Positions 1 to 64,000 of a stretch of 64,000 bases of DNA are shown here, piece after piece (within the stretch, counting starts at the first letter, position 1; each line of letters opens with the position of its first letter). The notes under the pieces were generated by a model. That model did no database searches. It saw only the letters and a program-made list of their open reading frames with translations, and was not told where the DNA came from. Both the position numbers and the translations under genes were made by a program. The DNA comes from Nitrospira defluvii (GTDB lineage: Bacteria; Nitrospirota; Nitrospiria; Nitrospirales; Nitrospiraceae): contig WYAX01000024.1 of NCBI GenBank assembly GCA_011525625.1, positions 1-64,000 of the forward strand. Direction: 5' to 3'.

Positions 1-829
1 CGGAATAACTGCCGACGTTCATGCTGGAGGTGTTGACGGACACGGTAATGGGATCGATTTCGGTCGTGATGGTCTGGGTGCTGCCGTACGGCGGATTCAG
101 GGCGGTCCAGGACTGACCGGCGCTGATGCTGTAGCTGCTTGGCTGCGTGCTGGACTTCTGGAGATTGAACACGCCGCTGGCCGTGCCGCCCTTCGGGGCG
201 GACAAAGACAAGGCCGCCGGGAAGGCTTGCAACAATGGCCTCAAGGACCCGCTCGGCGGCGGGGGGGGCGGTGTGGTGGACGGCGGCGGTGGAGGCGGCG
301 TCGTTGAAGGCGGGGGCGGCGGCGTCGTCGTTGAGGTTGGGGGGGGCGGCGGGGGCGGCGGCGTGCTGCCCGCGGCAGTGACGGTGGCCGTCACCGGAAT
401 GCGCCATGTCGTCGACACACCGGGTCCGGATTGTCCGATGTAGATCGTGCCTGAGTACGTACCGGCCGACAGACCCATGCTCGCCGTATTGACGGTGACG
501 GTGAGGGTGTCCGTTTCCGTGCTGATGGTCTGCGTGCTGCCATACGGGGGATTCAGCCAGATCCAGGACTGATTCGCGCTGATAAAATACGTATGCTGCG
601 CGGTATCCGATTTTTTTAAACTCAGAGTGCCGCTGGCCGTCCCACCCTGCGCAACGGTCAGCGAAAGAGCGCTCGGGGTGAATTGAATGTTCTGCGCGAA
701 CGCGATTGATGTGCCACCGACGAAATCACACCACCAGCACATCAGCATCAGGAGTATGAAGGAATGCAACGTATGGCGTTGCACGATGCGTGGTAAATGC
801 TGAACGGGTGTGGTGTGCAGTGACGTCAT
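1..829 (-). CDS. Secreted BACON-like repeat protein, partial (C-terminus beyond window)
   Basis: The frame is open from an ATG at 829 to the left edge of the window, so the C-terminus is missing. It encodes an N-terminal hydrophobic export signal (residues about 20-48, ending near SIAFAQ). A first Ig-like domain of about 110 residues contains QGGTASGTLSL, SWIWLNPPYGS and SAGTYSGTIYIG. A Pro/Thr linker (runs of P separated by STT) follows, then a second domain repeating GGTASGVFNLQKS and SWTALNPPYGS. This pattern resembles BACON-type domains of extracellular adhesins or carbohydrate-binding proteins. The linker is encoded by long C tracts prone to slippage. A canonical sigma-54 promoter lies 58 bp upstream. 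The exact function is unknown; an exported surface or matrix protein is the inference. Confidence 0.8.
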   Translation of the reverse strand, partial: MTSLHTTPVQHLPRIVQRHTLHSFILLMLMCWWCDFVGGTSIAFAQNIQFTPSALSLTVAQGGTASGTLSLKKSDTAQHTYFISANQSWIWLNPPYGSTQTISTETDTLTVTVNTASMGLSAGTYSGTIYIGQSGPGVSTTWRIPVTATVTAAGSTPPPPPPPPTSTTTPPPPPSTTPPPPPPSTTPPPPPPSGSLRPLLQAFPAALSLSAPKGGTASGVFNLQKSSTQPSSYSISAGQSWTALNPPYGSTQTITTEIDPITVSVNTSSMNVGSYS

Positions 830-886
830 AATCGATACTCCCTTAGGTAATCGTCCTGAAATGAAAAAGCGAATCGCTTGTTCGTG

Positions 887-902
887 AGCAACAGGCGTGC
901 CA
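887..902 (-). promoter_or_regulatory. Sigma-54 (RpoN) promoter
   Basis: On the minus strand the 16-mer TGGCACGCCTGTTGCT matches the -24/-12 consensus TGGCACG-N4-TTGCW. GG and GC are separated by the required 10 nt. It predicts a start near 875 and a leader of about 45 nt before the ATG at 829, so the BACON-domain gene would need an enhancer-binding activator. Confidence 0.75.
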
Positions 903-1042
903 CAAAGCGAGGATCCGGCGTTCTTCTTAGTAGATTGTCGGGACTAGCTCAGCGGAGTTCGGTGAGAATCCCGTCAGGAAATTCTGTCAGAGGGGACCCT
1001 AACGGATCGAAACCCAATAGGCAAGCAAAAATTTCATGCGCT

Positions 1043-1158
1043 CCCCGTACGTTTCGTAGGGAGGTATCCCGTAGAAATGCTCTGGGGAAAAATTTTCCCC
1101 CTGTAGGGTCTCGGCACTCGGTTGGACAAAACCGAATGTCGCAGGTGTGGACAACCTG
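1043..1158. other. Hairpin-rich intergenic segment (candidate structured RNA)
   Basis: The 434-bp gap 903-1336 has no convincing gene. It holds four consecutive inverted repeats: about 1044-1062 (CCCGTACG/CGTAGGG), 1084-1100 (GGGGAAAA/TTTTCCCC, perfect), 1119-1134 (CGGTT/AACCG, loop GGACAA) and 1142-1158 (CAGGT/ACCTG, loop GTGGACA). Two loops share the GGACA motif on the plus strand, and GGA trinucleotides are frequent in the region. No known riboswitch motif was recognised. Confidence 0.35.
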
Positions 1159-1232
1159 AAGGGGATTGCCCGAGGAAATGAGGTGTGGCGCGAAAGGGGT
1201 CATGGCAGTCTACCGGGACGTAGAGAAAGTTG

Positions 1233-1261
1233 TTGACCATCCTCGATAGGTACGGTATCAG
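1233..1261 (+). promoter_or_regulatory. Possible sigma-70 promoter for the outer-membrane protein
   Basis: TTGACC (1233-1238) and TATCAG (1256-1261) are separated by 17 bp, about 85 bp before the ATG at 1346. The -10 match is only 4 of 6. Confidence 0.3.
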
Positions 1262-1345
1262 TGGGCGCCCTGTTCCCGCTGTGATACGTAGTCTCGCGCT
1301 CATGCGGGACGGCGTATCCGCCCGGATAGGAAGGGAGTGCTGCAT

Positions 1346-2377
1346 ATGATTCCGTTGCGCGTTGTTCTCATGGCAGTCTGGGCAGTCCTGTTGTGCTCGG
1401 GACCGGATCCCGCAGGAGCCGAAGTGCCGGCAGCTCAATCCTCCTCTATTGCTCGCATCGACCTGAAGCTCACCGAATGGTTCAGCCAGGGTGAAACGAT
1501 CTGGAGCCATAATGCATCAGGACTGGACGCCAATCTCGGCAATCCGACCTCGAAGCTTAAATACAAAGATACCGGCACCAACATGACCGAAATCAGCGGG
1601 AAGGTGCTGTTGAAAAACAAGATGTTTGTGCGCGGGGTGTTCGGGTACGGGGCGGTCGGGGGCGGGCGTCTCACCGACGACGACTTTCTCAGCGCGCAAG
1701 GAGCGGCCTCTCAAGGGGCGACCGTGAGCGGGGAACACCGGTTTTCGCGCACGTTCAGCGACATCGACGGGGACCAGGTCTGGTATTTGACCGGAGATCT
1801 CGGCGGAACGGCCCATACCTTCCAAGACAACAAGGGCAGCCTGGGAGTGTTCGCCGGTTTGCAGTATTGGCGGGAACGCCATGTGGCGACGGGAGTGACC
1901 CAGGCGGAATGTACCACGGCTTCAGCACCGAGTTCGCAATTCCGCTGCTCCCCTGTCGGCACGGTCGGGTTTCGCAATCAGGCCGTGATTACGAATACGG
2001 CCACCTGGTTCTCCGGTCGTGTCGGTGGTGAATTGGAATATAAACTCGATCCGCGGGTGACGATCGAGGCCAAGGTCGCGCTGCTGTTCTCGTATCTGAA
2101 CAACGAAGACGTGCATCATCTTCGGACCGATCTGGCCCAGGATCCGAGTTTCAGGATGGTCGGTTTTGGGGTGGGCACCGATACGGACCTGAATCTGCGA
2201 GTCAGGATTTGGGAACGTCTCTACCTGACAGGTGGCTACCGAGTCTGGTGGAATCGGGTCGTGGCAGGGGATCAGTGGAAGCTCTATGGCTCGGACGGAT
2301 CTAGCAGCACGGCTTCCCTGACGCAATTCCAGACGCTGAGACATGGACCCACCGTGGGACTCACCTATACCTTCTAG
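1346..2377 (+). CDS. Outer-membrane beta-barrel protein
   Basis: A 343-residue protein starts with a clear Sec signal peptide (MIPLRVVLMAVWAVLL, cleavage near PAGA|EV). Alternating polar/hydrophobic strands with many aromatic and glycine residues follow, ending in GPTVGLTYTF; the C-terminal aromatic Phe is typical of BamA-recognised barrels. The ATG at 1346 is preferred over an in-frame GTG at 1337 because AAGGGA lies about 9 nt upstream of the ATG, while the GTG would have no spacing. The family was not identified. It could be a porin or a strain-specific surface barrel. It stands alone between divergent and convergent neighbours. Confidence 0.75.
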   Translation: MIPLRVVLMAVWAVLLCSGPDPAGAEVPAAQSSSIARIDLKLTEWFSQGETIWSHNASGLDANLGNPTSKLKYKDTGTNMTEISGKVLLKNKMFVRGVFGYGAVGGGRLTDDDFLSAQGAASQGATVSGEHRFSRTFSDIDGDQVWYLTGDLGGTAHTFQDNKGSLGVFAGLQYWRERHVATGVTQAECTTASAPSSQFRCSPVGTVGFRNQAVITNTATWFSGRVGGELEYKLDPRVTIEAKVALLFSYLNNEDVHHLRTDLAQDPSFRMVGFGVGTDTDLNLRVRIWERLYLTGGYRVWWNRVVAGDQWKLYGSDGSSSTASLTQFQTLRHGPTVGLTYTF

Positions 2378-2555
2378 CTCTCAAACTCACAGTCTCCCCT
2401 CACGTGGCCGTCGGCCTGTTCACCTTCGCGGCGTTTGTCTCTCAGTCGTACCAACGAGCTGAGAGCCGGATACTCAATGAAGAAGTGTTCCGAGCCACTC
2501 AGGCTCTCGCATAAGCCATATGCCATCAGCTCATTCCGCTCCCGCGTCTGCGCGT

Positions 2556-3626
2556 TCATCGTGAGCGAGAGGAGCCGGTTTCTTCTTCGTACTCCGCAAA
2601 GAGGCGCTTCGCTTCCGGGTGCAGGAGGTAGGGTTGGCCGTAGGGGATTCCGGCCGTTCTGAACAGAGGCGTGAGTTTTTCATTGGGATGCAGGTAGCCG
2701 GCGCGCAGGGGCACCGACCGCTTCGTGTGACGGATGAGCGAGCAGGGCGTGGGGCGAATGGCGGTCAACCAATCGGCGATGTCCTGCGGATTCCCGATCG
2801 AGGCGGAGAGCAGCAGCAAACGAGCCTGGGCTGGACAGAAAATCAGCGTCTCCTCCCACACCACCCCACGTTCGGGATCTGCCAAGTACTGCGATTCGTC
2901 CATGATGACCAGACCGAGCGTGTCCAGGCGCACATCGATTTCGCCTCCGGCTGCATCGTACAGGAGGTTCCTGAGTATTTCCGTGGTCATGATGAGCAGA
3001 GGAGCCTGAGCGTGCTCTCGTCGATCGCCGGTCAGAATGCCCACCTGTCCTGGGCCGAACAACCGTGAGAATTCGGTGAACTTCGTGTTGGAGAGCGCTT
3101 TGAGCGGCGACGTGTAGATCACGGTGCGGTTGTCCTGCATCGCCCGTTTCGTGGCTTCGATGGCCACATAGGTTTTTCCGCTCCCGGTCGGGACGCTCAC
3201 GACGACATCGGTTTCCGCCAGGCGCGCCAGGGCTTCAACTTGCCAGGTGTCCGGCACGAAGGGCTGCGGTGAGGGAACGCCGAGGCCCGACAACCACTCG
3301 TGGAGCGAAACCGGTGGCTCATGGTGGCCGTGCTCTTCCGCTTTGTGCGGCCGTTGGCCGGCTTGGGGCGGGGCCGGTCTCGTGTGGGGAGCGGCAGGTC
3401 TTGGTTTCGAGGCCGGCGTGGCCTGTTCTCGGCTGGTGCGTTCGTCAATGAGCGCCAGCAGATCCGACTCCAATCCCGGGCGATTCTCGGCAGAGGCCTG
3501 AAGCAGCAGATCCACGAGCTTGCGTTTGCCGGAGCGGAAGTGCCGGCTGATCCGCCCTCGTGCCAGTCGGTGGAGCAGGGCGACCGGTTGTTGCAGCAGC
3601 AAGGCTTCGAGTTCGTGCGTCGTCAC
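2556..3626 (-). CDS. Ski2-like superfamily 2 helicase, RecA1 half (separate gene)
   Basis: This 356-residue protein carries only the first RecA domain of a Ski2/Mtr4-type RNA helicase. It has a Q-motif-like PDTWQVEAL (about 125-133), Walker A VPTGSGKT (145-152), motif Ia SPLKALSNTK, GILTGDR, TTEILRN, Walker B DESQ (243-246) and motif III SAS (274-276). It ends at EYEEETGSSRSR, just where RecA2 would begin. A charged, Pro-rich extension of about 100 residues precedes the domain. The start is a GTG overlapping the upstream stop (GTGA), with GGAGG about 8 nt before, which implies translational coupling. Motifs IV-VI are encoded by the preceding gene, so the two products presumably form one ATPase. 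Confidence 0.85.
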   Translation of the reverse strand: MTTHELEALLLQQPVALLHRLARGRISRHFRSGKRKLVDLLLQASAENRPGLESDLLALIDERTSREQATPASKPRPAAPHTRPAPPQAGQRPHKAEEHGHHEPPVSLHEWLSGLGVPSPQPFVPDTWQVEALARLAETDVVVSVPTGSGKTYVAIEATKRAMQDNRTVIYTSPLKALSNTKFTEFSRLFGPGQVGILTGDRREHAQAPLLIMTTEILRNLLYDAAGGEIDVRLDTLGLVIMDESQYLADPERGVVWEETLIFCPAQARLLLLSASIGNPQDIADWLTAIRPTPCSLIRHTKRSVPLRAGYLHPNEKLTPLFRTAGIPYGQPYLLHPEAKRLFAEYEEETGSSRSR

Positions 3627-5485
3627 GGCAGTTCCTCCAGCACGCCTCGACGCATCGCGGCAATGGCTTTCTCGGCCGACTCCGCCAGCGAAGGATGGGT
3701 GCTTTTCAACGTCTTGAGTTGGGATAAGAACTCGATAGTCCTCGCGAACAATCGGAACATGTCGCCTTCCGCCATGGTGGTCAATCGAGCGAGCCCGATC
3801 CACGTGAGCGCCTGATCCGCCACCCACCGTTCGGTCAGTGCCGCCACGTCGGCGCGGAGCATCGGCGGAGTTTCATGCGGGGCGAGGCTTTCCGCCAGTT
3901 TGCGGACCTGGAAGAGGAGCGTGACCAGTCCCGCGCTGCCACGCGGAAAGGAGCCGGGGCGATCGTCGTCATGAGCGATGCTTGCCATCACGGCTGCCAG
4001 CAAGGGAGGATCGATGGCGCCGAAGGCTTCTGCGCGAATCAGCTCCGTGATGAGCAGCGAGTGATCGATGCGGATCAGTCGCGCCCATTCACCGTCGGCG
4101 GTGAGTTGAGCCTGGGCGTTCAGGTAACCGAATCGCTCCAGGACATCGATTCGTTCTTGAAAGCGGTGCCACAGGCTCGTTTGGAGCGCTTGAATCGACT
4201 TCATGTGCCGCTGGATCTCCTGGCGCACCCGCGAGGCGCGGGGGAAATCGCGCTGGCACGCCTGCCGCGAGGGGCAGGTGGGGCAGGCGAAATCGCCCAG
4301 TGTTTGCACGATGGAGCTGTCGAGCGGGGCCTCTTCGTTCTGGTGTGTCAGGATCGGCAGGATGGGCAGCCTCGGCGGGAGATCGGCCAGGTGGTGCGTT
4401 AACTGGTCCAGCGACTGCGCCGTACACCATGGATAGGATGAGGCTTCCTCGCAATCGAACGTGCGATCGAAGACCTGCGTGACAATGGACGCGGGACACT
4501 CGTTCAGAGAACCACCCTCCCGTAGGAGCGTGACCATCGGTGCATGCTGGCCTTTGCTGCGATACTGGCGAAGAATGATGCCGCGTCCGCGCACCAGTCC
4601 CACCACTCGCCCCGGAGTGAGGAAGTGCATCCGGGCTGCGATCTCCGGTGATTCCTGTTTCGCGAAGGGGCTGCGGGGTTTTTTCCGTTTGCGCGCTTGC
4701 TCAAAGACCTGCCATTGCGTGATCCAGTCAGAGCAGACGCGCGGACCGAACGGCTCCATTTCCGCCCGCAGGCCGTCGAGTTTGGTTTCGAGCACCGCCG
4801 TGCGCTGATTCAACTGAAATTGGGCGAAGCTCTTGGCCAGGATGGATTGAATCTGTTCGCGCGGGTGCGCCTTGAGCAGGTTCAACACCATCGGGTACGT
4901 GATCACAAACTGACTGTGGATGGCCTCCGGCTGCCCGGTGAGGCCCTTGGTCAGGACCGTCAGGTCGATGTAGGGAGACGGTGTGATGACCGCGAATCCG
5001 ACGAGGTCCTTGCCGCGGCGGCCGGCGCGGCCGGCCAACTGCTGGATTTCGCTTGCCGTCAGGTCGGTAAAATCGCGCGCCTTGCGGATGCTGGATTGCG
5101 TCACGACGACGGTGCGGGCGGGAAAGTCCACACCGGCGGCCAGCGTGGTCGTTGCAAAGACGGCGTCGAGGGAGCCGGTGCGCATCAACTCTTCCACGGC
5201 GATCTTCCACGACGGCAGGTGCCCGGCATGGTGCGCGGCCACGCCGATGCGTTGGACCGTCTCGATCAGGGGATGTTCCGCAATGCTGGGATATTGTTCG
5301 ATGACCTGAGCCAGGACGCGGGCGATCTGCTCCTGTTGCGTCTTCGGCAGGGTGACTTGACTGCGCTCGAACGATTGCATCGCTTCGTCGCAGGCCCGTC
5401 TCGAGGTGAGAAAGATGATCGCAGGGGTAAGGTGTCGTTGGCGGAGAGTCGCGACCAGATCAACCGGATGGATCGACGGCGGCAT
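3623..5485 (-). CDS. Ski2-like superfamily 2 helicase, RecA2 and C-terminal half (separate gene)
   Basis: This 620-residue protein begins directly with the second RecA domain: AIIFLTSRRACDEA (about 22-35), AAHHAGHLP (83-91), motif V ATTTLAAGVDFPA (111-123) and motif VI QLAGRAGRRG (149-158). A long alpha-helical and winged-helix-like C-terminal part contains a cysteine cluster (CPTCPSRQAC). There is no Walker A or B. It starts inside the end of glgC (26-bp overlap, AAGGGA upstream of the ATG) and is coupled by GTGA to the downstream RecA1 gene. The genes therefore stand in the opposite order to the domains of a normal helicase. An RNA-processing or turnover role is inferred from family membership. 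Confidence 0.85.
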   Translation of the reverse strand: MPPSIHPVDLVATLRQRHLTPAIIFLTSRRACDEAMQSFERSQVTLPKTQQEQIARVLAQVIEQYPSIAEHPLIETVQRIGVAAHHAGHLPSWKIAVEELMRTGSLDAVFATTTLAAGVDFPARTVVVTQSSIRKARDFTDLTASEIQQLAGRAGRRGKDLVGFAVITPSPYIDLTVLTKGLTGQPEAIHSQFVITYPMVLNLLKAHPREQIQSILAKSFAQFQLNQRTAVLETKLDGLRAEMEPFGPRVCSDWITQWQVFEQARKRKKPRSPFAKQESPEIAARMHFLTPGRVVGLVRGRGIILRQYRSKGQHAPMVTLLREGGSLNECPASIVTQVFDRTFDCEEASSYPWCTAQSLDQLTHHLADLPPRLPILPILTHQNEEAPLDSSIVQTLGDFACPTCPSRQACQRDFPRASRVRQEIQRHMKSIQALQTSLWHRFQERIDVLERFGYLNAQAQLTADGEWARLIRIDHSLLITELIRAEAFGAIDPPLLAAVMASIAHDDDRPGSFPRGSAGLVTLLFQVRKLAESLAPHETPPMLRADVAALTERWVADQALTWIGLARLTTMAEGDMFRLFARTIEFLSQLKTLKSTHPSLAESAEKAIAAMRRGVLEELP

Positions 5486-6698
5486 GCAGTTTCATTCCCT
5501 TTGAAATGACCACCAATCCGGAATCGGTGACTTTGAAACGTTGACGATCCGCGGCCGGGTCGAAGCCGATCACGGTGTTTGGCGGAATGATGACATCCTT
5601 GTCGATAATGGCGCGGCGGATACGGGCATGTTCGCCGATCACCACGTTTTCCATCACCACCGATTCCCGCACATCTGCATGGTCATGGACCCGGACATGC
5701 GGCGACAATACCGAGTTCTGGACACGTCCGCCGGAAATGATGCAGCCGCCGCAGACGATGGAGTCCAACGCCACTCCCATGCGGCCGCCCTGAAAGTCCT
5801 GGGCGAACACGAACTTGGCGGGTGGAAACTGCCCCTGGTAGGTGCGGATCGGCCAATGCTCATCGTAGAGATTGAATTGCGGATCGACGGAGACCAAATC
5901 CATATTGGCCTCCCAATAGGCGTCGAGCGTGCCGATGTCCCGCCAGTATTTCACCGCCTTCTTGTTTTCGTCCTGAAATTTGAAGGCGTAGACGCGGCAT
6001 TCTTTGATCATCCGGGGGATGATGTTCTTGCCGAAATCATGCTTCGTGCCTTCTTTGGCATCTCTGATCAATTGTTCGCGCACGACCTCCGTGCGGAATA
6101 AGTAGATGCCCATGGAGACGAACGCCTGACTCGGGTCCCCGGGAATGTGCATCGGGCGTTCGGGTTTTTCGTCGAAGCTCAAAATTCGCCGGTCTTCATC
6201 CACTGCGATCACGCCGAAGCGGTTCGCTTCCGCCAGCGGGGTTTCGATCGCACCGACGACGGCATCGGCCTGCTTCTCAATCAGCAGGTTGTACATGTCG
6301 GCATAGTTCATCTTGTAGATGTGATCGCCGGCCAGCACCAGGAGGAACTCGGGATGGTCGTTGTCGAGGAGGAACAGATTTTGATAGACCGCGTCCGCCG
6401 TGCCGCGATACCACTCTTCGCTGATGCGCTGCTGGGGAGGCACCGAGACGATGTATTCGCCCAGCTCGGGGTTGAGAATGTTCCAACCCGTGCGGATATG
6501 GCGATCGAGGGAGTGCGATTTGTACTGAATCAACACGGCCATCTGCCGCAGGCCGGAGTTCAGGCAATTGCTGAGTGTGAAATCGATGATGCGATATTTT
6601 CCGCCGAAGGGGACTGCGGGTTTTGCGCGTTGGTCCGTGAGAGGTTGGAGGCGTTCACCCTTTCCTCCTGCCAGGACCATGGTGAAGATGTTCGCCAT
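5460..6698 (-). CDS. glgC: Glucose-1-phosphate adenylyltransferase
   Basis: GlgC makes ADP-glucose from ATP and glucose-1-phosphate, the committed step of bacterial glycogen synthesis. The 412-residue length is normal. It has the nucleotidyltransferase signature LAGGKGERLQPLT near the N-terminus, AKPAVPFGGKYRIIDF, the WYRGTADAVYQN motif, VLAGDHIYKMNY and FDEKPERP. The C-terminal left-handed beta-helix contains GGCIISGGRV. It is the first gene of the minus-strand operon with the split helicase, overlapping the next gene by 26 bp. No glycogen synthase or branching enzyme lies in the window. Confidence 0.97.
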   Translation of the reverse strand: MANIFTMVLAGGKGERLQPLTDQRAKPAVPFGGKYRIIDFTLSNCLNSGLRQMAVLIQYKSHSLDRHIRTGWNILNPELGEYIVSVPPQQRISEEWYRGTADAVYQNLFLLDNDHPEFLLVLAGDHIYKMNYADMYNLLIEKQADAVVGAIETPLAEANRFGVIAVDEDRRILSFDEKPERPMHIPGDPSQAFVSMGIYLFRTEVVREQLIRDAKEGTKHDFGKNIIPRMIKECRVYAFKFQDENKKAVKYWRDIGTLDAYWEANMDLVSVDPQFNLYDEHWPIRTYQGQFPPAKFVFAQDFQGGRMGVALDSIVCGGCIISGGRVQNSVLSPHVRVHDHADVRESVVMENVVIGEHARIRRAIIDKDVIIPPNTVIGFDPAADRQRFKVTDSGLVVISKGMKLHAAVDPSG

Positions 6699-6832
6699 AG
6701 AGTGGCCGATTGTAGCAGGACGACGAGGGAATAGAAAGGACGCAGAATGATTGACTTCAACTCGATCTCAGTCGATACTACGATCAACGCGCAACCCCGA
6801 CAGCAGCTCGGGCTCACGATGAAGGAGCGGAC

Positions 6833-7111
6833 ATGAAGAAGCAGAATGCCCGTCCGGCGGCCATGAAACCGGCCATTGAGCCGGCCAATCCGATGATGGA
6901 AATGGTGTGGCGACTCGAGCGATTGGAGCGGCAAGTGCAGCGGCTGTCGGAACTCGTGCGTAATCATGCCGAGGACAACGATCGGCTCGTGCGGATCGTG
7001 GCGGAAGACCGCGATGTGATCCGGCGGGAACTCTTGCGGAAACACGAACACCGCGTGCGCGTGCGAAAGCATCTGCGCGACGTGAGCTCTAAAGTCGGCG
7101 TAGAGCCGTGA
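6833..7111 (+). CDS. Small coiled-coil protein upstream of potABCD
   Basis: A 92-residue, highly charged protein has a strong AAGGAG ribosome-binding site. Residues about 20-70 form a predicted coiled coil (MVWRLERLERQVQRLSELV and following heptads). There is no signal peptide or membrane segment. It ends 3 nt before the potA start codon, so it is probably co-transcribed with the polyamine transporter. The family is unrecognised; a link to transport is suggested by position only. Confidence 0.65.
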   Translation: MKKQNARPAAMKPAIEPANPMMEMVWRLERLERQVQRLSELVRNHAEDNDRLVRIVAEDRDVIRRELLRKHEHRVRVRKHLRDVSSKVGVEP

Positions 7112-7114
7112 GCC

Positions 7115-8287
7115 GTGACCGCCGATACGGCGGTCCGAAGTCAGCCCTCGATGGCCACCTTTTCCACCCCTCCCGTCATCGCGTCTTGTTCCTCCAGTTC
7201 CTCCGTACCGCCGACCATTGAAATTCAGGGCATCGTGCGCCGTCACGGGGCGGTCACGGCCGTGGATCGTGTCAGTTTCGAGGTGCGCCGGGGCGAATTT
7301 TTTTCCATCCTCGGTCCCAGCGGCGCGGGCAAGACTTCTGTCCTGCGTATGCTGGCCGGCTTTGAAGATCCGGACGACGGCGACGTGCGGATCGACGGGC
7401 GGTCCATGCTGGGGGTTCCGCCGAACCGGCGGCCTGTCAATCTGGTCTTTCAATCCTATGCGCTGTTTCCGCATCTCACCGTCAAAGACAATGTGGCATT
7501 CGGCCTCAAAATGCGGCGAGTTCCCGCCGGGCAGATTGATGAGGAGGTGCGGCACGCGCTCGCGATGGTCAAGCTGGTCGGCAAGGAGTCGCGAAAGCCG
7601 GGGCAGTTATCCGGCGGCGAGCAGCAGCGGGTCGCCCTTGCCAGGGCGCTGGTGAATAAACCGGCGGTCGTGTTGCTTGACGAGCCGCTGGCGGCGTTGG
7701 ATCAACAATTGCGCCAGGCGATGCAGGTTGAGCTGAAATCCATCCAGGAGCAGGCGGGATTGACCTGTGTCTGCGTCACGCATCATCAGGAAGAGGCGAT
7801 GATGATGTCGGATCGGATCGCCGTCATGCACCAGGGACGTATGTGGCAGGTGGGAACGCCTCGTGAGGTCTATGCCCGACCGTGCAACCTGTTTGTCTCG
7901 CGATTTCTCGGGGTGTCGAACGAATTGCCTGGTCGCCTGGGTGACCGGGTGGGGGAGGATCGTCTGTTTCATCCCACCGACAGCGACCTGCCTCCATTGC
8001 TGCTGCGGACCGAACCCACGGAACCGCCCGGTCGCCTCGCGACCCTGTCGCTGCGGCCGGAACAGCTCCGCATATCGCGCGACCGACCGGCCGATGCCTG
8101 TCCCCTGTTGTCCGGCCGTATCGACAAGACGCTGTTTGCCGGAAGCGAAACGAAATATCTGATAAGGATCGGCCGGGAGAGCCTCTGGGAGGCCAGGACG
8201 AGCGGCTCCGAGACACCGGCCCTGACGCCCGGCGAGCACATCTTTCTCCACTGGGCTTCGTCCGATGGGCGATTATTTTTCGAGTGA
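7115..8287 (+). CDS. potA: Spermidine/putrescine ABC transporter ATPase
   Basis: The cytoplasmic ATPase of a polyamine importer. It has Walker A GPSGAGKT (about residue 68), Q-loop FQSYALFPHLTV, signature LSGGEQQRVALARAL, Walker B VVLLDEPLAALD, H-loop VCVTHHQEEA and a C-terminal TOBE-like region. The length of 390 residues is typical. The first usable start is the GTG at 7115; an ATG at 7151 is an alternative, and neither has a strong ribosome-binding site. It overlaps potB by 4 nt (GTGA). Confidence 0.93.
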   Translation: MTADTAVRSQPSMATFSTPPVIASCSSSSSVPPTIEIQGIVRRHGAVTAVDRVSFEVRRGEFFSILGPSGAGKTSVLRMLAGFEDPDDGDVRIDGRSMLGVPPNRRPVNLVFQSYALFPHLTVKDNVAFGLKMRRVPAGQIDEEVRHALAMVKLVGKESRKPGQLSGGEQQRVALARALVNKPAVVLLDEPLAALDQQLRQAMQVELKSIQEQAGLTCVCVTHHQEEAMMMSDRIAVMHQGRMWQVGTPREVYARPCNLFVSRFLGVSNELPGRLGDRVGEDRLFHPTDSDLPPLLLRTEPTEPPGRLATLSLRPEQLRISRDRPADACPLLSGRIDKTLFAGSETKYLIRIGRESLWEARTSGSETPALTPGEHIFLHWASSDGRLFFE

Positions 8288-9180
8288 GCATGCAAACGCG
8301 CACCACTGGATCCGGCACCGTGTCCCCGCGAGAGTCCTGCCGTTCCTCCTGGCTGGCCGTTCCCGCGTTGGTCTGGATGGCCCTGTTTTTCCTCGTTCCG
8401 CTCGGACTGGTGTTTGCCATCAGTTTCGCTTCGCGCGGGACCTACGGCGGCATCGTGTGGGAGTTCACGACGGCGAATTATCTCGATCTCCTGCATCCGC
8501 TGTACGGCAAGATTTTGGGGCACTCGTTGTGGTACGCGACGCTGACCACGGCCTGCTGTTTTGTCCTGGGTTTTCCGCTGGCCTACGTGATTGCCAGAAG
8601 TCCGGCCCGCTGGCAGCCGGCGCTGCTGCTCCTCGTGATGTTACCGTTCTGGACAAACTTTCTCGTCCGTACCTACGCCTGGATGATCCTCCTGCGGCAT
8701 GACGGCCTCATCAACAATGCGTTGGTCTCCCTTGGGTTGGTCACGGACCGGCTGGAGTTGCTCTATACGCCGACGGCCGTGGTGATTGGGTTGGTCTACG
8801 GGTATCTTCCGTTCATGGTGCTGCCCCTGTATGTAGCGGTCGAGCGGCTGGATCCTGCGTTGGTGGAGGCGGCCTGGGATCTCTACGCGTCCCGGTGGGC
8901 CGTGTTTTCACGGGTGGTGGTGCCGCTGACCATGCCGGGTATCGTCGGCGGGTGCGTGCTGGTGTTCATACCGTCGATCGGGTCGTTCATCACGCCGGAT
9001 CTATTGGGAGGGGCGCGGAGCATGATGATCGGCAATTTGATTCAGCACGAGTATCTGGTGGCGCGCGACTGGCCTCTGGGGTCGGCTGTGTCGTTCGTGC
9101 TGATGGCGGTCGTCATGGCCGCGGTCGCATTGCACTATCGCCAGGCGGATCGGTCGGCCGGTCCGGTGGACGAACGATGA
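8284..9180 (+). CDS. potB: Spermidine/putrescine ABC transporter permease
   Basis: A 298-residue inner-membrane permease with six predicted membrane segments. The EAA-like cytoplasmic loop (VEAAWDLYASRWAVFSRVVVP) couples to the ATPase. The likely start is GTG 8284, overlapping the potA stop, or ATG 8290. It overlaps potC by ATGA. The order potA-B-C-D and the downstream binding protein support the polyamine family over other CUT1/POPT importers. Confidence 0.92.
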   Translation: MSMQTRTTGSGTVSPRESCRSSWLAVPALVWMALFFLVPLGLVFAISFASRGTYGGIVWEFTTANYLDLLHPLYGKILGHSLWYATLTTACCFVLGFPLAYVIARSPARWQPALLLLVMLPFWTNFLVRTYAWMILLRHDGLINNALVSLGLVTDRLELLYTPTAVVIGLVYGYLPFMVLPLYVAVERLDPALVEAAWDLYASRWAVFSRVVVPLTMPGIVGGCVLVFIPSIGSFITPDLLGGARSMMIGNLIQHEYLVARDWPLGSAVSFVLMAVVMAAVALHYRQADRSAGPVDER

Positions 9181-9950
9181 CGCGGAAGGCCGTGGGGCTG
9201 CGAGCGGTCAGCCTGCTGGCTCTGTTGTTTCTGTATGGGCCGATCCTGGTGCTGGTTGCATATTCGTTTAATGCCGCGCATCTATCCATGGCTTGGCACG
9301 GGACGACGCTGAAATGGTATGTCGCGCTCATCCATGACGAAGCGCTGTTGGCGGCGACGGCGAACAGTGTGGTCATCGCCGTGGTGTCGACCATCGGCGC
9401 CACCGTTCTGGGTGGGCTGCTGGCCTTCGGCATGGAGGGGATGTCGCGCAGTCGGCAACAGCTCCTCGAAGGCAGTCTGGTGCTTCCCCTTATGATTCCC
9501 GAAGTGATGATGGGCGTTGCCTTGATGCTGTTTTTTCTGCTGCTCAACATGCCGCTCGGACTCACCACCGTCATCCTCGGCCATATCGTGTTCAACATTC
9601 CCCTGGTGACGATCATGATCCGGACGCGGTTGCGCAAACTCGATCCGGCCTTGCGCGAAGCGGCCGCGGATCTGGGCGCAGATGCCTGGGACACGTTCCG
9701 GTACGTGACCTTTCCGCTGCTACGCCCGGCCGTCTGGGGGGCGGTTCTCGTGGCGTTTACCGTCTCGCTCGATGACTTTCTCGTGACCTTTTTTACGGCC
9801 GGTCCCGGTGCAACCACCTTGCCCCTGAAGGTCTATTCGATGATCAAATCCGGTGTGACGCCTGAAATCAACGCGCTGTCCGCACTGTTGGTGGCGGTAT
9901 CCATGGCGTGCGTCGCGCTCTCCCTCCATTTGCAGCGCCGCGAGGTCTAA
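9177..9950 (+). CDS. potC: Spermidine/putrescine ABC transporter permease
   Basis: The second permease, 257 residues, starts at the ATG of an ATGA overlap with potB. Upstream in-frame codons are not used. It has six membrane segments and the EAA loop LREAAADLGADAWDTFRYVTFPL. It ends directly at the potD start codon, showing a tightly coupled operon. Confidence 0.92.
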   Translation: MTRKAVGLRAVSLLALLFLYGPILVLVAYSFNAAHLSMAWHGTTLKWYVALIHDEALLAATANSVVIAVVSTIGATVLGGLLAFGMEGMSRSRQQLLEGSLVLPLMIPEVMMGVALMLFFLLLNMPLGLTTVILGHIVFNIPLVTIMIRTRLRKLDPALREAAADLGADAWDTFRYVTFPLLRPAVWGAVLVAFTVSLDDFLVTFFTAGPGATTLPLKVYSMIKSGVTPEINALSALLVAVSMACVALSLHLQRREV

Positions 9951-11021
9951 GTGAAAAGGTGGCTTCGGAGCCTGGTGCTGAATGGCGTGGGGCTGCTGGT
10001 CCTGGCCGGGGGGCTCTCGGGCTGCGGCCAGGGCATGGGGGGCGAATCCGGCGAGAAGCGACCGGTCCTGCACTACTTCACCTGGTCGGATTACGTCGGG
10101 CCTGAGATCATTGCGGAGTTCGAGCGGCGAGAACAGGTGAAGGTGGTCATCGACACCTTCAGCAGCAACGAAGAGTTGTTGGCCAAGCTTCAAAGCGGTG
10201 CAACCGGCTACGATGTCGCGGTGCCGTCGGATTTCATGGTGGCCATCATGGTTCGGCAAGGGCTGCTGCAGGAGTTGGATGCTGCGGCCATGCCCAATGC
10301 CTCGTTCCTGGAGCCGCATTTACAGGCGCTCCCGTTTGATCCACATCGGCAATATTCGGTGCCGTATCTGTGGGGTACGGTAGGGATCGGCTACGATTCT
10401 GCCGTGATTACCTCCGCACCGGACAGTTGGTCCATCCTGTGGGATCCTCGCTACAGGGGACGCATCAGCATGTTGAACGACCAGCGGGAAGTCTTCGGCG
10501 CCGTATTGCGGTCTATGGGACAATCGATGAACAGCACCGATGCGACGGTGATTGAATCGGCGAAGGAGCGCTTGCTGCAGCAAAAGCCCCTGGTAAAAAC
10601 CTATACCAGCGATCACTACGACCAGCTCCTGGCCTCGGGCGAGGTGGTGCTGGCCCATGGATGGGGAGGGCAGGTGGCGCGTGCCATGGCAGAGCGCCCG
10701 ACCATTCGGTATGTCGTACCGAAGGAAGGGGCGACTCTCTGGGCCGACTGTCTGGTCGTGCTCAAGTCCGCCCCCCAGAAAGCGCTCGCCATGAGGTTCA
10801 TTAATTATTTGATGGAGCCCGAGGTGGCCGCTCGCACGTCGGAGCGCCTCCGCTTCGCGTCCGCCTCCAGGACGGCCCGCGAGTTGGTCAGTCCCGCAAT
10901 CAGGGACAACCCTGCCGTCTATCCACCGCCGGATCAGCTGGGTCGTTTGGAATGGATGCAGGATGTCGGGAAGGGCATCCGGCTGTACGACCGGGCCTGG
11001 ACGGAACTCAAAATGCAGTAA
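9951..11021 (+). CDS. potD: Polyamine-binding lipoprotein
   Basis: The extracytoplasmic binding protein of the polyamine importer, 356 residues. The GTG start follows the potC stop with no gap. A lipoprotein signal peptide ends in the lipobox LSGC, so the protein is anchored rather than freely periplasmic. It has the family motif LHYFTWSDYVGPEIIAEFE and conserved segments VPSDFMVA and AHGWGGQVA. It is the last gene of the operon, followed by an inverted repeat and a new promoter. Confidence 0.93.
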   Translation: MKRWLRSLVLNGVGLLVLAGGLSGCGQGMGGESGEKRPVLHYFTWSDYVGPEIIAEFERREQVKVVIDTFSSNEELLAKLQSGATGYDVAVPSDFMVAIMVRQGLLQELDAAAMPNASFLEPHLQALPFDPHRQYSVPYLWGTVGIGYDSAVITSAPDSWSILWDPRYRGRISMLNDQREVFGAVLRSMGQSMNSTDATVIESAKERLLQQKPLVKTYTSDHYDQLLASGEVVLAHGWGGQVARAMAERPTIRYVVPKEGATLWADCLVVLKSAPQKALAMRFINYLMEPEVAARTSERLRFASASRTARELVSPAIRDNPAVYPPPDQLGRLEWMQDVGKGIRLYDRAWTELKMQ

Positions 11022-11030
11022 GGCGAAGCG

Positions 11031-11052
11031 GCAACATTGTTTCCAATGTTGC
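11031..11052. promoter_or_regulatory. Perfect inverted repeat, candidate operator upstream of tolC-like gene
   Basis: GCAACATTG (11031-11039) and CAATGTTGC (11044-11052) are perfectly complementary with a 4-nt spacer. The repeat lies between the potD stop and a -10 box and covers the expected -35 region. No T run follows, so a regulator-binding site is more likely than a terminator. Confidence 0.5.
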
Positions 11053-11062
11053 GGAAAATCAG

Positions 11063-11068
11063 TATAAT
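11063..11068 (+). promoter_or_regulatory. -10 box (TATAAT) for the tolC-adaptor operon
   Basis: A perfect TATAAT predicts a start near 11075, about 30 nt before the ATG at 11106. The -35 region is poor and is overlapped by the inverted repeat, as expected for an activated or repressible promoter. Confidence 0.5.
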
Positions 11069-11105
11069 GCGATGCCTGTCCTCGGTTAGCCGATATTCCC
11101 GCACA

Positions 11106-12464
11106 ATGCACAACGACATGCGCGATGACGAAGCGGGCTCCAGACTAGGTAGCTGTGCGGTAGCCTGGCGTATTCGCATCGGCTTGGCATTCCTTCTAGT
11201 GGTCTGTTCCCTGCCCGCCGCTCGGTGGGGGCACGCAGCGGACTCAGTCCGCGTCCCTGCCTCGCCGTTCGCGCCTCCCGTGGTCCGTTTGAATCTCTCC
11301 GAAGCGATGGCCCTCTTTCTGAAACAAAATCTCGATCTTCTGATCGCCAGGTATGGCATTGAATCCAGCAAGGGGCAGCAGATTACGGCTCGCCTCTTCC
11401 CGAACCCGGTGGCGCAAGTCGGCAGCGTCGCGTCCTTTACCCAGGGCAACACGCTGTCTAAAACCGGGGCGCTCACGATGCAGGTGCAACAGCTGTTTGA
11501 ATTGGCCGGCAAGCGCGGGTATCGCATTGAAAGTGCGGGATTCGGTGTCCAGTCGGTGGAGGCGGATTTCGAGGATGCGGTGCGGCAACTCGGGTTTACG
11601 ATCAAGGATGTCTACTACCGGGTCGTGGTGGCGCAGCGTCGATTGGCCCTGGCGGAGGAGAATCGGGATCGATTCGCCAGGATTCTGGACGTCAATACGA
11701 TTCGTTTCAAGAAGGGCTATATTGCCGAGGTCGACCTGATTCGCATCCGGCTGCAGATGGTGGATTTCCAGTCCCAGGTGATCGAGTCGATTCAGGAGGG
11801 CGAGACGGCTCGGGCGGAGTTGCGCCAACTACTCCGGCTCTCGCCCGCGTCGACACTGGCCCTGACGACGGAGATGGACTACCGGCGTGTCGATCCGGAT
11901 ATGGGAAAGCTCCGCTCCGTGGCGTTGGAGATTCGGCCTGACATCAAGAGCCGCCGGGCCGCGCTCTCACAGCGCGAAGCGGATCTGAAACTGGCCAAGG
12001 CGTTTAGGGTCCCGGATGTGACCATCGGCGCCGGGTATGCGGTTCAAGGCTCGCGCGGACCGGATAACCAGCAGATGGGGATTTTAAATTTGGGCGTTCC
12101 CTTGCCGTTGTTCAATCGCAATCAGGGGGGGATCGTGCAAGCCGAAGTCGGTGTGCAATCGGCCCAGGCAGCATTGGATCGTACGGTCAACCAGGTCGAG
12201 AATCAGGTGGATGTGGCCTATCAAAATCTGCTGCAGAGCCGCCGTCTGGTGGAAGCGTACCTGGCCGGCGTACTGGAAGACGCCCGATCGACGTTTACGA
12301 TTGTGGAACGTGCGTATGAACGGGGCGGCGCGACCATTCTGGATCTGCTGGACGCGGCCAGGACCTCCCGTACGATCCAACAAAACTTTATCGAAGCGCT
12401 GTTTTCCTATCAACACAACCTGTTTCAGCTGGAGAGTTCCGTCGGGCAGGAGATTGCATCATGA
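11106..12464 (+). CDS. TolC-family outer-membrane efflux channel
   Basis: An outer-membrane factor of the TolC/CzcC type with a signal peptide (IRIGLAFLLVVCSLPAA, cleavage near GHA|AD). Two repeated coiled-coil halves follow, including NLSEAMALFLKQNLDLLIAR and RPDIKSRRAALSQREADLKL. The ATG at 11106 or 11118 is chosen because the TATAAT box at 11063 excludes earlier in-frame starts. The ATGA overlap with the downstream adaptor shows they act together. The substrate is unknown; similarity to CzcC/CusC suggests metals, but no selective residue was seen. Confidence 0.9.
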   Translation: MHNDMRDDEAGSRLGSCAVAWRIRIGLAFLLVVCSLPAARWGHAADSVRVPASPFAPPVVRLNLSEAMALFLKQNLDLLIARYGIESSKGQQITARLFPNPVAQVGSVASFTQGNTLSKTGALTMQVQQLFELAGKRGYRIESAGFGVQSVEADFEDAVRQLGFTIKDVYYRVVVAQRRLALAEENRDRFARILDVNTIRFKKGYIAEVDLIRIRLQMVDFQSQVIESIQEGETARAELRQLLRLSPASTLALTTEMDYRRVDPDMGKLRSVALEIRPDIKSRRAALSQREADLKLAKAFRVPDVTIGAGYAVQGSRGPDNQQMGILNLGVPLPLFNRNQGGIVQAEVGVQSAQAALDRTVNQVENQVDVAYQNLLQSRRLVEAYLAGVLEDARSTFTIVERAYERGGATILDLLDAARTSRTIQQNFIEALFSYQHNLFQLESSVGQEIAS

Positions 12465-13606
12465 TCTCCGGTGCAAACCGGGCCGTTGCGGTGAGTCTGG
12501 TGCTCCTCCTCTGCGCCTGCAGCCAAAAACAGGAGCCGGCTTCGGCTCCGGCTGCCTCCCCGGCCGAGCCGACTGCTGGACAGCTTGCCTCGCCGGCTAC
12601 CGGTCAAATCGAAACGGCGGTAGTCGATTTCAAACCGGTGCAGCCGGAACTGGTGTTGGTGGGGAAAATCGCGTATGGGGAAGACCGCTATTCTAAAATT
12701 TCCTCTCCGTTGCAAGGGCGGGTGGTGGAGGTGCGAGCCAAATTGGGCGACCGGGTCGAGGCGGGCGCGACCTTGCTCGTGATCGACAGTTCCGACATTA
12801 CGGCTGCGTACTCGGAGTTTGTTAAAGAAGCGTCGGAGCTGGAGTATTCCACTCGAGCCCAGGAGCTGGCCAAGGAGTTGTACGCCACCAAGGCCTTAGC
12901 CTTGAAGGATCTGAAACAGGCAGAAAACGATTTGATCAAGGCGCGCGCCGAATTTCGTCGGTCCAAGGAGCGCTTGCTGTCGTTGCGGATTCCGGGTGCC
13001 GAGTTGGAAAAGCCGCTGGCACAGCAACGTATCACTTCCCGGTTTGAGATGAAGAGTCCCCTGGCCGGTACCGTCGTCGAGCGGGCGGTGACGCCCGGAC
13101 AGTCCGTGGGAGGCGACCCCGCTCAGGTGCTGTTCACCGTGGCGGATCTGGACCGGCTGCAAGTGGTGGCGGATGTGTATGAGCGCGACCTGGCGCTGGT
13201 CAAGGTCAGTCAGGTCGGTCGTATCAATGTGGAAGCCTATCCGGGGACAGATTTTGCGTCGGTGGTGGCGTCGATCGGAGACGTGGTCGATCCCAACACC
13301 CGCACCATTAAAGTGCGCGCCTGGGTAGACAACCGGGAGCAACGTTTGAAACCGGAAATGTTTGCGCGCCTCAGGCTGGATGTGGGCGATGCCACGCCCT
13401 TCCTGGCGATTCCGAAAGAGGCGGTCGTCGAGATCGACGGGAAGCACTTTGTGTATCTCGTGGAAGCGCCGGGGCGGTACGTGAAGCGTGAAGTGGTCGT
13501 CTCGAACGTGTCCGGCGGGCAAGTCCGTGTGCTTGAAGGCGTGACGTCCGGCCAGCGTATCGTGACCAAAGGAGCGGTACTGGTCAAGGGGCAAGAAGTG
13601 AAGTAA
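12461..13606 (+). CDS. Periplasmic adaptor (membrane fusion) lipoprotein of an efflux system
   Basis: A 381-residue RND-type adaptor. The lipoprotein signal ends in LCAC. A lipoyl/barrel-sandwich half (SSPLQGRVVEVRAKLGDRVE), an alpha-hairpin (about residues 115-190), the second lipoyl half (MKSPLAGTVVERAVTPGQSV), a beta-barrel domain (VVADVYERDLALVK) and a membrane-proximal domain follow. It resembles CzcB/CusB. The expected RND pump gene is missing: the next gene, 180 bp on, encodes a HEAT protein. The pump must be encoded elsewhere. Confidence 0.9.
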   Translation: MISGANRAVAVSLVLLLCACSQKQEPASAPAASPAEPTAGQLASPATGQIETAVVDFKPVQPELVLVGKIAYGEDRYSKISSPLQGRVVEVRAKLGDRVEAGATLLVIDSSDITAAYSEFVKEASELEYSTRAQELAKELYATKALALKDLKQAENDLIKARAEFRRSKERLLSLRIPGAELEKPLAQQRITSRFEMKSPLAGTVVERAVTPGQSVGGDPAQVLFTVADLDRLQVVADVYERDLALVKVSQVGRINVEAYPGTDFASVVASIGDVVDPNTRTIKVRAWVDNREQRLKPEMFARLRLDVGDATPFLAIPKEAVVEIDGKHFVYLVEAPGRYVKREVVVSNVSGGQVRVLEGVTSGQRIVTKGAVLVKGQEVK

Positions 13607-13789
13607 CGGGTCACGGCGTCTCGCGCCTCCATTGGGTTAGGATCGGAACCTGGGAGTAGCGAATCTTCGTCGACTCCTGTTAATCTTCCATCATAGGGCA
13701 GTGGGTATGGAGAGAGTGAATCCGCGAGCGGTCGGTGCCGCCCTGGCAGCGACAACCTCTATTAACGACGCGAGTTGGAGACTGATCGC

Positions 13790-14596
13790 ATGAAGACAGG
13801 AGTGGGGAGGCGCATGGGCGGTCGATGGGTGATCTTGACGATCGGGATGCTGAGTGTGGTCGGCATGGCGCCGGCGTACACATGGTCGGCAGGCATCGTC
13901 TGGCCGGTGCAGATGCCCTATGAAGCACCGCCGAAGTCAGAGCCGGTGCCGGACGTGTCTGTGGCGCCAAATACGAAAGCGTTGACTCCGGAGGAACTGC
14001 AACGCGCGGAAGCTCTGCTGCCGTTGTTGGAGGGGAAGCAGGAATTTTGGGCGATGGGAGAGTTCGTGCATCTGGGGGAACCGACCGTGCCCGTCTTGAC
14101 CAAGGCCTTGACGATGCCGGGCCCCCGTGTCCGATATAATGCCATTGAGACCTTGTCGATGATCAAATCGCCAGGCGCAGTGCCGGCCTTGTTGGAGGCG
14201 GCAAAATTGAGCTCCGAACTGCCGCGCATTCGAGAGCATGCCCTGCGGGTGGCGGTGCGGATCGATCCTCAGCAGGCCCCTCCGGCCATCGAGGCCATGG
14301 CCAAGGACCCGAACTCAGTGATCAGGAAGGCGGCGGCGTTCGAGGCGCGGTATGTGCGTCGCAAAGAGGTCATCCAGCCGTTGATCGATCTGCTTGGCGA
14401 TGAAGAGAAGTTTGTTGCGATGTCGGCCGTGCAGTCGTTGTGGACCTTGACCAGGCACGAAGCGGAGTTTCACGATTGGGATGCATCGAACAAGCTGGAT
14501 CGTCAGACATGGGCCCAGGAATGGGTGGAATGGTGGAATCAGGCGAAAGACACGTTCGAGCTCCCTGAGCCGAAGGGTCGGAAGCAGGCAGGGTAG
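13790..14596 (+). CDS. Exported HEAT-repeat protein
   Basis: A 268-residue protein with an N-terminal signal peptide (RWVILTIGMLSVVGMAPA). At least three HEAT/PBS-lyase-like helical repeats lie in residues about 85-220 (MPGPRVRYNAIETLSMIKSP; DPNSVIRKAAAFEARYVRRK; EEKFVAMSAVQSLW). A Trp-rich C-terminus (WAQEWVEWWNQAKD) is present. GGAG lies 10 nt before ATG 13790; ATG 13814 is an alternative. A periplasmic binding scaffold is inferred; the partner is unknown. Confidence 0.75.
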   Translation: MKTGVGRRMGGRWVILTIGMLSVVGMAPAYTWSAGIVWPVQMPYEAPPKSEPVPDVSVAPNTKALTPEELQRAEALLPLLEGKQEFWAMGEFVHLGEPTVPVLTKALTMPGPRVRYNAIETLSMIKSPGAVPALLEAAKLSSELPRIREHALRVAVRIDPQQAPPAIEAMAKDPNSVIRKAAAFEARYVRRKEVIQPLIDLLGDEEKFVAMSAVQSLWTLTRHEAEFHDWDASNKLDRQTWAQEWVEWWNQAKDTFELPEPKGRKQAG

Positions 14597-14663
14597 TACC
14601 GCAGAAAGACGGGGCGGTTGCGCAGCATGAAAATCCCGTGGTAGGAAGAGAGTCGACAAGCGG

Positions 14664-14686
14664 TAACGCGGCCTCCCGCCGCGTTA
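14664..14686. terminator. Perfect 8-bp hairpin between HEAT gene and def
   Basis: TAACGCGG (14664-14671) pairs with CCGCGTTA (14679-14686) across a 7-nt loop. It may end the upstream transcript, but no T run follows, so the assignment is weak. Confidence 0.35.
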
Positions 14687-14720
14687 TACGACAAAGATAG
14701 ATCGAGATAGAGGGTAGAGT

Positions 14721-15251
14721 ATGGCGATTCTGGCGATCAGTAAACTCGGTAATCCGATTCTCCGGCAGAAAGCCTTGCCGGTCAGTCCGGCTGAAATAAA
14801 AAAATCTGCGTTTCAGCAACTTATCGACGATATGTTTGAAACCATGTACGACGAACCGGGCATCGGGCTTGCTGCTCCTCAGGTGGGACGGTCGCAGCAA
14901 CTGGTGGTCATGGATTGTCCCGGTGACGGCGGGTTTCCCAAGACCGTGCTCATCAATCCAACGATCCAATTTTACGGACCCGAGCAGGTGGAAGGATGGG
15001 AAGGATGCCTGAGCGTCGACGGGTTGAGAGGAAAGGTCACGCGGCCGTCGACGGTACGGGTGACCGGGCTCGACCGGAACGCCAAACCCTTCGATTTCGA
15101 GGCCAGCGGCTTGTACGCCGTCTGTATTCAACATGAGGTCGATCATCTCATCGGCAAATTGTTCATCGATCGCATGACCGGTTTCTCCACGTTGACCCAA
15201 ATGGACGAGTTTCAGAAATACTGGCAAAAGGAACCGGCCAGTGCCATCTGA
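14721..15251 (+). CDS. def: Peptide deformylase
   Basis: Removes the N-formyl group from nascent proteins. The 176-residue protein has all three deformylase motifs: GIGLAAPQ (about 50-57), EGCLS with the metal-binding Cys, and QHEVDH with two metal-binding His and the catalytic Glu. It starts at the ATG behind GAGGGTAGAGT. A 24-bp gap separates it from the ABC exporter, so they may be co-transcribed. No fmt gene is adjacent. Confidence 0.96.
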   Translation: MAILAISKLGNPILRQKALPVSPAEIKKSAFQQLIDDMFETMYDEPGIGLAAPQVGRSQQLVVMDCPGDGGFPKTVLINPTIQFYGPEQVEGWEGCLSVDGLRGKVTRPSTVRVTGLDRNAKPFDFEASGLYAVCIQHEVDHLIGKLFIDRMTGFSTLTQMDEFQKYWQKEPASAI

Positions 15252-15275
15252 GCCGACCCGGATCGCCGAGTCGTT

Positions 15276-17000
15276 GTGAACTCGCTCCTACGCGTTCTGT
15301 CTTACCTCAAGCCATTCCGGATGCTGGCGGTGGTGACCTTCGTCTGTGCGGGTCTCGCCACGGCGTTGGAATTGGTTCCGCCGTATCTCGTCAAGATCGT
15401 CATCGACGATGTGATCCAGGCGAAACACCCTGAGTTGCTGTTCTGGGTATTGGGCGGCTTGTTGTGTTCGTATGTCCTGCGGAACCTGATGAGTTCGATG
15501 CGGGTGCGGTTCAATAATTTGCTGGAACAAAAGGCCGTGCATACGCTGCGCATGCAGGTCTTCGGCGCCTTGCAACGGTTATCGCTGAGTTACTTCGAAA
15601 ATCGTTCGACCGGCGAGATCATGACTCGGGTGACGAGCGATACCGAACATGTCGAACGCATCTTTGTCGATGGGCTTGAAGGGCTGCTGACCGCTTCTCT
15701 CACCCTGGTCGGTATCACGATCATGATGTTTTTCCTGAATTGGAAATTGGCGCTCCTCTCGCTGGTGCCCATCCCGATCTTGATCGTGTGCGCCGCCTGG
15801 TTTACGAAGCGGGTGCACAAGTATTACGCGGAAATCCGCAGGAGCGTCGCCGATCTCAATGCCTATCTGCAGGATGCCCTGTCCGGTATCAAGGAAACCA
15901 TTGGCTTCAATCAGCATGACTACGAGCGGAAGCGCTTTGAAACTCTGAGCCAGACCTATAGCCAGAATAGTTTGCGGGCCATGTTTTTGTGGTCGTGGTA
16001 TTGGCCCGGCATGGTGTTTGTGGGCAGTACCGGCACAGTCCTCATTCTCTGGTATGGCGCGGAGGAAGTGATGGCCGGGAACCTGACGGTCGGCCAGCTG
16101 GTCATGTTTCTCTCGTATCTCGGATTATTCTATACGCCCATCAACGAAATCCATTCGCTCAACCATATGCTGCAACATGCCCTGGCGGCCAGCGAACGTG
16201 TGTTCGAGATCCTTGATACCAAAGCCGAGGTCGCGGATCGGCCCGGTGCGGTACGGCCTGTGGAGCGGTTGCAAGGAGCGGTCGCGTACCGTCAGGTACA
16301 GTTCGGCTATCGGCAGGACGGGCTGGTCTTGTCCAATGTCAATCTGACCGTGCGGCCCGGGGAACGGATTGCCCTGGTGGGACCAAGCGGTGCAGGGAAA
16401 ACGTCGTTACTGAAGCTGCTGATGCGCTTTTACGATGTCCGTAGCGGCGCCGTGTTGGTCGACGGCTATGATGTGCGGGATCTTCCGGTGGCCTTCTTGC
16501 GAGGGCAGATCGGCCTGGTTCAGCAGGAACCCTTTCTGTTCAACGGAACGGTGCGGCAAAATATCGTCTACAGCGATCTGTCGGCCGGACAGGAGCGTGT
16601 CGAAGCGGCGGCTCGGGCCGCTCGAGCCCATGACTTTATCTCAGGGTTGCCGGACGGCTATGATACATGGATTGGCGAGCGGGGGGTGAAGTTGTCGGTG
16701 GGGCAGAAGCAGCGAGTCTCGATTGCCCGAGTGCTGCTGAAGGATCCGCCGATCGTGATCTTCGATGAGGCGACTTCGAATATCGACACGGAAACGGAAG
16801 TCAAGATCCGGGAGGCGCTGAACGATCTGACCGAGGGACGTACCACCTTCATCATCGCGCACCGCCTCGCGACGCTGCACGATGTGGATCGCATCATCGT
16901 CGTGGAACGAGGGACAATCGTGGAAGAAGGCGACCACGAGGCACTCATGAACCGCGGCGGGGTGTATGCCGGCCTGTATGAGGCGCAGTTTAAAATTTAG
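15276..17000 (+). CDS. MsbA-like ABC exporter (fused membrane and ATPase domains)
   Basis: A 574-residue half-transporter. It has six membrane helices (residues about 15-310), coupling segment RSTGEIMTRVTSDTEHVE, Walker A GPSGAGKT (about 371), Q-loop VQQEPFLFNGTV, signature LSVGQKQRVSIARVLL (LSVGQ rather than LSGGQ), Walker B IVIFDEATSNID and H-loop IAHRL. It starts with GTG and works as a dimer. Lipid, lipopolysaccharide or drug export are family possibilities. Confidence 0.9.
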   Translation: MNSLLRVLSYLKPFRMLAVVTFVCAGLATALELVPPYLVKIVIDDVIQAKHPELLFWVLGGLLCSYVLRNLMSSMRVRFNNLLEQKAVHTLRMQVFGALQRLSLSYFENRSTGEIMTRVTSDTEHVERIFVDGLEGLLTASLTLVGITIMMFFLNWKLALLSLVPIPILIVCAAWFTKRVHKYYAEIRRSVADLNAYLQDALSGIKETIGFNQHDYERKRFETLSQTYSQNSLRAMFLWSWYWPGMVFVGSTGTVLILWYGAEEVMAGNLTVGQLVMFLSYLGLFYTPINEIHSLNHMLQHALAASERVFEILDTKAEVADRPGAVRPVERLQGAVAYRQVQFGYRQDGLVLSNVNLTVRPGERIALVGPSGAGKTSLLKLLMRFYDVRSGAVLVDGYDVRDLPVAFLRGQIGLVQQEPFLFNGTVRQNIVYSDLSAGQERVEAAARAARAHDFISGLPDGYDTWIGERGVKLSVGQKQRVSIARVLLKDPPIVIFDEATSNIDTETEVKIREALNDLTEGRTTFIIAHRLATLHDVDRIIVVERGTIVEEGDHEALMNRGGVYAGLYEAQFKI

Positions 17001-17002
17001 CC

Positions 17003-17123
17003 GGCTGTTGATAAAGTCCGCCGTCGACGTTCTCGGTCGCACGTCTCCCTGCGACGTACCCGGAAGGTACGCCTCAGTCGCCGCGCGTCCTGCGGCCTTG
17101 CCGGACGGACTTTCTGACCAGCC
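17003..17123. repeat. Palindromic interspersed repeat, copy 1
   Basis: Arms GGCTGTTGATAAAGTCCG and CGGACTTTCTGACCAGCC pair at 15 of 18 positions. The core shared with the other copies reads ACGTTCTCGG, CGTACCcggaaGGTACGCCTC and TGCGGCCTTGC. It lies just after the ABC exporter stop. Confidence 0.8.
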
Positions 17124-17181
17124 TTCGAGGACCAGGACGAACGACGGTTCATGCTCAGACATGAAGGAGTAAGAGGACCAT

Positions 17182-17376
17182 ATGGTACTGATTTACGAAA
17201 ATGATCCGCTCGACAACGAAGATGCCCGAGGGCGTTTTTATCACGTATGCCGGGGACGAATCGATCGCACGGAAATTACCTTGCCGCAAGGCCAATCGAT
17301 ATATGAGTGTGCGGTGTGCGGGGTGGATCTGGAGCCGGAAGATTTTTGGGTGGCCAGGCAAAAGGGATCAGTGTAG
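17182..17376 (+). CDS. Small protein with CxxC motif
   Basis: A 64-residue protein with AGAGGA ahead of the ATG. It holds a single C-terminal CAVCG pair plus an earlier Cys (YHVCRGRID), possibly a metal site. It has no signal peptide. It is followed 43 bp later by another small Cys protein, and the two may form a pair. The family is unrecognised. Confidence 0.6.
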   Translation: MVLIYENDPLDNEDARGRFYHVCRGRIDRTEITLPQGQSIYECAVCGVDLEPEDFWVARQKGSV

Positions 17377-17419
17377 CGCGAGGGCGAGCACTGAGAGCCG
17401 ATAGATGAAGGGGTGTGTC

Positions 17420-17629
17420 ATGGCGGGAAGTACAGGCCGGAAAACCGTGTCGGTGTCGCGTGGGCTGATGATGTTATGTGATATCTGCTACGAGCAGGTC
17501 TTTGCGGAAAATCTCGTCGATCAGCGCAATTTCGTGTCCGACCACGAATCGCTCTTCGATACCATTTGCATGGGATGCACGGATATCAACCGCCCTCTGG
17601 TCGACGATATGTTGGGGAGTTCGGAATAG
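17420..17629 (+). CDS. Small zinc-ribbon-like protein
   Basis: A 69-residue protein with two CxxC knuckles (CDIC and CMGC, about 32 residues apart), the spacing of a zinc ribbon. ATG 17420 is preferred over ATG 17405 because AAGGGG lies just upstream. The basic N-terminus could bind nucleic acid. The function is unknown. Confidence 0.6.
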   Translation: MAGSTGRKTVSVSRGLMMLCDICYEQVFAENLVDQRNFVSDHESLFDTICMGCTDINRPLVDDMLGSSE

Positions 17630-17743
17630 CCGTTCGTATTCCTGCCTGAATCTGTATCTCGAATGGCCTGTGGAACCACGGGGACGCGACCTCTTGCCGA
17701 CGTACGTGCCCGACCCGTGAGTGTCCCGCCTGTGTGATGGGGC

Positions 17744-18073
17744 CTACTTGCAGACTTTGCCGTCGAAGTGCAGACAGGTCGATTCGCCGGATTTGACCTT
17801 CCAGGTTTTCAGCAGTGGCGGTTGCCCTTCGCGTGTTTCCACGACGATATCCACCAATCCTGATTGGGGCAGTTTCTCGATGTGAGGCTTGGCTGCTTCA
17901 GGGACCTCCACCCAAAAGACCGCACCCAGCGTCGAGATCAGAATGCGGCTGTTTTCGACATCCACATTGATGATCGGGCTGTAGTAGCTTTTTTCGGCGG
18001 CTACGCTCCGGTCGGGAATTGCCAAGCCGGAGAGGCCGAGGATGAAAGCGATGAGTATCAGCATGAGTCGCAT
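17744..18073 (-). CDS. Exported hypothetical protein
   Basis: A 109-residue protein with a signal peptide (MRLMLILIAFILGLSGL, cleavage near SVA|AEKSYY). The rest is predicted beta-rich and contains two Cys near the C-terminus (ESTCLHFDGKVCK) that could form a disulfide. It converges with the zinc-ribbon gene. The family is unrecognised. Confidence 0.65.
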   Translation of the reverse strand: MRLMLILIAFILGLSGLAIPDRSVAAEKSYYSPIINVDVENSRILISTLGAVFWVEVPEAAKPHIEKLPQSGLVDIVVETREGQPPLLKTWKVKSGESTCLHFDGKVCK

Positions 18074-18168
18074 CGAACGCTCCCTTCGATGACAAAGACA
18101 AAGCCGGATTATGGCATCGTTGCCGATCGATTGGTAGGGGAGGACGGCAGAATTGTTGGGGAAACAGA

Positions 18169-18684
18169 TTACTCGCTGATGTGGATGTCGGCGGGGCGCA
18201 CGTGGCCGCCCGTAATCCAGTAGGTGCGAATGTCTGCGGCGGGGGCGTGCATCAGCGAGACGAGGAGATAAGCGGGAACCGGCAAGTTGATGCGCTGCCA
18301 GATTTCCTCATAGTCGGTGGCGATTTTGATATCGGTTTGAGACGGCCTGGCCGGGTCCTTCGGGTGCGAATGGTAGACGACTTGAAGATCGAGTCCGTTC
18401 TTGCGAATGTCTTTTTTGGCCGCGGAGAAGTCTCCCATATCCATCACGAAGGCGATCTCTGCCCGTTCTTCCGGAGAAAGACGTTCGAGATGGGCGATCT
18501 TGTCGTCGTCGAAGGTCGACAAATTTTGCGCGCCTTCCACCGCCACGATGTTGGTAATGCGGTAGAGATGTGTGACCGTCTTGTTCTTGCCGGCGAGCAG
18601 GCCGCAGCACTCGAACGGAGCGAGCTCGCGGGCGTGCGCGACAATCTGATCCAGGATGTGTTGGGGAATCGAGAGATCGGGCAT
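18169..18684 (-). CDS. JAMM/MPN metallopeptidase for a sulfur-carrier protein
   Basis: A 171-residue zinc peptidase. The catalytic Glu lies in FECCGLLAG (about 23-31), and the JAMM signature HSHP-x7-S-x2-D is present as HSHPKDPARPSQTD. Mec+, QbsD and HcyD of this family trim or hydrolyse the C-terminus of ThiS/MoaD-like sulfur carriers, and this gene directly follows moeB-1. The start at 18684 lies 1 nt after the moeB-1 stop, so upstream in-frame codons are not needed. The probable job is exposing the Gly-Gly end of a carrier, or releasing the amino acid formed on it. Confidence 0.88.
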   Translation of the reverse strand: MPDLSIPQHILDQIVAHARELAPFECCGLLAGKNKTVTHLYRITNIVAVEGAQNLSTFDDDKIAHLERLSPEERAEIAFVMDMGDFSAAKKDIRKNGLDLQVVYHSHPKDPARPSQTDIKIATDYEEIWQRINLPVPAYLLVSLMHAPAADIRTYWITGGHVRPADIHISE

Positions 18685-18685
18685 A

Positions 18686-19489
18686 TTAGATGGTGCAGGC
18701 CACGCTGTAATCTCCGCCAAGATCCTTGATGGTCGGGGTAGCGCTGCACAGGGGGCAACGCGGATCCTTGGGGCGGGAGACCTTCCGGAATTTCATCTCC
18801 AAGGCATCGTAGATTACCAGCTTATCGGCGATCGTCTCACCGATGCCGAGAATTTCCTTGATGGCTTCCGATGCCTGGAGGATACCCATCGTGCCGGCCA
18901 GTACTCCCAAGACCCCGGCTTCCTGACAGTTCGGAACCAATCCGGCCGGAGGCGGTTCGGGGTAGAGGCAGCGGTAGCAGGGGAATCCCGCATGGGGTTT
19001 AATGCTCGTGAGTTGGCCCTCAAACCGGAACATGCTGGCAGAGATCAGCGTTTTCTTGGCAAAGAAGCATGCATCGTTCACCAGGAAGCGCGTCGTGAAA
19101 TTATCGGACCCGTCCAGCACGATGTCATAGTCGGCCACCAGTCCAAGAATATTCTCGGTGTCGACGTTCAGTTGATACGTGTTGATCGTGATGTCGGGAT
19201 TGATGGCCGACAGCATCCTACGTCCCGATTCCACCTTGGGCACACCGACGGTGGCGGTGGTATGCAGAATCTGCCGCTGCAGGTTGGACAAGTCCACGAC
19301 ATCGCCGTCGACGAGGCCGATCGTGCCGATCCCGGCTGCCGCCAAATATAAGGCGGCCGGAGAACCGAGGCCGCCGGCGCCAATGAGAAGGACTTTGGCT
19401 TTGGACAGTTTCACCTGCCCTTTGCCGCCGACCTCGTTCAGGATGATGTGCCGGCTATAACGCTGTATTTGCTGCTCGGTAAATTCCAT
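18686..19489 (-). CDS. moeB: ThiF/MoeB-family adenylyltransferase, paralogue 1
   Basis: An E1-like enzyme that adenylates the C-terminal Gly of a ubiquitin-like sulfur carrier, 267 residues. It has the ATP-binding loop GAGGLGSPAALYLAAAGIGTIG (about 38-59), DLSNLQRQ with the Arg finger, DGSDNFTTRFLVND, and two zinc Cys pairs (CYRC, CPLC). The rhodanese domain of MOCS3/MoeZ is absent. It sits next to the JAMM peptidase. The symbol marks the family; the partner carrier may be either the MoaD-like or the ThiS-like protein nearby. Confidence 0.9.
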   Translation of the reverse strand: MEFTEQQIQRYSRHIILNEVGGKGQVKLSKAKVLLIGAGGLGSPAALYLAAAGIGTIGLVDGDVVDLSNLQRQILHTTATVGVPKVESGRRMLSAINPDITINTYQLNVDTENILGLVADYDIVLDGSDNFTTRFLVNDACFFAKKTLISASMFRFEGQLTSIKPHAGFPCYRCLYPEPPPAGLVPNCQEAGVLGVLAGTMGILQASEAIKEILGIGETIADKLVIYDALEMKFRKVSRPKDPRCPLCSATPTIKDLGGDYSVACTI

Positions 19490-19560
19490 GGAATCCGTCT
19501 CTCGTCGTTCGTGAAACGTGAAGCGATAAGGATGTCATCGGAGATAGGGGGCTCGGCGTG

Positions 19561-19800
19561 TTATTCGACCACGTTCAGTTCGATGGGATCCACGACACAG
19601 CCCTTGGTCCGGATGCCGTCGATGGCGCGTTCGATTTCTGCTGTGTCGCCGGTCAGTTCGAGATCCATCCAGCCGGTGGTTTCACGCACGTCGGCCCGGC
19701 GCACATTCGTGACCACCTTGTATTCATGGCCGATCTGATAAATGATCGGCTCTTTGATTTTGTTTTCAGGAAAACGAATGTGAAAGCGTAGGCTGGTCAT
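19561..19800 (-). CDS. NIL-domain protein
   Basis: A 79-residue stand-alone ferredoxin-fold NIL domain (RFHIRFPENKIKEPIIYQIG; TGWMDLELTGD; IDGIRTKGCVV). NIL domains occur on MetN methionine importers and on the ferredoxin partner of COG1900 homocysteine synthesis in methanogens. Here it lies 2 bp after the MoaD-like carrier, which supports a role in sulfur amino-acid synthesis or its sensing. It has no ferredoxin cysteines. Confidence 0.8.
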   Translation of the reverse strand: MTSLRFHIRFPENKIKEPIIYQIGHEYKVVTNVRRADVRETTGWMDLELTGDTAEIERAIDGIRTKGCVVDPIELNVVE

Positions 19801-19802
19801 GG

Positions 19803-20075
19803 TTACCCTCCGGCGATCGCGGGAACGATCGATACTTCATCGCCGTCTTTCAGCGTGGTTTCTTTCCCGTTTAGAAAGCGGATATCTTCCTCATTGACGT
19901 AGATATTCACGAAGCGCCGCAAATCGCCTTTCTCATCGCAGAGCCGGTTCTTCAGGCCGGGATACGTGGCGTCGAGCGACCCGATCATGTCCACGATGTT
20001 GGCTGCCGCGGATTCAACCTCACCCTGGCCCTTCGTGAGGGGACGCAAGGGCGTCGGAATACGAACCTTAATCAT
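19803..20075 (-). CDS. MoaD/CysO-like sulfur-carrier protein
   Basis: A 90-residue beta-grasp protein ending in the mature diglycine (VPAIAGG), which becomes a thiocarboxylate after adenylation. The length and the [17 protein letters not shown] segment match MoaD/CysO-type carriers. It overlaps the thrC stop by 4 nt, indicating coupling to that PLP enzyme. It is probably activated by one of the two MoeB paralogues. Confidence 0.88.
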
Positions 20076-21322
20076 GATTCACCACCACCGTTCTTTCCCA
20101 TGTTGAATGTTTTTTGAAAGTTCACCAGGCTTGGCTGGATCCGGAACGGCCGCCCCACCGCATCCACGACCGCTTCCTGGGTCTTGAGTCCGTTACCGGT
20201 GATATACGCGACGGTGACGTCGTTCTTCTTGATCAGTCCCTGCTTGACCAGTTTGCACAAGACGCCGATTGTTACGCCGCCTGCCGTCTCGGCGAAAATG
20301 CCTTCGGTCTGCGCCAGCAGCTTGATGCCCTCTACGACTTCCTCGTCCGTTACCGCGTCCATCGCGCCTTTGCTTTCAGCCGTGGCCTTGAGGGCATAGT
20401 AGCCGTCCGCCGGATTGCCGATGGCGAGGGATTTGGCGATGGTCTTCGGCTTCACCGGCTTGAAGAAGTCCCGGCCGGCCTTGAAGGCGGTGGCGATCGG
20501 TGAACACCCTTCGGCCTGCGCGCCGTTGATCTTCGTGCGCACCTCATCGACCAGTCCCAGGGCTTTCATTTCATGCAGGCCCTTCCAGATTTTGGTCAGC
20601 AGGGATCCTGAGGCCATAGGAATCACAGCTTGGTCCGGCGTGCGCCAGCCAAGTTGCTCAACCGTCTCGAAGGCCAACGTTTTCGAGCCTTCGGCATAAT
20701 AGGGGCGAATATTGATATTCACGAAAGCCCAGCCATGTTCACCGGCAATTTCGCTGCACAGCCGGTTGACATCGTCGTAGTTGCCTTCGACCTCCACCAC
20801 ATTCGGCTTGTAGATCAGATTCCCCAGCACCTTGGCGGCTTCCAAGTCGGCAGGGATGAAGACATAACACTTCATGCCCGCTGCGGCGGCATGGGCTGCG
20901 ACGGAGTTGGCCAGATTGCCGGTGGAGGCGCAGGCCACCGTTTCGAACCCGAGTTCCCGCGCGCGGGTGAGGGCGACCGAGACGACCCGATCTTTGAATG
21001 ATAAGGTCGGATGATTGACCGTATCGTTCTTGATGTAGAGCTCATCGATGCCTAAGTGGGCGCCCAAATTTTTCGCCCGCACCAAGGGTGTCAGTCCCGC
21101 ATGGGGCCCGATGATCGAGGTGCTCTCGACCGGTAAGAGGTCGATGTAGCGCCACATGCTGTTCGGACCCTGCTCGATTTTCTTGCGCGAGATGGTGCTC
21201 TTGATCTCGTCGTAGTTGTATTTCACTTCCAGCGGGCCGAAGCACATCTCACACACGTGGATGGCTTTGGGTGGATATTCCTTGCCACATTCCCGGCACA
21301 CGAGCGCTTTCATTTTCGACAT
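20072..21322 (-). CDS. thrC: Threonine synthase (PLP-dependent), N-terminal zinc ribbon
   Basis: Converts O-phosphohomoserine to threonine. It has an N-terminal zinc ribbon ([19 protein letters not shown], about residues 6-24), PLP-lysine motif LSFKDRVVS (about 107-115), the phosphate-cup [16 protein letters not shown] and [15 protein letters not shown] 21322 (MSKMKALVC) is chosen because it places the ribbon at the N-terminus, 13 bp after the moeB-2 stop. The location between a sulfur carrier and its activating enzyme is unusual and could mean a thiocarboxylate-dependent side role on O-phosphohomoserine (inference). Confidence 0.92.
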
Positions 21323-21335
21323 GGAGACACCTTCG

Positions 21336-22160
21336 CTACAAGTTACGTTGACCCGGGAGCGTACAGGTCGGCCCGACATCTCCGTCCTCGATCAACTCCG
21401 TGATCGTGGCCCGTTCGCTGCAGAGCGGGCAGTCGGGGTTCCGCTTGATGCGGATTTCTCTAAACTGGGTGCGTCGTGCATCGAAGTCCAGCAAGCGATC
21501 CGTCAGCGGTCGACCGATACCGAGGATCAGCTTCAGGGCTTCTGTCGCCTGGATCGTGCCGACGATGCCGGCCAATACGCCGATGACACCCGCTTCCTGG
21601 CAAGACGCGACGAGTCCTTCGGGCGGCGGCTTCTTGAAGACGCAACGATAACAGGCCGACTTCTTCGGAATGATGGTGGTGACACGACCGTCGAAGCGCA
21701 GGATTCCTCCGTGCACGAGCGGTTTTCCGGCGAAGTAACAGGCGTCGTTGATCAGAAATTTCGTCGGGAAATTATCGACGCCGTCGATCACCACGTCGTA
21801 GCCGCTCATGATCTTGAGAGCATTGCTGGCCGTGAGACGTTCTTCGTACATCACCACGTTCACGTCGGGATTCAGCGCCAGGATCTTTTCCTTGCCGGAG
21901 AGCACTTTGGGGCGGCCGACATCGGGAGTGTGGTGAATCACCTGTCGCTGCAGGTTGCTGAGATCCACGACGTCGCTGTCGATGAGGCCGATCGTGCCGA
22001 TGCCGGCTGCAGCCAGATATAACGCAGCCGGCGAACCAAGGCCGCCGGCGCCGACGATCAGGACTTTCGCCTGGATGATCTTTTTCTGACCCTTCCCGCC
22101 GACTTCCGGCAGGAGGATGTGGCGGCTGTAGCGATTAATTTGTGTTTCTGTAAATTCCAT
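21336..22160 (-). CDS. moeB: ThiF/MoeB-family adenylyltransferase, paralogue 2
   Basis: 274 residues, clearly paralogous to the enzyme at 18686-19489. It shares GAGGLGSPAALYLAAAG, DLSNLQRQ and DGVDNFPTKFLIND, with zinc pairs CYRC and CPLC. Differences in the region after residue 150 and a longer C-terminus suggest a different carrier specificity. It is followed by thrC and the MoaD-like carrier. Upstream, a palindromic repeat fills the gap to cysK. Confidence 0.9.
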   Translation of the reverse strand: MEFTETQINRYSRHILLPEVGGKGQKKIIQAKVLIVGAGGLGSPAALYLAAAGIGTIGLIDSDVVDLSNLQRQVIHHTPDVGRPKVLSGKEKILALNPDVNVVMYEERLTASNALKIMSGYDVVIDGVDNFPTKFLINDACYFAGKPLVHGGILRFDGRVTTIIPKKSACYRCVFKKPPPEGLVASCQEAGVIGVLAGIVGTIQATEALKLILGIGRPLTDRLLDFDARRTQFREIRIKRNPDCPLCSERATITELIEDGDVGPTCTLPGQRNL

Positions 22161-22167
22161 CTTGTAT

Positions 22168-22289
22168 GGGATGCTGAAAATGGCTTTTGGCTGCGTTCTC
22201 GGCTCGACGAAATCCTCAACGTACCCAGAGGGTACGCCTCCGGTTTCCTCTCACCTGCGGCCTTGCCGAGAGACCATTTTGAGCATCCC
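22168..22289. repeat. Palindromic interspersed repeat, copy 2
   Basis: The outer arms GGGATGCTGAAAATGG (22168-22183) and CCATTTTGAGCATCCC (22274-22289) pair at 15 of 16 positions. The core has GCGTTCTCGG, CAACGTACCcagaGGGTACGCCTC (split by an inner hairpin) and CTGCGGCCTTGC. It lies between cysK and moeB-2 within the sulfur cluster. Confidence 0.85.
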
Positions 22290-22310
22290 CCTTAATCTTT
22301 AAGTCAGTAA

Positions 22311-23240
22311 TCAAATGTTGAAGTACTTTTCGATGCTGATATACCGCTCGCCGGTATCGCAGAGAATCGTCACGACATTCTTGCCCGGGCCTAATTCCTC
22401 GGCGATCTTCTGGGCGGCGAAGACGTTGGCTCCGGCCGAAATGCCGACCAGCAGCCCTTCTTTCTTCGCGAGCAATTTGGCCGTTTGATAGGCTTCATCA
22501 TCGGTCACTGTGACCACACGATCCAGCAGTGTGCGGTTCAATACCTTGGGCACGAATCCCGCGCCGATCCCTTGAATCTTATGCGGGCCTGGATCCCCGC
22601 CGGATAGTACGGGGGAGCCGGCCGGCTCCACGGCCACGATCTTTGCTGCAGGATTACGTTCCTTGATCACTTCACCGCAGCCGGTGATGGTGCCGCCGGT
22701 TCCGACGGCCGCGACAAAGGCATCGACTCGTCCCTCCAGCGCGTCCACAATTTCCGGACCGGTTGTTTTCCGGTGCATGGCCGGATTGGCCGGGTTGGAG
22801 AATTGGTCGGGCATGTAATACGACGGATTCTGCGCGACGATGCTCTCCGCTTCTTTGATGGACCCCTTCATGCCTTCCCAGGCCGCCGTCAGCACGAGTT
22901 GCGCGCCATAGGATGACAACAGGCTGGCGCGTTCCATACTCATACTTTCCGGCATGACCAAAATCAGTTTATAGCCACGTACCGCCGCTACCAATGCGAG
23001 GCCGATGCCCGTATTGCCGCTCGTCGGTTCGACAATGGTTCCGCCCGGCTTCAGTTTACCCAGTCGCTCCGCCTCGTTGATCATGTTGAGGCAAATGCGA
23101 TCCTTGATACTCCCGCCGGGGTTGAAGGATTCGACCTTCGCATAGATCGTGGCCGAACCTGGTTTGGACAACCGATTCAGCCGCACCAGCGGAGTGCCGC
23201 CGATCAACTCGGTAATGTCGGCGTGCGCTTTTGCGGTCAC
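22311..23240 (-). CDS. cysK: Cysteine synthase
   Basis: PLP-dependent O-acetyl- or O-phosphoserine sulfhydrylase, 309 residues. It has NPGGSIKDR with the PLP lysine (about 42-50), EPTSGNTGIGLA, GTGGTITG and GISAGAN. The GTG start overlaps the ThiS-like stop (GTGA), so the carrier and the enzyme are made together. This pairing resembles CysO-CysM, where the carrier thiocarboxylate is the sulfur donor, although the sequence alone does not show whether free sulfide or the carrier is used. Confidence 0.93.
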   Translation of the reverse strand: MTAKAHADITELIGGTPLVRLNRLSKPGSATIYAKVESFNPGGSIKDRICLNMINEAERLGKLKPGGTIVEPTSGNTGIGLALVAAVRGYKLILVMPESMSMERASLLSSYGAQLVLTAAWEGMKGSIKEAESIVAQNPSYYMPDQFSNPANPAMHRKTTGPEIVDALEGRVDAFVAAVGTGGTITGCGEVIKERNPAAKIVAVEPAGSPVLSGGDPGPHKIQGIGAGFVPKVLNRTLLDRVVTVTDDEAYQTAKLLAKKEGLLVGISAGANVFAAQKIAEELGPGKNVVTILCDTGERYISIEKYFNI

Positions 23241-23437
23241 CGGCCACCGCCCATGTAAAAGAGAAATTCCACGTGATCGCCGTCTTTCAGCTGCGTGGTC
23301 TCAAGGTGCGTCCGTTCCAGCATGGTGTCATTCACTTCAACTGCAACCATTTGCGGCTCAATGCTCTTCGCTTTCAACAGGTCCAGGACCGTGCCGCCTG
23401 CGATCTCTTCCGCCTTGCCATTGATCGTCACCTGCAT
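23237..23437 (-). CDS. ThiS-like sulfur carrier with C-terminal Arg extension
   Basis: A 66-residue beta-grasp protein (MQVTINGKAEEI; VAVEVNDTML; DGDHVEFLFYMGGG) whose end is MGGGR instead of a bare GG. The additional C-terminal residue must be removed before adenylation. The nearby JAMM peptidase is the obvious candidate, as known for QbsD/QbsE and HcyD/HcyS. AGGAGC lies upstream of the ATG. It is the first gene of the sulfur cluster, about 245 nt downstream of a plausible promoter. Confidence 0.88.
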   Translation of the reverse strand: MQVTINGKAEEIAGGTVLDLLKAKSIEPQMVAVEVNDTMLERTHLETTQLKDGDHVEFLFYMGGGR

Positions 23438-23463
23438 ATCTGCTCCTGAGAAGGTAAGAGTCC

Positions 23464-23591
23464 GACAGGGTACTGAAAAAAGTCCGTCAGCGGCGTTCTC
23501 GCATCTCTCCGGTTCTCAACGTACCGCACGGGTAGGCCTCGTCCCTTCGTTCGCTGCGGCCTTGCTGGACGGCCATTGTGAGTATCCTGTC
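23464..23591. repeat. Palindromic interspersed repeat, copy 3 (in the thiS-like leader)
   Basis: The arms begin GACAGGGTACTGAAAA and end ATTGTGAGTATCCTGTC and are largely complementary. The core has GGCGTTCTCGC, TCAACGTACC, GGGTAGGCCTC and CTGCGGCCTTGCTGGACGG. If the promoter at 23682-23711 is real, this copy is transcribed in the 5' leader of the sulfur operon. Confidence 0.75.
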
Positions 23592-23681
23592 AAAGGCGAT
23601 TCTTGATACGCCTTACGTGTAGATGCGTGGTGTTTCGATGAGCCCGCCGTGAATTGCAGCAAACTGCTAAAGAATTTCAAG

Positions 23682-23711
23682 AAGTTAGCAAACGTGTTCT
23701 TGTGTTGTCAA
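23682..23711 (-). promoter_or_regulatory. Promoter of the thiS-cysK sulfur cluster
   Basis: On the minus strand a perfect TTGACA (23706-23711) is followed after 18 bp by TAACTT (23682-23687) with an extended-10 TG. This gives a leader of about 240 nt containing a palindromic repeat. Confidence 0.5.
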
Positions 23712-23833
23712 GGTAACGGACCCCCAACGGGTCGCGGCGAAGGGGATGCGGCGAAGCCGTAACGGAGAGCCGGCCGCTTTCTTGACTTTCACCACGCCTA
23801 GCTTACAGTATGCGCCGGTCTGGAGGGTAGGGT

Positions 23834-24211
23834 ATGTGGAAGAAAAATTTCTTATTCCGCGCACATGAAGCAGCGCCGTTGAAAGAGTCGGAGAATGAGC
23901 TGTTTCATGACTCGGAACCGGCCTTGGACAGTGCCGGTCTGCAAATGGAAAAGTTTCTCTCGGTCTGGGTGCAGGGAGAGGGCGAAGACGAACACCCCAC
24001 CATGTACACGAACATGTATGTGCGTACCGCGACGCTGGATTTCAAAACCCGCGCGGGGTTTCTCCAACCCTTGCAGGGTCGTACGCATCAGATTAAGCAG
24101 ATGTTGACGCCGGAGCAGAAGGGGTTTTTGCGCGAGTGGTTGTCCACGACTTCCCCTCAAGCCTGGGAAGACTCCGACGACCATTTTCGAACGCTCTTTG
24201 ATCTCGAGTGA
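23834..24211 (+). CDS. Hypothetical protein
   Basis: A 125-residue acidic, soluble protein with GGAGGG upstream of the ATG. It has no signal peptide or membrane segment. Conserved-looking features are EKFLSVWVQGEGEDEHPTMY and a C-terminal LTPEQKGFLREWL helix. The family was not recognised. Confidence 0.6.
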   Translation: MWKKNFLFRAHEAAPLKESENELFHDSEPALDSAGLQMEKFLSVWVQGEGEDEHPTMYTNMYVRTATLDFKTRAGFLQPLQGRTHQIKQMLTPEQKGFLREWLSTTSPQAWEDSDDHFRTLFDLE

Positions 24212-24219
24212 TCCGTTCC

Positions 24220-24384
24220 GGCAGCATGCTGAACACCTCCGCCAGTGGCGTTCTCGATTCGTGTGCCGATCGGTGAATCGTGAAGCATATCTCGCGAACA
24301 TGCCGTGGCCCGTCCTGACACGAGAGACGAACAACCCTTCACGAACGACGACGTGGACGCACGTATTGAGCAGCCTGCTGAAAT
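24220..24384. repeat. Variant/degenerate copy of the palindromic repeat
   Basis: The left part GCATGCTGAACACCTCCGCC followed by AGTGGCGTTCTCGATTCG matches the other copies. The core with GTACC/GGTAC is replaced by unrelated sequence. A right arm ATTGAGCAGCCTGCTG (ending near 24384) still partly pairs with the left arm. It fills the 247-bp gap before the PLD gene. Confidence 0.45.
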
Positions 24385-24458
24385 TTATCTGTGTTTCATG
24401 TGGACATCATCGACGGTCACGTGCGTTCATCGAATCGCTTCTTCCGGTTAGCCCACGC

Positions 24459-25004
24459 ATGAGTCGCCCGACCTGTCTTCCCCTGATCGCCGTGATTGTT
24501 GCCGGGAATGTCTGTTTTCTGCAGCCATCTGTCTGTGCCTCCGCGACAATCGATGTCTACTATGCTCCGGAAGACCATCCCATCGACCGTGTGGTGAGTC
24601 TGTATGCCCGGGCAACCAGATATATTTACGTGTCGGTCTATGGTTTAACGGCGCCGTCGGTGGTGAAGGCGTTGGTGGAGGCGAAACATCGTGGGGTGGA
24701 TGTGCGTGTGATCACCGATCGTGAACGTCTCAACGATCCGAAGCAGCAGAGCGCCGTGAAGACCTTGCGATTGGCGGGTGTGCCCATCAGAATCAACCGG
24801 CATGAGGCGTTGATGCATCTGAAGCAGGTGGTGATCGACGATGCGATCAATGCCTCGGGGTCCGCGAACCACACGACGAGCGGCAACCGGTACAATGATG
24901 AGCGGCTCGATGTCATTACCGACGCACGGCTGACCGCGAAAGCTCGGGACAAGTTCCTGACCATGTGGAACGATCGCGAACGATTTGTCGTGTGGACGGA
25001 GTAG
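24459..25004 (+). CDS. Exported phospholipase D-like nuclease (single HKD motif)
   Basis: A 181-residue protein with a signal peptide (PLIAVIVAGNVCFLQPSVCAS). One PLD motif is present: HLKQVVIDD followed by ASGSANHTTSG, i.e. HxKx4D then GSxN. A single motif and small size match the Nuc/EDTA-resistant endonuclease group, which acts as a dimer in the periplasm or outside. ATG 24459 is chosen because it gives the signal peptide; upstream in-frame codons fall in the repeat. It is followed 10 bp later by a monooxygenase gene. Confidence 0.85.
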   Translation: MSRPTCLPLIAVIVAGNVCFLQPSVCASATIDVYYAPEDHPIDRVVSLYARATRYIYVSVYGLTAPSVVKALVEAKHRGVDVRVITDRERLNDPKQQSAVKTLRLAGVPIRINRHEALMHLKQVVIDDAINASGSANHTTSGNRYNDERLDVITDARLTAKARDKFLTMWNDRERFVVWTE

Positions 25005-25014
25005 CGCGAGAGCC

Positions 25015-26283
25015 ATGGCGCAGGCGATGATTGAAACGGACGTAGCGATCGTCGGTGCGGGGGGCGGCGGCGCCGTGTTGGCGCTGATGCTTGCCCAGCA
25101 GGGCATTCGTTCCTTGGTGCTCGAGCGGGCAGGCGGTCCGCCGCAGGGTCTGCGCGGTGAAATTCTCCAGCCGAACGGCCAGCGGGTGCTCGATCGTTTG
25201 GGATTGCTCGATCAGTTACCGGTTCAGGCTGTGCGATCGGTGCATCGATTCAATTTCTGCCGGTCCGGTGGGGAACGGCTGTGCACGATCGACTACAGTG
25301 ACCTTCCCGCTCCCTACAATCGTGCCGTGGTGACTCTTCCCAATGTGGCGCACCACGCGATTCTCAAGGCGTTGGAGGAGCAGAATCCCGGCGGGCTTTG
25401 GTATGACAGTACGTGTACAGGACTTCGCTTCGACGGCAGTTGCGTGGTCGGCGTGCATGCGACCCGTCAGGGTGAGCCGGTGGAGGTCTCTGCGCGCCTT
25501 GTGGTCGGAGCGGATGGCGCCTTCTCGAAGGTGCGGGACGGCCTCGGCATCCAGGCGGATTTCTATCGGTATCCCGAAAGTTACCTCATTGCCATTCTCA
25601 AGGCTCCGGCGGGCTTTGAGGAAGCACGGTATCTTGTCGGCACGCGTGAAATACTGGGGTTGTTTCCCGCCGCCGGGCAACAGGTCTATGCCTTTTATAT
25701 GATCAAGGCCGGATCGTATGACGCGGTGAAGGCGCAAGGGCTTGAGGCGTTACGGCGTGCGTGGGTGCGGATCGATCCCGCGATGGAGGCCATCGTGCCG
25801 GGGCTCGTCGACTGGAATCAAACCGGCTACATGCCGACCGGGCGAGTCAGAACGGATCGATGGGTGGCGGACGGCGCCTTGCTCATTGGCGATGCCGCCC
25901 ATGCCATGAATCCTCACGCCTCGCAGGGACGAATGCAGGCCATGGTGGATGCGGTGACGGTGGCGGATCTCATTCCCGGCTGGCTGAAGGATAACGATTT
26001 TTCTGCGGGAGCTTTGCGCGCCTTTGAAGTCGCAAGACGCCCGCAGGTCACGATGTTGCAGCGGTTGGCGGATGAACAATGCCGATTCTGGAATACGGGC
26101 AACCCGGTGCTGGCCCTGTTGCGGGACCGGGTGTTCCGCACACTGGACCGCAATGCACGGCTTCGTTATCGTGTGCTCTCGACCACGGCGGGATTGCGAA
26201 GCCAACCGCCGTTTTCATTATTGGATCGGGTTATGGCTGCGGGATTCTTGCCCGACCCGCGCGCTCAGGTGACAAGAGGCTGA
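25015..26283 (+). CDS. FAD-dependent monooxygenase (UbiH/PHBH family)
   Basis: A class A flavoprotein hydroxylase. It has the N-terminal dinucleotide-binding motif DVAIVGAGGGGAVLALML (about 8-25), the DG motif VVGADGAFSKVRDGLG and the FAD ribityl motif GDAAHAMNPHASQGRMQAM. The start at 25015 or 25027 fits the Rossmann fold at the N-terminus. The substrate is unknown; ubiquinone/menaquinone or aromatic hydroxylation are possible. Its last codons and stop lie inside the left arm of palindromic repeat copy 4. Confidence 0.85.
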   Translation: MAQAMIETDVAIVGAGGGGAVLALMLAQQGIRSLVLERAGGPPQGLRGEILQPNGQRVLDRLGLLDQLPVQAVRSVHRFNFCRSGGERLCTIDYSDLPAPYNRAVVTLPNVAHHAILKALEEQNPGGLWYDSTCTGLRFDGSCVVGVHATRQGEPVEVSARLVVGADGAFSKVRDGLGIQADFYRYPESYLIAILKAPAGFEEARYLVGTREILGLFPAAGQQVYAFYMIKAGSYDAVKAQGLEALRRAWVRIDPAMEAIVPGLVDWNQTGYMPTGRVRTDRWVADGALLIGDAAHAMNPHASQGRMQAMVDAVTVADLIPGWLKDNDFSAGALRAFEVARRPQVTMLQRLADEQCRFWNTGNPVLALLRDRVFRTLDRNARLRYRVLSTTAGLRSQPPFSLLDRVMAAGFLPDPRAQVTRG

Positions 26284-26396
26284 AAACGTCCGCCAGCGGC
26301 GTTCTCGCTTCGTTCAGACCCTCAACGTACCGCGAGGGTACGCCTCGGCTCTTCACTCGGCTGCGGCCTTGCTGGGCAAACGTTTTGAGCCTCTTG
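26273..26396. repeat. Palindromic interspersed repeat, copy 4
   Basis: Left arm CAAGAGGCTGAAAACGTCCG (26273-26292) and right arm CAAACGTTTTGAGCCTCTTG (26377-26396) pair at 17 of 20 positions. The core has GGCGTTCTCGC, TCAACGTACC, GGGTACGCCTC and CTGCGGCCTTGC. It overlaps the end of the monooxygenase gene and could serve as its terminator. Confidence 0.85.
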
Positions 26397-26469
26397 TGGC
26401 GATATGTTCTGTCGTGATCTGTGAGATAGTGAGCCTGATGAACTCCGTAGCCATACAACAGAGGTGTTT

Positions 26470-27228
26470 GTGACCCAACCGACTGCGCTCGATGTCCCAT
26501 CCGAAGTTCAGCAGCTCCTGCAGCGATACGTCAAGGAAACAAAGGCCTTGCTCGGTCCGCAGTTGGAAGGCATTCTCCTCTACGGGAGCGCTGTGGGCGG
26601 AGAATTTTTGCCGGGCCGCTCAAATCTCAATCTCCTGTTGATGCTCACCGGCTATGAACGGGAGGCGATGAAGCGCTATGCCAACGCCCACAAACGATGG
26701 AGTCGTGAACAGTTCGTGGTGCCGTTAGTCGTAACGGAGGCGGAACTCACCAGGCCGCGCTGTCTGTTTCCGCTGGAGTATTTGGAGATTCAGGAACAAC
26801 ATCGGGTGCTCTGGGGGCGGGATCCGTTTATCGGGCTGCACATCGACCGGACGCATTTGGCCTACCAGGTGCAACAGAGCATTCAGGGCAATCTGGTGCG
26901 GCTGCGGCAACGGTATATCGAAGGCGGCGGCACGGAGGAAGCGATGACCATGTTGCTGCCGTTATCGCTGACGGCGCTCCTGCCCTGTTTGCGCGGCCTG
27001 CAACGGCTGGCCGGCCAGCCGGCCCTCTATCAGACCGATGCGTTGCTCACCGGGATTCGCGCGATGACAGGCCTGGACCTTGTCGGGCTCGGCGATGTGT
27101 TGGAACTCAAGCGGGGGATTATTTCGCCCGGACCTGTCGAGGTCCCGCGGCTGTACGAGCGGTATGCCGACAATCTCTCCTCGTTGATGGCGGTGATCGA
27201 TTCCAACGGGATGGTGACCCCGCGATGA
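26470..27228 (+). CDS. Degenerate nucleotidyltransferase-fold protein
   Basis: A 252-residue protein whose N-terminus matches the minimal nucleotidyltransferase fold: LEGILLYGSAVGGEFLPG then RSNLNLLLML. The GS motif is kept, but the catalytic DxD position reads NLN, so transfer activity is doubtful. The remainder is helical. GTG 26470 is preferred (AGAGG just upstream). The ATGA overlap with the TPM gene shows a two-gene operon. A regulatory or binding role is possible. Confidence 0.6.
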   Translation: MTQPTALDVPSEVQQLLQRYVKETKALLGPQLEGILLYGSAVGGEFLPGRSNLNLLLMLTGYEREAMKRYANAHKRWSREQFVVPLVVTEAELTRPRCLFPLEYLEIQEQHRVLWGRDPFIGLHIDRTHLAYQVQQSIQGNLVRLRQRYIEGGGTEEAMTMLLPLSLTALLPCLRGLQRLAGQPALYQTDALLTGIRAMTGLDLVGLGDVLELKRGIISPGPVEVPRLYERYADNLSSLMAVIDSNGMVTPR

Positions 27229-27962
27229 AGACAAGATCCCTCAGGTTCATCGGTCTCGTGGCAGGACTCTGGGTGTTGTGGCTGGTGATGGCAGCTCCGT
27301 CGGCTCATGCGAGGGAGCCGATTCCCAACTACGATCCGCAGGGCTACGTCAGCGACCATGCCGGGGTCATCGAGGCGGACTGGCGCGCGAGGATTCGCTC
27401 GGTGTGCCAGGACCTGGAACGAAAGACCGGCGTCGAAATGGTGGTGGTGACCGTGCCGACCTTGAAGCCCTACCCGTCGGCCAACGATTATGCGATGGGA
27501 CTCTACCAGAAATGGGGCATCGGCTCCGCCCAGGATGAACATGGGGTCTTGATCCTGTTAGCGGTGCAGGAACGGCAGGCGGCTGTGACCATGGGGCGGC
27601 GGATGATTCCGGTGATGGGCGGGGAGGTCGTCGGCAAGGTCGGACACGAGTATCTCGACCCCGCGATTAAGAACGGGCATTTCGACGAAGGGCTCTATCG
27701 CACGGTCGTGGCCTTGGCGTCTGTCTCACAGGAGATTCGCGTCAGTACCACGAAGAAGGCACACTTTCGCGGACTAGGGTTCTGGATCACCGTCACGACG
27801 GCCAGCGGGGCCTTGTGGTTTCTCTGGTGGCTCAGCCGTCCGGATCTGCGGCATCCCTATGGCCGCATCCGGAAGGGACAGTACTGGGGGAGCGGACAAG
27901 GCGGATTCGGTGGGAACTTCGGCGGCATGGGCGGGGGGATGAGCGGGGAGGGGTGGAAGTAA
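27225..27962 (+). CDS. TPM-domain membrane protein (YgcG-like)
   Basis: A 245-residue protein. A signal peptide (LVAGLWVLWLVMAAPSAHA) precedes a TPM domain (YVSDHAGVIEADWRARIRSV; GVEMVVVTVPTL; GVLILLAVQERQAAVTMGR). One membrane helix follows (ITVTTASGALWFLWWL), then a Gly-rich C-terminus (GGFGGNFGGMGGGMSG). TPM domains are proposed membrane-associated phosphatases or photosystem/complex repair factors; the role here is unknown. It is co-translated with the nucleotidyltransferase-like gene. Confidence 0.85.
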   Translation: MKTRSLRFIGLVAGLWVLWLVMAAPSAHAREPIPNYDPQGYVSDHAGVIEADWRARIRSVCQDLERKTGVEMVVVTVPTLKPYPSANDYAMGLYQKWGIGSAQDEHGVLILLAVQERQAAVTMGRRMIPVMGGEVVGKVGHEYLDPAIKNGHFDEGLYRTVVALASVSQEIRVSTTKKAHFRGLGFWITVTTASGALWFLWWLSRPDLRHPYGRIRKGQYWGSGQGGFGGNFGGMGGGMSGEGWK

Positions 27963-27966
27963 GAGG

Positions 27967-28062
27967 GAGGGGCCATCGGACTGGTTCCTTGCTCGCGCAA
28001 CGCGCGGCCTCGGAAGGCCCTCGTTGGACGCGCGCAATTGGAACCAGCCCGACAGCCCCTCC
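27967..28062. repeat. Second palindromic repeat family, copy A
   Basis: Arms of 23 nt (27967-27989 and 28040-28062) pair at 20 of 23 positions (GGAGGGGC...CTGGTTCC with GGAACCAG...GCCCCTCC). The core is TGCTCGCGCAACGCGC with an inner GGCCTcggaAGGCC hairpin and GCGCGCA. It starts 5 bp after the TPM stop, so it may also act as a terminator. Confidence 0.7.
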
Positions 28063-28108
28063 GGGAGATGGAACACGAACAAGTTCTGAAGGACCATCTT
28101 AGAGAATC

Positions 28109-28155
28109 TGCTCGCAGAACGCGCACACGAAGACGGTGCTCATGCCATGCGCGCA
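28109..28155. repeat. Second palindromic repeat family, copy B (partial)
   Basis: TGCTCGCAGAACGCGC at 28109-28124 and GCGCGCA near 28155 repeat the core of copy A, 47 bp downstream, with a diverged middle and no clear outer arms. The rest of the gap 28063-28486 holds no convincing gene. Confidence 0.45.
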
Positions 28156-28486
28156 GGGAAGGACTGCCTGACCACGCTCCTTTCTTAAGCAAAGTAAGGA
28201 ATTCGGAGGGAGCATCCTAGAGGTGTCGGGAAAGAGGGTGGCCCGCTAGTCCCCTGAAGACACGGTTGGCTCATCGTCTTGGCGGCGTGCGCCAACTTGA
28301 CGCTCATTCTTCTTTGCGTCGCGCACCTCGTGAACGCGCGGTCGAGGACTCCCGCGTGAATACGATCCAGCGCCGAACTGCGAAGAAATCACTTGGACTG
28401 GGGGCCCAATCCCGGCACGATGCCACATAGGTCTTATCTAGCGTCACAGGGCAATTGGCATATTATCCGGGACAAGGTAATACATA

Positions 28487-28493
28487 GTTAGGC
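28487..28493 (+). promoter_or_regulatory. Integron core-site-like GTTAGGC
   Basis: GTTAGGC fits the GTTRRRY core cut by integron integrases. It lies 3 bp before the ATG of the next gene, the usual position in a gene cassette. No attC palindrome was found upstream. Confidence 0.4.
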
Positions 28494-28496
28494 CAC

Positions 28497-29102
28497 ATGC
28501 GACTGACGACGGCCGGTGCCCAGCTGTATCTCAGCACAAGTCATATCACTCTCGTCTGTGGATTCCTGTCGTGGGACGAATATCTCCTGCGGCTGCGCTT
28601 CGTCAAAGATTGCGCGGAGCCAGGCACAATCGAAGTGCGAGCCGCGACTGATATTTTGCGAGAGTATGAGTTCGAGGGCCAAGATAACTGGCTTCTTGGT
28701 GAACCGGAACAACCGGTTCCGGGCGAATGTCCAAGCGAGTCGGGAGTATCTATTTCGGATTCCCACCCGCCATTCGAACCGCCGATTCTCGCCTTCATCG
28801 CGGCCGCAAGTACTGGTCTGTATCACTGGCACTTTCACCAGGCAGATCGGGACTTTTTCCCCTCAATCCCTCACGGCCACTGGCATTCTGATCGTCGCAG
28901 GAAGCTTCACACGTACCGAGGGTGGACTTATCAAGAAGATAGGCAGATTGGTCGCGTATCGAGAGATAAGATCATTGCACTATGGAATGACGATAAGTTT
29001 CGCGCCTTCGCGAGCGCAGCTATTCAATACTACTTGGTAGCCTTTCCGGCATACGTGTGGCCTGTTGTATTCAATCCTCGGAGACTCCCGCGTCGCCGAT
29101 GA
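28497..29102 (+). CDS. Hypothetical protein of cassette-like islet
   Basis: A 201-residue soluble protein with a lower-GC, different codon pattern from its neighbours. A notable His/Arg-rich patch is IPHGHWHSDRRRKLHTYRGW, followed by a C-terminal SRDKIIALWNDDKFRAF. No family was recognised. It is flanked by integron-like core sites, consistent with a horizontally acquired cassette. Confidence 0.6.
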   Translation: MRLTTAGAQLYLSTSHITLVCGFLSWDEYLLRLRFVKDCAEPGTIEVRAATDILREYEFEGQDNWLLGEPEQPVPGECPSESGVSISDSHPPFEPPILAFIAAASTGLYHWHFHQADRDFFPSIPHGHWHSDRRRKLHTYRGWTYQEDRQIGRVSRDKIIALWNDDKFRAFASAAIQYYLVAFPAYVWPVVFNPRRLPRRR

Positions 29103-29109
29103 TGGGGTG

Positions 29110-29291
29110 GTCTAACTATATGCTTCAATAAACCGGTGCTGCCGTTGCTCACAGTTTGCCACTGAACATGAATATTTGGACTAGCTATTGGCCAATGGTC
29201 TCGATTGGCGCTTTTCCGCGAACCGGTGGGGAGGGCCTTGGTATCTTGAGCTTTAAGAGGCTGAAGCAAGATATTGTGCGAGTGGTTAAGC
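29110..29291 (+). other. attC-like recombination site
   Basis: GTCTAAC (29110-29116, RYYYAAC type) and GTTAAGC (29285-29291, GTTRRRY type) bound a segment with inner complementary parts ATATGCTTCA and TGAAGCaagATAT. It is longer (about 180 bp) than most attC sites. The left end shares GTCTAAC-N8-TTCAA with the site at 29763. Confidence 0.4.
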
Positions 29292-29315
29292 GTCAGCCTG
29301 TCTGAGAAGGGTGGT

Positions 29316-29768
29316 ATGACTAACGAAGAGGATGACCCGTTCAAGTATCTGTCTTATGTCACGCTTCGAGAAGGCTGGGTCGTGCTGAAAGGTACTTTTC
29401 TGGGCTGGCTATTCCTTTCTGCCGTATTCATTGTAGCTGATGTCTTCATTGAATTTAGTGCCGCCGTCACGGAGAGCTTCTGGGGCATCCTTCCAAAGCC
29501 ATTGTGGTATGCGCTTGGTTTTGCTGTATTCACTTGGTTTGCTCGCGGAGAGGAGTTCCGAATTGTGTTCCCACAATCCTTCAGGCTTTGGTTGCTTCTC
29601 ACGTTGGTCGTGGCGCTAATGGTGCTCTCTAGTTCAGTCTTTCCAAGTTGGGTCATGATGCCGGTTTATACGGCGGTGATACTGAGCTTCGGAGCATTGG
29701 CCTCGCTTGGGGCTATCGGCAAGGAAAACTATCAAAGGCTCTGCGAGCAGCCAAACGACGGCGTCTAA
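29316..29768 (+). CDS. Integral membrane protein of cassette-like islet
   Basis: A 150-residue protein with about four membrane segments (WLFLSAVFIVADVF; LWYALGFAVFTWF; LWLLLTLVVALMVL; VMMPVYTAVILSFGALASL). ATG 29316 has AAGGG upstream and lies 25 bp after a GTTAAGC core. Its TAA stop lies inside GTCTAAC, as is common in integron cassettes. No family was recognised. Confidence 0.65.
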   Translation: MTNEEDDPFKYLSYVTLREGWVVLKGTFLGWLFLSAVFIVADVFIEFSAAVTESFWGILPKPLWYALGFAVFTWFARGEEFRIVFPQSFRLWLLLTLVVALMVLSSSVFPSWVMMPVYTAVILSFGALASLGAIGKENYQRLCEQPNDGV

Positions 29769-29782
29769 CAACTTATTCAACC
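29763..29782 (+). other. Left half of a second attC-like site
   Basis: GTCTAACAACTTATTCAACC overlaps the stop of the membrane-protein gene and matches typical attC left ends (GYCTAACAA-N5-TTCAA). No GTTRRRY partner was seen downstream, so the site looks truncated. The 29783-29964 remainder holds no confident gene. Confidence 0.4.
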
Positions 29783-29964
29783 TGTCCGATGGATGTATTG
29801 CCTGACTTTGCATTGCGCCGTCGCTTGTCGATGGGGGTCGATTCAATTGCGGTGATGCCTTCAATCAACCTGGTCAGTTCTTTGTCCAAAGTCGTGCGGT
29901 CGCTTCCTAGAAACGGCATGACTTGAATATTTCTGAGATGCCTGACGTAATCTGCAGATTGCAC

Positions 29965-30351
29965 TCACCCCTGCAGCTGCGCCATCATCTCCGCTGGATT
30001 CCAGTAGCCCCACATGGTTTGAATGTTTCCGTTCTCGTTGATCTCGAATACGTCGATGCCTTCCACGACAACATCGCGTCCGTTGTTGCCTCGTCCGCGG
30101 CCTGTGAATTTGACCGCCGCGCGGTTGCCCGTGATGAAGACATGATCCGCTGTCAGCTCGATGGTTTGGAACAGGTCGAGCACGCCGCGGATGAATCGGC
30201 CCAGCGCCGCATGGCCTTGTAACGGTGTCGGTGCTCCCGGTTCGTAGCTGATTCCCTTCTCGTCAAAACAGCCGACCCAGGAATCTGCATCCTTCTTCCC
30301 GATGGCGGCAAAGTACTGCTGCACGGCTGCTGGAATTGTCTCAACTGTCAT
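29965..30351 (-). CDS. SnoaL/NTF2-like protein
   Basis: A 128-residue protein of the NTF2-like alpha+beta-barrel fold (VQQYFAAIGKKDADSWVGCF; GHAALGRFIRGVLDLF; VEGIDVFEINENGNIQTMWGYW). The family includes ketosteroid-isomerase-like enzymes and binding proteins; no catalytic assignment is possible. It is monocistronic. Confidence 0.8.
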   Translation of the reverse strand: MTVETIPAAVQQYFAAIGKKDADSWVGCFDEKGISYEPGAPTPLQGHAALGRFIRGVLDLFQTIELTADHVFITGNRAAVKFTGRGRGNNGRDVVVEGIDVFEINENGNIQTMWGYWNPAEMMAQLQG

Positions 30352-30392
30352 GTCGTTCCTCCTGTGATCTCTGAAGCTGGTATGTGTGCCAC

Positions 30393-30410
30393 CGGTCGGT
30401 TTTCCGACCG
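30393..30410. terminator. Perfect 7-bp hairpin with TTTT loop
   Basis: CGGTCGG-TTTT-CCGACCG is nested in a weaker GTATG/CATAC pair. It lies between the universal-stress gene end and the SnoaL start on the minus strand. It could end the stress-protein transcript, but no T run follows. Confidence 0.35.
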
Positions 30411-30550
30411 CTGTTCATACTACGGCGTGATTCGATCATCGGATTGCTTGCGGCGAGCATCGGGGTGGGGAGTGTGCATCGAGGGTGAGGCCCAGAACCT
30501 GGTTCGGAGACAACAGGGGAGAAGGGCCTGTCGCGATGGTCGGCCTGGCC

Positions 30551-31108
30551 CTACTCGATCACCCAGAGCGCGATGCCGGAGAGGTCTCGTGACAGACGAT
30601 CGGCAATGCTGCTGCTGAAGAGGCGTGCCGCGCCCGGTGGACCGTGCCTGGTGACCACGAGGGTGCCATAGCCGCCGGAGCGGACTTCATCCAGAATCGT
30701 GTCGACGACATCGCCCGCGTATCCCAATTTCAGCGTCACTCGGTCGGTCGGAAACCCCGTGTCCCTGAATCGCTCAAGCGCCCGTTCGAGGATGGGATAT
30801 TCCAGAGTCTCCTCCATGTGCATCCATTCTTGCTGGTCTTTGCGGAGTTGTTCGCCGAGTTGATGCTCCATGTCGGGATTCTCCGAGCCGCCATGTTCCA
30901 TCAATTCGCGCGGCATGGGGTTCAGCACATGAAACAAGGTGATGGTCACAGCTGGTGTCTCGCGAAGGAGTGTTCCGACGTAGTGGAGGGCACGGATGGT
31001 GGCATTCGAGTCGTCGACGGCGATGAGCAGGTTCTTCGGGGAGACTGAGCTGTTCGAGGCCGAGTCTGGTGCGACGCGCGATTGCTCGCGCGGGGCGGTG
31101 GTTTTCAT
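30551..31108 (-). CDS. Universal stress protein A family
   Basis: A 185-residue single-domain UspA. It has KNLLIAVDDSNATIRALHYV at the N-terminus and a C-terminal ATP-binding-like signature modified to VVTRHGPPGAARLFSSSIADRLSRD (G-2x-G-9x-G(S/T) is only partly met, so ATP binding is uncertain). An insertion around residues 75-105 (EHGGSENPDMEHQLGEQLRK) is charged. ATG 31108 is chosen as the first start giving a normal N-terminus. It is probably a stress-responsive cytoplasmic protein. Confidence 0.85.
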   Translation of the reverse strand: MKTTAPREQSRVAPDSASNSSVSPKNLLIAVDDSNATIRALHYVGTLLRETPAVTITLFHVLNPMPRELMEHGGSENPDMEHQLGEQLRKDQQEWMHMEETLEYPILERALERFRDTGFPTDRVTLKLGYAGDVVDTILDEVRSGGYGTLVVTRHGPPGAARLFSSSIADRLSRDLSGIALWVIE

Positions 31109-31394
31109 GATGTCACCATGCTGAGGTGTGTGCCGTCCCTGTCCTGCGCCTGCAGGAACCTCGGGTGGGATGCCGGATGCTGTGGAGCGAAGCCTGTCAT
31201 GCGGTCCCTCGGGGGATGAGGGGTGTTGGCGGAGGGGGTACCGCGTCCCGTGCAACGGGTTGCCATACCAGCCTTGGCCTTAGCCTATGCTTCTACTCAG
31301 AGGAAAGCAATGCGGGAACGAAGGTGGGGCCGGGTGGTGCGCGACGGGGGCTCCGGGCGAGGCTCGTCTGTGTACGATCGAGCCTGGAAAGGAC

Positions 31395-31829
31395 TTATCT
31401 GGTTCGGAGTGGAACCGTGCGCCCCTCTTCCAGGTCTTGCAGATCCGACCAGGCTGTGATGTCGGTCCGCGAAGGATCCACCGCATCACGGTATTTCGCG
31501 AATTTCTTGGCACTCTCCGGCGAACTCGGACCGCGCTCGAGCAACGTTCCGTTCCATGCCTCGAGCTCCGCTTCCCCATGCGGGGTGGCGGTGCGCCTGA
31601 ACCACTCCACCACCCCGTCATCGGTCTGATTGGCCTTCACCGCCGCCGTAAACTGCTCGGCTGTGATGCCGACATAGTCCAGCAGCCGTTCATCCATCGG
31701 ACAAGGATAGAGATATTCGCCTTTCGTCCCGGCCAATACCGCGCGGCATTTGTCGATCATCCGTGCCAGATGCACGTAGCCGGCCAACCTCGTCTTCATG
31801 CTGCGTGGAAACGTCGTGCGTAAATCCAT
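31395..31829 (-). CDS. DUF5069 protein
   Basis: A 144-residue protein matching DUF5069 (LRTTFPRSMKTRLAGYVHLARMIDKCRAVLAG; YPCPMDERLLDYVGIT). Its start overlaps the stop of the DUF3386 gene (GTGATGG), showing co-translation. The function is not known; no signal peptide or membrane helix was seen. Confidence 0.8.
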   Translation of the reverse strand: MDLRTTFPRSMKTRLAGYVHLARMIDKCRAVLAGTKGEYLYPCPMDERLLDYVGITAEQFTAAVKANQTDDGVVEWFRRTATPHGEAELEAWNGTLLERGPSSPESAKKFAKYRDAVDPSRTDITAWSDLQDLEEGRTVPLRTR

Positions 31830-32506
31830 CACGCCAACAGTGTGTGGTTGCTGAAGGTAAGCGTCCGTACGAGTACGGCGCCGTTTTCATAGGAAATGAT
31901 GCGCCGTGTCGCCGGGAGATCGGAGGCTCCGACACGCACATGGGTATCTGTAAAACTTTCGACGTTGCGAAGTGTGCCGTCTTTCGGCGCGAAATAATAG
32001 ACGGTGTACTTTGTGGTCAGTTGCTTCTGGTCCGGCGTCGTGCTGCTTTCTTCTACGTTGATCGTGAATGCGACATGGGGCATTTTTCGATTGATCTGCG
32101 TGATACGGTTATCTCTGATTCGATAAAAAGACTGCATGCCGTCGCCATGAATGTCGAGGCGGCGACCGAGCGGATGCTCGTCGCCGGCTTCCATGGTGAG
32201 ACGATGTTTGCCGTCCGATTCCTCAAACTTCCGGGGCGCGCGGTGCACGGCGATCATGCCGATCTGTTCTTGCGCCCATTTTTGGATGGTGTCGTCGGGC
32301 AAGTGCACCGTCACTTCACGCGGCCCTTTGACGACGACGGTGCCGCTCACCAGCTGGCCGTTGGTATTGACGGTCAGGTCGGCCGAGAACCCGCGAAAGT
32401 CAGGCTGCCAGCGCGCGGTGTTTTCAAAGGCTTGCTGAAGCAGGGCGCGGGCTTGGGGGTCGTCGGCGACCGTTACGGCTGTATCGACCGGGGCAGCATG
32501 TTGCAT
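31829..32506 (-). CDS. DUF3386 protein
   Basis: A 225-residue protein of the DUF3386 type (QARALLQQAFENTARWQPDFRGFSADLTV). This family is best known from cyanobacteria, where the function is unknown. It is beta-rich and lacks an export signal. It is followed, with stop/start overlap, by a DUF5069 gene. Confidence 0.75.
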   Translation of the reverse strand: MQHAAPVDTAVTVADDPQARALLQQAFENTARWQPDFRGFSADLTVNTNGQLVSGTVVVKGPREVTVHLPDDTIQKWAQEQIGMIAVHRAPRKFEESDGKHRLTMEAGDEHPLGRRLDIHGDGMQSFYRIRDNRITQINRKMPHVAFTINVEESSTTPDQKQLTTKYTVYYFAPKDGTLRNVESFTDTHVRVGASDLPATRRIISYENGAVLVRTLTFSNHTLLA

Positions 32507-32747
32507 TGGAGGCTCCTTTGTCTCGTGGTTGATCTGAAGCGGAATTATAGAGCCCTTCGTCCGACATCTACAACCCGCGGAGGGGACCGACTACCCCGGC
32601 TCTTTGTGCCGGCGGGTAAGTTTTTCTCCTCCTGGCGCAGGTTTGTGTAGTACTGGCTAGGCCGAATCTGTTATAGTCCGAAGCATTTCATCCGGCGATG
32701 TGGCGGATGAGCGCATTGGGTCTCAGGCATTCCGTGAAAGGAGCGCT

Positions 32748-33095
32748 ATGGAGCGGCGAGCAGCGTCTCATACTGAAGAAGAAGAAATGAACCAACGGCG
32801 ACGCTTGTTGGGTCTGGCCCGAAAGGGTGATCCCAAGGCCATCAGCAAGCTGTTCGAGCTGTATCAGGTTCGCGTGTTGAACGGCGAGATGCTGAGCAAA
32901 CTCAACAAGTCGTATTACAAAGCGGCAGCTGCGCAGGAACAAAAGGCGGCGCAAGCTCCGGCCAAGGCAACCAAAGGCGGACAAGCCACCCATGGCCGTG
33001 TGAAGGGGGGAGCCAAGAAGCCTGCCGCGCAGGCTGCCCCGGTAACGAAAGCGAAATCCCCGAAGCCCGCTGTGGCCAAAAAGCGCACCAAGTAA
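32748..33095 (+). CDS. Small basic protein with Ala/Lys/Pro-rich tail
   Basis: A 115-residue protein with AAAGGAGCGCT before the ATG. Residues 10-60 are helical (NQRRRLLGLARKGDPKAISKLFELYQ). The C-terminal half is a histone H1-like tail (KGGAKKPAAQAAPVTKAKSP). Such tails bind nucleic acid, so DNA or RNA association is inferred. Confidence 0.65.
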   Translation: MERRAASHTEEEEMNQRRRLLGLARKGDPKAISKLFELYQVRVLNGEMLSKLNKSYYKAAAAQEQKAAQAPAKATKGGQATHGRVKGGAKKPAAQAAPVTKAKSPKPAVAKKRTK

Positions 33096-33148
33096 CCGGC
33101 GTCTGCGTCGACCCAGTCGGCGCAGACCAGCGCACATCCCATTCCTCC

Positions 33149-33442
33149 CTACTGAACTCCGACTCGTAATCCTCCGGCGGCCAGTTTGGCGCCGATGTCC
33201 TCCGCCAGCTTTCGCGCACCGGAGTAGACGGTCGCCTGTCCTTCATGATCGATGCGCCAGGCTAATTCAAACGCCCGGGAAGAGTTCATCCCTGGAATAT
33301 ATTTGCAGAACAGGGCGATGACTTGTTGGTACGTATGGCATTCGCAATTGAAGACGATCACGCGGGCTTCCAGATCGTCGCCGGTGCCCACGTCGGTCGT
33401 ATCGAGAGCTTCGGGAGTTATGACAGGGCTGAGAGTGCTCAT
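33149..33442 (-). CDS. ClpS-like adaptor protein
   Basis: A 97-residue protein resembling the N-end-rule adaptor ClpS (VIVFNCECHTYQQVIALFCK; SSRAFELAWRIDHEGQATVYSG). The conserved His of the VHxxG motif is kept (DHEGQA), but the NDDxT substrate-pocket motif reads NCECHT. No clpA is adjacent. It may be a divergent adaptor with altered substrate choice. Confidence 0.75.
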   Translation of the reverse strand: MSTLSPVITPEALDTTDVGTGDDLEARVIVFNCECHTYQQVIALFCKYIPGMNSSRAFELAWRIDHEGQATVYSGARKLAEDIGAKLAAGGLRVGVQ

Positions 33443-33512
33443 GTGCTCGTCTCGTCGGGGCTGGAGTGTACCAGGTGAGATGGGGCTGAGTGCAACAGCT
33501 CTATATCGGCCC

Positions 33513-34184
33513 TCATCGTCGGAGGTATTCGTGGGCGAGCTCGCGGTGCTCCCGCGTCAGACTTCGTTGCAACAAGGTGTGGTGGGTGTGCGAGTCGGTG
33601 ACGGGGATTAGGTTGTGTGCCTGGGCGAGTCGGATCGTATAGACTTGGGCTGCGGCCGTCTTAAGCAGGGCGAGGCCGTACTCGAAGCGATAGGCGTCGT
33701 CCAGCGTCAGGCTGGGCTTCGCCAGTGCTTGCACCAGCGCGACCGTGCAGTGAGTCGTGGCTCGTTCCGGTTCCAGGAGGCGCAGTAGCGCGGCCGGGCC
33801 TGGGACCAGCATGCCGCCGATCTGCATGGCGTGGGTCAAGTCAAAAAGGCCGCGCTGAAAACGACGATCCTCCCTGAGACCTGTGTGGAACAACGCACGC
33901 CAGGCCGGGTCGGCGAGGTCACGGTCGACCTCCGCTATCGCGGCAGCATCCAGGGGCCCCGAGACCTGATACCCCTGTACGATTCGGCCGCTGGTGACCC
34001 GCGCCGGGTGGTCATCACCCATGCGGTCTTGGTACGCCGTGGTACCCATCAATGCTGTCAGCCGAAGCGCCATGTAATCCCGGAAATGGATGGAGTCGTA
34101 CTGACAGAGCAGGCGATTCAGGGTTTCGGCGGAACAGAGGTGAAACGGATGGAAGAGGGCGTTGCGCGTGGCAGACGAGGTCAT
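33513..34184 (-). CDS. Hypothetical protein
   Basis: A 223-residue, mostly helical soluble protein with a His-rich C-terminus (PVTDSHTHHTLLQRSL). The family is not recognised. Coding character (codon use, GC third position) is like its neighbours. It has no signal peptide. Confidence 0.6.
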   Translation of the reverse strand: MTSSATRNALFHPFHLCSAETLNRLLCQYDSIHFRDYMALRLTALMGTTAYQDRMGDDHPARVTSGRIVQGYQVSGPLDAAAIAEVDRDLADPAWRALFHTGLREDRRFQRGLFDLTHAMQIGGMLVPGPAALLRLLEPERATTHCTVALVQALAKPSLTLDDAYRFEYGLALLKTAAAQVYTIRLAQAHNLIPVTDSHTHHTLLQRSLTREHRELAHEYLRR

Positions 34185-34272
34185 GGAGGTGGTGTGGTCA
34201 GTGGCTGGTCTGTGCGATTCGATCGATGGCCGGGGAGCGGGTGGGCGCCTGCGTCCTGTCGCGGATATCAGC

Positions 34273-34473
34273 TTACCAGGTATCCATGTCGATCACCTCA
34301 GTGGCATCCCACAGATTTTTCAGTTCGGCTTCGGCGATCGCTTTCTCACGATCTGCTTCCGTATCCTCACCAAATTTCCTGGTTTTTGCAGTGTCTTGCC
34401 CGGCGGCGGCGACCGGTTGTTCTTCAACCGGCTGACGGCGGCGGCGTTTGCTGGGATCCATATTGACCGGCAT
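34273..34473 (-). CDS. Small charged hypothetical protein
   Basis: A 66-residue protein with GGAGG about 9 nt before ATG 34473. A basic N-terminus (DPSKRRRRQPVEE) is followed by an acidic helix (EDTEADREKAIAEAELKNLW). It lies 26 bp after the hemW-like stop, probably in the same transcript. The family is unknown. Confidence 0.5.
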   Translation of the reverse strand: MPVNMDPSKRRRRQPVEEQPVAAAGQDTAKTRKFGEDTEADREKAIAEAELKNLWDATEVIDMDTW

Positions 34474-34499
34474 GGGACAGGCCTCCTTGAACTCGTCGA

Positions 34500-35753
34500 C
34501 TAGGGGGATGCCGCGTCTTGCTCGACAATCATGTCGTTCGCAGCTGCTGTACACTGTTGCCGCGGCAGAGCTGAGAAGTCAAGAGCAGAGCCGCGGTACG
34601 GTGCCTCTTCGAGCCCGGCGAGCAGGGCGACCGCCACAGTATCCGCATACCGTCGACCGCGCGAGCTGAGGCGGACGACATTCCCGTTGCCTTCCAGGAG
34701 ACCGTCGACCGTTAACGTCGCAATGGCGTGTCTCAGGCCAGGGAAGGATAGGGCACCGGTCTCGTCCAAAACCACGCCCTCGGTCAGGCGAAGCCCGAAG
34801 GTCAGGCGCTCGCATGTCTCGTGAGCGCGACTGAGTTGTTCCGATTCCGACACCGGACGCCGGCCGTTCTGAAGGGAGGAGTGGTATGCCGCCAGGTTGC
34901 TCACATTCCCGAACCGTCGACCTCCCACATAGGATTGGGCGCTCGGGCCCAGTCCCAGATAGTGGCCGCCGGTCCAGTGCAGTCGGTTGTGGCGACTGGC
35001 AAAACCGGGGAGGGAATAGTTTGAAATTTCGTAGCGCCGATAGCCGGCTCCGGTGAGGGTCGTCTCGGCAAGATCTTCCAGCTCGTTTTGAAGGGACTCG
35101 TCCGGGGCGGGGACCATCCCTCGCCGGATGGCTGTCTGCAGAGCCGTCCCGTCCTCCACCGTCAAGGCATAGCAGGACAGGTGAGTGGGATTGAGGGCCA
35201 GGATCTCCTGGAGCGAGCGGGTCCAACTCTCCACCGTCTGTCCCGGTAAGCCGTACATGAGATCGAGATTGATATTCTCGAAGCCGGCCTCCCGTGCGAT
35301 GGTCACGACCTGTCTCGTATTGAGCGGAGAACCAGGGCGTCCGACTCGATCCAGTTCGCCCTGGTTCATGGATTCGGCCCCGAGGCTGAGACGGGTGAAG
35401 CCGCCGCTTCGGAGTGTCCGCACACTCTCCAATGTCACGGATCCCGGATGCGCCTCAACGGTCACCTCGGCGTCCGATGCAAGACCAAAGGCGTCCACTG
35501 CCGCGGAGAGGATGCGCGTCAGTTGCGCCGCATCGAGAGTGGTCGGCGTCCCGCCACCGAAATAGATCGAGCCCAACGGGCGCGCATCGAACGGGGAGGC
35601 GTCGGCGTACAGATGCAGTTCCGTCAGCAATGACGCCACGAATTCTGCAGCGGCGCGCTGGTGGTGAATTTCGAGATAAAAGGCGCAGAAGTGACAGCGC
35701 TGATGACAGAAGGGAACGTGAATATACAGCCCCTGATCGGTCGCCTGTCGCAT
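34500..35753 (-). CDS. hemW: HemW-like radical SAM protein
   Basis: A 417-residue radical SAM enzyme. The cluster motif is CHQRCHFCAF (CxxxCxxC, about 16-25). YFGGGTPTTL, SLGAESMN (GxQS-like), NLDLMYGLPGQT and a HemN C-terminal region follow. HemW proteins are heme chaperones or coproporphyrinogen-oxidase relatives; the Cys after CxxxCxxC found in true HemN (CxxxCxxCxC) is replaced here (FCAF), which favours HemW. Confidence 0.9.
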   Translation of the reverse strand: MRQATDQGLYIHVPFCHQRCHFCAFYLEIHHQRAAAEFVASLLTELHLYADASPFDARPLGSIYFGGGTPTTLDAAQLTRILSAAVDAFGLASDAEVTVEAHPGSVTLESVRTLRSGGFTRLSLGAESMNQGELDRVGRPGSPLNTRQVVTIAREAGFENINLDLMYGLPGQTVESWTRSLQEILALNPTHLSCYALTVEDGTALQTAIRRGMVPAPDESLQNELEDLAETTLTGAGYRRYEISNYSLPGFASRHNRLHWTGGHYLGLGPSAQSYVGGRRFGNVSNLAAYHSSLQNGRRPVSESEQLSRAHETCERLTFGLRLTEGVVLDETGALSFPGLRHAIATLTVDGLLEGNGNVVRLSSRGRRYADTVAVALLAGLEEAPYRGSALDFSALPRQQCTAAANDMIVEQDAASP

Positions 35754-35767
35754 GCGTGCTCGTTCGG

Positions 35768-36022
35768 TTAAGGAGCCGAGGAAAAATCACGAACCATGAC
35801 CACCTCGATTTCGTCGGTCGGCGAGATGCCCCGGTTTCGCACATGGGACTTCCAGGCCGGATAGTCCCGCAGCGTATCGAATACGTTTTTAATCAACACC
35901 GGTTTGATTTGTGTCTCCCATTCCCGTAGCCAAGCCCGTTCGTCGTGAGGACCGTCATAGTCGTCGGGAAACTGCGCTTCCAGGCTGATGCGAAACACGA
36001 ACGATTTATCTTCTGACCACAT
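35768..36022 (-). CDS. Hypothetical protein
   Basis: An 84-residue acidic protein (FRISLEAQFPDDYDGPHDER; WLREWETQIKPVLIKNVFDTL). It lies 14 bp upstream of hemW on the same strand and is likely co-transcribed. It has no signal peptide. The family is not recognised. Confidence 0.6.
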   Translation of the reverse strand: MWSEDKSFVFRISLEAQFPDDYDGPHDERAWLREWETQIKPVLIKNVFDTLRDYPAWKSHVRNRGISPTDEIEVVMVRDFSSAP

Positions 36023-36046
36023 CTGTGGGCTCCCGTCGTCTGGTAA

Positions 36047-36076
36047 TTGCGAAGTGAATCGAACCTTACTTATAAT
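36047..36076 (+). promoter_or_regulatory. Sigma-70 promoter for fmdB-like gene
   Basis: TTGCGA (36047-36052) and a perfect TATAAT (36071-36076) are spaced 18 bp apart, 29 bp before the ATG at 36105. It is divergent from the hemW operon. Confidence 0.6.
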
Positions 36077-36104
36077 GCCTCAACTTCCAAGGAGTACAGC
36101 CCCC

Positions 36105-36332
36105 ATGCCCATCTTCGAATACGTCTGTCAGGAATGCAATCATCGCTTTGAGCTTCTCGTGCAGGGGAGTACCGTGCCGGCCTGTCCCTCCTGCAAGGCA
36201 ACGTCGCTGCACAAGCAGTTTTCGGCCTTCGGCGTCGGGGCGACCGGCGGGTGGCCGGTGACGTCCAATTCCGGCGGCGGGTGCGGGTCCTGTGGCGATC
36301 CACGTGGTCCCGGCGCCTGTTCGATGAATTGA
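36105..36332 (+). CDS. FmdB-type zinc-ribbon protein
   Basis: A 75-residue protein with an N-terminal FmdB zinc ribbon: MPIFEYVCQECNHRFELLV with CQEC and a second pair CPSC. The Gly/Ser-rich tail contains further Cys (GGGCGSCGDP). GGAG precedes ATG 36105. Members are putative regulatory proteins; no target is known. Confidence 0.85.
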   Translation: MPIFEYVCQECNHRFELLVQGSTVPACPSCKATSLHKQFSAFGVGATGGWPVTSNSGGGCGSCGDPRGPGACSMN

Positions 36333-36351
36333 ACAGGAAGCAGGTCGCCTC

Positions 36352-36669
36352 ATGGAACAGCCTGAAGACCAGATGCGTCGTGCGATCGGGACGTTGTTGC
36401 AATCGGACCCCCTGATCAAATTGCTGCAAGAAGTGCGGCTGGGGCGGATGAAGGCCACCGACCCCGGCCTGCGTGCCGTAACCGAGTCATGGATGGCGGT
36501 CTACTCGCAGGTGTTACAGTCCCAGCCGGTATCGGCAGACCTCTTGCCTCGCCTCGATCCGACCCCTCGGCTTCAGGTGTTGGTCGATGCCGGGGTGTTG
36601 TCCTGGGACCATCCGGGAGCCGCGCAGCTGCGCGAATTATTTCAGCGCCTATCGGGCTCTGCTGCGTGA
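36352..36669 (+). CDS. Hypothetical protein
   Basis: A 105-residue helical protein 19 bp after the FmdB-like gene. Its stop overlaps the start of the next gene (GTGA). It has no recognised domain. The three genes look like one operon. Confidence 0.55.
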   Translation: MEQPEDQMRRAIGTLLQSDPLIKLLQEVRLGRMKATDPGLRAVTESWMAVYSQVLQSQPVSADLLPRLDPTPRLQVLVDAGVLSWDHPGAAQLRELFQRLSGSAA

Positions 36670-37364
36670 CCGTGGTAACCCGCTGCATCCTGCGGATGGT
36701 CTTCGCCACGGCCCTACTCGTGCCGACCAGTCTCCTGCCGACGACAGTGCGGGCGGATGGAATATCCGGTGTGCAGCCGTTGCATCGTGAATTTTCCGCC
36801 GCGCTCGCCTCCCTTCCCGCCCAAAGTCACCAGCTCCTTGAATCCGAATCGATCGAACGGTTTCTCACTGCGTTGGATGGGCATTCACCGGACTGGGCCA
36901 CGGTATACGGTCAAGGACACCATGATCCCGGCCACGATGAACGACTCTTCTCCTTAAACCGTGAGCGTGATGCGAATCGGACAGGCAAGGATGCCCTTCA
37001 GTGGGTGGTGGCTTTTGCCTGGCTCGGGGAACTGTCGCGTTTTGACGAGGAAGAGGGCGGCTTTCGCGTGGCGCTGGGGCCGAAGTTCACTCAGACCACT
37101 TGGGGCGAGGTGCGGTTCAAGCATGAAGACCTCCCGGCCACACTGATTGCGCTGGCGGGTGACGAGACAGCGCATCTCAGGACGCGGCTTCAGCAGGGAG
37201 AACGGATCGACATCGAGGTGTTGATGGCGGGACGGCTGATCGAAGGAGAGTCGCTGGTCTACGACTTTTCGCATGAGGTGGAGGGGCAGGGGATCGTCAT
37301 GCCGGTGGTGCGCGTCGATGCCCTGGCGTTTGTGTTGCGGGAGAATCCACCCTCGCGGCCGTGA
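36666..37364 (+). CDS. Exported hypothetical protein
   Basis: A 232-residue protein with a signal peptide (MVFATALLVPTSLLPTTVRA). Conserved-looking segments include GQGHHDPGHDERLFSLNRERD and YDFSHEVEGQGIVMPVVRVDA. The GTG 36666 start overlaps the previous stop. The family is unrecognised; periplasmic location is inferred. Confidence 0.6.
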   Translation: MTVVTRCILRMVFATALLVPTSLLPTTVRADGISGVQPLHREFSAALASLPAQSHQLLESESIERFLTALDGHSPDWATVYGQGHHDPGHDERLFSLNRERDANRTGKDALQWVVAFAWLGELSRFDEEEGGFRVALGPKFTQTTWGEVRFKHEDLPATLIALAGDETAHLRTRLQQGERIDIEVLMAGRLIEGESLVYDFSHEVEGQGIVMPVVRVDALAFVLRENPPSRP

Positions 37365-37394
37365 GGAGGCGTCAGGAACGCACAGCTCCCATGG

Positions 37395-38039
37395 TCACGG
37401 CATCTGCTTCAGGTGTGGGTAAGCCTGGTGCAGGCAGGTTTCGCACACGGCTTCCTTGACGGTGGAGCGCGCCTGACGGCGTAGATAGTCCTCAATTCGG
37501 TGCCAATAGGCGCCGTCGCTTTTTACCCGTTTGCACTTGGCACAAATGTGAATGGTGCCATGGCGCGTGGTGATGTGTTCGAACGCACGGTCGAGCTCCT
37601 TCGTTCGTTCGAGCAGCTCCTGTTCACGAAGCTTTCTCGCATCGATCTCTTGTTTGAGGCTGAGTGCGGTGGCGACACGCGCCAGTAACTCGGCGGGAAT
37701 GACCGGCTTGCGGATGTAATCGGTCGCGCCTGCCGTGTAGGCTGCCTGAATATCCTCGGCTGTCGTGTGTGCGGTGGTGATGATGATGGGCAGGGCTTGG
37801 AATTGTTCCTCCAGGCGGATTTGTTGACAGGCTTCCAATCCGTTTATGTCCGGCATCTCAATGTCCATCAGCACGAGATCGATCGCGGTCGCCGGTTTCA
37901 CACGCTTTCCCACCCCAAGCAGGTCCAGACCTTCCCGCGCGCTGCCGACCGGCAGGAGCGGCCCAAATCCGGCGCTCTGCAGAATGGCCTGCAGCAGATC
38001 CCGTTCTTCCTGAAAATCGTCGATGATCAGAATGCTCAT
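37395..38039 (-). CDS. Response regulator with C-terminal Cys-type output module
   Basis: Residues about 1-125 form a receiver domain with the phospho-acceptor in LVLMDIEMPDING, acidic pair IDD, and TTAHTT and KP signature positions. A coiled linker leads to a Cys module ICAKCKRVKSDGAYWHRI ... VCETC. Modules of this type (ICSxCKK-like) occur at the ends of sensor proteins and may bind metal. No DNA-binding domain is present. It lies 41 bp after another receiver gene and is probably part of one phosphorelay. Confidence 0.85.
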   Translation of the reverse strand: MSILIIDDFQEERDLLQAILQSAGFGPLLPVGSAREGLDLLGVGKRVKPATAIDLVLMDIEMPDINGLEACQQIRLEEQFQALPIIITTAHTTAEDIQAAYTAGATDYIRKPVIPAELLARVATALSLKQEIDARKLREQELLERTKELDRAFEHITTRHGTIHICAKCKRVKSDGAYWHRIEDYLRRQARSTVKEAVCETCLHQAYPHLKQMP

Positions 38040-38080
38040 AGTGTCTGGTGGCTCCTTGGCGCCGTCAGGAACAGGGTTGT

Positions 38081-38830
38081 CTAAGCCGCCTGCTCTGTTC
38101 GAGCGAGGATCAGGCTCAGTTCGGTGATGGCCTGTTGAACCAAGGCCAGGTCGCGGGCTTGGGCGGCCTGTTCCAGGTGCGCACCCGCCAGGCCGATCTC
38201 CGGAAATCCATAGGAACCGGCTAGGCCCTTGATCCGATGCCCCATGGTCTGGAGACTCTCATAGTCCCCCTGCTCGACCGCATCGCGCATCGTCTTCACG
38301 TCCTGGCGGCGATGGTCGAGGAAGATCGGGCGTTGTCGCTGAATGGCTTCCTCGATGCGAGCGGTGATGTCCGCTCGCGAGGGAGCCTCCCGCGCCATGT
38401 CAGGGGACGTCTCAGCGGCAGAATAGGTGCGTAACGTGTCGAACAGCTGCTGTTTCGTCAGGGGCTTGGACAGCAGCCCCGTGCACCCCGCCGAGCGGCT
38501 CTGTTCTTGCGCGTCGTTGAATGAGTGAGCCGTCAGCGCCAGGATCGGGACCGGCGCCCGCTGCTGAGAGGCCTCCCAGTCGCGAATGCGGCGCGTTGCG
38601 GTGAATCCGTCCATGACGGGCATATGCTGATCGATGAGAACCAGATCGAAGGGACGAGCCGTAAAGGCCGCCACAGCCTGCGCTCCATCCGAGACCGCCT
38701 CGACCTGGTACGGCGTGTCGCGAAGATAACACTGAAGCAACAGGTGTGACTCGACGGAGTCGTCCGCCAGCAGGACGCGAAATGTGCTTCCTTGCGTGGG
38801 TGTCGTGGATTGAGAGAGAGAGACTGTCAT
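38081..38830 (-). CDS. Receiver-HPt phosphorelay protein
   Basis: A 249-residue protein with an N-terminal receiver (FRVLLADDSVESHLLLQCYL; acceptor LVLIDQHMPVMDG; LTAHSF; SKPLT). A C-terminal histidine phosphotransfer domain has the acceptor in MGHRIKGLAGSYGFPEIG (HRxKG). There is no kinase domain, so it relays phosphate from a kinase encoded elsewhere, possibly to the receiver protein next door. ATG 38830 has GAGGA upstream and is preferred over the GTG at 38848. Confidence 0.88.
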   Translation of the reverse strand: MTVSLSQSTTPTQGSTFRVLLADDSVESHLLLQCYLRDTPYQVEAVSDGAQAVAAFTARPFDLVLIDQHMPVMDGFTATRRIRDWEASQQRAPVPILALTAHSFNDAQEQSRSAGCTGLLSKPLTKQQLFDTLRTYSAAETSPDMAREAPSRADITARIEEAIQRQRPIFLDHRRQDVKTMRDAVEQGDYESLQTMGHRIKGLAGSYGFPEIGLAGAHLEQAAQARDLALVQQAITELSLILARTEQAA

Positions 38831-39007
38831 GTCCGTCCTCGGGCTCACTAGCAGTATAGCGGCTGAGGTCTGCGGTACCTAGAATCTCCTCAAATTGTGA
38901 CAGGCCCTGAACGAGTTGGTGAGATGGGGGATGGTCACGCGGGGGCGGAGCAGGACTGTTCTGCTGAGCGAGGCGAGGCAGTCGTCTCAGTACGAAACCG
39001 TCGTCCC

Positions 39008-39907
39008 TCAGTAGCTATCGCGCGCACAGCGAAAACCGGTTCCTGAAGGGCGGCTGTCCATCGTACCCCAGTCTCGATCGGTGGTGCGTAGACTGATGGC
39101 CGGTTTGAGCCAGGACCCTCCACGCATCGCTTTGATGGCTCCGCGCTCCGGTCCCTGCGGGTTGGTCAGGGATGCCGACCGGTAGTGGTTGGGGTTGTAC
39201 CAGTCCTGTACCCATTCGGCTGCATTGCCCGCCATGTCCACGGCTCCGTAAGGACTGACGCCGGCCGGAAAGCTGCCCACCGGCAGGGTTAAAATCTCGC
39301 CCCTCACGCCCTTCTCCTTGGAAATGGCCGCGCCAAGCCCTTTGATCCAGAAGGCTTCCCATTGGGTGCTATCGGCGAATTGGACGGTTGTTTGCGCCCA
39401 ATAGCTGGCGCTGTTGGCGTGATCGAAGTTCCACTCGTTGCCCCAGGGGTAGATCCGCCGGTCGGTTCCCCGCGCGGCCTTTTCCCATTCTGCCTCCGTC
39501 GGCAACCGTTTGCCGGCCCAGCGGCAGAAGGCCACGGCATCCAGCCAGCTGACATTGACTACCGGATGTTGTTCGATCCCGGGCAGAGGACGGTTGTGGT
39601 CCCAAAGGGTGAGGGCCGGGGCGGCATTGGCTGGGGCTTCGTAGCCGGTGTCTTGTACGAACCGTGCATAACCCGCATTGGTGACTTCGTATCGATCGAT
39701 CCAAAAGGCGCCCAGGTAGACCAGGCGCAGCGGGTGCTCGTCTGGGAGTCCTCCGTCTTCGACTGAGGCGCCCATCGCAAATTCACCGGCGGGAACCAGC
39801 ACCATGTCGTCCGGCGTGCGTTCCGCCGAAGCCGATCCCTGCTGGGCAAGGAGGAAGCCGAGGATGACGCCGAGGGCCAGGCGCTGAACTGTGTGGCGCA
39901 TGATCAT
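39008..39907 (-). CDS. Exported SUMF1/FGE-like protein lacking the catalytic cysteines
   Basis: A 299-residue protein with a signal peptide (LALGVILGFLLAQQGSASA) and a full formylglycine-generating-enzyme-sulfatase fold: MVLVPAGEFAMGAS, YEVTNAGYARFVQDTGY, VSWLDAVAFCRWAGKRLPTEAEWEKAARG, YPWGNEW, VDMAGNAAEWVQDWY and GTGFRCARD. The Cys pair that binds copper in true FGE (normally after RGGSF) is absent: here the site reads RGGSWLKPAISLRTTD. It is therefore not a standard FGE. The ATGA overlap with the upstream di-iron protein gene suggests a joint task. Confidence 0.85.
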   Translation of the reverse strand: MIMRHTVQRLALGVILGFLLAQQGSASAERTPDDMVLVPAGEFAMGASVEDGGLPDEHPLRLVYLGAFWIDRYEVTNAGYARFVQDTGYEAPANAAPALTLWDHNRPLPGIEQHPVVNVSWLDAVAFCRWAGKRLPTEAEWEKAARGTDRRIYPWGNEWNFDHANSASYWAQTTVQFADSTQWEAFWIKGLGAAISKEKGVRGEILTLPVGSFPAGVSPYGAVDMAGNAAEWVQDWYNPNHYRSASLTNPQGPERGAIKAMRGGSWLKPAISLRTTDRDWGTMDSRPSGTGFRCARDSY

Positions 39908-40656
39908 GGTTTGACCAGTTTGCAGGCCTTGGCGACGCCGTCCCGGTACGCCATCCAGAGCGTAAGCCCCTGTGAAACACAGGCAAGCACGGCATTCTGT
40001 TGCCGCCTGGTTTCCGCGTAGCCGACCACCATGGCGTAGGCATCCTGGCGGTGGCCTGCCTCCACCTTTTGATGCGCACGGATGAGATCCATGGATTGCC
40101 GTGCGATCTTGTGGTGTCGAACGAGGGGATGGGCGTCGATGTAGGCTTCAATCTCCGCCTCGCTTTTCGGCTTGGACGGCTCCTGAATTTCTTGGCGATC
40201 TTTGATGCTGCCTTCGACAAATACGGCGAGCGCGGCGGCACCGACCACCCAGTCGCGGCTGGCCGTGACCTTCTCCAGCCACCGCCGGTAGCGGGCGCTG
40301 GCGGGGAGCAGTCTGGCGGTTCGGAACACCTCGGGGCTGAACCCCAGCCCCTGCATCATGTCGTTGAAGAGTTCCGGGTGAGACCGGCCGAACGAGAGCC
40401 CGCCGGTATCTTCTTCGTAAATATTCTCGGCCAACATGCGCCGTACGTCGGGAGGCGGATTCTGGCCATGGACGCGGGCCAGCAGCACGGGGAAGTCTCG
40501 CACATACACCAGGAACTCTTGCTGGTAATGGAGTTTTAACTGCGCCTTGGAGATCCCGGGCCCCATGATGATCGGCCAGGCCCAGTGGTGCTTACGATCC
40601 ATGATGGACAGCAGGCGCTCAAGAAATTGTGCACGGCTCAGTCGTTTCTGTGTCAT
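39904..40656 (-). CDS. Heme-oxygenase-like di-iron protein (CADD/PqqC-related)
   Basis: A 250-residue all-helical protein of the PqqC/TenA/CADD fold. Candidate metal ligands are Glu in NIYEEDTGG with the following SH, Glu in VFVEGSIKD, and HQKVEAGH, an H-x3-E-x2-H version of the H-x3-D-x2-H set in CADD. CADD and its Nitrosomonas homologue make p-aminobenzoate from a protein tyrosine, so a folate-precursor role is possible. The gene has AAGGAAGG before ATG 40656 and is translationally coupled to the FGE-like gene. Confidence 0.78.
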   Translation of the reverse strand: MTQKRLSRAQFLERLLSIMDRKHHWAWPIIMGPGISKAQLKLHYQQEFLVYVRDFPVLLARVHGQNPPPDVRRMLAENIYEEDTGGLSFGRSHPELFNDMMQGLGFSPEVFRTARLLPASARYRRWLEKVTASRDWVVGAAALAVFVEGSIKDRQEIQEPSKPKSEAEIEAYIDAHPLVRHHKIARQSMDLIRAHQKVEAGHRQDAYAMVVGYAETRRQQNAVLACVSQGLTLWMAYRDGVAKACKLVKP

Positions 40657-40683
40657 GCCTTGCCTTCCTTCTTTCTCGCTGGC

Positions 40684-40689
40684 TACAAT
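40684..40689 (+). promoter_or_regulatory. -10 box for the gene at 40703
   Basis: TACAAT (40684-40689) with TTGCCT 18 bp upstream (40660-40665) predicts a start about 7 nt before ATG 40703. That gene has no ribosome-binding site, so its mRNA may be nearly leaderless. Confidence 0.4.
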
Positions 40690-40702
40690 CAAACCCGATC
40701 AG

Positions 40703-40987
40703 ATGAACCCGATTATCATCCAGAATTCGGACGACATTCTCAACTTCCTCGCCGAGGTCTCCTTGCGCGGCAAAGGGTTTACCACCGATTGCCTGCTGGA
40801 CTATGTGCTCGATGAAGGATTCACGGAACCGATCTATCTCAACGCCTCCGGCGAAGACCCGGACGCGTTTTACAAGAACGAGCCGCAAGCCTGGGCGATC
40901 TATCAGATTCGCGAGTGGAAGCGCGTCCTCACGGTATCCGGTGGCCCCGGGAAAGAACGTCGGGTGCAGATCACCGAGACTCCCTAG
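40703..40987 (+). CDS. Small hypothetical protein
   Basis: A 94-residue acidic protein (MNPIIIQNSDDILNFLAEVS; YQIREWKRVLTVSGGPGKER). It is divergent from the di-iron protein gene. ATG 40703 gives the shortest complete domain; no Shine-Dalgarno sequence is visible. The family is not recognised. Confidence 0.6.
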   Translation: MNPIIIQNSDDILNFLAEVSLRGKGFTTDCLLDYVLDEGFTEPIYLNASGEDPDAFYKNEPQAWAIYQIREWKRVLTVSGGPGKERRVQITETP

Positions 40988-41220
40988 GTCGGCCCCCTGA
41001 ACGAGAGGCCTCGGGTTCGATTGGAGCCGCCTGCTTACCGGCGAGCGACTAGGGTGCCGAAACGAACCGCCCGAACGCCGCACCCATTCGTGTACGTATC
41101 TGTGAGTGTATTGACCATCCGAGTGAATTGCAACGAATCACGTACTTCGCAGCCTGGGACGCCGGTTCACAGCTCGCCCGACCCAGTGGTTGCGTGGAAC
41201 CGACCACCGGGAGGCCTGTT

Positions 41221-41493
41221 GTGACGCTACGACCGCAACCTGAGAGTGCCGGTACCTTCGTCACGCTGTGTGAATCGGGTGATGTGGGTGAACTGGCGCT
41301 GATCAGAAGTCTGCTCGATGGGAATAGGATTCCCTACGCGGTTCAACATGAGCATGTCGGCGCGTTGTACCCCGGCGTAGCTCTGTTGGGAAGTCGGGTG
41401 ATGGTCGACTCACGGGACAGGCAGCGGGCCGAGATTCTGCTCAGTCGTTTGGCGCTTCAGGTACGGGAGGCAACCGGCGAGCCTGGACCCTAG
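41221..41493 (+). CDS. DUF2007-like signal-transducing protein
   Basis: A 90-residue protein with the DUF2007 pattern (CESGDVGELALIRSLLDGNRIPYAVQ; VALLGSRVMVDSRDRQRAEILL). GTG 41221 is chosen because GGGAGG lies 7 nt upstream; longer in-frame extensions look non-coding. The family is a putative prokaryotic signalling domain of GlnB-like size. Confidence 0.75.
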   Translation: MTLRPQPESAGTFVTLCESGDVGELALIRSLLDGNRIPYAVQHEHVGALYPGVALLGSRVMVDSRDRQRAEILLSRLALQVREATGEPGP

Positions 41494-41519
41494 CCTGGCC
41501 TGAAGGGCGAGGGAGGGCG

Positions 41520-42020
41520 TTACGGGTGCCCCTTGGGTTTGACCGGCTCGGGATTAGTCGGGATCGGCAGCCGCACATCGGACCCCGAGAAGTGCCCGCC
41601 GATCAATTTTCCTTCTTCAAAGTACAGATAGCGGTGTTTGACGACCGCCGGACTTTCCCAATCTTCGAATATCCACTCTTCCCGTCGTAAACCGTCCTTG
41701 GTGTGCGTGACGTTCATCGTGTTCGGAGAGCCCCACGAATCGAGCACCTGCTTGCGGTCCATGCCGACCATCACGCGGTGACCTTCGATGTGCTTGGAGA
41801 AATCCGGGTCGAGCCAGCCGGGTACAAATCGAAAGGCAATCAGGGCGACCACGAACAGGACCAGGAACGTGTTGATAATCAACCGGACCGGCCGTTGCCG
41901 GATAAATGGCGTCGGTTCCTCCGCCGGGGGGAGGGCTGAAACGGGACTGGCCGAGGTCGTGTGATCGGTCACGGGGATCCTTCCGGTAACGAATGAGCGC
42001 GTTGTCACCTGCTCTTGCAT
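41520..42020 (-). CDS. Single-pass membrane protein with SmpA/OmlA-like domain
   Basis: A 166-residue protein. One membrane segment (LIINTFLVLFVVALIAF, about 45-61) precedes a periplasmic domain with the BamE/OmlA-like pattern (GMDRKQVLDSWGSPN; EEWIFEDW; HRYLYFEEGKLIGG). It is not a lipoprotein, so it is not a classical BamE. ATG 42020 is preferred. Confidence 0.65.
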   Translation of the reverse strand: MQEQVTTRSFVTGRIPVTDHTTSASPVSALPPAEEPTPFIRQRPVRLIINTFLVLFVVALIAFRFVPGWLDPDFSKHIEGHRVMVGMDRKQVLDSWGSPNTMNVTHTKDGLRREEWIFEDWESPAVVKHRYLYFEEGKLIGGHFSGSDVRLPIPTNPEPVKPKGHP

Positions 42021-42135
42021 GCTAAACAATCGTTTTTCAGTCCGTCAAGGGATGGAATGGTACGCCGGCGTGGTCTTTTCGCCCCGGGAACCGATTGCGA
42101 CCTGCTATGCTTAGTGGAGAAATGTGAGGACGGCG

Positions 42136-42795
42136 ATGGCAGGACAGGGCGGGAAATGGCGGCAAGGCCTGCTGTGGGCGATCCTCCTGGGGGGGGGGCT
42201 CGTGACCGGTGAGGGAAGTCCTGTGGAAGCGGGACCGCTTTACGTGTATACGGACGCCCAGGGGCAGCCCGTCCTGACCGACAATCTTGAGCAGGTGCCC
42301 GCCGCATACCGGGGGCGGGTGCGAACCATGACTGGTTCTGATGCGTCGTCGGCGCCGGCACCTGAACCGGTTGCAGCGGGGTCCGTCGCTTCCCACCCTG
42401 CGTCGAAGGGGGTCATCGGAGACTTGCTCGATGCAGTGGCCGGAAAACTGGGGACGCGAGCCATCAAGGGAATCACGCCGTATCAGACGGCGGTGGCGAT
42501 CGTGGCAGGCTCGGCTGCAGTGGTCCTGCTCCTGATGATATTTCTCAGCGCCAACCCTGCGATACGAATTCTTTGCAAGTTCCTCCTCGTACTCGTCGCG
42601 GGTGCCGCGCTCTACCACATGGTGGCGTTCGAAGCGCCGACGCTGGAGGCCGTTGCCGGACCTCCGCAAGAGGGTTCAGGGCAAGCCGTGGAGAATGTGT
42701 TGGGGCGACTGAGGAGCCAAACCGAGCAGAATTACCGCGCACAGGATGAACGGACAGCCCGCCAAATTGAGCCAGCCGAACAGCCGACCCCCTGA
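42136..42795 (+). CDS. DUF4124-domain membrane protein
   Basis: A 219-residue protein: signal peptide (GLLWAILLGGGLVTGEG), then a DUF4124-type segment (LYVYTDAQGQPVLTDNLEQVP), a linker and two membrane helices (AVAIVAGSAAVVLLLMIFL; FLLVLVAGAALYHMVAF). The start at ATG 42136 (GAGGA upstream) or GTG 42124 is uncertain. The role is unknown, probably envelope-associated. Confidence 0.65.
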   Translation: MAGQGGKWRQGLLWAILLGGGLVTGEGSPVEAGPLYVYTDAQGQPVLTDNLEQVPAAYRGRVRTMTGSDASSAPAPEPVAAGSVASHPASKGVIGDLLDAVAGKLGTRAIKGITPYQTAVAIVAGSAAVVLLLMIFLSANPAIRILCKFLLVLVAGAALYHMVAFEAPTLEAVAGPPQEGSGQAVENVLGRLRSQTEQNYRAQDERTARQIEPAEQPTP

Positions 42796-42801
42796 CGATT
42801 G

Positions 42802-43581
42802 TTAGTCCGCATACGTGGGCATCGGAATTTTTTTGGTCGCCGGAGCGGGTGGAGGCTGTTGCGCGAAGGCCCTGGAGTAAGGATTCAGGACCGGTTCGTG
42901 GGTGTTTCGCTGGCGGAGTTTCACAAGCGGCAGACTCTGGGTGCTGATCTCGAGGCGGTCGATCGGGGCTTTCAGCGTGAGCGGATCGGGCAAGCCCTGG
43001 AGCGCGAACATCTGAAACGCGAGTGACCAATCGAGTGTGTCCTTCCCCTTCTCACGGACGATAAACCTCGCCTCAGCCGACGGCTTGCCGGAAAAAAACA
43101 ACAACATGATATTCGAGCGGAAAACCGGCGACGCCGCGTCGTCGGACGGTTTAAATTCAGGAACGAGCTGCGGGATTTTGCTCAAGGCGACCGGTGGGGT
43201 GAACTCGATGTCCACGAGCCGGACGAAGAGGGGCCGTTGTTCGCTATGGTCGTTCGGATCGAAGGTGTAGCTGAACGAGTAGCGGACGTCGATTCCGTCG
43301 CGTTTAAACGTGTAGACATCCTCGCCGTTTTCCGGCGAGGCGACTTTTTTGAAGTACTGATCCCAATCGGCGATGGGGTAATAGGTAAAGACGCGCAGGG
43401 CCGATTTGCGGTCACGCACCGCCTGCGGCAGCCCGAGTTTCTCGTGGAGTTGGGTTTGTGTCAGGCCAAGATAGCCGTCGTCAAAATAGGGCTCTGCCCG
43501 GGCCTGGCCGGCCACAGATCCAATGACACCGATGCAGATCAAGGAGAACAGCAATAGGCGAGTGACTGTCTGAAACGCCAT
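42802..43581 (-). CDS. Exported hypothetical protein
   Basis: A 259-residue protein with a signal peptide (LLLFSLICIGVIGSVAGQARA). The N-terminal part GYLGLTQTQLHEKLGLPQAV resembles the start of SmpA/OmlA-like folds. The C-terminus is Pro-rich (QQPPPAPATKKIP). It converges with the DUF4124 gene, 6 bp apart. ATG 43581 gives a normal signal peptide. Confidence 0.65.
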   Translation of the reverse strand: MAFQTVTRLLLFSLICIGVIGSVAGQARAEPYFDDGYLGLTQTQLHEKLGLPQAVRDRKSALRVFTYYPIADWDQYFKKVASPENGEDVYTFKRDGIDVRYSFSYTFDPNDHSEQRPLFVRLVDIEFTPPVALSKIPQLVPEFKPSDDAASPVFRSNIMLLFFSGKPSAEARFIVREKGKDTLDWSLAFQMFALQGLPDPLTLKAPIDRLEISTQSLPLVKLRQRNTHEPVLNPYSRAFAQQPPPAPATKKIPMPTYAD

Positions 43582-43771
43582 AGGATGTACACTCAGGCTT
43601 GAGCCAGACAATGCTCGGCATCCTATCGGCCAGGGTAGGCAATGTCAAGGCGCGGCGACGGTCATGGCTTGCTGAAAAAAGTCGGTTCCCGATATGATGC
43701 CGCTCCATCCGTGAGTCCCGATCGCCCGTGGCGCCTGCCCGACGTTCGGAGACAGAAAGACATAGGTCGTC

Positions 43772-46700
43772 ATGCCGGTACATGAAGTAGAAGCCCTGCT
43801 CCGGGAGCGAATCCTGATCCTCGATGGTGCCATGGGCACCATGATTCAACGGTACAAGCTGGACGAAGCCGCCTTTCGCGGGACACGATTTCAGCAGTGG
43901 GCCAAGGACCTCAAGGGGCACAACGACCTCCTCAATGTCACGCAACCGGCCGTGATCGAGGCGATCCATCGCCAGTACCTCGAAGCCGGGGCGGACATCA
44001 TCGAAACCAACACCTTCAATTCCCAGTCCGTGTCGCTGTCCGACTACGGGATGGAAGAGCTGGGTTACGAGCTCTCGAAAGCCGGGGCTGAGTGTGCCCG
44101 GCGGGCTGTGGCTGCGGTCACTGCGGCGCAGCCTGCTCGACGCTGTTTCGTCACCGGGGCCATCGGCCCGACCACGAAGACCTCTTCCATCTCGACCGAT
44201 TCGAACGATGCGGCGGCCCGCGGCACGACCTTTCCTGAATTAGTACGGGCCTATGCCGAACAGGTCCGCGGCCTGCTGGACGGCGGCGTCGATCTGCTGC
44301 TGGTCGAGACCATTTTCGATACGCTCAACGCCAAGGCCGCGTTTTTTGCGATTCAGCAGCTGTTTGCCGAAGGCGCCAGGCAGGTGCCGATCATGGCGTC
44401 GGTTACCTTCATTCAAGCCGGCAGCAATCGAGGATTTTCCGGCCAAACCGTGGAAGGGTTCTGGAATTCCATTTCGCATGTGCCGCTCCTGAGTGTCGGG
44501 ATGAATTGCGCGCTGGGGCCGAAGGAAATGCGGCCGCTGATCGAGGAGTTGTCGCAGCTCGCGCCCATTTACGTCAGCAGTCACCCCAATGCAGGCCTGC
44601 CCAACCCACTGTTGCCGACGGGGTTTCCCGAGACCCCGGACTCGTTGGCGCCGCAGTTGCGAGAATGGGCGCAAAACGGGTGGCTCAATATTGTGGGCGG
44701 CTGTTGCGGCACGACACCGGACCACATTCGCAGCATTGCGGATGCGGTGCGCGGCGTCTCGCCAAGACGGCCGGGTACGGTGGAGCCGTATTTGCGGCTC
44801 AGCGGCCTGGAGGCGTTGACGGTCCGGCCTGAATCCAATTTCGTCAATGTCGGCGAGCGGACCAACATCACTGGGTCTCCGGCATTTTCCAAACTTATTC
44901 TGGCAGGGGATTACGATAAGGCCCTGACGGTGGCGCGTCAGCAGGTGGAGGGCGGGGCGCAGGTCATCGATATCAATATGGATGAAGGCATGCTGGATTC
45001 CACAGCGGCCATGCAGAAATTTCTGCGCCTGCTGGCCGCGGAGTCCGATATCGCGCGCGTGCCCATCATGGTGGACAGTTCCAAGTGGGAGGTCATCGAA
45101 GAAGGCCTTCGCAACATGCAAGGGAAGGGCATCGTCAACTCCATCAGCCTCAAGGAAGGAGAGGCCAAGTTTCTGGAACAGGCTCGCCTGATACGCCGGT
45201 ATGGCGCGGCCATGGTCGTCATGGCGTTCGACGAGCGGGGACAGGCCGATTCGCTGCCCCGACGCATCGAGATTTGCGAACGCTCCTATCGCCTGCTCAC
45301 CACGCAGGTCGGCGTGCCGCCGCAGGACATCATCTTCGATCCGAACATCCTCACGGTGGCGACCGGACTGGAGGAACACAACAACTACGCCGTCGATTTC
45401 ATCGAGGCGACCCGTTGGATCAAACAGCATCTCCCGCTGGCCAAGGTCAGCGGCGGCGTCAGTAATATTTCATTCTCGTTTCGCGGCAACAATGTCGTGC
45501 GCGAAGCGATGCATGCGGCGTTTCTCTACCATGCCATTCAGGCCGGGCTCGATATGGGCATCGTCAATGCCGGGCAACTGGCTGTGTATGAGGAGATTCC
45601 CAAGGATCTGCTGGCCCTGGTGGAAGACGTGCTGTTGAATCGCCGGCCGGATGCAACGGAACGGCTGGTGGCCTTCGCCGAAACGGTCAAACAAAAGGGC
45701 AAGGCGGCGGTGAAGGACGACGAGTGGCGTTCAAGGCCGGTTGAAGAACGGTTGGCCCACGCGCTGGTCAAGGGACTCACGGACTGTATCGATCAGGATG
45801 TGGAGGAGGCCCGGCAGAAATCAGCCCGCCCGCTCGATGTGATCGAAGGGCCGTTGATGGCGGGCATGAATATCGTCGGTGATCTGTTCGGATCGGGCAA
45901 AATGTTTTTGCCGCAGGTCGTGAAGAGCGCCCGAGTGATGAAAAAGGCCGTCGCCTACCTCATGCCGTTCATGGAAGCCGAGAAGCAGCGTTTGGGGACC
46001 TCCCGCGCAAACGGCAAGGTGTTGCTCGCGACGGTGAAAGGCGATGTGCACGACATCGGGAAGAACATCGTCGGCGTCGTGTTGGGATGTAACAATTACG
46101 AGGTGATCGATCTGGGCGTGATGGTGTCCTGCGAGACCATTCTCGCAACGGCACGGGAGCGCCACGTGGATGTGATCGGTCTCAGCGGCTTGATCACGCC
46201 CTCGTTGGATGAAATGGTGCATGTGGCCAAGGAGATGACGCGGCAAGGGTTTACGGTGCCTCTGCTCATCGGCGGCGCCACGACCAGCAAGGCCCATACG
46301 GCCGTCAAGATCGCTCCGTCCTATGGGAATGCGACGGTGCACGTCCTCGATGCGTCACGCGCGGTCGGTGTCGTGGGGAGTTTGATCAGCGAGCAGCAGC
46401 GGACGGAGTTTGCCGCATCGGTTCGCGCCGACTATGACCGGATCCGCCAGGCGCACCAGGACAAAGGCTCCAAGGCGCTCATCAGTCTGGAGGCCGCGCG
46501 CGCGCATCGACTGCCGACCGATTGGGCTGCGGCGGATCTTCCCGTCCCGGCATTCACCGGGGTACGCCGAATCGATCGTCTGTCACTCCGGGACCTGGTG
46601 CCCTTCATCGACTGGACCCCGTTTTTTCATACCTGGGAGTTACGTGGGCGGTATCCCGGCATTTTGGCGGACCCCACCGTCGGACCCAAGGCCAAGGAGC

Positions 46701-47455
46701 TCCTTGCGGATGCCGAGGCTCTGCTGGAGGAAATCATTCGCGGCGACCTGCTGACGGCTCGCGGCGTGTATGGGTTCTTCCCGGCGAACAGTGTCGGCGA
46801 CGACATCGAACTCTACCGGGCCCCTGACCGGCGCGAGGTGGCGAGCACGTTCCACACGCTCCGGCAACAAACAGAAAAGCCCGCGGACCAGTTTAATCTG
46901 GCACTGGCCGACTATGTCGCCCCAAAGGATGCCGGCCGGACGGACTATGTCGGCGCCTTTGTCGTGACGGCGGGAATCGGTGTAGAGGCGCTGTGTGCGA
47001 AGTTTGAGAAGGACCATGACGATTACAATTCCATCATGGTCAAGGCGTTGGCGGACCGGTTGGCTGAAGCCTTTGCCGAATGGCTGCACAAACAGGTTCG
47101 TGCTGAGTGGGGATACGGCAAGGCTGAATCGCTGACGAACGAGGACATGATTCGCGAGCGCTACCGGGGCATCCGTCCTGCGCCCGGATATCCGGCCTGT
47201 CCAGACCATACCGAGAAACGAATCCTGTTCGACCTGCTGCAGGCGGAATCACAATCGGGCGTGACCCTGACCGAGTCCTACGCCATGTTGCCGGCAGCCG
47301 CCGTGAGCGGCCTGTATTTTGCCCATCCACAGGCCAGGTATTTTGCCGTGGGAAAAATCAACCGCGACCAGGTCGAGGACTACGCCAAGCGGAAGAAGCT
47401 TCCCGTGGGTGAAGTGGAGCGGTGGTTGGCGCCGAATCTCAATTACGATGCGTAG
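43772..47455 (+). CDS. metH: Cobalamin-dependent methionine synthase
   Basis: Transfers the methyl group of methyl-tetrahydrofolate to homocysteine through cobalamin. The full 1227-residue, four-module enzyme is present. The homocysteine domain (about 1-330) has zinc ligands in GMNCALG and GGCCGTT. The pterin domain starts near 353 with [11 protein letters not shown]. The B12 cap/binding domain has [12 protein letters not shown] (DxHxxG, about 757). The reactivation domain has [12 protein letters not shown] (about 1134). No cobalamin or SAM riboswitch was recognised in the 190-bp upstream region. It completes the methionine route suggested by the sulfur cluster. Confidence 0.98.
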
Positions 47456-47563
47456 TCACGAAGAGCCGATGGCAGATCGCAGATCGTCTCTGGCGGACAG
47501 AGAGGCGAGGGGGGCTCCGGCCTCCGAGCTATCAGCCATCAGCCATACGCTCTCATCTGCCAG

Positions 47564-48061
47564 TCAATGTTTGACGGCTTCGAGGGGAGTGGAGATCGTC
47601 GGAGGCAGGGGGCTGCCGGCGGTGACGCTGCTGAGTGCCGTTCTGATCCAGTGATACCGTTCTTCGGCCCAGGCATTGAATTCTTCTGAATTGTCGAACA
47701 CCAGTTCCCAGGCTTTGGCGGCATCCAGCAGCAAGAGCTGGTGCGGCTGATTTTGACCCGGGAAATACACGACCAAGACGGCGGATTTCCCGGTCAGGCT
47801 GATGTCCGTGAACACGTGAATCATAGCCGCTTGCGGCATGGGAATGTCGCGCATCGCGGCGGCGACGAGCGGTTGATAGAGGCGGTGGAGCAGGTGTGTC
47901 GTGTCTTCATAGGGACACGCGGTTCCCAACAGTCTTGGGTTGGGGCGGTCTCCGAAGAGATTGTCGGTCAGGTAGGTCGCGGCTTCCCACGTCGGCATCA
48001 TGCCGGATGAGGCGAGGTTCTCGCACAGATAGGCGATCCAGTTTCGTGAGGTGCGACTCAT
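47564..48061 (-). CDS. Hypothetical protein coupled to HD-GYP regulator
   Basis: A 165-residue soluble protein (WIAYLCENLASSGMMPTWEAATYL; LLLDAAKAWELVFDNSEEFNAWAEERY). Its ATG overlaps the HD-GYP stop by 4 nt, so it is translated with it and may be a partner or target. No known domain was seen. Confidence 0.65.
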   Translation of the reverse strand: MSRTSRNWIAYLCENLASSGMMPTWEAATYLTDNLFGDRPNPRLLGTACPYEDTTHLLHRLYQPLVAAAMRDIPMPQAAMIHVFTDISLTGKSAVLVVYFPGQNQPHQLLLLDAAKAWELVFDNSEEFNAWAEERYHWIRTALSSVTAGSPLPPTISTPLEAVKH

Positions 48062-49236
48062 TGACCGTCTCCCTGCTCCTGAGTCATCGAACGCTGCCGG
48101 GAGGCGGCGAGCCAGCTCGGATCGGCAAATTGGTCGTAGATGCGTTGAATATCGGCCATGGAATCGAAAAAGATGTCGAGCAGATCGGGGTCGAAATGTT
48201 TGCCCCGTTCTTTCAGCATGAGTTCTTTGGCGTGATCGAAGTCATAGGCGGGTTTGTACACCCGCTGCGTCGTGATGGCGTCGAAGTTGTCGGCGATGGC
48301 GGTAATCCGTCCCTCCAGCGGAATCTCCTCTCCCTTCAGCCCTCGCGGGTACCCGGTGCCGTCGTACCGTTCATGGTGTGTCCAGGCGATGATGGCGGCC
48401 ACCTTCAGCAGTTCCGAGTCGGAGCCGGCCAGAATTCTGTAGCCGATTTCCGTGTGCTGGGTAATGACTTTAAATTCTTCCGGGGTGAACTTGCCCGGCT
48501 TCAGCAACACATGATCCGGTGTGCCGATCTTGCCGATGTCGTGCATGGGGCTCGCCGTGCGGATGAGGTCGCAGCGCTCCGGCGATAACCCGTACCGGCG
48601 CGCAAGCACTTCACAGTAATGACTCATCCGTTGAATGTGTTGGGCGGTCGAGCTGTCCCGGAATTCGGCGGCAATCGCCAGCCGTTGAATCGTTTCCTCG
48701 CGTGAGAGGCGGAGTTCCTTCTCGCTGCGCTCCAGCCATTCGAGGGCCTGTTGCAGGGCGATCGTCCTGGTCCGGACGACCTCTTCGAGGTTTTCCCGGT
48801 GCATGGAGTTTTCGATTTCCAGCTTTCGTCGCCGCAGGGCGTTCGCCACGTTGATCAGGACTTCGTTCGCCTCAAAGGGCTTAATGATGTACCCGAAGGC
48901 TCCCATATCCAGTGCCGCATTCGCGAGCACGGGGCTGTCGAGTCCGGTGATCATGATGACGGCGGTGGTGGGATACTGGGTGAGGATGTGGCGAATGAGG
49001 TCCATGCCCGACTCGCCGGGCATATTCACGTCGCACAGGACCATGGCAAAGGAGCCGCTCTCCATCCGTTGTCTGGCTTCGCGCGCCTCGCCCGCCAGGG
49101 TCACTTGGTAACCGTGGGGTTGAAGCAGATAACCCAGCAGGCGACGAATGGGTTCTTCGTCGTCGACGATGAGAATGTTGCGGTTTTCGAGAATCGATTG
49201 CTGGGTGGCCACTTCACTCACGCTGGGAATGCTCAT
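48058..49236 (-). CDS. Response regulator with HD-GYP cyclic-di-GMP phosphodiesterase domain
   Basis: A 392-residue RpfG-type protein. The receiver (about 15-135) has the acceptor in MVLCDVNMPGESG and signature KPFEANE. A coiled linker follows, then HD-GYP with HDIGK (about 233), HTEIGYRIL and the HHERYDGTGYPRGLKGEEIP signature (about 285-305). All metal-binding residues appear intact, so c-di-GMP hydrolysis is expected, controlled by phosphorylation. No cognate kinase is adjacent. Confidence 0.93.
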   Translation of the reverse strand: MSIPSVSEVATQQSILENRNILIVDDEEPIRRLLGYLLQPHGYQVTLAGEAREARQRMESGSFAMVLCDVNMPGESGMDLIRHILTQYPTTAVIMITGLDSPVLANAALDMGAFGYIIKPFEANEVLINVANALRRRKLEIENSMHRENLEEVVRTRTIALQQALEWLERSEKELRLSREETIQRLAIAAEFRDSSTAQHIQRMSHYCEVLARRYGLSPERCDLIRTASPMHDIGKIGTPDHVLLKPGKFTPEEFKVITQHTEIGYRILAGSDSELLKVAAIIAWTHHERYDGTGYPRGLKGEEIPLEGRITAIADNFDAITTQRVYKPAYDFDHAKELMLKERGKHFDPDLLDIFFDSMADIQRIYDQFADPSWLAASRQRSMTQEQGDGQ

Positions 49237-49710
49237 AGACCTGGCTCGCTGGTTGAGGTAATCGAGTGACGTTCCTGAGGGTGCCTCAGGGATAGCGTCT
49301 CTATCGGTTCTCGGGTCCTAAGTCTGAAGTGTGCGGGAGCACGCGTAAATTTTGCACCTTCCGTGCCACTGGCATCGTTCCACGACGGGCTTGTCCACGG
49401 ACGCACAGGAAGCCGGTGGAGGCGGCCGTCTGAGTCGCGCCTACTCTATGATCATCCCGACATTCGAAGCAGAGATGGTGACGGTGCTGTCAACTCTGAC
49501 GGCGGCCGGTGAGGGACGGAACCGATCCTGTTCCTTCACGACACATGAGAGTGGATTATACCGAGGCACTTGGTGAACGCCAGCCGAAACGCAGTTTGTG
49601 AACATCGCCCGCATCGCGCATCTCCCTCCGCTACCTCCATTTGCTCTTTGTGGGCCCCTTCACTATAATCCGCTCCTTTAGATCGGCAGGCGATGAAGGA
49701 GCAGAACTGA
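49237..49710. other. Intergenic region upstream of rph
   Basis: This 474-bp gap contains no convincing gene; a 74-codon frame at 49352-49576 has no ribosome-binding site or recognisable product. TATAAT at 49674-49679 is a likely -10 box for rph, with a poor -35. Confidence 0.4.
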
Positions 49711-50454
49711 ATGGCTAGCGGGGCAGGGTTGGGGCGTATCGACGGACGACGGCGGGATCAAATTCGGCCAGTGAAGGTCACGCGCAATTTTACGAAACAT
49801 GCCGAAGGTTCAGTCCTGATCGAGATGGGGGACACCAAGGTCATCTGCACCGCCTCGGTGGAGGAAAAGGTTCCCCCGTTTCTGAAGGGGAAAGGGACCG
49901 GCTGGGTGACCGCCGAATATGCCATGCTGCCGCGGGCCACGCACGACCGTTCGCCCCGGGAATCGGTGAAGGGCAAACAAGGCGGCCGCACGCTGGAGAT
50001 TCAACGGCTGGTCGGGCGGGCCCTGCGCGCCGTGATCGATACGAGCCGATTGGGAGAGCGGACTATTTGGATCGATTGCGATGTGATTCAGGCCGACGGG
50101 GGGACTCGCACGGCTTCCATCACCGGAGCGTTCATCGCCCTTGCGGATGCCGTGTCTGTGCTCAAACGGCGCGAACTGATCAAGGCCAATCCATTGACCG
50201 ACTACCTGGCCGCCATCAGTATCGGTAAGGTCGGCGGTCATGTGATGGTGGACCTGGCGTACGAGGAAGACTCGCACGCTGAAGTGGACTTGAACCTGGT
50301 GATGACCGGCGCCGGACAGTATGTCGAAGTGCAGGGGACGGCTGAAAAAACGCCGTTCAACAAAAAAGATATGGACGAATTCCTCGACCTTGGGTGGGGA
50401 GCGATCCGTGAGCTGGTGGACCTGCAGAAATCGTTGATCGGTGCGTTGAGTTGA
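49711..50454 (+). CDS. rph: Ribonuclease PH
   Basis: A phosphorolytic 3'-exoribonuclease that trims tRNA 3' ends. The 247-residue protein contains [66 protein letters not shown] and [15 protein letters not shown]. It overlaps or abuts rdgB, the usual bacterial pairing, and lies directly before two tRNA genes. Confidence 0.97.
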
Positions 50455-50456
50455 GC

Positions 50457-51061
50457 ATGCACATTGTGTTGGCAACCAGGAATCAACACAAAAAGCAGGA
50501 ATTGATCGCCCTTTTGCGCGGTCTGGACATTACGATTCGCACGCTCGATGATTTTCCTGAGGCCCCGGAAGTGATCGAAGACGGTGACACCTGCGAAGCC
50601 AACGCCATGAAGAAGGCCGTAGAGATCGCGCGGTACACGGGGCTCACGGCGGTGGCTGACGATACCGGGCTGGAAGTCGATGCGTTGGGCGGCCGCCCGG
50701 GCGTCTTCGCCGCGCGTTACGCAGGCGAACAGGCCACCTATGAGGACAATTGCCGGAAGTTATTGCACGAACTCCAGGGCATTCCGGCCGAGCGACGGAG
50801 GGGCCGTTTCGTGACCGTCGCGGCCATTGCGACGCCGGATGGGAAGCAGATGTCGGCGACAGGCGTATTGGAAGGCGTGATCGCTGAAGAGCCAACCGGT
50901 TCTCATGGTTTCGGGTATGACCCCGTGTTTGTGCTTCCGGAATACGGTCAGACCCTGGCGCAGTTGTCGCCGGAGGTCAAAAATCGAATCAGCCATCGTG
51001 CCCGCGCCTTCACCCAGGCAAAGACGTTGTTGGAACAATTGATGGCCGAACAAACTTCAGT

Positions 51062-51071
<10 letters not shown>
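50457..51071 (+). CDS. rdgB: XTP/dITP pyrophosphatase
   Basis: Removes non-canonical purine nucleoside triphosphates. The 204-residue Ham1 family protein has an N-terminal LATRNQHKKQEL, DDTGLEVDALGGRPGVFAARYAG, and GSHGFGYDPVF with SHRARA near the C-terminus. ATG 50457 is preferred over the TTG at 50451. Its last 10 nt, including the stop, are also the 5' end of the tRNA-Pro gene. Confidence 0.96.
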
Positions 51072-51138
<67 letters not shown>

Positions 51139-51258
51139 CATAATCCTTGTGTCGGTCCTTCAGCCTGGGCCGAGGCACATTGCGGTCACGAGGCCAGTGC
51201 CGCTCGTAGATCCGATCCAGGCCGGAACACCCAGTGACCGGATCGAGACCACCAGCAG

Positions 51259-52465
<1,207 letters not shown>

Positions 52466-52491
<26 letters not shown>

Positions 52492-53131
52492 GGTGGCTCT
52501 CCTTTCGTTCCCCGCTCTTATTGGACTCGCGCCACTTTCTCGCTGCGACTCGGTTTTGGCAGCGCGGCTGACAGTATAGCTGTTCGCGTCGGATCGCAAA
52601 AAAGATCGTGGCGCATTCCGGACAGCGTCGGATGTAGTCCCCCGTGTGGGCCAGGAGGTGCACAAACCGGTATTCAAACTCCTTCGCCTTGCGTTTCGCG
52701 CTCACGATGACCGTCCCGGCCTCGTCAGAGCCCTCGCCCGGCGACACCACGACCAGCGTCATCTGCGGAAACGTGAACTCGGTGTAGCCTTCATGCCAAT
52801 AGAGCTCCAAGTGCTCCAGGACGGCAGCCTGAATGTCCAGGGCTTCTTTGCGACTGGGAATCGTCTGATAGTTCTTCGCGTTGGGCACTCCTTCTACGCT
52901 CCATCCACTTTCAGGCGCCACCATCCCGCCGTAGCGGTCTCCGGTCTCATCGACAAAGGCCGCGACCTCAAACGCTACCAGCGTCCATTCCGTGGGCGTC
53001 AAAGCCTCCAGATCGGTCTGTAAAAACCGGAGCACCCACCCCACGGCGCCATCCGGCATCGTCTGGATCCGCTCCATCGCCTTCTCATACTCCACTTGAA
53101 AGTCCTGCTCCGCCTGTCCCTGTGCGCTCAT
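52466..53131 (-). CDS. CGNR-zinc-finger-like protein
   Basis: A protein of about 221 residues whose C-terminus has CPECATIFFAIRREQLYCQPRCQNRVAARKW, the spacing of the CGNR zinc finger of putative transcription regulators (here CQNR). A basic tail (ESHRGKKSGKG) follows. It overlaps the integrase start by 26 nt, so it is expressed with it and may control excision. The start near 53131 has GGAG about 8 nt upstream. Confidence 0.7.
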
Positions 53132-53333
53132 GCCTTCGGCTCCTTTTTCACGCCGACCCCTCTCTAGATTGCTAATCCCAACACCACCGAAAAATGTGTC
53201 GTGCGAACGGGCCGTTTCCACCGGAATGTGTTTGGCAAGTGTACCTCCGCCTTGCTAATGGCTGTCAAGAGTCATCACGCCTAAAAAATATGAGACGTGA
53301 TCTCTTCACAATCATTTTTCAAGGAGGTGCCCG

Positions 53334-53543
53334 ATGGTCCCCAGTACAAAATTGATCACTATTCGAGAGGCGGCCAACCGGTTAGGGCTCAAAGAAAGCA
53401 CAATCAGAAAATACATCCTGAAACGGCAGATCGCCTATGTGAAGCCGTCGGTCCGCGCCGTACGGATTCCGATTGAGGAACTGGAACGGATTCTCGCTGC
53501 CGGCCTGAGGCCAGTGATTCCTCAGGCGGCGGCTGCCCGATGA
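53334..53543 (+). CDS. Excisionase/AlpA-like helix-turn-helix protein
   Basis: A 69-residue protein with a MerR/AlpA-type HTH (LITIREAANRLGLKESTIRKYI) followed by the wing RQIAYVKPSVRAVRIPIEEL. A strong GGAGGTG site precedes the ATG. Size and position next to integrase and Rep-like genes fit an excisionase or element regulator. It overlaps the next gene by 4 nt. Confidence 0.8.
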   Translation: MVPSTKLITIREAANRLGLKESTIRKYILKRQIAYVKPSVRAVRIPIEELERILAAGLRPVIPQAAAAR

Positions 53544-54253
53544 GCCGCTGGAAGGAGTTCCGGCGGGAGCCAGTCGCCGGGGAATGGACTAGGAAGCAGA
53601 AGCGGGGGTATCACCGGGTGCGGTCCCTGCTGTGGTTCTGGGAATGCCACCAGTTCCAAGTGCTGTGGGTGACACTTTCCACGGCAGAAGGCGGGGATGC
53701 GGAGAAGTTGACCTATCACCACAAGCAACTGCGCCAACGGATCGAACGCCAGCTCGGGTTTCAGGGCTTGGAGTATTACCAGGTCCGGACGGAAGAAGGT
53801 CATGGCGTGCTCCATATCTTCTGGGCCTGGCGGGTGCCGGACGGGGAACGTTCGCGGCGTTTCTGGATCTCGCAGGAATGGCTCTCGGCGCAGTGGCAGG
53901 CCCTCCACGGGGCTCCAGTCGTCTGGATCAAGGCCTATCAGCCCAGCCATCGTTCCCGGAATCGTCTGAGCCGCTATGTGATCAGCCAATATGTTCAGGA
54001 TCAATGCGGCTACGTGAATATGTGTTGGTCCTGGAAACGGTCCCTCGGCTTCCCCATCAGTCGACTGTGGGAAGAGATGCGGAATCAATGGGTGAGCCGG
54101 AACGTCTATCGCCGGATCAGAGGCGAGATTGAAATCCCAAAGATCGTCTTCCTCAAGACCTGGGAGGATCTGCTCTCGGGGCATCCAATTTGGTTCAGTG
54201 GCACCATTCTGCAGCTCGTATTGGGGAAGGGGCTCGTCTATCAGGAGGTCTAG
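53540..54253 (+). CDS. Rep-like protein (possible rolling-circle initiator)
   Basis: A 237-residue protein whose layout resembles HUH-type replication initiators of small plasmids and filamentous phages: VLWVTLSTAE (motif I-like), YHHKQLRQRIERQLG, EYYQVRTEEGHGVLHIFWAW (at the HUH position, but the second His is not conserved), VVWIKAYQPSH, then NRLSRYVISQYVQDQ with Tyr at the catalytic spacing and a Trp-Ser-Arg-like ending. The missing HUH His makes activity uncertain. It is coupled to the HTH gene. Confidence 0.45.
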   Translation: MSRWKEFRREPVAGEWTRKQKRGYHRVRSLLWFWECHQFQVLWVTLSTAEGGDAEKLTYHHKQLRQRIERQLGFQGLEYYQVRTEEGHGVLHIFWAWRVPDGERSRRFWISQEWLSAQWQALHGAPVVWIKAYQPSHRSRNRLSRYVISQYVQDQCGYVNMCWSWKRSLGFPISRLWEEMRNQWVSRNVYRRIRGEIEIPKIVFLKTWEDLLSGHPIWFSGTILQLVLGKGLVYQEV

Positions 54254-54255
54254 GC

Positions 54256-54498
54256 ATGATCTGGCATCGGTGTAGCCTCAAACTGCCAAGCCTCTTTGGC
54301 CCTACTTATTGCGGACGGGAAGCGACCACCTATGACCGGGCGAGAAAAGCTTGGCTGTGTCCTGAACATACGAAGGAACGGCTGTGTGAATTCTGCCAAT
54401 TCGAACGGGCGTGGGTACGGTTTTGTTATCCGGAGAAGGAGGTGACGTGCGAAATCTGGCTCTGTGTGGACTGTGCGGGACTGACGGGGCGACGGTGA
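54256..54498 (+). CDS. Small Cys-rich protein of the island core
   Basis: An 80-residue protein with AGGAGG 7 nt before the ATG. Cysteines pair as CPEH, CEFC and CVDC, suggesting one or two zinc sites. It is the last gene of the HTH-Rep operon. The family is unrecognised. Confidence 0.6.
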   Translation: MIWHRCSLKLPSLFGPTYCGREATTYDRARKAWLCPEHTKERLCEFCQFERAWVRFCYPEKEVTCEIWLCVDCAGLTGRR

Positions 54499-54705
54499 CA
54501 CGTTCTAATCAATATCTCCCTGTCACCCGTCCATTATCCGTCACGGGTGAGAGGGAACAATGCTCCTTCATTGTAAGGCGGCGATGCGGTAGCTTGGCCG
54601 CCATTCTGGTGGATCGTGGATTACAGAGGCCAGGGAAACACAACAGGATACTGAAACCATGGGGAGATTGGTTACGCGAAGATTCCGCCCAACGAGGCCG
54701 CCCGG

Positions 54706-54760
54706 CCGTTCCGGACCACTGGACCGGACGGCCGGGGGGATCGGGGGCGCAGCCCCCGCT
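54706..54760. other. Paired GC-rich hairpins downstream of the Rep-like operon
   Basis: The 370-bp gap 54499-54868 has no gene. Near 54706-54733 CCGTTCCGGACC can pair with GGACCGGACGG, and 54744-54760 is a perfect CGGGGGC-GCA-GCCCCCG hairpin. This may be a terminator or, given the Rep-like gene, a replication or nicking site. Confidence 0.4.
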
Positions 54761-54868
54761 TCACTTGATCTATATGGTCAAAGTAGGACAAAGACGGCCA
54801 ATACTTCAAGCACGTCATGGTATAAGACACTTAAATGATCGTAACGACGGTTTACAGATAGGATCGAC

Positions 54869-55747
54869 ATGAAGATACTCATGTTAATCGTGACTGTTTT
54901 CATTGTTGCCTCGGCCTATGCCGAAGATATCCCCGAAAATGCCCACAAGAACATGCGTAGTAATGGCTGGGACTGTAATAAAGGGTACCACCGATCTGGT
55001 GATGGCTGTGTCCGTGTGATCATTCCAGAAAATGCCCATCTCAACCTTTACGGGAATGGCTGGGACTGTAATAAAGGGTACCACCGGTCTGGTGATGGCT
55101 GTGCCCATGTGATCATTCCAGAAAATGCCCATCTCAACCTTTACGGGAATGGCTGGGACTGTAATAAGGGGTACCACCGGTCTGGTGATGGCTGTGTCCG
55201 TGTGATCATTCCAGAAAATGCCCATCTCAACCTTTACGGGAATGGTTGGGATTGTGACAGAGGCTTCGCGCGTTCGGAAGCAAGGTGTACCATCGTCCAA
55301 ATCCCCCGGAATGGAGAGTTAGATTTCACAGGCCATTCGTGGAGGTGCTTGCGGGGATATGAGCGCGACGGGAATGTGTGCCGCCCATTCACAATTCCCG
55401 AGAATGCGGTAATGCGGCTAGATGGTAATGGGTGGATATGTAATCTCAGGTTCAAGCGTTCAGGCAATGAGTGCGTAGCTATGACAGAGCAAGAGATAGC
55501 ATTTCAGAATTTATTAATAATGCGGGCGAGGGCATGCGGCAAAAGTTACAACTACGATGTGTCGGGTTACTGTGGCGGCGAGTACGTATACGGAAACGTC
55601 GATGCCTGCTCACAGAGTAAGGAGGTTACAGGCCACGTAACTTTTGATAATGGCGCGGAAATGGACTTTACGGGTGAATGGATAAGCAAAGGTGAAATTG
55701 AAGGAACGGATGGGTTTGGGAACTCCTGCGATCTTGAGGTTGATTAA
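54869..55747 (+). CDS. Secreted tandem-repeat Cys protein
   Basis: A 292-residue protein with signal peptide (MKILMLIVTVFIVASAYA). About six repeats of roughly 29 residues follow, with consensus IPENAHLNLYGNGWDC, then GYHRSGDGC, each with two conserved Cys. Repeats 1-4 are nearly identical and the later ones diverged. A unique C-terminal domain (residues about 205-292) has further Cys. The module occurs in exported bacterial proteins of unknown role; a disulfide-linked extracellular protein is inferred. The gene is lower in GC than the host. Confidence 0.8.
   Translation: MKILMLIVTVFIVASAYAEDIPENAHKNMRSNGWDCNKGYHRSGDGCVRVIIPENAHLNLYGNGWDCNKGYHRSGDGCAHVIIPENAHLNLYGNGWDCNKGYHRSGDGCVRVIIPENAHLNLYGNGWDCDRGFARSEARCTIVQIPRNGELDFTGHSWRCLRGYERDGNVCRPFTIPENAVMRLDGNGWICNLRFKRSGNECVAMTEQEIAFQNLLIMRARACGKSYNYDVSGYCGGEYVYGNVDACSQSKEVTGHVTFDNGAEMDFTGEWISKGEIEGTDGFGNSCDLEVD
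54934..55245 (+). repeat. Tandem coding repeats of about 87 bp
   Basis: Three to four nearly identical 87-bp units encode the IPENAHLNLYGNGWDC modules. Near-identity at synonymous positions shows recent duplication or gene conversion. Confidence 0.85.
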
Positions 55748-55802
55748 GCTCTAAACCTTGAATGCTGAATAGCTATAAGATGTAGTCCCAGGTCTAGAAA
55801 AG

Positions 55803-56814
55803 ATGGCTAAAATAACCCGCGCTCTTCGTTTCATGAGGAAAGCTGAGGCGGCATTGCTTTCCTCGATCGAAGTTTATAATCGACCTACGTTTGCCTACCG
55901 CGAAGAAACATTTGCAATCTTGGCGTTAAACGCGTGGGAACTCCTCCTGAAGGCTAAGCTCCTTGAACAGCACAAGAACAATGCACATTGCCTATACACT
56001 TTGGAGCCAAAGAATATTAAAGGTGGCAAGCAATCCAAAAAACTTTACATAAAAAGAAATCGGTCAGGTGCTGCCCTAACCCACAGTTTATGGAAAACTA
56101 TTTCTGAGTTGGAAGACAAAACCGCAGTAAGGGTTGACGCTGCCATTAAGGCAAATCTTGAGGCGCTAACGGCAATCCGTGACAATGCTGTTCATTTCGT
56201 AATAGCCAGTCCACAGCTTGGAAAGCAAGTACTTGAGATAGGTAGCGCGGCAGTACGAAATTTTGTCGAACTTTCTCGTCAATGGTTTCAGCATGATCTT
56301 TCCGGACGGCATTTCTTTTTAATGCCAATCGGGTTTGTCGATGCGCCGCATTCTGCCATGGCAATAGAACTCTCTCGTGACGAATCTCGGCTTATCTCGT
56401 ACCTCGCACAACTCTCACGGAATACCGCCCAAGGGCCGGCTAGTCCGTTTAACGTAAATCTTGAAGTGAACCTATCATTTAAGAAGAGCAAATCGGCCAC
56501 GGCGCTTGCATTATCGATTACGAATGACCCCAGCGCTCCGCCTGTCTCCATAACCGACGAGGATTTTAGAAAAATTTATAAATGGACCTATCAGCAGTTG
56601 ATGGATCAGCTTAAAAAAACGGTATTCAGACTTCAAAGTTAACGACAAGTTTACCGGCATTAGAAAGCCGCTTATGGTCGATCCAAAATTCGTAAAGGCT
56701 AGGTATCTCGATCCCGAAAATCTAAAAAGCGGGAAAAAAGATTTTTATAATCCAATAATCCTCGGTGAGTTCGACAAGCATTACACGAGGAAGGCAAGCT
56801 CTTCGATCATCTAA
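55803..56814 (+). pseudogene. DUF3644-family gene interrupted by a frameshift at an A7 run
   Basis: The first frame (55803-56642, 279 residues) matches DUF3644 (FAYREETFAILALNAWELLLKAKLL; ALTAIRDNAVHF) and stops at KKTVFRLQS. From the AAAAAAA run at 56613-56619 the other frame continues the family C-terminus: RYSDFKVNDKFTGI, VDPKFVKARYLDPENL, KSGKKDFYNPIILGEFDKHY, ending at TAA 56812-56814. Removing one A restores a protein of about 336 residues. It is either a mutation, a sequence error, or a slippage-regulated gene. DUF3644 proteins are often found in defence or mobile regions. Confidence 0.8.
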
Positions 56815-56978
56815 ATTTTCTCCTCGTCCCGATTTTGCTCCTGAGTGGAATTTTCGTCTGTGACGAAGAGGGTGTTGTTATTGTTATGATCGAAAACGCT
56901 TGGTGGAAGCGGGATTGATGGATGGAGAATACCTAGAGATATGCCATTATTTCACGGTTGTGGTTGATCTGGAGGTTG

Positions 56979-57971
56979 CTAAAAGTCGACAGCTGGAAGT
57001 TGCCCAAATAGATTCTCAGGTGTTTTCTCCTCGGATAGTGTAACTAAAGACGGATCAGCTATGTGGGAAATATGGTCTTTCTTGTATTCAAACAAGACCA
57101 AGTTTTCTCCGTAGTGATGTGGGCTACGAAATAAAATGCCCATGTACCCTTCGTGCTTTAAACAATCCGATATGAACCGCGGGACGAAATATTCCGGTTT
57201 CCAGCCAGCTGCTCTTTCTACTGGTCGAGCGAGTACATTTGTGTACGCGAGCCCGAATAGCAGTTCGGAGATGTCATCGGTATCCAGGAAATCTTTGCAT
57301 AGTAGAGCTATATTGGATAGATCCTTGAGCTCAAACTCTTGAACCCAAGTCAGTCCTCCAGATTTGCCGAGAATTTCACGAGCCGCATTTTCTTTCGTAT
57401 CTGAAAGATAGAAAACTTGCTGACCAAAGTGATTGTAACGGCCTTCCGGAATAGCGACGATCTTGGGATCTGGTGGATAAAGATCACTAGTTGACAGCAG
57501 TCGACTGTCTTCAACTTTTCTGGCTCGATACCACCTTCGGCTTGGCAGTTGTTCTTTTGAGAGAGTTTTAATTTCTTTGACTATTTCAGTTCCCAGGGGA
57601 TGAAGCAACCCGAGGTAAGGATACGATTCGAGATGCTTCGCAAACTCCTCGAATCTTGGTGAATAGGTGTCATACCAGCTGTTCCATAATCGCTCTTCGT
57701 TAAGCTCATCTTCTGTCGGCATGCCTACATCGCAAGTAATATCAAGCTCTGCTCCGCAAGTACTGCATGTCAAACCTCTTGCGACTTGGTCCTGAAATCG
57801 CTCTGGGATATTTAGTTCACCCAGGAAATCAGGCATTGAATACTGAACCCCTCTGACCCAGATGCATTCGCCTGCTTCAAAGGGTTGGCATGTTACACAG
57901 TACTTTTGATTAGACTGTGCAATTTCGATGTAATCTTCTAAAGTTTTTTTCTTCCTGGGCCTTTTCGACAT
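56979..57971 (-). CDS. RES-domain protein with N-terminal Cys-rich region
   Basis: A 330-residue protein. The N-terminal part (about 24-90) has Cys pairs (CVTC, CSTC) suggesting zinc. The C-terminal RES domain has the hallmark Arg (RWYRARKVED, about 145-154), Glu within GRYNHFGQQVFYLSDTKENAAREI, and Ser in GILFRSPHHYGENLVLF. RES toxins degrade NAD+ and kill or arrest cells. Here the partner is not an Xre antitoxin but the HEPN-like protein encoded upstream on the same strand (49-bp gap). Confidence 0.82.
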   Translation of the reverse strand: MSKRPRKKKTLEDYIEIAQSNQKYCVTCQPFEAGECIWVRGVQYSMPDFLGELNIPERFQDQVARGLTCSTCGAELDITCDVGMPTEDELNEERLWNSWYDTYSPRFEEFAKHLESYPYLGLLHPLGTEIVKEIKTLSKEQLPSRRWYRARKVEDSRLLSTSDLYPPDPKIVAIPEGRYNHFGQQVFYLSDTKENAAREILGKSGGLTWVQEFELKDLSNIALLCKDFLDTDDISELLFGLAYTNVLARPVERAAGWKPEYFVPRFISDCLKHEGYMGILFRSPHHYGENLVLFEYKKDHISHIADPSLVTLSEEKTPENLFGQLPAVDF

Positions 57972-58020
57972 TTTTCGGCCTTATTCGACGCTGCTAGATG
58001 GATCTGTGATGATTGGTCCT

Positions 58021-58572
58021 CTAGTCATCTTCATACATCCATTTTGCGTCATCTGGTACTTCCCAATGCGGCATCTTTGCCTGTTTGCGCACTGTTGGAA
58101 GTATTCGATTAATCTCTGCGATAAGCGCCCCCACATCGAATACGTCGCCCCAAAATCCGAGAGTGCGTGATTCATGGTCGTACTGCCGAAACAGTCCAAG
58201 GTATCCTTTGGGGCCAGGTTTTCCATAACACATATCCGCAAAATTATGGCCGAGACTTTTGTTCCACCATCGGTCTAGCCGTTCGTCGAAATGCTCATAG
58301 TGATTACGCATCGTGACATCTTTTAACGGTGATTCTTCTGTTACGCTTAGACTGTCTCGGAGCGGTTTTCTTGCTTGAGTGTGCTTCCCCCGAATTCCCC
58401 ACAAAGCCTTGGAGATGTTTGCCGCAGCAGTGAGTAGGTTTTGTACGCCACAAAAAAGAATGGTGTTATCTCGTTTTCTGAAGCCATCCTCTATTTGCTG
58501 TTCGGCCTGAATAGCAAATAGACACTGAAGTAAAACCTGACGCTGGAATACACGCATTAGGTACAATTGCAT
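58021..58572 (-). CDS. HEPN-like protein paired with the RES gene
   Basis: A 183-residue helical protein with MRNHYEHFDERLDRWW, which contains the R-x4-H signature of HEPN ribonucleases or HEPN fold proteins, and an upstream helix (FCGVQNLLTAAANISKALWG). The adjacent RES gene and island location suggest a toxin-antitoxin or abortive-infection pair. Whether it is the effector or the neutralising partner cannot be told. ATG 58572 is the likely start. Confidence 0.6.
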   Translation of the reverse strand: MQLYLMRVFQRQVLLQCLFAIQAEQQIEDGFRKRDNTILFCGVQNLLTAAANISKALWGIRGKHTQARKPLRDSLSVTEESPLKDVTMRNHYEHFDERLDRWWNKSLGHNFADMCYGKPGPKGYLGLFRQYDHESRTLGFWGDVFDVGALIAEINRILPTVRKQAKMPHWEVPDDAKWMYEDD

Positions 58573-58780
58573 CACAGATTCTCATTGATTCGTGTTTTGC
58601 ATAGTCATCGAAAGCAGATATCGAAGGCGCACCGAGAGTTAACGGACGGCTTGGGAATGGAGACATGAGCGGGACTTAATGGGCAATTTCATCAGACTCT
58701 TTTCCGCGTTGACTGAAAGCGGAGTTGGTCAATTGAGATGACATGTGAGGCGAAGTTTATTGCCTAGCACTGTTTCATCT

Positions 58781-59089
58781 TTATTCGGGAAATTCCCAAA
58801 AAGCACGGTGTGGATCGTCGGACTCGGATGCTGGTTTCCTAATGGAGCATCGATAGTCGTCTCGCTGCGCCTTAGTGTGGTTAGGAGACACCCATACTGG
58901 CTTTCCCCAATCAGGAGTTCGCCTGCCTCCATAAACGTCATGCGTTCGTATAGTTTCGATCCATGTTTCTATTCGGTCAGATGGTGGTACGTCTGAAGAC
59001 GGATCAATCGGGGCGTTTATTGTAGATTCTCCACTTACCCACCCTCGCGGGGTGAGGTGCCACACTGTGCGCTCGACTTCAGTTCCCAT
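58781..59089 (-). CDS. Hypothetical protein
   Basis: A 102-residue, Trp/Pro-rich soluble protein (ERTVWHLTPRGWVSGEST; VWVSPNHTKAQRDDYRCS). It has no recognised family. It lies 25 bp downstream of the HigA-like antitoxin on the same strand and may be co-transcribed with it. The 58573-58780 stretch before the HEPN gene has no gene. Confidence 0.55.
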   Translation of the reverse strand: MGTEVERTVWHLTPRGWVSGESTINAPIDPSSDVPPSDRIETWIETIRTHDVYGGRRTPDWGKPVWVSPNHTKAQRDDYRCSIRKPASESDDPHRAFWEFPE

Positions 59090-59114
59090 TCTTTACTTTG
59101 CTACCTTAGATTAC

Positions 59115-59414
59115 TCATCTGCAGCAGGTTACCCGGCATTCAGTTGGACTTAACTCCAATTTTCCCTTGAGAGCTTCAAGGATACGGATCAGAGTTCCGA
59201 AGGCAGGCATGTACGCGCCACTCTCCAGGCGGGCAATCTGAGGTTGTTTCATGCCGGTCATACGGGCGAGTTGCGATTGACTCAGCCCTCGTTGTTCGCG
59301 AAGCTTGGCCAATTCCACAGCAATCGTTACTTCTCGTTCAGCCTCGGCGAGATCCTGTGCAAATGCTGGTTTTTTCTCAATGCGTTCGGTGATGTACTGT
59401 CGATGGGTTTTCAT
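59115..59414 (-). CDS. higA: HigA-like antitoxin (Xre HTH)
   Basis: A 99-residue Xre-family DNA-binding protein: ELAKLREQRGLSQSQLARMTGMKQPQIARLESGAYMPAFGTLIRILEALKG. It follows the toxin gene with an ATGA overlap, the toxin-first order of HigBA. It probably binds the palindrome in the promoter at 59769-59797. Confidence 0.9.
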   Translation of the reverse strand: MKTHRQYITERIEKKPAFAQDLAEAEREVTIAVELAKLREQRGLSQSQLARMTGMKQPQIARLESGAYMPAFGTLIRILEALKGKLELSPTECRVTCCR

Positions 59415-59761
59415 GGGTCATACCTCTTTAATACGTCGGCATATCGTTTTTCGGCCAATGCAATGTCTGATTCCTTTAGCCGTTGTGTTTTCTTTTGCAC
59501 GGCATGAAGGATCACAAACTGTTGCCCCACGATAGCTCCATAAAAGAACCGATACTCATTCCCTGACCATTCCGGCCGTAACTCCCAAATCTTTCCTCTG
59601 ACATGCTTGGCGATTGAAGTAGGAAGCTGTGTGCCATTGGTTTCGAGAAGGGTGATATAGGCCAAGCATTTCGCCCTCGCTTTGTCGGACTGTTTATCCA
59701 GGAAGGTTTCTATCGGACTGTCCCCATCTCCCGTTTCATAGTAAAGAACCGTCCAGGGCAT
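59411..59761 (-). CDS. higB: HigB/Gp49-like RelE-superfamily toxin
   Basis: A 116-residue toxin of the phage-derived Gp49 type (IWELRPEWSGNEYRFFYGAI; FVILHAVQKKTQRLKESDIALAEKRY). RelE-superfamily members cut mRNA at the ribosome. ATG 59761 is chosen because the strong promoter just upstream predicts a transcript starting at or within a nucleotide or two of this codon; earlier in-frame codons lie in the promoter. Confidence 0.88.
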   Translation of the reverse strand: MPWTVLYYETGDGDSPIETFLDKQSDKARAKCLAYITLLETNGTQLPTSIAKHVRGKIWELRPEWSGNEYRFFYGAIVGQQFVILHAVQKKTQRLKESDIALAEKRYADVLKRYDP

Positions 59762-59768
59762 AACGGGA

Positions 59769-59797
59769 AATATAACAGTTATGTTATCGTGCGTCAA
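59769..59797 (-). promoter_or_regulatory. higBA promoter with operator palindrome
   Basis: On the minus strand TTGACG (59792-59797), a 17-bp spacer and TATATT (59769-59774) form a near-consensus promoter. ATAAC-ATAACT-GTTAT is an inverted repeat spanning the spacer and -10. The expected start falls at the higB ATG. Confidence 0.7.
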
Positions 59798-59849
59798 ATG
59801 AATCCGTTGTGAAAAGCGTTGTGAAATGAGCGAGGAAAAGGGTCGATTT

Positions 59850-59875
59850 CACTCCCGGTTTTACTCCCGGTTCGC
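59850..59875 (+). promoter_or_regulatory. Putative integrase arm-type site (right)
   Basis: Identical over 26 bp to 51381-51406, in the same orientation, and followed by two degenerate GCTCCCRATT units. It lies about 140 bp inside attR. The remaining 59876-60013 has no gene. Confidence 0.6.
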
Positions 59876-60013
59876 TCCCAATTTTGCTCCCGATTGCCAG
59901 TCCAACCTAATCCTACTTAGTCCCACCTGCAAGGAAGATTTTCGCTTGGTTTAGCATTCGTTTAGGCGATACAATCAGAGTGAATCTTTATTAATATCAT
60001 TGGCTTCTGGTGG

Positions 60014-60076
60014 GCCTTCTAAGCTGAGGGTCGTTGGTTCGATTCCAACCGGGCGCACCACAAAATCGATAGGTTG
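60014..60076 (+). repeat. attR: partial tRNA-Arg duplicate
   Basis: Repeats the tRNA-Arg 3' half with four changes. Two of them (C to T and G to A in the T-arm) are compensatory, so the T-stem still pairs. It lacks the 5' half and cannot be a functional tRNA. Confidence 0.9.
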
Positions 60077-60218
60077 GGACGAAACGCCTTCCACAAATCC
60101 TCCCCCGCTCCCGGTGAGACTCCCACCTGGCTCTGTCGGCATGGCGTGAAGCAGACGTCTCGTGAGTGATTCCTTCCTTCTCGGGCTCCTATGCGAGATC
60201 GGTAGAGAAGGGTCGGGG

Positions 60219-60377
60219 CTAGGCAGCTTTCAGATCGTGGTCGCTGACCTTCTCTGTCTGAGCAGCGCAGAAGTCGCGCTCGGAATCGATCAGATGAGTG
60301 ACCAGGACCTTCAACACCGTCCAGATAATCGGAATGGCGAACAATATGGCGAACAGAATGAATTCAGCAGCGAACAT
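60219..60377 (-). CDS. Possible small single-membrane-helix protein
   Basis: A 52-residue frame from ATG 60377 encodes one membrane helix (FILFAILFAIPIIWTVLKVL) and a polar tail. It has no ribosome-binding site. The surrounding gap 60077-60803 shows no other coding signal. Confidence 0.3.
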   Translation of the reverse strand: MFAAEFILFAILFAIPIIWTVLKVLVTHLIDSERDFCAAQTEKVSDHDLKAA

Positions 60378-60803
60378 GCTTGAAGTGTAGCGCGTCCTGG
60401 GCGGGTGGCAAGCAGGAGCGAACGGCGAACCACTGCGAACAGTGCAGGCATCGGCGTGGCCATTGTCACCCCACGTCCCGGCTAAAATCTTCGCAAGGGC
60501 CGATGGTTTCTCCGTGCGAGCGTGAATGGACTGAACGTACGGAGGAGAGGTATTGGCGGTCAGGCTCCTGGAGGGCAGAGGGGAAGATGGTGGTGAAGGA
60601 TGTCGGAGCCCGATCAGGTTGCCCACAATTACTGAGAGTCATGAATCCCACGTACTCATAATCCACGAGACATTTTCTCCTTGTTCTACGCTATTTTGGT
60701 CGGTATCCTTCACCGTAAGCATCGCGCCTAGTCACACCCGTGCCCGCTGGGCCTTCGCAGCTGAGAGGGCACGGGGCGCATCACTTTCCACCCTGTGCCT
60801 GAC

Positions 60804-63749
60804 ATGGCCTTGTTCGCGCGGTACCGAATTGTTCTGATCCTCCTCTGCGGGTGCCTGGCGCTCTACGCGTTACTAGGTTTTGTCATCGCGCCCTATGCGG
60901 TGCAGACCTACGTGATTCCCGCCCTGTCCGAGCGATTGCGGCATCCCGTCCTGCTCGGGGATATTCGCATCAACCCCTTCACCTTTTCCGTCGCGTTGAC
61001 AGGATTCGAAATTCAGGAGCCGGATCGGACCCCGATGGTCGGCTTTCAGGAACTGTTCGTGGATTTCGAGGGGACGTCCCTTGTCCGTTCCGCCTATACG
61101 TTCGATGAAATTCGGCTGACGCTGCCGTTCGGGCTCGTGCATCTGCGTGCGGACGGCACCTTGAACCTGCTGGGCCTCGCGCCTCCGGCGTCCGAACAGC
61201 CGTCTCAGCCGGTCGAGCCGGAAGGAAATGCGCAGAGAGCGCCGCTGCCGCCGGTTGAGATTCGCCTGCTGAGTATTCAACGGGGCGTGATCGAGTATCG
61301 GGACGATACCAAACAGCAGCCCATCACGATCGATGTCGTACCGATTGAAATTACGTTGCGCAATTTCGGGACGCGGCGTGGGGGCGAGAACGCCTATGCT
61401 TTCTCGGCGGAGTTCGGTCAGGGGGAAGTGCTGGCCTGGGAGGGGACCCTCCACCTCGATCCGTTGGAATCGGATGGTCACGTCTCGCTGTCGCATGTCG
61501 ATCTCACGACGTTCTGGCCCAGCCTCCGGGACCGGTTCCGGTTCGATATCGTGAGCGGGACGTTTCTGGTCGACGCACGGTACCACGTCGATCTCCATCA
61601 GGCTCCGGTTAATCTGCTGGTGAACGACGCCAAGATCGAATTGGCCGATTTCCAACTGTCTGAGGCAGGGAGCCGGGATCCGGTGGTCACGCTGCCTTCT
61701 GTGGGTGTGCACGGCATCCGCCTGGACTTGCCCAAACGGGAACTGGGCATTGACCGGGTGTCCCTGACCGGTGCGGACGTGCGTGCTTGGTTGGCCGAGG
61801 ACGGCGTGATCAATTTCAAGCCGCTGTTTGCTCCGGTGCCTGCGCCGGAACAGGCGTCAAGACCAACGGAGGCACCCGCTCCCGCCGCGACGGGGCCTCC
61901 ATGGACCGTCGAGGTGCAGGCCGTCGAAGTCGAGAGGTCACAGGTGGAGTTTGAAGATCGGACCCTCGCCACGCCGGCGCAAGTGACCGTCGAGAATCTG
62001 CAGATGAGCGCCAAGGATCTGCATGTACCGCTCAGCGGTTCGATTCCGGTCACGGCCGGCTTCACGCTGAATCAGCAAGGAACCTTCGAGGGACGGGGCA
62101 GCGTGCAACTCGATCCGCTGCAAGCGTCGCTCTCGCTCAAGTTGGCGCATATCGGTCTGCGGCCGTTCCAACCCTACCTGGATCGCACCATGCAGGTAGA
62201 TATCATGGACGGTGAAGTGGAATTGGACGGCGAGGTGACCTATCGAAGCCGGTCCGAGTCTGAACCGATGTTGCGCTACGTGGGCCAAGTGGGGGTGAAC
62301 AAGCTGCATGTGGCTGAGCGGGTGTCGGGGAAAGAATTTCTGGGATGGACCGCCTTGGGATTGCAGAAGGTGGCGCTGGACGTCTCACCGACCAAGGTCA
62401 AGATCGGCGAAATCGCACTTCGCGATCCGGCGGTTCGGCTGGTGACCGAGAAGGACGGCTCGCTGAACCTGTCGAACCTGATGCGCAAGACGGAACCGCA
62501 GGCAGCAGAGGCGACCCCGCCGCCGGCGGCTCGCGAATCGCTCGGTAAGAAGACGGCCCCCACGCCGGTGGACATCGATGTGGTGCGGTTGTCCAAATTA
62601 TCGGCGACCTTCATCGACGAATCGATCGACCCGGTCGTGGCGACAGGGATTACCGATCTCAGCGGGACCATCAAAGGCTTGTCGTCCAAGCAGGTAGCCA
62701 AGGCGCAGGTGGCGTTGGCCGGTGAAGTCGACGAAGTGGCGCCGATCAAGATTCAAGGCCAGATCAATCCGTTGAGTGAAGACGCGTACACCCATCTGAC
62801 GTTTCTGTTCCAGGGGGTCGATCTCACGGCGGTCTCGCCCTATGCGGGGAAATATGTCGGCTACCCCATCACCAAGGGGAAACTGTCGCTCGACCTCATG
62901 TACCAGGTCTCAAAGAAGCAGCTGGTGGGGGAAAATAAGGTGCTGGTGGACCAGCTGACCTTCGGGGAAAAAACCGATAGCCCGGATGCGACGAGTCTGC
63001 CGGTGCGCCTGGCCGTAGGATTGCTCAAAGACCGGCGGGGCCGGATCGATATCGACTTGCCGGTACGCGGGGACTTAAACGAACCCGATTTCCGCTATGG
63101 CCGCGTGGTGCTCAATGCGCTGGTCAATCTGATTACGAAAGTGGCCACGTCGCCGTTTTCGGCGCTGGGCGGGCTCGTGGGCGGCGGCGGAGAAGACTTA
63201 CAGTTCATCGAATTTACCGCCGGGAGCGAGGACCTGAGGGAAGCAGAGCAGCGGAAGATCGACTCAATCGCCAACGCGCTTCAGGAGCGACCGGCGTTGC
63301 GGGTGGATGTGATCGGGACTGCCGATCCTGTGAGCGATCGTGACGCGCTGGCGATGCAGAAAATCTCCGCCGATGTGCAGCGACGATTTACGCAGGGTGG
63401 AACAAAAAATCTCCAAGCGGTCCTCTCGCCCTCTCACGAGTTCGAACTGCTCAGCGATCTCTATGCGGAGAAGCTGGGCAAGCAGCCTATGAAGAAGGAA
63501 GAGCTGCCGGGAGGGAAATCCGTGGAGCGAGTGCTGACGGCCGACGAACTGCGGCAACAGCTGGTGCCGGCCATGGGGGTGGAGGAGTCGGAGTTGCGAC
63601 TGTTGGCGCAAGGCCGTGCCAAAGCCATTCGTGAGCGCTTGATCGAACAGGGAGGGTTGCCGGAGGATCGGGTCTTCCTGGTGGAAGTGGAACTGGCCCA
63701 GTCGGAAGGCAAACCGATCAGAGCCCATCTCAATTTGACGGGCAGTTAG
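60804..63749 (+). CDS. DUF748 (AsmA-like) envelope protein
   Basis: A 981-residue protein with an N-terminal membrane anchor (IVLILLCGCLALYALLGFVIAPY) and repeated beta-rich AsmA/DUF748 modules (PVLLGDIRINPFTFSVALTGFEI; ADGTLNLLGLAPP; KDGSLNLSNLMRK; YVGYPITKGKLSLDLMYQVS). The C-terminal part (about 800-981) has an OmpA-like ending (QGRAKAIRERLIEQGGLPEDRVFLVEVE). Such proteins are linked to outer-membrane lipid transport and integrity. ATG 60804 is preferred to GTG 60795. Confidence 0.85.
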   Translation: MALFARYRIVLILLCGCLALYALLGFVIAPYAVQTYVIPALSERLRHPVLLGDIRINPFTFSVALTGFEIQEPDRTPMVGFQELFVDFEGTSLVRSAYTFDEIRLTLPFGLVHLRADGTLNLLGLAPPASEQPSQPVEPEGNAQRAPLPPVEIRLLSIQRGVIEYRDDTKQQPITIDVVPIEITLRNFGTRRGGENAYAFSAEFGQGEVLAWEGTLHLDPLESDGHVSLSHVDLTTFWPSLRDRFRFDIVSGTFLVDARYHVDLHQAPVNLLVNDAKIELADFQLSEAGSRDPVVTLPSVGVHGIRLDLPKRELGIDRVSLTGADVRAWLAEDGVINFKPLFAPVPAPEQASRPTEAPAPAATGPPWTVEVQAVEVERSQVEFEDRTLATPAQVTVENLQMSAKDLHVPLSGSIPVTAGFTLNQQGTFEGRGSVQLDPLQASLSLKLAHIGLRPFQPYLDRTMQVDIMDGEVELDGEVTYRSRSESEPMLRYVGQVGVNKLHVAERVSGKEFLGWTALGLQKVALDVSPTKVKIGEIALRDPAVRLVTEKDGSLNLSNLMRKTEPQAAEATPPPAARESLGKKTAPTPVDIDVVRLSKLSATFIDESIDPVVATGITDLSGTIKGLSSKQVAKAQVALAGEVDEVAPIKIQGQINPLSEDAYTHLTFLFQGVDLTAVSPYAGKYVGYPITKGKLSLDLMYQVSKKQLVGENKVLVDQLTFGEKTDSPDATSLPVRLAVGLLKDRRGRIDIDLPVRGDLNEPDFRYGRVVLNALVNLITKVATSPFSALGGLVGGGGEDLQFIEFTAGSEDLREAEQRKIDSIANALQERPALRVDVIGTADPVSDRDALAMQKISADVQRRFTQGGTKNLQAVLSPSHEFELLSDLYAEKLGKQPMKKEELPGGKSVERVLTADELRQQLVPAMGVEESELRLLAQGRAKAIRERLIEQGGLPEDRVFLVEVELAQSEGKPIRAHLNLTGS

Positions 63750-63763
63750 CGTATCGCCCCAGG

Positions 63764-64000
63764 TTAGGATGTCGTGCGATAGCGCAGCCGGGTACCGTGA
63801 AGCAGAGAGAGCTCGATTTCGCTCGCGCTCAGCTCAGCAGGAAAATAGGCGCCGGAGATCTTGGCCGCATTGATGCTGGCGCCTTCGAGGTTCGCTTTCC
63901 GGAAATCGATGCCGCGGAGATCGGCTTGCCGGAAGTAACAGTCGGTCAAGTCCAGTCCATCGACGTCCAGACCTCGTAAATCCAGCCCGCGCAGATCACA
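63764..64000 (-). CDS. Pentapeptide-repeat protein, partial (N-terminus beyond window)
   Basis: The frame is open at the right edge. It shows A(D/N)LxG-type pentapeptides (CDLRGLDLRGLDVDGLDL; QADLRGIDFRKANLEGA), giving a right-handed quadrilateral beta-helix. The C-terminus ends at TAA 63764-63766. The role is unknown; such proteins may mimic DNA or act as scaffolds. Confidence 0.8.
   Translation of the reverse strand, partial: CDLRGLDLRGLDVDGLDLTDCYFRQADLRGIDFRKANLEGASINAAKISGAYFPAELSASEIELSLLHGTRLRYRTTS

Follow-up and report, generated by a model that had tools for sequence, protein, structure and literature searches.

The RES-domain gene at 56979-57971 and the neighbouring gene for a HEPN-like protein at 58021-58575 were examined in a 64,000-nucleotide stretch of DNA (the window) from a Nitrospira-family bacterium. 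They probably encode independent effectors of abortive infection, carried together in one cargo of a small defence island that is integrated at a tRNA-Arg gene. For the RES protein the most likely role is that of an NAD+ (or NADP+) phosphorylase that needs no partner: its own Cys-rich and helical N-terminal region would sense infection or keep the enzyme off; infection would then lead to RES-driven loss of NAD+ and to growth arrest. The HEPN-like protein belongs to a stand-alone family and would, most likely, cut RNA as a metal-independent RNase with R90 and H95 as its catalytic residues.

A tRNA-integrated island with exchangeable cargo

The region 51259-60076 is a tRNA-integrated genomic island, with an integrase, att repeats and known empty sites. 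The integration target is a tRNA-Arg (TCT) gene (51259-51335, forward strand) with the left att repeat at 51289-51351, and the right att repeat (60014-60076, forward strand) is a copy of the tRNA-Arg 3' end, identical to the left one at 59 of 63 positions. Three relatives in the genus (L135, L137 and L138) have empty sites, where the end of tRNA-Arg (51335) is followed at once by the sequence of position 60771. In the window, ~700 bp (60080-60770) separate this conserved flank from the right att repeat; they end in a degenerate att-like 18-mer at 60748-60765 and are probably the remnant of an older insertion. The integration module spans 51336-54789 and the cargo 54790-59846, with a G+C content of 0.466 in the cargo versus 0.60 in the flanks. 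The island encodes a tyrosine integrase (51286-52677, reverse strand; Phage_integrase, 8.2e-31), whose true start probably lies inside the ORF, and a conserved 237-aa integration-module protein (53540-54253, forward strand) that recurs across genomes of the family.

The first cargo gene (54869-55747, forward strand) encodes a secreted-looking protein with Cys-rich 93-bp tandem repeats (IPENAHLNLYGNGWDCNKGY), which has a weak EGF_MSP1_1 match and belongs to no clear family. Next to it lies a gene for a DUF3644 protein (55803-56642, forward strand; Pfam DUF3644, 6.6e-45), which scores as the PADLOC candidate single-gene system PDC-S19 (4.8e-98); DUF3644 is listed among the HEPN families (PMC3710099). 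On the other side of the RES and HEPN-like genes are a small ORF of 102 aa (58781-59089, reverse strand), for which no Pfam match, plasmid match or relative was found, an Xre-like HTH (HigA-type) antitoxin gene (59115-59414, reverse strand; HTH_3, 5.4e-15) and a Gp49/HigB-like toxin gene (59411-59797, reverse strand; Pfam Gp49, 1.3e-22). The last two overlap by 4 bp. The RES and HEPN-like genes thus share the cargo with PDC-S19 and a HigBA-like pair.

The 237-aa module protein is present in 30 of 147 Nitrospira-family genomes, often more than once per genome and with many copies at 94-99% identity, and six copies occur in the genome of the window. Elsewhere the integration module is found at 88-91% DNA identity and is then followed by different cargo: a KAP/PifA-like NTPase, DUF4062 with Abi_alpha (PDC-S47), AAA_13 (PDC-S06) with a DUF6602/NucC-like protein, a 1344-aa ATPase, or an HNH protein. 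The neighbours in 20 further copies include SIR2-Argonaute (SIR2-pAgo), a type IIG restriction-methyltransferase, a type IV restriction enzyme, Upx, PDC-S46 and PARIS/OLD-like ATPases, whereas RES and HEPN-family genes are absent. Some of these neighbours may lie outside the element, since in part of the sampled copies no right end could be detected. These loci (L131-L142 and L194-L213) form an island family with a near-identical module, up to six copies per genome and cargo rich in anti-phage systems. The two genes thus lie in a slot where the cargo differs from copy to copy and where other copies of the island carry anti-phage systems, which gives the defence role first suggested for them a strongly supported setting.

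The RES protein

The RES gene (56979-57971, reverse strand) is an intact frame of 330 aa and the only RES gene of the genome. Its product consists of a CxxC-bearing N-terminal region, a helical linker and a C-terminal RES domain (residues ~140-320), an ART-fold domain predicted to act as an NAD+ phosphorylase. Pfam RES (PF08808) matches the protein with E=6.5e-10 and 39.7 bits, against a cut-off of 23.2. Across an alignment of 18 RES sequences, R149, G177, R178, N180, G183, Y188, E199, S283 and N290 are invariant, among them the whole catalytic set (R149, R178, Y188, E199, S283 and N290), so the active-site check by alignment proposed in the preliminary description came out in favour of a RES enzyme. 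The invariant residues also fit R23, R82, Y93, S184 and N193, the residues named for NatT (PMC11535050).

A profile search of the PDB gave NatT and ParT as the only meaningful matches (E 0.02-0.08), the S/N segment aligning on NatT and the GRxNxxG...Y segment on ParT. The predicted model has a pLDDT of 66.8 overall and is good across the RES part, and the N-terminal 85 residues, which hold both CxxC pairs, are modelled with low confidence. Superposition gave Z 11.2 with MbcT (162 residues, rmsd 3.4), Z 10.0 with NatT (174 residues, rmsd 4.0), Z 7.8 with ParT and Z 7.0 with the Pseudomonas putida RES protein. The top rows of Foldseek and VIA are all RES toxins, and the five best are described as RES-type toxins. 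As modelled, then, the 330-aa protein has a RES (ART-like) fold. The Cys-rich N-terminal region that had been noted at the outset is present: the pairs C25/C28 and C69/C72, together with C36 and C80, all precede the RES domain, and the C69/C72 pair is common to the protein and its rhizobial relatives.

The HEPN-like protein

The neighbouring gene (58021-58575, reverse strand) encodes 184 aa, starting with GTG at 58575 or ATG at 58572, and the RNHYEH motif earlier read in this same-strand neighbour lies at residues 90-95. In a single protein the motif is weak evidence by itself, shuffles of the sequence containing R[NDH]xxxH in 6% and Rx4H in 38%. It is conservation among relatives, not the single occurrence, that marks the motif as real: none of the 38 aligned family members, which come from many phyla, departs from R90, N91, E94, H95, F96 or D97, a count that is biased because 46 genome contigs were found with the pattern RN[HAY][LIY]EHFD. 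Ten members were found by blast or profile independently of the pattern; eight have R-N, one has R-D and one (L002) has lost the motif, with VEKFEN instead. HEPN proteins have been defined by a conserved Rx4-6H motif with a polar residue after the R (PMC3710099), and RNxxEH has this form in all 38 sequences. On these sequence features a HEPN identity for the 184-aa protein is plausible.

The family might, on the other hand, not be an RNase at all: the motif may be structural, in a helical bundle that serves binding or regulation. The protein is modelled with a pLDDT of 89.5, as a bundle of helices that also has a small beta hairpin. In a PDB fold search with this model (Foldseek, VIA-align) no family stands out and no clear HEPN match appears; the scores of HepT chains, Z 5.5-5.8, are no better than those of unrelated helical bundles. 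The protein is called HEPN-like here because the fold search did not single out HEPN, although the missing fold match is no evidence against HEPN identity. Curated HEPN profiles gave nothing significant in the 38 members (best, HEPN_Apea at 0.09 in one member), which lowers the probability of membership but does not exclude it, as such profiles do not span the whole superfamily. Likewise, Pfam, NCBIfam, PADLOC and PHROG models gave no match of weight for the protein or the broad family, and solved HEPN chains no sequence match. Profile comparisons with an LA2681 HEPN protein, the DUF3644 protein of the window and one island cargo protein gave no match either, these being weak tests with single sequences on one side. 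Together with the loss of the motif in L002, the lack of HEPN profile and fold matches would suit a non-catalytic protein, but R, N, E, H, F and D are invariant over many phyla and the R is followed by a polar N as in active HEPN RNases (PMC3710099). Moreover, while the pattern-based selection biases the count, relatives found independently of it mostly keep the motif. A purely structural role is therefore rather unlikely, and an RNase is the preferred reading.

The family occurs in plasmids, Nitrospirota genomes, the 46 genome contigs of several phyla, viral contigs and phages, and single-protein scans found no close relative of the window protein. Members or probable members are annotated as hypothetical proteins in the Gordonia phages Samba, ZiggyZoo, Madeline and Ohgeesy and in Glutamicibacter phage BIM BV-113. 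In a Piscinibacter MAG, a family gene (4965-5543) lies in an integron array (L095, 3008-7400) with seven attC-like repeats (CCTAAC...GTTAGG). An integron cassette origin was rejected for the window gene, as no attC-like repeats were found near it.

The two genes as a pair

The RES gene does stand next to a gene for a HEPN-motif protein rather than an Xre antitoxin, as first described, and both proteins are real. The two genes are on the same strand and 49 bp apart, with the HEPN-like gene upstream of the RES start codon; a plausible ribosome-binding site precedes RES and a simple scan found no promoter-like site between the genes, so they may be co-transcribed. This arrangement is what would be expected if the two had evolved locally into a unit, with the HEPN-like protein as sensor of infection, as activator of RES or as an antitoxin-like protein that neutralises RES. 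The order of the genes is common for antitoxins, no other antitoxin adjoins RES, and operons of HEPN with an ADP-ribosyltransferase exist (pEK499_p136 family; PMC3710099). However, the distribution of the two families argues against such a unit. Profile searches for both families covered plasmids, phages, viral contigs, genome contigs and whole genomes, and of the 222 fetched loci none has both families except that of the window and duplicates of it. These loci come from finite collections and represent, apart from the window, ~58 separate sites of the HEPN family and ~45 of RES, mostly with flanks of 1.5-6 kb and, for many RES loci, a view of only +/-1.5 kb. RES genes of the window kind are present in 4 of 33 HEPN-family genomes, in none of them adjacent to the HEPN-family gene, and HEPN-family genes are found in settings as unrelated as prophages, plasmids and an integron array. 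Neither family thus needs the other elsewhere. A conserved RES-HEPN pair was accordingly rejected and a locally evolved unit is unlikely; as their families were together at no other place examined, the two genes look like independent weapons that came to be neighbours. The preliminary description had proposed a distinct two-gene module and had counted a pair conserved nowhere as evidence against it; as far as the searches reached, this is what was found.

A different partner for RES within the cargo, either the 102-aa ORF or the HTH protein, would make the HEPN-like protein a bystander. Both genes lie upstream of RES on the same strand, and RES toxins are usually paired with HTH proteins, but the HTH gene is coupled to the Gp49/HigB-like toxin gene that it overlaps, in the usual HigBA arrangement, and not to RES. 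The HTH protein also lacks an Xre_MbcA_ParS_C domain, and the HEPN-like gene sits between the HTH gene and RES, so an antitoxin elsewhere in the cargo is very unlikely. A RES-Xre toxin-antitoxin module was ruled out as well: there is no MbcA/ParS/Xre-type antitoxin (PF09722) near the RES gene, and the only PF09722 match of the genome is a short orphan frame on another contig (C21:139073-139216), far from it. Lastly, decay of the RES gene into a passenger without function would agree with the lack of close relatives in single-protein scans (best 26-34% identity over the aligned part), but is highly improbable given the intact 330-aa frame, the full catalytic set and the RES fold.

RES proteins with a Cys-rich N-terminus

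The missing Xre partner, presented at first as a peculiarity of this locus, is true of it but not special to it, since RES proteins with a Cys-rich N-terminus lack one elsewhere too. A Zn ribbon and a helical N-terminal domain on RES were described in the 2013 HEPN survey, in which one N-terminal domain type is fused to either HEPN or RES (PMC3710099). The window protein has no match to PF18870 (HEPN/RES-NTD1) at E<=1, and one RES relative (L040) matches it weakly, at 1.5e-5 and below the cut-off. RES relatives either stand alone or follow sce7726-sce7725. Eight RES genes with a Cys-rich N-terminus are located directly behind an sce7725-type gene (L011, L039, L040, L143, L144, L152, L154 and L155), the sce names being taken from the annotation of L011 and likeness in the other loci judged by eye. 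In the longer of these loci an sce7726-like gene comes first, giving the order sce7726 - sce7725 - RES, the last with a Zn-ribbon-like N-terminal region. As a candidate RES-based system, this conserved gene set is more promising than the pair in the window.

Novelty and significance

The RES domain itself, its combination with a Cys-rich N-terminus and the presence of HEPN proteins in defence loci were all known before. The new elements are a HEPN-like family that as yet has no name and a possible part in defence for a RES protein lacking an Xre partner. The NatT study states that bacterial immunity had not been linked to any RES toxin system (PMC11535050); the RES gene described here, lying where related islands carry recognised anti-phage systems, is a concrete and testable defence candidate. 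The HEPN-like family, found in many phyla and in phages, plasmids and an integron, has no model in the profile libraries searched. It is distinctly unlikely that the two proteins form a two-component immune unit, in which the HEPN-like one would detect infection or restrain RES; if real, the unit would be the first case of a RES NADase under HEPN-type control and among the first of a RES protein shown to take part in phage defence. The more interesting by-product may be the island family with its exchangeable cargo, as it offers a ready screen in which each copy gives a short list of likely defence genes.

Comparison with known systems

The RES protein resembles those of the RES-Xre modules (MbcTA, ParTS, NatRT and the RES-Xre pair of Pseudomonas putida) in catalytic domain, fold and catalytic residues, but differs in having a long Cys-rich N-terminal region and no Xre/MbcA/ParS-type partner gene. 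Its architecture of a Cys-rich N-terminus, a helical region and RES is like that of the RES proteins with HEPN/RES-NTD1 and an N-terminal Zn ribbon (PF18870; PMC3710099), although it does not match PF18870 and is not located behind sce7726-sce7725. The HEPN-like protein shares with HEPN RNases (HepT of MntA-HepT, Integron cassette HEPN and pEK499_p136-like HEPN) its small helical form and an Rx4H motif with N after the R, and with Integron cassette HEPN also the occurrence of one family member in an integron array; unlike the known enzymes, it has no sequence match to curated families or solved chains and no nucleotidyltransferase partner. The island itself is similar to other tRNA-targeted integrative islands with defence cargo in its tyrosine integrase, att repeats at a tRNA gene, empty sites and swapped cargo, but its family appears to be distinguished by an integration module of its own, present in up to six copies per Nitrospira-family genome.
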